The notes beneath the pieces are model-generated. The model searched no databases and was not told the origin of the DNA. It saw only the letters and a list, made by a program, of their open reading frames with translations. A stretch of DNA of 21,648 nt from a virus. Positions within the stretch are counted from its first letter, which is position 1, and each line of letters starts with the position of its first letter. The stretch lies in IMG/VR virus record IMGVR_UViG_3300020122_000556, positions 1 through 21,648 of that record. One strand, written 5' to 3'. This document shows positions 1-21,648 of this stretch, in pieces. A program made the translations under genes and the position numbers.

Positions 1-127
1 GACCCGGACATCCCCGAGGGGGCCACCCCGGGGAGTCCGGACAGAGCAATCAATGGGATCTGGCGACCCCGGTGCTATCTGGCAGACTTACTGTAGCACC
101 ACCGCCGGCCAATTACAAGCCCGGGAG
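1..127. repeat. Left terminal inverted repeat (127 bp)
   Basis: The first 127 bases are the exact reverse complement of the last 127 bases (21522-21648), compared base by base; identity breaks at position 128. On the right the same sequence carries the 5' part of the exonuclease frame, so the left copy is an inverted duplicate of that coding end. It abuts the IS1595-like fragment directly. It may be a true end of a linear element or a foldback/assembly artefact; the sequence alone does not decide. Confidence 0.97.
4..40. other. Strong hairpin at the contig tip
   Basis: CCGGAC (4-9) pairs with GTCCGG (35-40), TCCCCG (11-16) with CGGGGA (29-34), and GGG (18-20) with CCC (26-28), with single A bulges at 10 and 17 and a five-base loop. 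That is about 15 GC-rich pairs. By symmetry the same hairpin occurs at 21609-21645. It could stop assembly or prime a foldback, or be part of a real terminus. Confidence 0.8.
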
Positions 128-424
128 CATGCCTATCCGGTTGTCGCCCAAGCCGTGATTGACTTGAGGAAAACTTGAACTCCTCATACCGTTACCTCCG
201 TGAAGCTCGGGTGCTCCCACTCTCCAGAGTAGAGAGCATTGTAGGTCGGCGCTTCGCTTCCGGCAGACAGACCGAGGAGCGAGCGGAAGCTGTTCATAGG
301 CCAAAAGCGCCGATTGAATCGGAAGGTGAACTCGTTCAGGTACGCCTGCAAGTGCTGTTGCCCTACGCCGTGATGCACCCCGTTCAGCCATGCCTTGAGG
401 TTCGAGAAGATGAGATGAATGCAC
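128..424 (-). mobile_element. IS1595-type insertion sequence remnant (transposase 3' end plus right end)
   Basis: A truncated insertion sequence. It contains the C-terminal part of an ISXO2/IS1595-like DDE transposase (stop at 184-186) and about 56 bp of downstream sequence that ends exactly where the 127-bp terminal repeat begins. The 5' two-thirds of the element are missing. Its inner edge is fused to a PAPS reductase-like gene near 418-430; the exact breakpoint cannot be fixed by eye. Family assignment rests on the transposase motif described in the overlapping entry. I could not identify a terminal inverted repeat or target duplication with confidence. Confidence 0.7.
184..424 (-). pseudogene. 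Truncated IS1595/ISXO2-like transposase, C-terminal fragment
   Basis: About 78 codons remain, ending at TGA 184-186. The peptide holds the signature C-terminal stretch of IS1595-family transposases: HLIFSNLKAWLNGVHHGV, then HLQAYLNEFTFRFNRR and a SLLGL segment ending in LYSGEWEHP. In full-length members this lies near the last catalytic acidic residue of the DDE domain. The N-terminal DNA-binding and most catalytic parts are absent, so it cannot transpose. The frame is open into the adjoining PAPS reductase-like sequence but carries no coding meaning there. Confidence 0.8.
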
Positions 425-712
425 CTTAAAGCGGTGCTCGACCATGTTGAAGAACGTCTTGCCAGAGCGGGCCACGACGAAGGGGAGCCCGGCCGCCTCG
501 GCCTGCGCTTGGGCGTGCTCCAGGGCTCCGGGCCACTCCACCTCCCCGAGGGAGGCATGCACGACCAGGACCTGGGTGGCGGGCACCACCTCCAGGAGGC
601 GGATGAGCAGCGCCTGGCTGTCCTTGCCGCCGCTGTGGTTGGCGACGAAGAGGGCGCCGGCTGCGATCAGGGCCGGGAGGCGGTCGGCTTCGGTGACTCG
701 GGGGGATTCCAT
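425..712 (-). pseudogene. PAPS reductase-like PP-loop protein, 5' fragment
   Basis: The first ~95 codons of an adenine-nucleotide alpha-hydrolase (PP-loop) protein of the CysH/phage PAPS reductase type. Visible are NHSGGKDSQALL (the ATP/PAPS-binding PP-loop, residues ~25-36), a following helix, VLVVHASLGEVEWPG, and ARSGKTFFNMVEHR. Family members continue for 100-150 more residues with a Cys-containing region, which is missing: the gene runs into IS1595-type sequence near 418-430. In phages such genes are found near DNA-modification or sulfur-metabolism functions; its role here is unknown. The ATG at 712 is preceded by TAGAGT and 6 bp, so it might be leaderless, but I see no good -35. Confidence 0.75.
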
Positions 713-751
713 GCTGCGACTCTAGCACATTCTTCTATTGTTGCGTCCCTA

Positions 752-780
752 TTGCGTTCGCTGTTTGTTCGTGGTAGCTT
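752..780 (+). promoter_or_regulatory. Promoter, probably leaderless, for the 787 operon
   Basis: TTGCGT (752-757), a 17-bp spacer, TAGCTT (775-780), then 6 bp to the ATG at 787. Transcription would start at or next to the start codon, and no Shine-Dalgarno sequence is present. Spacing and -35 core match the promoters at 9804 and 12897. A second TTGCGT lies at 741-746. Confidence 0.6.
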
Positions 781-786
781 GTGGAT

Positions 787-1119
787 ATGGCGAACACGAT
801 CATTCACCACCCCAGGGGTTGCCCGGGCTGGGTTCTCGATGTTCAGGTCGAGGTGACCTATCGCCTCGGCGAATTGGTTTCCCACCCCGCGGATGTCCTG
901 GCGTCCGGAGGGTCCTTCGCCGCAACCGTGCTGATCCACAACTCCCGGTTTTCGACGGCGCTCGGCCACATGAAACACGGCATAGCGATTCCGGTCCGGG
1001 CCCGCGCTCTGGCCCTCGCCCCCGGAACGGAGGTTGTCCTTTTCCTCGAAACGCCTGGCGCGATGAAACACCGTGAGCCGTGGTCTCGCTGGGGCGGCAG
1101 AATAGAGGCCCGCCCATGA
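787..1119 (+). CDS. Hypothetical protein, first gene of the left operon
   Basis: A 110-residue protein that I do not recognise. It looks globular and beta-rich, with alternating hydrophobic stretches such as GWVLDVQVEV, SFAATVLIHN and GTEVVLFLE, and no membrane segment or Cys cluster. High GC at third codon positions supports coding. ATG 787 is chosen over in-frame GTG 781 because it sits 6 bp after a -10-like TAGCTT, fitting a leaderless transcript. It is divergent from the PAPS reductase-like gene. Its TGA overlaps the ATG of the next gene (ATGA), so translation is probably coupled. Confidence 0.7.
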   Translation: MANTIIHHPRGCPGWVLDVQVEVTYRLGELVSHPADVLASGGSFAATVLIHNSRFSTALGHMKHGIAIPVRARALALAPGTEVVLFLETPGAMKHREPWSRWGGRIEARP

Positions 1120-1310
1120 CCCGCCCGGAGCGGGTAATCGAGGTCTGGGGCATCGCAGCGGGCCGAGGCTCCACGGCCGACGCCGCCCCCGGTGCGTTCA
1201 CCTGCCGACTTTACAGGTGGAACTCCGGCAGGCACGGTGAGTCGGCCGACTCGCCCGTTCCCGAAAACGACTGGCGGGTAATCCTCTCCCGCGTGGAGGT
1301 TGAACGATGA
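1116..1310 (+). CDS. Small hypothetical protein
   Basis: A 64-residue protein of unknown function. The sequence is polar with a compact hydrophobic core (FTCRLYRWNSG near residues 28-38, then DWRVILSRVEV at the C-terminus). It overlaps its neighbours on both sides by ATGA junctions (1116-1119 and 1307-1310), which fixes the start and indicates an operon. There is no signal peptide or known motif. Confidence 0.65.
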   Translation: MTRPERVIEVWGIAAGRGSTADAAPGAFTCRLYRWNSGRHGESADSPVPENDWRVILSRVEVER

Positions 1311-1732
1311 ACCGCGCCGCTCTCGCCTGCACCCTCACCCTGGCGGTCCTCTCCCTTGCGGGCTGCCGGACCGCCCGCCCCGACTCGTGTACCCCGTGCA
1401 CGGAAGACGGCCGGCCCTGCGTCCTCGACCAGGGCGAGTGCCGGCCGGTTGAGCCACCCACCAACGACCCGAGGAATTCCAGCACCATGAAACTAGAGCG
1501 CGTACAGACTTCACCCGTCCACTTCCACCACGACCCCTACGGCCAGATCGCGGCCTTCCTCGAAGGCGAGCGCGTCGGCGCCACAGTCCGCGTTTCCGAC
1601 CTCCCTATGGAGATCGCGCGGGTGAGCTGCGAGGAGATGTCCCTCCGGCTTGCCGAGCGCGGCCACAACGTCGAAGTGACCACCGACGACCCGAGCCGCA
1701 CGCCCGAGAGCTTCCTCCTGAAGCTGCTCTAG
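1307..1732 (+). CDS. Putative lipoprotein with a C-terminal globular part
   Basis: A 141-residue protein. Residues 1-20 form a lipoprotein signal: short basic N-terminus, hydrophobic core and lipobox LAGC with Cys20 as lipidation site. Residues 21-55 are Cys- and Pro-rich (DSCTPCTEDGRPCVL). From Met61 (ATG 1487) the composition changes to a soluble domain containing SPVHFHHDPYGQIAAFLEG. GAGGAA lies about 10 bases upstream of ATG 1487, so this part may also be made alone as an 81-residue cytoplasmic protein. Phage outer-membrane spanins are small lipoproteins, but no inner-membrane partner is seen, so I do not assign that role. Confidence 0.65.
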   Translation: MNRAALACTLTLAVLSLAGCRTARPDSCTPCTEDGRPCVLDQGECRPVEPPTNDPRNSSTMKLERVQTSPVHFHHDPYGQIAAFLEGERVGATVRVSDLPMEIARVSCEEMSLRLAERGHNVEVTTDDPSRTPESFLLKLL

Positions 1733-1762
1733 CCAACCGCCGCCTCACCGAAGGGAGCGACG

Positions 1763-2050
1763 ATGAAGAAGATTGACCCCGAAAAGGTCCGGCAGCTCGC
1801 GGAGCAACTGAACGTCTTCGGCACCGCGACCCGACTGTCGATCGCGGCCCACCTGGCCCAGAAGGAGATGAGCGTCGGGGAGATCCACGAAGCAGTGGAC
1901 GTCACCCTCTCTGGCGTCTCCCAGCACCTCGCCAAGATGAAGGCGTGGGGCATCGTGATCCCCCGCCGCGAGGCACAGACGATTTACTACCGCCTGGCCC
2001 CGGACCATCCCGTCACCACCGCCGTGCTCGGGCTGCTGGAGGGGGCATGA
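1763..2050 (+). CDS. ArsR-like winged-helix transcriptional regulator
   Basis: A 95-residue protein with the ArsR/SmtB winged-helix architecture: helix pair FGTATRLSIAAHLAQKEMSV (residues ~19-38), recognition region TLSGVSQHLAKMKAWGIV (~48-65) and beta wing RREAQTIYYRL. It lacks the usual metal-binding ELCVCDL-type cysteines, so it is unlikely to be a metal sensor. It probably acts as a dimeric DNA-binding repressor of phage operons. The start is supported by AAGGGAG 8-9 bases upstream of ATG 1763. Its stop overlaps the next start (ATGA). Target sites are unknown; the palindromes at 9826, 12919 and 20033 are candidates only. Confidence 0.85.
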   Translation: MKKIDPEKVRQLAEQLNVFGTATRLSIAAHLAQKEMSVGEIHEAVDVTLSGVSQHLAKMKAWGIVIPRREAQTIYYRLAPDHPVTTAVLGLLEGA

Positions 2051-2301
2051 GAGCGTTCCGCTGCGATTCGTGCGGCGAACTGTGCTCCCTGGAGGACGTC
2101 GCCCAGCTCGTAGTCACGCTCCCCGGCGCGGAGGACGAAAAGGGCGTCTCGCACCCCGTAGAGTGGATGTCTGTCGATGTATGCGGTACCTGTCTCGGCA
2201 GGTCAGCGCGGGAAGTCATAGAGGCTGCTTGCCTGGGCTTCGATGTCGCGTGGGGCGAGCGGAAAGCCCAGGCCAACGCGGAGAGCGAGGCCACGCCATG
2301 A
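2047..2301 (+). CDS. Small CxxC-type zinc-binding protein
   Basis: An 84-residue protein with an N-terminal CDSCGELC (Cys6, Cys9 and Cys13) and a second pair CGTC (~residues 46-49), a spacing typical of treble-clef or zinc-ribbon folds binding one zinc. An acidic linker separates the pairs and the tail is helical. It overlaps the ArsR-like gene by ATGA, so it is probably co-translated and may act with it. Exact function unknown. Confidence 0.7.
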   Translation: MRAFRCDSCGELCSLEDVAQLVVTLPGAEDEKGVSHPVEWMSVDVCGTCLGRSAREVIEAACLGFDVAWGERKAQANAESEATP

Positions 2302-2579
2302 CCCCCTCCCTCACCGATCGCATCCTGAAGCGCGCCCTTGCCCAGGCCGGCATCTCCATGGAAGAGGCGCGCGCGTCCTTCAAGCCGGGAAGCCCGCCAG
2401 CCATGCCGTTTTTCCGCGAAGTCGATCGAGCCAGGAAACTGGCGGGCGCGGCCGAACGATTGGCCGCGCTCCGTCGACGCCCGATCTCCCTAGGTCTCCA
2501 CCAGATGTGCCGTTGCTTCGTCGGGTTTCTGCCCACCCCACCCAGCCTCCCGCCCCACCGACCGCAGGACCCCGCCTAG
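2298..2579 (+). CDS. Hypothetical basic protein, last gene of the left operon
   Basis: A 93-residue protein of unknown function. Residues 1-60 are helical and basic (SLTDRILKRALAQAGISM; ARKLAGAAERLAALRRR). The last third is Pro-rich and low-complexity (PTPPSLPPHRPQDPA) and less convincing as folded protein. The start overlaps the preceding stop (ATGA). Its TAG at 2577-2579 overlaps the stop of the convergent head gene ending at 2576, leaving no room for a terminator. Confidence 0.55.
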   Translation: MTPSLTDRILKRALAQAGISMEEARASFKPGSPPAMPFFREVDRARKLAGAAERLAALRRRPISLGLHQMCRCFVGFLPTPPSLPPHRPQDPA

Positions 2580-3457
2580 CGCTGTCCCCTCCTCCTGAGC
2601 CGCCGAGCACACCGGCATGCAGGGTGTGCCGGCGGCCCCTTTCCTCCGCGCCCCGGGAACGTCCCGCCGATCGGCGCACGGGCCCCTTTGAGCGGCAGAC
2701 AGATCGCCTTGCAGGCCCCAGGGATCGGCACCCACTCCTGCTCCCAGACGTTTGGGTCGATCTGGCCGGCGCGGACCCCCTCCTTCCAGATGAGATCCTG
2801 GGACTCGGAGGCTGCCCGGATCGTCTCCGTCCTCGCGATCACCAGGGAGCGGGACCGGAGCTTCTTCCGCCCCTCGCGGGCGACCATGCGGGCCACCTGC
2901 TCCGGGGGGCGACCATCCGCTTCCAGCTCGGCCTGATAGGCGGAGAGCGCGTTCGCCCGCCGGACGTCGAGCCCCACCACATCCCGGATGAGCTTGGCCG
3001 ACGCCTCGACCGTCCGCCCGGCCGAGAAGCCCTCTGCGATAATCGAGCGGACCGCCTCAAGCTGGCCCGAGCCGATGCCCTGGATGAGGTCCCCCACAAG
3101 GTCGCGGGCGGCCTGGGTGGCGCCGGCACGGAAGAGGCCGAGGTCCACGGGGGGGAGGTCGAGCCCCTCGGCGAAGACGAGCTCGCCAGCCATGGAGGCC
3201 CGGAGGATGAGATCCTCGAAGAGCGGCACGAGGTCCACCTGCAGCCGGCCGAGCAGCGTGTCCAGGGCGACCGCGGCCCGGAGGCTCCCGTAGCCGACCG
3301 CCCCGCCGGCCAAGATCCGGGCGAGGAGCGATAGGTCGATCTCGGCCTGGGCTTCTTCGGCCGCCGTGACGATGACGGTGCGGATCGGCTGCTCGGCGCG
3401 GCCGGTGTAGGCGCGGATCACCCGCTGCTCGGGCGGGATCGGGAAGGCGAGGGGCAC
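2576..3457 (-). CDS. Head morphogenesis protein, Mu gpF / SPP1 gp7 family
   Basis: A 293-residue minor head protein. The C-terminal half has the family signature: IARTETIRAASESQDLIWKE (~residues 206-225), a tryptophan-containing WEQEWVPIPG, paired cysteines in GACKAICLPLKG, and the closing PPAHPACRCARRL. Known members are a few copies per procapsid, bound to portal or DNA, needed for head assembly. The N-terminal ~190 residues are a long helical region. GTG 3457 is chosen because it lies 7 bp after a TACACT -10-like hexamer and no Shine-Dalgarno is present. It is the last head gene on this strand; where a tail module would follow, the reading meets the convergent left operon. Confidence 0.88.
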   Translation of the reverse strand: MPLAFPIPPEQRVIRAYTGRAEQPIRTVIVTAAEEAQAEIDLSLLARILAGGAVGYGSLRAAVALDTLLGRLQVDLVPLFEDLILRASMAGELVFAEGLDLPPVDLGLFRAGATQAARDLVGDLIQGIGSGQLEAVRSIIAEGFSAGRTVEASAKLIRDVVGLDVRRANALSAYQAELEADGRPPEQVARMVAREGRKKLRSRSLVIARTETIRAASESQDLIWKEGVRAGQIDPNVWEQEWVPIPGACKAICLPLKGARAPIGGTFPGRGGKGPPAHPACRCARRLRRRGQR

Positions 3458-3464
3458 GGGTGGG

Positions 3465-3493
3465 AGTGTAGCAGCCGGCGGAAACGTGGATTC
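3465..3493 (-). promoter_or_regulatory. Late-type promoter of the gpF-like gene, leaderless
   Basis: On the minus strand: GAATCC (3493-3488), a 17-bp spacer, TACACT (3470-3465), then 7 bp to GTG 3457. The same layout occurs before the minus-strand genes starting at 9770 and 12875. No Shine-Dalgarno precedes the GTG. Confidence 0.5.
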
Positions 3494-3624
3494 AGGAATA
3501 ATTTCGGGACATTTTTACAGGCGGCTCGGTCGGTCACATGAGCTAAGCCGTGGTCCGCCAGCATGTTACGCCGTTTTGGGGAGGGACACCCGACGAGCCG
3601 ATTACATGAGGAGAAATCGAGAAG

Positions 3625-3651
3625 GGGCCGGGCGGTGCTTCCGCCCGGCCC
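3625..3651 (-). terminator. Hairpin terminator after the capsid operon
   Basis: A perfect 11-bp GC stem, GGGCCGGGCGG (3625-3635) and CCGCCCGGCCC (3641-3651), with a 5-base loop, 8 bp past the TAG of the gene ending at 3660. On the minus strand it is followed by CTTCTCGATTTCTCC, pyrimidine-rich rather than a clean T run, so termination efficiency is uncertain. Confidence 0.7.
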
Positions 3652-3659
3652 GGGGAAAC

Positions 3660-4103
3660 CTACTTCTTCTCGACCTTGCCGGCCGCCTCGCGGCGGGCCA
3701 GCTCGGCGTGGGCGGCCGCGCTGAACTTCTTGTCGTCGCCGTACTTCGCCAGATAGGCGTCGGGCTCCATGTTGAGCGTCCACGGCCCGTCCGCCGCCGC
3801 CTTGCCGTCGTCGGCGGGCTCCTCGCCCTCCTGCGGCGGGGGCGGGGAGAGACGCTCCCCGATGCCCTTCGCTACGTGGTCGAGCGCCTCGTGCTCCGAT
3901 GTCAGCTCGTATTCGCTGTCCACGGCGAGCACGCCCCCGCCCGGCCCCATATGGGCCTTGAGTGCCTTCATCTTGATCGTCTTCTCCGGCATGACTTCTA
4001 CCTCCCGCGGCGCGAACCGCACGCCGCTCCATGGGTCGTGAGGGGGCTCCGGCCCCAGGGTCGGAGCTTTGTCGATCGTTACGCTGCCGTGCTTCTCTTC
4101 CAC
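3660..4103 (-). CDS. Small head-module protein after the capsid gene
   Basis: A 147-residue protein from GTG 4103, which has GGGCGGAG upstream and lies just after the capsid stop. An in-frame ATG at 3992 (110 residues) has GGGAGG nine bases upstream and may be the main start, because the conserved-looking part begins there with TIKMKALKAHMGPGGG and DSEYELTSEHEALDHV. That arrangement, a short beta strand followed by an acidic 'position' motif, is common in small phage proteins between capsid and connector genes. The middle is Pro/Glu-rich and the C-terminus Lys-rich. The exact role is not known. Confidence 0.7.
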   Translation of the reverse strand: MEEKHGSVTIDKAPTLGPEPPHDPWSGVRFAPREVEVMPEKTIKMKALKAHMGPGGGVLAVDSEYELTSEHEALDHVAKGIGERLSPPPPQEGEEPADDGKAAADGPWTLNMEPDAYLAKYGDDKKFSAAAHAELARREAAGKVEKK

Positions 4104-4116
4104 GAGGACTCCGCCC

Positions 4117-5733
4117 TTACGCCGGGGCGTTGTCGAAGGTGCCGGCGACGAAGGCCTCCGGGCGCCGAACGGCGAGACCGAGCCGCTCCTCACCCAGGAC
4201 CGTCACCAGGTTGTTGGTGAAGTCGTTCTCGTTCTGGTCGGCGAACCGGATGTTGGCCTGCTCGCGGTCGTAGAGAGTAGCGGCCCGGGCGAAGTCCCCT
4301 GCGAGCCAGGTGTCCGCCTTGATCGCGCGGGTCACGACCAGAGGCATCCGCCAGAGGCTCTGGCCGGCCGCGTAGGGGTTGAGGCCGGTCATGGACGACT
4401 CGCTGTCCACCCAGATGTACTCCCCGGTGGTCGACTTCTCCAGCTCGATCCCCTCCCAGACGGTCGGGTGGATGATGACGCCCGACGCCTCGAAGTCGGC
4501 AAGCTCGAGGAGCGTGCGGCTCCGGCGGATGGCGTCGGTCTTCGTGTCGCCGTGGGTGCCGGCGCTCCATTTATAGGCCTGGATATCCGGGTCGGTCAGG
4601 AGGCCCGAGATCTGGTTGCCAGTGCCCGTCGCGTACAGGAGCGCGATGTCCTCCTTGCGGAGAATGCCGTAGATCAGATCGGAGTCGATGCCCTGGCGCA
4701 GGCCCGGCATGTCGGCGAGCACCTGCCGGGTGAGCTTCATGTAGTTGGCGATGACCTGGACGTTCGCCGTCCTCTCCTCGAAGAACATCTGGGCTTCGGG
4801 CTTCTGCGCACCCTCCGCGACGAAGTCCGAGGAGCCGTAGTTGTTCATCCGTAGGGCCGTGATGGTACCGGTGGCGGGTGAGACGGTGCCGCTCGCGACC
4901 GCCATCGTGTAGGTGTTGGCACTGAGCACTTTGATGTAGCCGGCGATGTTGTAACCGGCCTGGTTCGCCCCGGCGATCTGGATGCGGTCGTGGTCATCGT
5001 AGCCGTGGGCGGTCTGTGTAATCGTCGCGAGGCCCCCGGTCTGGGTGATCGAGGTCACGGCAGATGGGGTGAGACCGGTGAAACCCTTCTGGCGGATGTA
5101 GACGATGTGCTGGCGGTCGACCGGCACCATGGGGATCAGGTCCCGGATGCGGAGAGACCGGCGGGTGAGCGGCATGTATCCGGGCACGAACAGCGGCGAG
5201 ATGAAGTTGGGGGAGGCGGTGGTGCCGAGAGCCTTGCGGACCTCGGCCGCCGGCACGCCCATGAAGGCCGGCTCCTGGCCGAAGCTCTTCATCGCGAGGG
5301 TGGGGAGGGAGTTGGCGCGGGTGGTCCCGTTGCCGTAGGACTCGAAGCTCGCGCGGGCGCCCTCGATCGTCTCCAGGAGCCGCTCGCCGGCGGTCTTGTA
5401 GGTGTCGCCGTCGCCGCCCGGCATGCCACCGCCGCGCTGGAGGGCCTTCTGGAGCTCGTCCATCTGCTCCCAGCGCTTCGTGAGGTCGCCCTTGACGGCG
5501 ACCAGTTCCTTCTGCGCCTCGGCGATGGCCTTCAGGTTGTCGTCGAGGCTCTTCTCCAGCTCGACCATCTTCTTGCCGTGCTCAGCCGACGCTTCCGGCC
5601 GCTCGCCGCGGGCCTTCATGGCCTCCAGGTCGGCTTTGTTGGCGTCCAGCTCTTTCTTGATCGAAGCGAGCGTCTTGTTGACATCGGCGTTGCTCGCGAT
5701 GACTTCGGCTTGGATCTCTTCGACGGTCGGCAT
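4117..5733 (-). CDS. HK97-fold major capsid protein with an inserted beta domain
   Basis: A 538-residue HK97-type capsid protein. Residues ~1-100 form a charged coiled coil like the scaffolding delta domain normally removed by the prohead protease. The mature fold is recognisable from IRDLIPMVPVDRQHIVYIRQ (~196-215), FVAEGAQKPEAQM, YMKLTRQVLADMP, the ATGTGNQISGLL loop and FTNNLVTVLGEERLGLAVR near the C-terminus. Between VYIRQ and FVAEGA, where HK97 has the E-loop, lies an extra ~70-residue beta-rich domain (224-294: ITQTGGLATITQTAHGY, IQIAGANQAGYN, ANTYTMAV), which resembles the FCCH-like modules found in other phage structural proteins. ATG 5733 gives a sensible start; longer in-frame sequence reads into the protease gene. 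The gene lies directly downstream of the protease, in the usual order. Confidence 0.93.
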   Translation of the reverse strand: MPTVEEIQAEVIASNADVNKTLASIKKELDANKADLEAMKARGERPEASAEHGKKMVELEKSLDDNLKAIAEAQKELVAVKGDLTKRWEQMDELQKALQRGGGMPGGDGDTYKTAGERLLETIEGARASFESYGNGTTRANSLPTLAMKSFGQEPAFMGVPAAEVRKALGTTASPNFISPLFVPGYMPLTRRSLRIRDLIPMVPVDRQHIVYIRQKGFTGLTPSAVTSITQTGGLATITQTAHGYDDHDRIQIAGANQAGYNIAGYIKVLSANTYTMAVASGTVSPATGTITALRMNNYGSSDFVAEGAQKPEAQMFFEERTANVQVIANYMKLTRQVLADMPGLRQGIDSDLIYGILRKEDIALLYATGTGNQISGLLTDPDIQAYKWSAGTHGDTKTDAIRRSRTLLELADFEASGVIIHPTVWEGIELEKSTTGEYIWVDSESSMTGLNPYAAGQSLWRMPLVVTRAIKADTWLAGDFARAATLYDREQANIRFADQNENDFTNNLVTVLGEERLGLAVRRPEAFVAGTFDNAPA

Positions 5734-5773
5734 CGTGCCGGCCCTTTCCCCCGCGCGGTGCGGGTGCTGAGAG

Positions 5774-6550
5774 TTAGGCCGCGATCCGGCCGCGCTTCCG
5801 GAGGGATTCCAGGAGCGGGGACAGGTCGGGTTGCTTCTTCTCGGCTTCCGCGGGGGTGGATTCGGGCGGCGTCGCCTTCGGCGAGGTGCCACTCTCCGGC
5901 GCCAGCAGTGCCTTGAGCGTGCCGCTCTGGGCTCCCAGCTCCTCATGAAGACGGAGGAGCGTCAGGGCGACGCGCCGTTCATCGGCCGAGAGCTTCGCGC
6001 TCTTCCGGGCCAGGGTGAAGCTCTTCAATACGTACGGCAGCTCGCTCAAGTTGTCGAGCATGTCGGCTTCGAGCGATTTGACGGCGAGGATGGTGGCGAG
6101 CGGGTTGGCCGGGTCGAGGTCGACCGGCCCGCACTCCTTGATGCCCAACTCCTTCAGGTCGAGCGTCTCGATCGGGTAGCCATCCGGGTCCTCGCCGTCG
6201 ATCGAGACAGAAGCGCGGATGATCTTCGCCCGGAAGGAGTAGCGGGAGAGCGTGCCATCCTTGACCATCTCCAAGCAGTCATCGCCGCTGGTGGTCTTGC
6301 TCACGTAGCCGACGGTCAGGAGGCCGAAGCCATCCTCCTCGGCGTGCCGGACTACCCCTAGCAGTTGCTCGTGGTTCCGCATGAGCTTGATCTGGCCCTG
6401 GGGGAGGCGCTCGGCGACCGATTTGGAGAAGGCGCCCGGCATGACCCGCATGCCCTGGAGATCCCGGTTGCCGAAGACGGCAGCGTAGGCCGTAATCTCG
6501 CGCCGGCCGGTGTCTGCGGCGAGCTCTACCTCAATGGGGATGCTGAGCAT
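5774..6550 (-). CDS. HK97-type prohead protease (peptidase U35 family)
   Basis: A 258-residue serine protease of the herpesvirus-assemblin/HK97 gp4 fold that cleaves the capsid delta domain during head maturation. The N-terminal domain (~1-125) shows YAAVFGNRD, the PGAFSKSV motif, the catalytic His in MRNHEQLLG (His60) and the serine region DGTLSRYSFRA (Ser102/Ser105, with Ser105 the likelier nucleophile). The following ~130 residues are a charged helical extension. It sits between the small gene ending at 6558 and the capsid gene, with the same orientation, the standard portal-protease-capsid order. Confidence 0.92.
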   Translation of the reverse strand: MLSIPIEVELAADTGRREITAYAAVFGNRDLQGMRVMPGAFSKSVAERLPQGQIKLMRNHEQLLGVVRHAEEDGFGLLTVGYVSKTTSGDDCLEMVKDGTLSRYSFRAKIIRASVSIDGEDPDGYPIETLDLKELGIKECGPVDLDPANPLATILAVKSLEADMLDNLSELPYVLKSFTLARKSAKLSADERRVALTLLRLHEELGAQSGTLKALLAPESGTSPKATPPESTPAEAEKKQPDLSPLLESLRKRGRIAA

Positions 6551-6557
6551 GTCGGCC

Positions 6558-6884
6558 TCAAGTTTCTACCGGCGGAGCCGGTGTGTCAACTTCCGGGGCG
6601 CCGACAGGCTGGACGTCGAACCCCAACGATGCGAGCCGTGCGGCGGCCTTCTCCGCCCGCTCGGCCTCGACCATGGCCGCCCTTTCCGCGCTCGGCTCGT
6701 CGTCAAAGGCGATGCCCTCCGGATCGTCGCGGCAGTCCCAGACGCCGCGGAACTCCCATACGCCAGACTCGGCTTTCTGGATTTCCAAGGCCATGCCGAG
6801 GGGATGCAGGAATAGTCGATTGATCTCCTGCAAGTAGCCGCGCCCCTGAAACTCAATCGGGTCGATGTATCTCACCTCGGCCAT
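6558..6884 (-). CDS. Small protein between portal and protease
   Basis: A 108-residue acidic protein starting MAEVRYIDPIEFQ. It contains INRLFLHPLGMALEI and VWEFRGVWDCRDDPEGIAFD, then a coiled-coil-like Glu/Ala-rich helix (SAERAAMVEAERAEKAAARL). Short proteins with a 'hPLGhal' segment and a DDPEGI-type loop are frequent in head modules of siphophage-like genomes, but I know no assigned function. It lies 11 bp downstream of the portal stop and 7 bp upstream of the protease start, within the operon. Confidence 0.75.
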   Translation of the reverse strand: MAEVRYIDPIEFQGRGYLQEINRLFLHPLGMALEIQKAESGVWEFRGVWDCRDDPEGIAFDDEPSAERAAMVEAERAEKAAARLASLGFDVQPVGAPEVDTPAPPVET

Positions 6885-6895
6885 GTGCGCTCCCC

Positions 6896-8323
6896 TTAGT
6901 TGGGCGTCGGCTGTTCGCTCGCTGGGTCCTCGACCGCCAGATCGGTGGCGGCACTCGGCAGGCCCTCGGCCTCCCCCTCGACGAGCGGGTCCGCGGTGTC
7001 CTCGGCGACCAGCTTTTTGAGGGGGACGAGCGTCCCGGGAACGAGAGGCTCGTCCCCGCCTTCGACCGACTCAAAGGGGAGGTCCATGCCGACGATGACG
7101 CTGTTGACGGGGATACCCATGTTCCGGCCCCTCTCGGCCGCCTCCAGCCGCTGCGGGAGCGTGTCCTTGGCCCCCGGCACCCCGGAGAGGTCGTAGGCGA
7201 TGTAGATCTCCCCGCGCCGCGAGAACGGGACGAACGCGCGGTTGAAGGCGTCCTCCAGGAGCTTGAGCATGTCGGCGCCGCCGAACTCCAGGAGGTGGGC
7301 CATGCCGCTCTCCAGGTTCGCGTATTTCGCGTCGGAGACGAACAGCGTCGGGCTGATGTTGAAGACGTTCGCCACCGTGTCCCTGGAGAGCGTTAGGGAG
7401 GCATCCCAGTCGCACTCCACCGGAGTGAGGGCCATAGGCTGCCAGGTCGACCCCGGCCCCATCACCAGGGGAACGCGAGCGTTCTCCGGGTTGGCGAACC
7501 GCGCCGCCAACAACCTCGCCTTCGTCTGGATCTGCTCGGTTGTCTTGGCGGTCGTGTCCGTGAACGCACCCGCGGGCACCATCAAATTGTTCGGCAGCCT
7601 CTCGTTCCATGCGATCATGGCCCGCACCATGTTGATGATCGGAGCAAGCGGGCGCATCGGGGACGTCCCCCAGACCAGTGAGGCGTCGACCTTCTGGGCG
7701 TGAACCACGCGCCAGTGCTCGACCAGCGGCAGGTTCGGACGGTCGATCCTTCGGTAGCCCTCGATCCACCGGGCCGGCTCCATCCCGCCCTCGCGCCGCT
7801 CGACCATCTTCCGCGCCCCGTACTCCATGACCGGGACCGGCCGCCAGAGCGCGGTCGACATCGGTTCGAGCTCGGCCGGCATCAGATCGGACCGCCTCCC
7901 GGTGTAGATCACCTTCCAGAGGGCGTTCCCCCCGCAGCAGATCGAAAGGACGCTGTGCGCGATCATCTGCGCCTGGGAGATGTATTCGTTGGGCCACTCG
8001 ATCGTTTTCTGGTAGGGGTGGCCGTCCTGGGCCTCCCACTCCCGGCGCCTGCGCTTACCGCGGGTCTCATAGACCTTCCACGACGCGGAGGCTGCGGCGC
8101 CCATGAGACGGTCAATGCACATGAACGGGAACGCGGAGCCCTGGAAGCCTTCTAGGTGGGCGCGCCGCTCGTCCCAATCGGTTTGAAGCGGCTGGCCGCC
8201 AGCGTAGCCGCCGAAGCCGCCCGTGAACTGGACGGGGGAGAGGGCGGTATCCTGGGAGGCGGGGGAGGCCGCCTTTCGTAGCTCGGGCGCCTCGGCGAGG
8301 GCGCGGGCGAGGCTGATTTTCAA
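6896..8323 (-). CDS. Portal protein, HK97 family
   Basis: A 475-residue portal protein, which as a dodecamer would form the DNA entry/exit channel at one capsid vertex. Family features: FMCIDRLMGAAASASWKVYE near the N-terminus, a ...GNALWKVIYTGRR segment, WRVVHAQKVDASLVWGTSPM, PLAPIINMVRAMIAWNER (stem/clip region), DTVANVFNISPTLFVSDAKYAN, LLEDAFNRAFVPF, and an IPVNSVIVGMDLPF motif before an acidic C-terminal tail. The TTG start at 8323 overlaps the TGA of the upstream gene (TTGA), as at two other places in the window. Length is typical. Confidence 0.93.
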   Translation of the reverse strand: MKISLARALAEAPELRKAASPASQDTALSPVQFTGGFGGYAGGQPLQTDWDERRAHLEGFQGSAFPFMCIDRLMGAAASASWKVYETRGKRRRREWEAQDGHPYQKTIEWPNEYISQAQMIAHSVLSICCGGNALWKVIYTGRRSDLMPAELEPMSTALWRPVPVMEYGARKMVERREGGMEPARWIEGYRRIDRPNLPLVEHWRVVHAQKVDASLVWGTSPMRPLAPIINMVRAMIAWNERLPNNLMVPAGAFTDTTAKTTEQIQTKARLLAARFANPENARVPLVMGPGSTWQPMALTPVECDWDASLTLSRDTVANVFNISPTLFVSDAKYANLESGMAHLLEFGGADMLKLLEDAFNRAFVPFSRRGEIYIAYDLSGVPGAKDTLPQRLEAAERGRNMGIPVNSVIVGMDLPFESVEGGDEPLVPGTLVPLKKLVAEDTADPLVEGEAEGLPSAATDLAVEDPASEQPTPN

Positions 8324-8592
8324 GCGGGCTCCGCGAGGGCGTAGTACCCGATCGCATCGGGGTCGGGAGACTCGCGGATCAGGCCAGCCGCCCCCATATC
8401 GTCGAGGAGAAGCTGGACCCACGAAAAGTTCCCCGAGCTGTTGCCGAGGTCGAAGTCGCGGTTGTACGCGACCGCCAGGCCCTCCAGGATCCCCCAGGCC
8501 GTCTCCTCCCGCTCGGCGAGCAGTTCGAGGACGAACTGCCTCTCGACAGCCTTCAACTCTTCTCGGGCATGGCCGCCGTGGCGAATTATCAC
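8320..8592 (-). CDS. Small hypothetical protein upstream of portal
   Basis: A 90-residue protein, helical and acidic. The body (AREELKAVERQFVLELLAER, then VQLLLDDMGAAGLIRESPDP) resembles a small winged-helix-like unit that predicts regulation or DNA contact, but no confident family match is possible by eye. GTG 8592 is chosen because it overlaps the previous TGA (GTGA); longer frames intrude into that gene. Confidence 0.6.
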   Translation of the reverse strand: MIIRHGGHAREELKAVERQFVLELLAEREETAWGILEGLAVAYNRDFDLGNSSGNFSWVQLLLDDMGAAGLIRESPDPDAIGYYALAEPA

Positions 8593-8846
8593 AGCGACAT
8601 CTCCGTCCCGTCGAAGCGGAACCGCCGCCGTTCCCCGCCCGAGATGAAGTCCACGCAATCGGGCGGGACGGCGGGATCGGTCAAGACCAGGGCGGGAAAG
8701 ATCGTGCCGACGAATGCACTCAGGGCGTACGCCAGCGGTCCGTGCTTCGGATCGGCCGCGACCGCGGCTTTGAGGGATAGAAAGTCCCCGGTCCGCACAT
8801 GGTTACCGTAGCGCCGAAGGTCGTCCTCGAAAGTCGGGGTTTTCAC
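8589..8846 (-). CDS. Small hypothetical protein
   Basis: An 85-residue protein starting at GTG 8846 with GGAGGAGG upstream. It has a central hydrophobic helix (GPLAYALSAFVGTIFPALVL, residues ~37-56) that may be one membrane segment or a buried helix, and a charged C-terminus (GGERRRFRFDGTEMSL). Its start overlaps the previous stop (GTGA). Function unknown. Confidence 0.65.
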   Translation of the reverse strand: MKTPTFEDDLRRYGNHVRTGDFLSLKAAVAADPKHGPLAYALSAFVGTIFPALVLTDPAVPPDCVDFISGGERRRFRFDGTEMSL

Positions 8847-9055
8847 GTCGCGACCTCCTCCGGGACCGTCCGCGGCCTCGCGGCTCGGAGCTGGAGCACA
8901 TACGCCCAGCCGTAGCCGGCCGCCGCCAGGAGGAGCCCGACACCGGCGGAGAGCGGCCACACCCACCATGCCGCCACCCCGACCCAGCCCCAGAGCCCGA
9001 GCGTCAGGCAGAGCCAGCCGACCACGGCGAGCCAAGGGAGGAGTCGGCTATCCAT
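8843..9055 (-). CDS. Small two-helix membrane protein (possible holin)
   Basis: A 70-residue protein with two hydrophobic segments, about residues 7-28 (WLAVVGWLCLTLGLWGWVGV) and 31-55 (WVWPLSAGVGLLLAAAGYGWAY), and a charged C-terminal tail (RAARPRTVPEEVAT). Size and topology fit a class II phage holin, but such small membrane proteins have many roles, no endolysin is visible, and the gene lies in the head operon, so the role is unproven. ATG 9055 follows closely on the stop of the small gene at 9048-9221. Confidence 0.65.
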   Translation of the reverse strand: MDSRLLPWLAVVGWLCLTLGLWGWVGVAAWWVWPLSAGVGLLLAAAGYGWAYVLQLRAARPRTVPEEVAT

Positions 9056-9221
9056 GGATGCCCAAGCCCTCCGGCATTACGCCTACCAACGGGTGCTCGG
9101 GTGTGGCGAGCTTACCGACGCGCTCCCATTCCCCGTCGGCGTCCACGCGCCCGAGTGCGCGAAAGTCGACAACCAGCCACCCGTGAGCCCATACCCGGGC
9201 CGGAATGGTGAGCCTATCCAC
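9048..9221 (-). CDS. Small hypothetical protein, 57 residues
   Basis: A short gene from GTG 9221 to TAG 9048-9050. The start lies inside the end of the upstream gene (stop 9214-9216) and the stop overlaps the next start, so it fits exactly into the operon. The peptide (MDRLTIPARVWAHGWLVVDF near the start, then DADGEWERVGKLATPEHP) has no membrane segment or Cys. Without it there would be a ~160-bp hole in an otherwise gapless operon. Function unknown. Confidence 0.6.
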   Translation of the reverse strand: MDRLTIPARVWAHGWLVVDFRALGRVDADGEWERVGKLATPEHPLVGVMPEGLGIHG

Positions 9222-9477
9222 GGGCCGCCCTCGCTTCCGCGAGCGGGATGCCGAGGACGGCCGCGATCGAGCGGGAAGACCAGCCGGCCGCTACGAGCTC
9301 GGGGAGCGTCCAGGTCACCGGGGCGGGTGCCGGCTTCGCGGGAAAGTCGTCGTCCAGGCGGGCGGCCTTGCGCGGCCAAGGGCCGCCGTGGCCCGGCATC
9401 CGAGCCCGCGGATGCCCTCGCTTGGCCCGCCACTGCTCGAGCCACGCCTGGCGCCGCTCCTGTTGCTCGGCAGTCAT
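9214..9477 (-). CDS. Basic protein with a C-terminal helix-turn-helix-like segment
   Basis: An 87-residue protein. The N-terminus is very basic (EQQERRQAWLEQWRAKRGHP), the centre Pro/Ala-rich, and the C-terminus (WTLPELVAAGWSSRSIAAVL, then GIPLAEARAARG) looks like a helix-turn-helix of the MerR/sigma-like kind. It may bind DNA, perhaps packaging-related as it begins the portal operon, but this is inference. ATG 9477 overlaps the TGA of the gene above (ATGA). Confidence 0.55.
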   Translation of the reverse strand: MTAEQQERRQAWLEQWRAKRGHPRARMPGHGGPWPRKAARLDDDFPAKPAPAPVTWTLPELVAAGWSSRSIAAVLGIPLAEARAARG

Positions 9478-9770
9478 AGGCCTCCTGGCAAGGCGACGCT
9501 GGCCCCCGTTGCTGGCCCCTCGACCGTGGCTGTCTGGAGGGTGGGCTGGGGGGGGCCCCCAAGCGCCCGCCCCAGCTCGGCGCAGTCGTGGACGACCCCG
9601 AGGACCAGCTCCAGCGCCTGGAGCTCCTCCTGCCGCTCCTTCCCCCTTTCGGTGGCGATCTCACGCCGCACCTCCCCAAGAGCCTCGTCCCAGGGCAATC
9701 CCTCGGCGGCGACCTGCCGGCAGAAGCGCAGCGCGGCAGCCTTGACCTGAGCGTAGAGCGCGGGGTCCAC
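9474..9770 (-). CDS. Hypothetical helical protein, first gene of the head operon
   Basis: A 98-residue protein: a helical N-terminal half (LYAQVKAAALRFCRQVAAEG, then WDEALGEVRREIATERGKER) and a Thr/Pro-rich tail. GTG 9770 is chosen because it lies 7 bp after TACACT in a late-type promoter with no Shine-Dalgarno. Its position at the head of the portal operon would suit a small terminase or assembly factor, but no helix-turn-helix is evident. Function unknown. Confidence 0.6.
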   Translation of the reverse strand: MDPALYAQVKAAALRFCRQVAAEGLPWDEALGEVRREIATERGKERQEELQALELVLGVVHDCAELGRALGGPPQPTLQTATVEGPATGASVALPGGL

Positions 9771-9777
9771 GGCGGAG

Positions 9778-9806
9778 AGTGTAACAGAGGGCGCGGGTTG
9801 GACTTG
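9778..9806 (-). promoter_or_regulatory. Late-type leaderless promoter of the head operon
   Basis: On the minus strand: CAAGTC (9806-9801), 17 bp, TACACT (9783-9778), then 7 bp to GTG 9770; AAGTCC with a 16-bp spacer is the alternative -35. The TACACT-N7-GTG part is the same as before the gpF-like gene. It is back-to-back with, and overlaps, the plus-strand -35 at 9804-9809. Confidence 0.5.
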
Positions 9807-9832
9807 CGGGGCGAATAAAACTGTAGTAGGAT
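9804..9832 (+). promoter_or_regulatory. Leaderless promoter of the radical SAM cassette
   Basis: TTGCGG (9804-9809), a 17-bp spacer, TAGGAT (9827-9832), then 7 bp to ATG 9840, which would be at +1. There is no Shine-Dalgarno. The -10 lies within the palindrome at 9826-9839. A 26/27-identical stretch (9816-9842) recurs at 12909-12935. Confidence 0.7.
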
Positions 9833-9839
9833 GGCCTAC
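9826..9839. promoter_or_regulatory. Palindromic operator candidate, copy 1
   Basis: GTAGG-ATGG-CCTAC overlaps the -10 hexamer and the predicted start point just before ATG 9840. Copy 2 is at 12919-12932 in front of another plus-strand operon. A repressor bound here would block RNA polymerase. The binding protein is unknown. Confidence 0.6.
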
Positions 9840-9983
9840 ATGAAAAACAACGCTGCCGAGAAGACCGCCGTGAATTGCACCTGCGGAGGCCACGACCGCG
9901 ACCGCGATGTCCACCGCGAGCACTGCCCCCTCTTCAAGGACCCCTCGCTCGCGCCGTGGCGCCAGAAGGCGAGCGCTCGGTGA
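9840..9983 (+). CDS. Small Cys/His-rich protein, 47 residues
   Basis: A short protein with CTCGGHDRDRDVHREHC (residues ~13-29), a Cys-His cluster (C-x-C, two His, C) that could bind zinc. ATG 9840 is at the predicted transcription start. The TGA at 9981-9983 overlaps the GTG of the radical SAM gene (GTGA), so the two are almost certainly co-translated. An in-frame GTG at 9870 is an alternative start. Its role is unknown; it may assist the radical SAM protein. Confidence 0.6.
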   Translation: MKNNAAEKTAVNCTCGGHDRDRDVHREHCPLFKDPSLAPWRQKASAR

Positions 9984-10774
9984 CCGCGCCGAGCCCCGCC
10001 CTCCCTGGCTGCACGCACATCTACGCCCCGGCCGGCCAGGCGGGGGAGTACGCTCCGCTCGCCGCCAACCCGTACCGCGGCTGCGGTCACAAGTGCGCCT
10101 ACTGCTATGTGCCGGCCGTCCTCCGGATGCCACGGGCCGAGTTCGACGCGGGCGCCGTCCCGCGGCCCGGCTTCCTAGCGAAGCTCACCCGGGAGGCGAA
10201 GAAGTACCAGGCGGCCGGAATCACGGAGCAGGTCATGCTCAGCTTCACGACGGACCCGTACCCGCCCGAGCACCACCTTCTCACCCGGCAGGTGCTCGCG
10301 GTGCTCCGGGACCATGGCCTTGGCTTCTGCACCCTGACGAAGGGCGGCGGCAGGGCGCTCCGGGACCTCGACCTCTTCCGGCCTGACCGCGACGCCTTCG
10401 CCTCAACTCTGACCTCCCTCGACCCGGCCTTCTCCGCGAAGTGGGAGCGCGGCGCCGCGCTCCCGGCCGAGCGCATCGCCACCCTTCGCGCCTTCCACGA
10501 TGCAGGGATCTTCACCTGGGTCAGCTTGGAGCCGACCCTGGACGTCGAGGCGAGCCTCACGATCGTCCAGGAGACCCACACCTTCGTAGACCTCTACAAA
10601 GTCGGCCGGGTCAACTACCTGCCGATGACGAGGACAACGGATTGGAGAGACTACGCGCTTCGGATGGTCGACCTCCTTCAGAAGGTCGGGGCTGGGCACT
10701 ACATCAAGAAGGACTTGCAGGGGTTTCTACCGGCCGGCTATCCCAACCCGCTGCGGGTGCCGCAACACCATTGA
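9980..10774 (+). CDS. Radical SAM protein, SplB-like (COG1533) family
   Basis: A 264-residue radical S-adenosylmethionine enzyme. The N-terminal NPYRGCGHKCAYCYVP holds the CX3CX2C iron-sulfur motif (Cys35, Cys39, Cys42). Downstream are VMLSFTTDPYPPEHHL (typical of the SplB/Rv2578c-like group), TKGGGRALRDLDLF, STLTSLDPAF, and VSLEPTLDVE, strand ends of the TIM barrel. The family includes spore photoproduct lyase and uncharacterised relatives, some of them phage-encoded; the substrate here is unknown. The GTG 9980 start overlaps the small Cys/His gene. It is convergent with the terminase, with stops one base apart, and on the strand opposite to the structural genes around it, like a separate accessory cassette. 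Confidence 0.88.
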   Translation: MTAPSPALPGCTHIYAPAGQAGEYAPLAANPYRGCGHKCAYCYVPAVLRMPRAEFDAGAVPRPGFLAKLTREAKKYQAAGITEQVMLSFTTDPYPPEHHLLTRQVLAVLRDHGLGFCTLTKGGGRALRDLDLFRPDRDAFASTLTSLDPAFSAKWERGAALPAERIATLRAFHDAGIFTWVSLEPTLDVEASLTIVQETHTFVDLYKVGRVNYLPMTRTTDWRDYALRMVDLLQKVGAGHYIKKDLQGFLPAGYPNPLRVPQHH

Positions 10775-10775
10775 A

Positions 10776-12875
10776 CTAGCCGATCCCGCCACCAAGTAGG
10801 AAGCTCGATAGCTTCAGCTCGTTGAACAGGTACGAGGTCGCGTCCACGAGGTCTAGCGGCTTCGTCACGCCGTCGAAAGCCTGGTGGCGGGAGCAGAAGA
10901 GGTCGTTCCACGGCTCGCCCCAGACGTCGGGAAGGATGAAGCAGCGGCCCATCCGCCCGTCCTCCTGGCCCTTGGCGTCCCGGAGCGGGGCCGCCGCCCC
11001 GGCATGCCCAGTCGCCCTGACCCGCTTCGAGCCCGCCGTCGAGACGATCGTCGCCATGTAACCCTCGGCCCGGAGCTCCTCCGCCCACTCAGTCGCCAGG
11101 ATCTTCCCGGCCGCCGCGGGGTCCTGGGGGAGGACGATCTCGACGCCGGGCCCGTCCTGGGCCGCCACCTCGAAGATGAGACCCTTCAGCGCGCTCGCCG
11201 GGTAGTAGTACTCGGCGGCGTGGGTGTAGAGCACCTCCTGGCGGGCGGTTATTCCCCCGCGGGTCGAGGCGGAAGCGTCGCCCTCGCCCTTCAGGGAGGC
11301 GGCATAGTCCCAGGCCCGGGCCTCCCGCTCCATGAGCGGGATCAGGCCGGCCTCGGTCAAAGCGTTGACGAGGGCGGTCAACTCCTTGGTCTCGAGCGCC
11401 TGCCAGACGACGAGGAGGGCGTCCCTGGTGCAGGGAAAGCTCCACCACCACCGCTCGAAAAGGCCGCCGCCCTTGTCGGGGAGCGGGTCCTGCTGATGGA
11501 TGGCGGCGAAAAGGTTGCCGTCCATGTTCTCCAGCTTCTTGAGCGCCGCAGCGTCCTCTAAGGCGGGGCAGAGCGGCTCGCCCGGCTCCCGGTGGTCCGG
11601 AATCACGGTCACCGTCCGCGGCCACGCCATGCGCGGGGCTCGCTTGAAGGCGGGCAGGTGGAGGACGGTCCACCCCTCGGCCGGGAGCTTCTCCTCCCTC
11701 TCGCGCTGGAGTATCCGGCCCCGGAGGTCGTGCTCCGCGAGGGCCTGATGGTTGACCACGATGGCGGCCGGCCGCTCGCCGTCCAGGTTTCGCCGGTTGT
11801 AGAACGTCCGCCAGAAGAACTGCTCCGCGTTCTCCTGGACGTGGGCTTTGAGCGCCTCCTTGATGTTCTGGAAGGGGTCGTCTACGACCCCGAGGCTGTA
11901 GCCGCGCCCCAGGGTCCCGGCGTCGATGCCGCGGGCCCACATGCCGCCACCCTTGAGCGTCCGCCAAAGCATTTTGTTCATGGAGTCGAGCCGGAAGGCG
12001 CCACCGGCATTGGCGTAGAAGGCGCGGGCGTCCGAGCTCATCTCAAAAGCGAGGTCCCCGCCGGCGCACAAGACCGCCGTCCACTCAAAGGGTCGAATGG
12101 TCAGGAAGTACGCCGGCAGGAGCCTCGACCAGATCAGGGACTTGTAGTACCTGGGCGGAGCCGACACCAGGAGTCGGATGATCTCCCCTTCGACGACCCG
12201 CTGAGCGGTATCGACCATGAGCTCTACGTGCTGATGCCACTGGAAGGCGGGGAGCAGTCGGACGATGAACGCCTTGAAGGTCTCGCGGACGGCGGCGATG
12301 ATCTGACCTCGCAGCGCAGCCGGCAGCTCCGAGGCGAGCAGTGCAGCCCGGCCACCGTCACCGTTCAGGGAGCGCCAGTGCTCGCGCACCCAACCCTCCT
12401 CCGGGCGGTGCGAGACCAGGACGAGCCGCGGGAGTTCGCCCTGGCCCGGGCCCGCGAGCGCCTTCTCGCGGAGCCGCTGGAAGGCGGGGAGGCCGAGCTC
12501 GTCCCCGTCATCGATCAGGAGGAGATCGCAGGTTCGGCGGGCCGCGGCTTCCCAGGTGGTGAGCTGGATCGTCGAGCCGTTCTTGAGCCGGGCGATGCCA
12601 CCGGGGAGCCAGCGGACATCCCCGGTCCCGAGCCCCGGCCCCTCGCGGAGCAGCTCCCAGATCCCGCCCGGCCCCTCCATGTGCTGCTCGCGAAGCGTGC
12701 GATCGTCTGCCGCCGCGATGGCGACCGCCAGCTTGCGCTCCATCGCCGCCCGAAGGATCGCCATCACCCGGAGGGCGTGAGAGGCGCCCGAGCGCGGCTC
12801 GGCGGCGAGGAGCAGCTCCCGGCCGCGAGCTTGGACGGCACGGAGCTGGCCTGGATAGAGGGGGAGGTCCCGCAC
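10776..12875 (-). CDS. Large terminase with two ATPase domains
   Basis: A 699-residue DNA-packaging motor and nuclease. Residues ~235-699 are a normal large terminase: Walker A-like SAPPRYYKS (238-246, Gly replaced by Tyr), GTLGRGYSLGVVDDP with Walker B (328-334), and an RNase H-like nuclease with Asp523 (RAWDYAAS), Asp585 (LPQDPAAAGK) and Asp678 (DLVDATSYLF). Before it lies a second terminase-like ATPase domain, residues ~1-210: LYPGQLRAVQ, a degenerate Walker A EPRSGAS (26-32, Lys missing), KNGSTIQLTT, Walker B LLLIDDGDEL (118-127) and a coupling motif LVLVSHRPEEGWVREHW. Start GTG 12875 is 6 bp after TACCCT in a late-type promoter; upstream in-frame sequence is the intergenic promoter region. 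Usual large terminases are 400-600 residues. Confidence 0.9.
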   Translation of the reverse strand: MRDLPLYPGQLRAVQARGRELLLAAEPRSGASHALRVMAILRAAMERKLAVAIAAADDRTLREQHMEGPGGIWELLREGPGLGTGDVRWLPGGIARLKNGSTIQLTTWEAAARRTCDLLLIDDGDELGLPAFQRLREKALAGPGQGELPRLVLVSHRPEEGWVREHWRSLNGDGGRAALLASELPAALRGQIIAAVRETFKAFIVRLLPAFQWHQHVELMVDTAQRVVEGEIIRLLVSAPPRYYKSLIWSRLLPAYFLTIRPFEWTAVLCAGGDLAFEMSSDARAFYANAGGAFRLDSMNKMLWRTLKGGGMWARGIDAGTLGRGYSLGVVDDPFQNIKEALKAHVQENAEQFFWRTFYNRRNLDGERPAAIVVNHQALAEHDLRGRILQREREEKLPAEGWTVLHLPAFKRAPRMAWPRTVTVIPDHREPGEPLCPALEDAAALKKLENMDGNLFAAIHQQDPLPDKGGGLFERWWWSFPCTRDALLVVWQALETKELTALVNALTEAGLIPLMEREARAWDYAASLKGEGDASASTRGGITARQEVLYTHAAEYYYPASALKGLIFEVAAQDGPGVEIVLPQDPAAAGKILATEWAEELRAEGYMATIVSTAGSKRVRATGHAGAAAPLRDAKGQEDGRMGRCFILPDVWGEPWNDLFCSRHQAFDGVTKPLDLVDATSYLFNELKLSSFLLGGGIG

Positions 12876-12881
12876 GGGGCA

Positions 12882-12910
12882 AGGGTAGCACCCGCCTTGC
12901 GCCCGGATTA
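12882..12910 (-). promoter_or_regulatory. Late-type leaderless promoter of the terminase
   Basis: On the minus strand: TAATCC (12910-12905), 17 bp, TACCCT (12887-12882), then 6 bp to GTG 12875. It resembles the promoters at 3465 and 9778. The region is shared with the divergent plus-strand promoter. Confidence 0.45.
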
Positions 12911-12925
12911 AAACTGTAGTAGGAT
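12897..12925 (+). promoter_or_regulatory. Promoter of the right plus-strand operon
   Basis: TTGCGC (12897-12902), 17-bp spacer, TAGGAT (12920-12925), with the start point expected near 12932-12934. An ATG at 12933 would be leaderless; ATG 12951 has AAGGAG six bases upstream. The element 12909-12935 is 26/27 identical to 9816-9842. Confidence 0.7.
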
Positions 12926-12932
12926 GACCTAC
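12919..12932. promoter_or_regulatory. Palindromic operator candidate, copy 2
   Basis: GTAGG-ATGA-CCTAC, overlapping the -10 and start point of the right operon. It differs from copy 1 (9826-9839) only in one spacer base. The shared site predicts co-regulation of the radical SAM cassette and the right operon. Confidence 0.6.
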
Positions 12933-12950
12933 ATGGAAAAGGAGAGCGCC

Positions 12951-13433
12951 ATGGAGATCAGAAATGCGAGCGGCGAGGACGTCGAGTTCCGGGTCGAGGA
13001 GGTTTGGGCCGGTGGCCGGCTTGATCTGAAGTGGGCCGATCCCGACCAGGGCCGGGCCGCCTTCGAGGGAATGGTCAGGGCGCTCGACCCGCAGCCCAAC
13101 GCCTTCGACTCCCTGGTCGACCGCATCGTCCGTTTCTTCCTCATCCCCGCCTGCCAGTACCGGCCGGCCGAGGGCGAGAAATACGACCCTCACGCGCCGT
13201 GGAAGCTCGTCGCTTTTGCGGGCGGTATCATCGCCGGCTGGGTCACCAGCTTCGACCCGGAGCTGGTAGACCAGGCCCGACTCGCCCAGCACATGACCGA
13301 CGCATGCCGGGAGCGGCTGTTCGCGGTCGAGCTAGAGAAGGAGTTCTGGCCGGCGCGCCTCAAGATCGCCGGCCCCAAGGGCCTGCCGACCCGAGTCGCC
13401 GAGGCGCTGGCGCGGATGGGGGTGGATGCGTGA
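12951..13433 (+). CDS. Hypothetical protein, first gene of the right operon
   Basis: A 160-residue protein I do not recognise. It has an acidic N-terminus (MEIRNASGEDVEFRVEEVW), a hydrophobic helix (SLVDRIVRFFLIPACQY, ~residues 49-65) and LVAFAGGIIAGWV (~82-94), and a Lys/Arg-rich C-terminal third. ATG 12951 has a canonical AAGGAG 6 bases upstream; the in-frame ATG 12933 at the predicted +1 would add six residues. Its stop overlaps the following GTG (GTGA). Confidence 0.65.
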   Translation: MEIRNASGEDVEFRVEEVWAGGRLDLKWADPDQGRAAFEGMVRALDPQPNAFDSLVDRIVRFFLIPACQYRPAEGEKYDPHAPWKLVAFAGGIIAGWVTSFDPELVDQARLAQHMTDACRERLFAVELEKEFWPARLKIAGPKGLPTRVAEALARMGVDA

Positions 13434-13837
13434 GCGGGCACACTCAAGAGCGGTGGGTCGCGGAGGAAGTGCGCGTCACCGCCGGGCTCGAAGAGAACTC
13501 CTACTACCAGATCAATGCGGCGGCCTGCTGTGATCCGCTCGACCGGAACCGGCCGTTCACGATAGCGGACACCTTCGGCCGGAACGCCACGATCCCGCCC
13601 GAGGAGGACCGCGCCAACGCCCTCCTCCTCGCCGCCGCCCTCGAGCTGGCCGATGCGCTGGAGGGCCTGCTCGCGTCGAGCGAGACCGGCTCCTACTGCG
13701 AATGGTGCCGGGCCCATGCTCCGAAAAACGAGGCCGGGTTGCTGGTCGGGCCTCTTGTGCATGCGCCGGGATGCCCCGCCGTAGCCGCTCACGCCGCCTT
13801 GGTCAAGGCTGGCCGAGAGACCAGAAAGGAGTCCTAA
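13430..13837 (+). CDS. Hypothetical protein with Cys/His-rich C-terminus
   Basis: A 135-residue protein. The N-terminal half is polar; the middle (ANALLLAAALELADALEGLL) is a helix; the C-terminal part has CEWCRAHA (~residues 87-94) and a His-Ala-Pro-Gly-Cys segment, a plausible zinc site. The N-terminal RVTAGLEENSYYQINAAACC is unusual. GTG 13430 overlaps the previous stop. Function unknown. Confidence 0.65.
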   Translation: MSGHTQERWVAEEVRVTAGLEENSYYQINAAACCDPLDRNRPFTIADTFGRNATIPPEEDRANALLLAAALELADALEGLLASSETGSYCEWCRAHAPKNEAGLLVGPLVHAPGCPAVAAHAALVKAGRETRKES

Positions 13838-13838
13838 C

Positions 13839-14033
13839 ATGTCCCGCCCCCGCCTCAACATCGATGGGAAGCGCGTCCGCGCCTGCCGCGGAAGCGACAG
13901 CCTCCGCGGAGTCTTCGACAGCCGCCAGCAGGAGATCGCCTGCCCCGAGTGCTCCGGCCGCTGGCTGGCCGCAGCCTGCGCCACTTGCCACGGAACCCCG
14001 ATCATCCCTCGCCACCGGGCGGTAGCGCCGTGA
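13839..14033 (+). CDS. Small zinc-ribbon-like protein
   Basis: A 64-residue protein. The N-terminus is basic (SRPRLNIDGKRVRACRG); then CPEC (~35-38) and CATC (~47-50) form a four-cysteine zinc ribbon. The start has AAAGGAG eight bases upstream of ATG 13839. It could bind nucleic acid. Its TGA overlaps the GTG start of the next gene. Confidence 0.65.
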   Translation: MSRPRLNIDGKRVRACRGSDSLRGVFDSRQQEIACPECSGRWLAAACATCHGTPIIPRHRAVAP

Positions 14034-15106
14034 GCCGCTTCGCCGATGCCCTCCCCGTCCTCCTTGGCGCCGGGGTTCTCCTGGCCGGCCTGTTGCTCCT
14101 GGGCTGGCGGCTGCGCGTTCTGAGGCCGCTCTCGCAGTTACGGCGCCCTCTGGCCCGCTTCTTCCTCCGCGGTCGCCGCTTCAGGTGGTCTCGGGAGGAG
14201 GCCCGTGGGCAGCTCTACCGGCTCGCGGCGCGGGCCACAAGGGGAGACGACGAAGAGGCCGCTCGCTTCTTGGAGCGGGCCGGCCTAGCCCTGTGGCAAG
14301 GCGGCGCGGTGGTTTCCGAGGGCGCCCTGGCCAGCGTTGTCGGGAAGACTCCAGGGGCCGCAGCCGCCGAGGAGCTCCGCCAGAAGGACCGCGCCGAACT
14401 GGAGCGGCAGGCTCGGCAGGATCTGGCCGACTCCGCGGGTTGCCGGGCTCGCGGCGAGATGCTCCAGGCCGAACGGCGCGCCGCCGGCCCTCCGGCCTTC
14501 CCGGTCTTCCGGGACGGCCAGCTCGTCGGCCACCTTCTAGCCCACTACGCCCAGAAGGACCAGGAAGGAGCCGTTTTAGCCTTCGCGAACGGCGCTATCC
14601 TCACGAAGCGCAAGACGTGGGTGACCTCCTCGCCCGATGCCCTGCTAGCCACCCTGCCGCCGCATGCGTTCCGGGTTGTGGTCCTCCTCATCCTCATGGC
14701 GGTCGGCCTCCTGGTCCCAGGCAGCGCCACCGCGGCCGACGCGCCGTTCCCTACCTATCCGGCCACCCAGCTCTCGCAGTACCAGCACAAAGCCCTCCGC
14801 CTCCGCCCGGGCCAGCTCGTCTGCGCGGTGGGCTTTGTCGAATCGACCCGCCGCGAGAAGGACGGCGACCTCCATGTCTGGGTCTGCTCCGATCCGGCAA
14901 CCCTGCACTGGACGATGACCCAGCGCCGGGGCTCGTGCGTCCTCGGGGAGATCGTGCCGGGCCACCCTCTCCCCCGGCCCGCCAAGGGCCTCCAGATTAA
15001 GATGTGCGGGAAGTGGGTGGAGGAGGATCTCCAACACGGTTGGACGGAGTTCCACCCGGTTATGGGCTGGTGCTCGCCAGCGGCGAGCTGCGAGGTAAGG
15101 CCGTGA
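14030..15106 (+). CDS. Two-pass membrane protein with an exported OB-fold-like domain
   Basis: A 358-residue membrane protein. Residues ~8-26 form a first transmembrane helix, 40-205 a charged, mostly helical cytoplasmic region, and ~213-230 (FRVVVLLILMAVGLLVPG) a second helix. The ~128-residue tail has five cysteines and the segment MCGKWVEEDLQHGWTEFHPV, resembling the closing strand of OB-fold-like domains with a conserved GW-EHPV pattern. With two spans both ends should face outside, so the tail is probably extracytoplasmic. GTG 14030 overlaps the previous stop. Function unknown; a membrane or wall role is likely. Confidence 0.65.
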   Translation: MSRFADALPVLLGAGVLLAGLLLLGWRLRVLRPLSQLRRPLARFFLRGRRFRWSREEARGQLYRLAARATRGDDEEAARFLERAGLALWQGGAVVSEGALASVVGKTPGAAAAEELRQKDRAELERQARQDLADSAGCRARGEMLQAERRAAGPPAFPVFRDGQLVGHLLAHYAQKDQEGAVLAFANGAILTKRKTWVTSSPDALLATLPPHAFRVVVLLILMAVGLLVPGSATAADAPFPTYPATQLSQYQHKALRLRPGQLVCAVGFVESTRREKDGDLHVWVCSDPATLHWTMTQRRGSCVLGEIVPGHPLPRPAKGLQIKMCGKWVEEDLQHGWTEFHPVMGWCSPAASCEVRP

Positions 15107-15291
15107 TCCTCCGCATCTCCTGGTGCTGGTGGTTCGCGGTCTGCGTTGCGCTGGTAGCCGTCGACCTCCTGGGCCTTGCCCGCTGCCTCACCCATCCTGA
15201 GCCGCTTCGCGCAGAACTCGCCTTCGCTGGCTCCGCCCTGACCGGCTTGCTGGGCGCCGCGATGGCCTGGCTGCGAAGGGGGTCCCGTTGA
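15103..15291 (+). CDS. Small two-helix membrane protein (holin-like)
   Basis: A 62-residue protein with two hydrophobic segments (WWFAVCVALVAVDLLGLA, ~residues 8-25, and LAFAGSALTGLLGAAMAWL, ~39-57) and a basic end (RRGSR). That topology suits a class II holin, but no endolysin is visible nearby, and it could equally be a membrane partner of the preceding protein. GTG 15103 overlaps the previous TGA and its own stop overlaps the next TTG. Confidence 0.6.
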   Translation: MILRISWCWWFAVCVALVAVDLLGLARCLTHPEPLRAELAFAGSALTGLLGAAMAWLRRGSR

Positions 15292-15629
15292 CCGCCCCCC
15301 GCCGCGGCCGGCCGCCCCGCAACGACGCCGCGCCCGTGCGCATCACCCCTCTCCTCGGGGAGGATGTCCTGGCGGTCGTGGACCGGAACCGCGGGACTCT
15401 GAAGCGGGCCGGGGCGATCCGCGTGGCCCTCCTCGTGCTCATCCAGCGCATGGAGGAGGACCGGGACCTGGAAGTAGGCCGGCCGGGACTAGCGCGGCTC
15501 CGGCAGTTCCCGCTCGAGCTTCCCGCCGACCTCCTCGCCAGGGCACAGGCGCTGGTCTCCGAGGGTCGCGCCTCCTCGGTCTCGGACCTGGTGCGGGCGG
15601 CGGGGATGGGGCTGGGGGAGAGGCATTGA
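15288..15629 (+). CDS. Putative regulator with two ribbon-helix-helix-like units
   Basis: A 113-residue protein. A basic arm with an AT-hook-like RRGRPPR (residues 5-11) precedes two similar units: PVRITPLLGEDVLAVVDRNR with LKRAGAIRVALLVL (~16-51), and FPLELPADLLARAQALVSEG with ASSVSDLVRAAGMGL (~74-109). Each has the order strand, helix, turn, helix seen in ribbon-helix-helix repressors, which normally dimerise; here both halves may be in one chain. It could act on the GTAGG-N4-CCTAC palindromes, but that is inference. Start TTG 15288 overlaps the previous TGA. Confidence 0.6.
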   Translation: MTAPRRGRPPRNDAAPVRITPLLGEDVLAVVDRNRGTLKRAGAIRVALLVLIQRMEEDRDLEVGRPGLARLRQFPLELPADLLARAQALVSEGRASSVSDLVRAAGMGLGERH

Positions 15630-15931
15630 GCGGACTCATGGAAGTCGATCTCTCGCAGTGCCTCATCGCCTACGAAGGAGAGATCATCACCTGCCCAGCC
15701 TGCGGCCTCTGCCTGGCCGTTTTCACTGTCGACGCGTGGGAGGGGCTGTATTTCGAGGACCTCGCTATCCTTGAAGGTATGACCTACGTCTACCCCGACG
15801 ACACCCTGGCCCTCTTCTGCCCGCATTGTAAAGTTGATGCGTTGGCGACTACCCAGGGCGAGTTGATCGAGAACGCCTCGGGGCCCCGGGTCCACCTCTC
15901 CACCGGCTGGCGCGATCTGGGGGGAGAATGA
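15626..15931 (+). CDS. Small protein with two CxxC pairs
   Basis: A 101-residue protein from TTG 15626 (overlapping the previous TGA), or 97 residues from ATG 15638. CPACGLC (~23-29) and CPHC (~65-68) make a zinc-binding pair. Between them is an acidic, aromatic stretch (FTVDAWEGLYFEDLAILEGM). No family recognised. Confidence 0.65.
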   Translation: MSGLMEVDLSQCLIAYEGEIITCPACGLCLAVFTVDAWEGLYFEDLAILEGMTYVYPDDTLALFCPHCKVDALATTQGELIENASGPRVHLSTGWRDLGGE

Positions 15932-16110
15932 GGCGCCTCACCCTCCGCACCTTCGGCCACCCGGTCGCCTACGGACGGCCCTTCGACGCGATCTGTGGGG
16001 AGGTCAAGGCCCTCCAGATCGATGCCGTGCGGGCCGAGAAGCGCATCGCGGGCGTCGGCGACTTCATGACCGCACAGGGCGCCGCTCGCGCCCCTGAGGG
16101 GCGCGAATGA
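15928..16110 (+). CDS. Small basic hypothetical protein
   Basis: A 60-residue protein of unknown function: RRLTLRTFGHPVAYGRPFDA then a helical segment LQIDAVRAEKRIAGVGDF. It overlaps the previous and next genes (ATGA at both ends), supporting its reality within the operon. Confidence 0.6.
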   Translation: MRRLTLRTFGHPVAYGRPFDAICGEVKALQIDAVRAEKRIAGVGDFMTAQGAARAPEGRE

Positions 16111-16706
16111 GCACCCGCCCCCTCCCCCCCTGGCCCTGGCCGGCCGATGATCCGCGCCGCTTCATGCGCTACGTCACCGCCCTCGACCTCCCGACTGGGC
16201 TCGACGCGGACGGCCGCAAGCTCTGCGCCTGGTGCCCGAACCCGCTCCCACGGGGGCGTCGCCGGTACTGCTCAGCCGCGTGCGACTTCGAGGCGGGCAT
16301 CCGCATGCAGCCGCTCCTCGCCCTCCGGCATGTAGGGGAGAGGGACGGCTGGCGCTGCGGCAAATGCGGGCGCAAGCTCTGGCCGAAAGACCACGAGTAC
16401 ACAGTGCTGCGCCGCGTCGTACCCGAGTCCTGGCTTGGCCGCAGCATCCGGCGCTACGAGGCAGACTATCGGCACCTTCAGCGCATGCACGAGGCGCTGA
16501 AAACGGGCCTGAAGGCCGGCATGATTCGCTACGAGCTTGACCACGTCGTCCCGGTCTCGGAAGGTGGCGGCTGCTGCGGCCTCGACGGATTCCGGCTCCT
16601 GTGCCTTCGGCCCTGCCATGCCGAGGAGACAGGCAAGCTTCGCCGCCGCCTGAACGCCCGAAAGCGAGAGGCTGTGCAGCCCGTCCTCTTCGAGGCGAGC
16701 CGATGA
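16107..16706 (+). CDS. HNH endonuclease
   Basis: A 199-residue HNH nuclease. It carries zinc-type cysteines CAWC (40-43), CSAAC (55-59) and CGKC (84-87), the core YELDHVVPVSEGGG (Asp145, His146), then LLCLRPCHAEETGK with His171. The central HNH Asn is not seen, Asp160 occupies its region. A 55-residue helical insertion (RYEADYRHLQRMHEALKTGL) separates the zinc knuckle from the catalytic core. Phage HNH proteins often help terminase cut during packaging, but they may also be homing enzymes; this one lies far from the terminase. The ATG overlaps the previous gene. Confidence 0.85.
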   Translation: MSTRPLPPWPWPADDPRRFMRYVTALDLPTGLDADGRKLCAWCPNPLPRGRRRYCSAACDFEAGIRMQPLLALRHVGERDGWRCGKCGRKLWPKDHEYTVLRRVVPESWLGRSIRRYEADYRHLQRMHEALKTGLKAGMIRYELDHVVPVSEGGGCCGLDGFRLLCLRPCHAEETGKLRRRLNARKREAVQPVLFEASR

Positions 16707-16736
16707 ACCTGGGGCGCGGATGGTCCGCGGCCCCGC

Positions 16737-16775
16737 CCGGCCCTCCTGCGCCTAGGGGGGAGGGCCGGCCTTTTT
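16737..16775 (+). terminator. Rho-independent terminator before the Nudix gene
   Basis: CCGGCCCTCC (16737-16746) pairs perfectly with GGAGGGCCGG (16759-16768) around a 12-base loop, followed by CC and TTTTT (16771-16775). It lies 31 bp after the HNH stop and just before the Nudix Shine-Dalgarno, so it may attenuate expression of the genes downstream. Confidence 0.85.
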
Positions 16776-16786
16776 CGGAGGCGAGC

Positions 16787-17239
16787 ATGAACAGCGTGAA
16801 GACGGTAGAGTACGTCGCAGGGTTCGCGGTCGACTACCACAACCAAACCGTCGCGCTGGTCCGCAAGGCGCGACCGGCGTGGCAGGCGGGCAAGCTCAAC
16901 GGCGTGGGGGGACACATCGAGGACGGTGAGGAGCCGCTTGCCGCGATGCGCCGAGAGTTCCTGGAGGAGGCATGGGGAGACGCACAGGACTGGCGGCTCT
17001 TCGTGGTGCTGGGCGGGAAGGGCTGGAAGGTGCATTTCTTCATCGCCTACGTGGACGAGACCGAGATGGCGGAGTTGCACGGCGTGGGCGACGAACCGAT
17101 AGAGGTGCATCCCCTCGAAGCCCTTCCCGGCCTGCCGGTGATCCCGAACCTACGGTGGTTGATACCCCTCGGGCTAGATGCTGATCGCATCGAAGGGGAG
17201 CTGCACGAGACCGCAGGATGGGTGGCGCCGAATGAATAG
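16787..17239 (+). CDS. Nudix hydrolase with a variant Nudix box
   Basis: A 150-residue Nudix-fold protein, a family that hydrolyses nucleoside diphosphates linked to another group. The box runs from Gly42: G-HIEDG-E48, seven residues, RE (56-57), FL, EE (60-61), then A-W-G instead of the usual x-G: the Gly expected at 63 is Trp, shifted to 64. The catalytic Glu pair is intact, so activity is plausible. Substrate cannot be told. ATG 16787 is preferred over in-frame ATG 16703 because GGAGG lies 5 bases upstream and the terminator sits between. Its TAG overlaps the start of the next gene. Confidence 0.85.
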   Translation: MNSVKTVEYVAGFAVDYHNQTVALVRKARPAWQAGKLNGVGGHIEDGEEPLAAMRREFLEEAWGDAQDWRLFVVLGGKGWKVHFFIAYVDETEMAELHGVGDEPIEVHPLEALPGLPVIPNLRWLIPLGLDADRIEGELHETAGWVAPNE

Positions 17240-17393
17240 CCCGACCTCTCGCAAGATCCGCCGCGAGCTCGCGCGAGCAACCGCGCCCGTGCCCCAGATC
17301 GTCACCCTCACCCGCGGCGGCAAGATCGAGGTCCGCCGCGGCTCCAAGGGCGAGAAGCTACTCCGCAAGGCGGGGTGGCGGGAGGCGTCGTGA
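17232..17393 (+). CDS. Small basic protein, 53 residues
   Basis: A short, strongly basic protein starting at ATG 17232 inside the end of the Nudix gene. It contains IRRELARATAPVPQIVTLTR and GGKIEVRRGSKGEKLLRK. Such small basic peptides may bind nucleic acid. Coupled translation is expected from the overlap. No family recognised. Confidence 0.5.
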   Translation: MNSPTSRKIRRELARATAPVPQIVTLTRGGKIEVRRGSKGEKLLRKAGWREAS

Positions 17394-17429
17394 GGCCGCG
17401 CGCGCTCGACCTCTTTTGGGAGCCGACTA

Positions 17430-18296
17430 ATGCCCCGCCGTAGCTCCGCCCCGAAGCGCAACCCGATCGTGACCGAAAGGGATCTCGCGATTATCCTGGA
17501 GGGGAAGTGCAAACTCAAATCCCCCGGTGAGATCCTGGACGAGCTGAACGCCTTCCGGGCGGAGGAGGCCCGCCAGATCGCGAAGGAGCGCAATCTCCCC
17601 CCTGAAGCCGCCGAGGAGTTTGTCGAGCACTCCCGGCTATCCCGCCAGACGCTTTTCGGTGACTTCAACCGCCTGAAGAAGCGCATGCAGGCGTCCAACC
17701 TCGCCCAGGGCCGCGAGCTCATGCGGCGGCAATACGACCGCCTGGAGACCATGCGCCAGACCTACGTTCTCCTGGAGCGGCGCGCCTGGCAGGAGCTGGA
17801 GAGGAGCGCGGGCGCCAGCCTCTCGACGACCGAGGAGGAGGCGATCGACGTCACCCCGCCGCTCGCCCACGAGAAGGGGCTGGTGAACACGGTCCTGAAG
17901 CCCAAGGTTCGCCGGGTGGACCAGCCGGCCGCAGCCGATCCCGCGTGGTTCGTCATCCTGGACCGGCTGCTGTGGCGCCAGGTGGAGCTCGCGGAGAGGA
18001 TGTTCCAGCTGGAGGCAATGCTCGGACTCGAGACCCCGCCCGACGTCGCCGCCCTGACCGCCCTCACCCCCGATGGCGCCCGCGCCGGCTTCATCGAGCA
18101 CGACCTGCGGCTCCTCTTCAGCCCAGAAGCCAGGGCCGCCAAGCTCGATCCAGGCGCCTTCAAGGCCCGCTTCGCCCTCTACGACGCTTGGGCCGCCGCC
18201 AAGGCGCGGGAGGCGGGTGTCGGCGGTGAGGAAGAGGGGGAATCGGGCTTCCGGGTGGTGGGGCTTCAGATCGAGATCGAGCAGGAACCGAGCTAA
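17430..18296 (+). CDS. Possible terminase-small-subunit-like DNA-binding protein
   Basis: A 288-residue, helix-rich protein. Residues ~70-85 (LSRQTLFGDFNRLKKRM) look like the helix-turn-helix of phage small-terminase-like proteins, and the following segment (LETMRQTYVLLERRAWQELERS) matches their coiled region with the AW-x-x-x-ERS pattern; a further part (WFVILDRLLWRQVELAERMF and MLGLETPPD) matches the usual 'ILRCIEKRCKLLGLD' stretch. The N-terminal half is charged and helical. It lies on the strand opposite to the terminase, 4.5 kb away, which is unusual. GGGAG upstream of ATG 17430 fits the start. Confidence in the role is moderate. Confidence 0.6.
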   Translation: MPRRSSAPKRNPIVTERDLAIILEGKCKLKSPGEILDELNAFRAEEARQIAKERNLPPEAAEEFVEHSRLSRQTLFGDFNRLKKRMQASNLAQGRELMRRQYDRLETMRQTYVLLERRAWQELERSAGASLSTTEEEAIDVTPPLAHEKGLVNTVLKPKVRRVDQPAAADPAWFVILDRLLWRQVELAERMFQLEAMLGLETPPDVAALTALTPDGARAGFIEHDLRLLFSPEARAAKLDPGAFKARFALYDAWAAAKAREAGVGGEEEGESGFRVVGLQIEIEQEPS

Positions 18297-18302
18297 AAAG
18301 GG

Positions 18303-18359
18303 GTGGCGGGGAGGGGGAGGATCGGAGGAACTTCCCTGGGGGGCGTCCTTCCCCGCCAC
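18303..18359. terminator. Hairpin between convergent operons
   Basis: GTGGCGGGGA (18303-18312) pairs with TCCCCGCCAC (18350-18359), separated by 37 bases that can fold further (GGAAG/CTTCC-like). It lies between the stops of the right operon (18296) and the convergent operon (18369). No T run follows on either strand, so its efficiency is uncertain; it may serve both strands. Confidence 0.55.
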
Positions 18360-18368
18360 TGAGGAGCT

Positions 18369-18788
18369 CTAGGCGCCGGCAACCGGCGGAGGCGGGGGCG
18401 TCTGGGGCGTCGCCGGCTCCTGCTCGGCGGGCGGGTTCGTCAGCACCGCATCCGCGAGCTCCACCTGGGTCTTCTCGTCCGCGAGGTCGGCCCGGAGTTT
18501 CTCGAGCGCGGTGAAGTCCTCCGCCGTTAGAGACGGGTTGGCGGCTCGGTCCGCCGCGATGGCGTCGGCGATCATCTGGGGCACGCTACGGATGAGGGCG
18601 GTCTGGGACTCGACGGCGCCGTGGGTCGCGGCTACCTGGTCGACTACGGCCTGCACTGCGGCGGTCAGGGCCATGTTGCGCGTCTCCTCTGCCCGTTCTA
18701 GGGCGTCGATACGTTGCTGAAGGACTGCGATTGTACGGTCGGTGTCGGTGAGGTCCACCGGGTGCAGGTGGATGGCGACGAGGGCCAT
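18369..18788 (-). CDS. Coiled-coil protein with a Pro-rich tail
   Basis: A 139-residue protein. A heptad-like helix (IAVLQQRIDALERAEETRNM, ~residues 20-39) is followed by further helices, then SLTAEDFTALEKLRADLADE and a Pro/Ala-rich tail ending PPPPPVAGA. Coiled-coil phage proteins can be structural or scaffolding proteins, or regulatory; no family is recognised. The ATG directly follows the TAA of the gene before, so it is in the same operon. Confidence 0.6.
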   Translation of the reverse strand: MALVAIHLHPVDLTDTDRTIAVLQQRIDALERAEETRNMALTAAVQAVVDQVAATHGAVESQTALIRSVPQMIADAIAADRAANPSLTAEDFTALEKLRADLADEKTQVELADAVLTNPPAEQEPATPQTPPPPPVAGA

Positions 18789-19244
18789 TTACACCCCCGC
18801 CTTCGCGATGCGAGAGTTTACGAAGTGGGCCTTCTCCGGGGGATGCTTGACCTCGCTGTCTCGCGGCTCGCTTTGGACGGCGTCGACGGTCGGCGCGGTT
18901 CCCTGTGCCTCCAGGTGCGAGAGCAAGCCCTCCACCACCTCCCGCTCGACCTCCGCGTCGTCCTCGGCTCCGATCCGCTCCAGTCGAGCCCGGTTCGCGA
19001 CGAACGGGATCACCCCCGAGACCGCGATCGGCGGCGGAGCTCCGTCGCCCACGACGTAGACCCAGACCGGCCCGCCGGCCGCGATGATCGCTCTCTCCTC
19101 TGAAGTGGGCTCCCAGCAGGAGATGTAACTGCCCGGCTTGTCCTCTGTTGCGACGCAGCGGCGGACCGGAAGCGGCAGGCACTCCGGCATGGACGGAGGC
19201 GCCGTCAGGAGTAGGTTGGACTCAGGAAAATAGGTCGGATTCAT
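18789..19244 (-). CDS. Phage protein of unknown function (WEPTSEE-type)
   Basis: A 151-residue protein. ATG 19244 overlaps the previous stop (ATGA). The core CLPLPVRRCV, YISCWEPTSEERAIIAAGGP and VWVYVVGDGAPPPIAVSGV recalls a short domain (Cys-rich start, 'CWEPsdeE', then beta strands VWL-V-G...PPV) found in many phage accessory modules and without assigned function. The C-terminal half is acidic and probably disordered. Confidence 0.65.
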   Translation of the reverse strand: MNPTYFPESNLLLTAPPSMPECLPLPVRRCVATEDKPGSYISCWEPTSEERAIIAAGGPVWVYVVGDGAPPPIAVSGVIPFVANRARLERIGAEDDAEVEREVVEGLLSHLEAQGTAPTVDAVQSEPRDSEVKHPPEKAHFVNSRIAKAGV

Positions 19245-19678
19245 GCCGCCCTCCCCGTCGAAGGCCGGAAAACCGCGACTTTGACCGCTCCGCACTGCCG
19301 GGGCAGAGGTTGGTCCTGAAGGCCCGGTACGAGCGCCAACGCTTCCCAGACCCGGTAACGAACAGGCCAGTTGCGCCGTGCCCAGCCCGAGAGTTGTCGT
19401 AAAGCCGCCCAACGGCTCCTCGCCAACTGGGTGTAGAGCGCCTCTTTGAAAGCCTCGACCCACCCATCCGGGGTTCGGAGAACGCCCATCTCGGGGAGTC
19501 GCGCCATCTTCCAGCGAAAGTGGGCAAGCAGGCGCTCTGAACCCATGAATGCCAAGCACTGCGATACTTCGACGGACATGGAGAAGTTTTCGAGCGGATA
19601 CTCGTGCCAAGCGTAATCTACGGCGACCGGGTTTGCCGGATCGTCGGTGATGACCTGTCTCGAGTGCTCGCCTTGCAT
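19241..19678 (-). CDS. Hypothetical protein
   Basis: A 145-residue protein from ATG 19678 (AGGAGG about 10 bases upstream). It contains aromatic and basic residues (AWHEYPLENFSMSVEVSQCL, then a basic helix RWKMARLPEMGVLRTPDGW and SRWAALRQLSGWARRNWPV). No motif recognised. Its stop overlaps the next start. It is the third gene counted from the small gene at 19997. Confidence 0.65.
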   Translation of the reverse strand: MQGEHSRQVITDDPANPVAVDYAWHEYPLENFSMSVEVSQCLAFMGSERLLAHFRWKMARLPEMGVLRTPDGWVEAFKEALYTQLARSRWAALRQLSGWARRNWPVRYRVWEALALVPGLQDQPLPRQCGAVKVAVFRPSTGRAA

Positions 19679-19694
19679 GGTCTTTTCGCCTCCT

Positions 19695-19997
19695 CTACGG
19701 TAGGGCGGCCGGCGGTAGGCTGTCAAGGGTGGGGGGATCGGCCGGAAGGCCGAGACGGGTGCGCAGGTGGCGAGCGATCTCCTCCGCCTTCGGCAGAAGG
19801 TTCAGGGGCGCGATGCCGGCATGGGCGAGTGTCACCGCGAGGCGGACCGCCTCCGCCTCGATCTTCAGGTAGAGCTCCAGGGCTCGGTACGGATCTCCAG
19901 CAGCGACTTCCGGCGCCTCCGCTTTCGTCCTCTCGACCACTTCGTCGAGAAACTTCCGCCACAACGCGGGTAGTGCTGTTTCGTTGGGTTCAGCCAT
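19695..19997 (-). CDS. Small helical hypothetical protein
   Basis: A 100-residue, mostly helical protein: LWRKFLDEVVERTKAEAPEV, then PYRALELYLKIEAEAVRLAV and NLLPKAEEIARHLRTRLGL. GGAGGAG lies just upstream of ATG 19997. It is separated from the replication gene by 59 bp that contain a palindrome. Function unknown. Confidence 0.6.
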   Translation of the reverse strand: MAEPNETALPALWRKFLDEVVERTKAEAPEVAAGDPYRALELYLKIEAEAVRLAVTLAHAGIAPLNLLPKAEEIARHLRTRLGLPADPPTLDSLPPAALP

Positions 19998-20032
19998 ACT
20001 CTCCTCCGATCCATTGCTCGGCAGTAAAGGTT

Positions 20033-20044
20033 TGAACCTGTTCA
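20033..20044. promoter_or_regulatory. Palindrome between replication gene and downstream operon
   Basis: TGAAC-CT-GTTCA is a perfect 12-bp palindrome in the 59-bp gap before the gene at 19997. A second half-site-like GTTCAG occurs at 20055-20060. It may be a repressor site for the downstream operon; no promoter is clear. Confidence 0.4.
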
Positions 20045-20056
20045 GATCGAGCCAGT

Positions 20057-21019
20057 TCAGCCGTCGGGAAACAGCTCCGGCCTGCGTCGAGCCGCTTCCG
20101 CCCGGGAGCCACCGGCGCGCATGACCTCTTGGCCCTGAGCTTCCGCTAGAACCTCGGCCTCGTGCCGACTGAACCGGCGGGTTTCGCCTCGACTCGACCC
20201 ATTCCCGTTGCGCCTTTGATCCGCGAACGGCTCCATGACAGTCGAGAGCCGTCGCTGGGCCGAGTTGCGCAGGGCTGCCAGAGCGCGGGCGGGGCCGAGC
20301 TCTCGGCAGACCTTGAGCTGCTGGGTGATGGCGGGAGCTGAAAGCGCCTTACCCTCCCCCTCGGCGACCTCCAGGAACTCCCGGAGCGCCTCGCGGGTCT
20401 CGGGGTTATCGATCTCCGGGTAGCGGTCGAGCATGCTCACGCCCTTGTCCAGGGACAGGTACCGGGCCGGAGGCTTCTTCGGACTGGAGTCGTCGCCCTT
20501 CTCCCGCTTGCGAGCTGGTGGCCCAGCGTCCAGCGAAGCGGGACGCACCTCCGAAGGAGGTGTCTTCTCTTCTATATCTGCCTCTGCCTCTGCCTTGGTG
20601 GACGCGGTGGACCGTCCACACTGTCCACTTTGTCCACATGTGGACATCTTGATTTCCGCCCTCTTACGCCTCTTCTGTTCTCGGAAGTAATCCCTTCGAT
20701 CCAAAGGACTTCTGATGTCGCGATATCGCTCCCGGTTGACCAGGTGCCAGCCCCAGGAGCGGCGTTCGTCGAGCAAGATAAGCCGACGACCATCTTCGTC
20801 CGCGGAACGACTTCGTGGGTCCGGTTGCGTCAATCTGTGGACGGCTGTGGACACTGTGGACACCGTGACATTGATGCGCCGTGCCAGCGCTTCCTCGGTC
20901 ATGTCGACGTTTCCGTCGACATCCGCGAGGACGATCATGCAGTGCCAGACGTAACGGGTTTCAATGTCTTCCTCCATTATCGAGGAGTCAAAGATGGTCT
21001 CGAAGATCTTGCCGTACAT
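20057..21019 (-). CDS. Phage replication initiation-type winged-helix protein
   Basis: A 320-residue protein of the group with MYGKIFETIFDSSI at the start, MIVLADVDGNVDMTEEAL, a winged-helix DNA-binding helix (RRINVTVSTVSTAVHRLTQP), a DEDGRRLILL-RSWGWHLVN-YRDI pattern, and a basic linker. Similar proteins occur in many phages as putative replication initiators or helicase loaders. The middle (residues ~110-190) is low-complexity and carries iteron-like DNA. The C-terminal part is helical and basic. ATG 21019 overlaps the TGA of the preceding gene by one base (TGATG). Confidence 0.8.
   Translation of the reverse strand: MYGKIFETIFDSSIMEEDIETRYVWHCMIVLADVDGNVDMTEEALARRINVTVSTVSTAVHRLTQPDPRSRSADEDGRRLILLDERRSWGWHLVNRERYRDIRSPLDRRDYFREQKRRKRAEIKMSTCGQSGQCGRSTASTKAEAEADIEEKTPPSEVRPASLDAGPPARKREKGDDSSPKKPPARYLSLDKGVSMLDRYPEIDNPETREALREFLEVAEGEGKALSAPAITQQLKVCRELGPARALAALRNSAQRRLSTVMEPFADQRRNGNGSSRGETRRFSRHEAEVLAEAQGQEVMRAGGSRAEAARRRPELFPDG
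20598..20646. repeat. Iteron-like GTGGAC/GTCCAC cluster, putative origin part 1
   Basis: GTGGAC at 20598 and 20607, GTCCAC at 20614, 20623 and 20632, then GTGGAC at 20640: neighbours within each orientation are exactly 9 bp apart. A perfect 16-bp palindrome TGTCCACATGTGGACA spans 20631-20646, and GTGGACCGTCCAC spans 20607-20619. The motif is close to, but not identical with, the DnaA box TGTGGATAA. It is inside the replication gene. Confidence 0.7.
20837..20861. repeat. Iteron-like GTGGAC cluster, putative origin part 2
   Basis: Three direct GTGGAC copies at 20837, 20847 and 20856 (spacings 10 and 9 bp), in the winged-helix-coding part of the replication gene, 190 bp from the first cluster. 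An inverted repeat ATGTCGAC/GTCGACAT (20901-20908 and 20915-20922) lies nearby. Confidence 0.6.
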
Positions 21020-21273
21020 CAGACATTCTCCGCCGCGAGACCACGGGGAGCGGCGTCCCCAGGCAGGGCGAAGTCGGTGACCCGGCTAGCGACGTCTACC
21101 ATGGTGCGATCGGCTGCGGCGAGAGCCCGCAGATAAGCAGGGCCGAAGAGGGTCACGAGGTCATGCACTACATCGGTCTGGGGCCGACCCGAGTCCCGAG
21201 AGAGCTCTCGTAGGGCCTCCAGGGTCTCGCGCCGTGTGAAACGAACAGCCCCCACTTGCCGGACGTTGGGCAT
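21019..21273 (-). CDS. Small hypothetical protein before the replication gene
   Basis: An 84-residue protein. ATG 21273 has AAGGAG 8 bases upstream. It contains a basic, helical N-terminal half (RFTRRETLEALRELSRDSGR) and a hydrophobic helix (VVHDLVTLFGPAYLRALAAA), which may be a small DNA-binding or helper unit. Its TGA overlaps the replication gene start (TGATG), so the pair are likely co-translated. No family recognised. Confidence 0.7.
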   Translation of the reverse strand: MPNVRQVGAVRFTRRETLEALRELSRDSGRPQTDVVHDLVTLFGPAYLRALAAADRTMVDVASRVTDFALPGDAAPRGLAAENV

Positions 21274-21355
21274 AGGCTTTCTCCTTGAACGGCGACAGTC
21301 TACCGCGTGCCCTACCCAACCACAAGCCCCGCCGGCTTTCGCCCAAGTGGCTCCC

Positions 21356-21648
21356 CTACAGAAGCTCCAGCCCGCAGAGCCCGCACAGGTGGCGGGCGAG
21401 GAGGACGGTAGCCCGGACGTCCCCGAGCGCGTCGTGGGCCTGCTCGTGCGGGATGCCGTAGTGCTCGCAAAGAGTTCCGCCCACCACTCTAACCACCGTA
21501 GCCATCTGCTCATGCAGCGGCCTCCCGGGCTTGTAATTGGCCGGCGGTGGTGCTACAGTAAGTCTGCCAGATAGCACCGGGGTCGCCAGATCCCATTGAT
21601 TGCTCTGTCCGGACTCCCCGGGGTGGCCCCCTCGGGGATGTCCGGGTC
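21356..21648 (-). CDS. Partial DEDD-type 3'-5' exonuclease (DnaQ-like), N-terminus missing
   Basis: The C-terminal end of an exonuclease: GTLCEHYGIPHEQAHDALGD and VRATVLLARHL match motif III of DnaQ/RNase T-like enzymes (HxAHDALxD, with the catalytic His and Asp). The acidic motifs I and II are not visible in the 74-97 codons available. The frame is open to the contig edge and a GTG at 21577 inside the terminal repeat could start a short version, but a functional enzyme would need upstream sequence. A promoter or start cannot be chosen. Its 5' part lies within the right terminal repeat. Confidence 0.75.
   Translation of the reverse strand, partial: PGHPRGGHPGESGQSNQWDLATPVLSGRLTVAPPPANYKPGRPLHEQMATVVRVVGGTLCEHYGIPHEQAHDALGDVRATVLLARHLCGLCGLELL
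21522..21648. repeat. Right terminal inverted repeat (127 bp)
   Basis: Exact reverse complement of 1-127. It holds the 5' part of the exonuclease frame (minus strand) and the tip hairpin at 21609-21645. The right copy is continuous with a coding sequence that looks natural, while the left copy is attached to insertion-sequence debris, so the right copy is probably the original. Confidence 0.97.

Follow-up and report, generated by a model that had tools for sequence, protein, structure and literature searches.

How did a stretch of viral DNA with a full set of head genes come to have no tail genes beside them? The window analyzed here, the whole 21,648-nt stretch at positions 1–21,648 of IMGVR_UViG_3300020122_000556, was originally predicted to be one of three things: a capsid-forming satellite (cf-PICI) that takes its tails from a helper, a tail-less virus, or an incomplete contig. 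The last option is right. We put at roughly 96% the probability that this is a conventional tailed phage, neither a satellite nor a tail-less virus, that was split at a 170-nt inverted repeat and whose tail module sits on a partner contig. What looked like a head without a tail is no real feature.

The head and packaging genes of the window are as follows.

2576–3457, minus strand: gpF-like minor head protein (Phage_Mu_F, E = 4.5e-4, below the Pfam cut-off; PHROG head morphogenesis, 5.6e-17)
3660–4193, minus strand: small conserved protein between gpF and capsid (open reading frame; homologues in the 62-kb relative described below, at 53208–53651, and in an 18,989-bp fragment)
4117–5733, minus strand: HK97-fold major capsid protein (Phage_capsid, 5.4e-37)
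5774–6550, minus strand: prohead protease (S78; 1.4e-11)
6896–8422, minus strand: portal protein (7.2e-33)
10776–13292, minus strand: large terminase (PHROG, 4.1e-36)

Family matches bear out the portal, protease, capsid, gpF-like protein and terminase that had been read from the letters alone, including the core set of the Caudoviricetes (HK97-fold capsid, portal and terminase); only the placing of the terminase within 2576–9770 was wrong. The capsid open reading frame spans 4117–5946, but its homologues begin at MPTVEEIQ, so the gene occupies about 4117–5733. The gene at 3660–4193 likely uses the 147-aa start used in the 62-kb relative. Other features of the window include the following.

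9875–10774, plus strand: radical SAM protein, between portal and terminase (family match)
16107–16706, plus strand: HNH endonuclease (family match)
9803–9847 and 12896–12940: a pair of 45-nt stretches with 84% identity, each lying upstream of a plus-strand gene and running into its start

The 45-nt pair is likely a repeated leader or promoter. The 62-kb relative carries a DUF5131 protein in the slot where the window has its radical SAM protein, and this portal–terminase slot seems to exchange enzymes. Searches against Rfam gave no RNA match for the window or for those parts of the partner contig that were covered.

As a description of the window, the claimed lack of tail genes holds: among the scanned window proteins there is no convincing match to tape measure, tail tube, connector or fibre families, and PhageMin_Tail, present in both longer related records, is absent. 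No endolysin was detected in the window either, as had been claimed, but this says little, since none was detected in the longer relatives and few families were tried (Amidase_2 and Peptidase_M15_4 are absent from the window, the partner contig and the 62-kb relative).

Two relatives show what lies beyond gpF. The first is IMGVR_UViG_3300005330_000003, the 62-kb relative, an uncultivated tailed phage, 62,477 bp long, that carries a direct terminal repeat of 90 bp. Its head genes are 80%–88% identical to those of the window at the nucleotide level, and its portal and capsid are about 91%–92% and 88% identical in amino acids. (A 21.4-kb contig from another sample, IMGVR_UViG_3300005544_000668, is 100% identical to part of this genome, which therefore recurs between samples.) In the 62-kb relative, gpF ends at 52,254, and next comes a short island on the opposite strand that includes an ArsR-like gene; the head-tail adaptor starts 1.8 kb away, at 50,474. 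The second is an independent contig, the 18,989-bp fragment IMGVR_UViG_3300009101_000240. Partial and more distant (45%–93% amino acid identity to proteins of the 62-kb relative), it carries on one contig, in this order, capsid, gpF, ArsR-like gene, adaptor, tail genes and tape measure, the order also seen in the 62-kb relative and in the joined genome described below. A related phage with tail genes next to these head genes, the finding named in advance as fatal to a tail-less reading, thus exists in two records. The window retains part of the same arrangement.

1763–2050, plus strand: ArsR-type helix-turn-helix gene, part of the short island on the reverse strand that separates gpF from the tail module (nucleotide identity and conserved position)

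Positions 1900–2051 of the window are 83% identical in nucleotides to 51390–51541 of the 62-kb relative, inside a gene whose position is conserved in both relatives, and an ArsR helix-turn-helix match is present among the scanned proteins of the relatives. The minus-strand operon had been described as ending against a convergent plus-strand operon. Plus-strand genes do exist there (the ArsR-like gene and its neighbours), but they do not end the morphogenesis module; judged by this synteny, the convergent operon is a short island inside the module, between gpF and the head-tail adaptor.

The window stops shortly beyond this island, in a repeat.

1–127, plus strand: inverted repeat, left copy (127 nt in the window, 170 nt after joining to the partner contig; point where the assembly broke)
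21522–21648, minus strand: inverted repeat, right copy (100% identical to the left copy)

The two copies are perfect reverse complements, and the sequences diverge from the very next base. The length of 127 nt is also that of the largest k-mer commonly used by SPAdes. According to the CheckV paper, the lengths of end repeats tend to coincide with the k-mer sizes of assemblers, and just 33.2% of contigs with ITRs qualify as high quality (PMC8116208). When 57 nt of the repeat were searched for exactly among 2.9 million viral contigs, a single further contig turned up, IMGVR_UViG_3300020122_000428 (40,960 bp), which carries the repeat at each of its ends; no further record among those contigs or 50,697 phage records contains it (the window's own record excluded), and the 62-kb relative lacks it. 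This partner contig likewise ends in a perfect 127-nt inverted repeat, and an exact 84-nt overlap (100% identical) connects it to each window end in a joinable orientation. At these overlaps each contig runs past the end of the other, so they are junctions and not common outer termini, and the window's repeat extends 43 nt beyond each window end into the partner. A single 170-nt inverted repeat in one genome explains the lengths of 127, 127 and 84 nt (127 + 127 − 84 = 170). The 170-nt repeat holds a strong hairpin (z = −2.3); scans of 800 bases per side found no promoter beside it, and the terminator-like sites are weak only. We also considered the window as a complete linear genome with true inverted termini, and rejected this because its ends overlap the partner as junctions and its repeat length equals k = 127.

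Read through the shared repeat, the window extends into tail genes, again contrary to what a satellite or a tail-less virus had been expected to show. At the start of the partner contig lies a head-tail adaptor (PHROG 442, E = 3e-7) and after it a tail-completion/neck protein (6.5e-11); the contig also encodes a tape measure of 2,290 aa (PHROG, 4.8e-35; PhageMin_Tail, 2.6e-26) and a collagen-like fibre (4.1e-35). A tail module with a tape measure, a Caudoviricetes trait, is therefore found in both the partner contig and the relatives. No sheath family matches alongside the tape measure, and several tail genes match no family at all; the virion may be siphovirus-like.

Joined, the two contigs give a circular map of 62,440 bp, compared to 62,477 bp for the 62-kb relative. 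They align to complementary, non-overlapping parts of that genome, and their GC contents are 0.677 and 0.681. When the window is placed first and the partner is appended in reverse, 38 of 38 aligned blocks (32,033 nt) fall on one strand of the 62-kb relative and are colinear with it except for two short stray matches. This is the probable orientation of the join; the opposite one leaves 21,197 nt of aligned sequence inverted relative to the 62-kb relative and is less likely. It is unlikely, we think, that the repeat is an active recombination site in a population of two isomers, with the 21-kb head/replication segment inverted relative to the tail segment.

The window would then comprise, in about 21.5 kb or about a third of the genome, the head and packaging segment and some of the replication segment of a conventional long-tailed dsDNA phage with a circular map of ~62.4 kb, and the tail module would be located on IMGVR_UViG_3300020122_000428. 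Of the two copies of the perfect 170-nt inverted repeat, one would separate the head module from the tail module, and the second would fall in the early region. Short-read de Bruijn assembly with k = 127 would have collapsed this repeat, and the resulting break would explain why the genome came out as two contigs that both end in 127 nt of the repeat. Such a phage would build its own head and tail and need no helper.

The sequences beside the repeat copies are disturbed.

184–432 (approximate), minus strand: IS1595 (ISXO2-like) transposase, C-terminal fragment by the left repeat copy (DDE_Tnp_IS1595, E = 1.3e-12)
433–712 (limit approximate), minus strand: PAPS-reductase-like gene, N-terminal fragment, cut at the transposase fragment (PHROG 424, E = 1.3e-6)
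21356–21570, minus strand: DnaQ-type exonuclease, C-terminal fragment, cut at the right repeat copy (weak RNase_T match, reading frames)

The DDE_Tnp_IS1595 match covers the last 43 model positions only, and the fragment is up to 75% identical in amino acids to plasmid IS1595 transposases. It is fused directly to the truncated PAPS-reductase-like gene, whose PHROG 424 match covers residues 17–88 only; the stretch at 184–712 is a decayed insertion in the phage genome. The weak RNase_T match covers the last 25 model positions. On the partner contig, the last 0.4 kb (of the segment 39001–40960) holds the first part of an SMC/RecF-like ATPase, recognized solely by its Walker A motif GGENGAGKST and cut off near the repeat; the protein upstream of it shows a weak resemblance to a Gp3-like recombination directionality factor. 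In the joined genome 3.3 kb separate gpF from the adaptor, compared to 1.8 kb in the 62-kb relative, the excess being due to the repeat and the transposase and PAPS-reductase fragments. Repeat copies flanked by truncated genes on several sides may reflect a rearrangement linked to a transposon, a local chimera or the absence of a small segment. Any of these would leave the verdict unchanged, since the relatives alone place the tail genes.

The join itself, which is proposed from the repeat overlap and synteny, could in principle be mistaken: the window may be a tailed-phage fragment and the partner a piece of another phage, the two having in common only the repeat, which could be mobile or widespread. 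We consider this very unlikely, as none of the other viral contigs and phage records searched contains the repeat and the two contigs fill complementary parts of one map; they probably come from one population or assembly. Even with an unrelated partner, the placing of a tail module after gpF would stand on the relatives. Less credible still is a cf-PICI-like satellite that builds heads itself but takes its tails from a helper. It would account for a window with head and packaging genes and an HNH endonuclease but no tail genes; however, the head genes are colinear with, and closely similar to, those of a 62-kb phage bearing a tail module, and the integrase looked for as a sign of a satellite is missing. 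Tyrosine integrase (PF00589) and serine recombinase (PF00239) are absent from the window, the partner contig and the 62-kb relative in searches with positive controls, and we see no sign in these three of satellite nature or of lysogeny through an integrase or resolvase. A tail-less virus fares no better, with tail genes on the partner contig and past the same boundary in the relatives. A bipartite phage packaging two linear segments separately, which the perfect terminal inverted repeats and common end sequence of the contigs might suggest, is scarcely conceivable, given that their outer ends differ, the 84-nt overlaps are junctions, both repeats have the length of a common assembler k-mer and the close relative is a single contig.

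These results take one spurious case off the list of possible new satellites or tail-less viruses, and IMGVR_UViG_3300020122_000556 and IMGVR_UViG_3300020122_000428 should be handled as one phage. More generally, a terminal inverted repeat equal to the assembler k-mer can make a fragment look complete when, as here, it marks an assembly break, and contigs of this kind could enter databases as closed genomes.

Among known phages, the 62-kb relative has its head, tail and early modules in the same order as the joined genome; it differs in lacking the repeat and the roughly 1.4-kb insertion around it, and its recombination region holds different genes. Cultivated phages are far more distant: in INPHARED (GenBank phages) the portal match is MW202897, at 26% amino acid identity to the window portal, Gordonia phages match the window capsid at 32%, and the tape measure matches that of Pontimonas phage phiPsal1 at 38% over 12%. 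By these protein comparisons, the phage would have no close relative among INPHARED records. Alignments of its capsid and tape measure against 84,980 genomes returned no match that would indicate a host. Capsid-forming PICIs and the Streptomyces satellites Mulch and Flayer group their head and packaging genes as the window does (PMC10690885). Published cf-PICIs also encode head-tail connectors (PMC10690885), yet none was detected with the window's head genes; the connectors are on the partner contig. The cf-PICI trait of head and packaging genes without tail genes is true of the contig only, since the joined genome and its relatives carry the tail module. Whereas cf-PICIs, Mulch and Flayer are separate, small, helper-dependent genomes (PMC10690885), the tail genes that go with the window's heads belong to the same genome.
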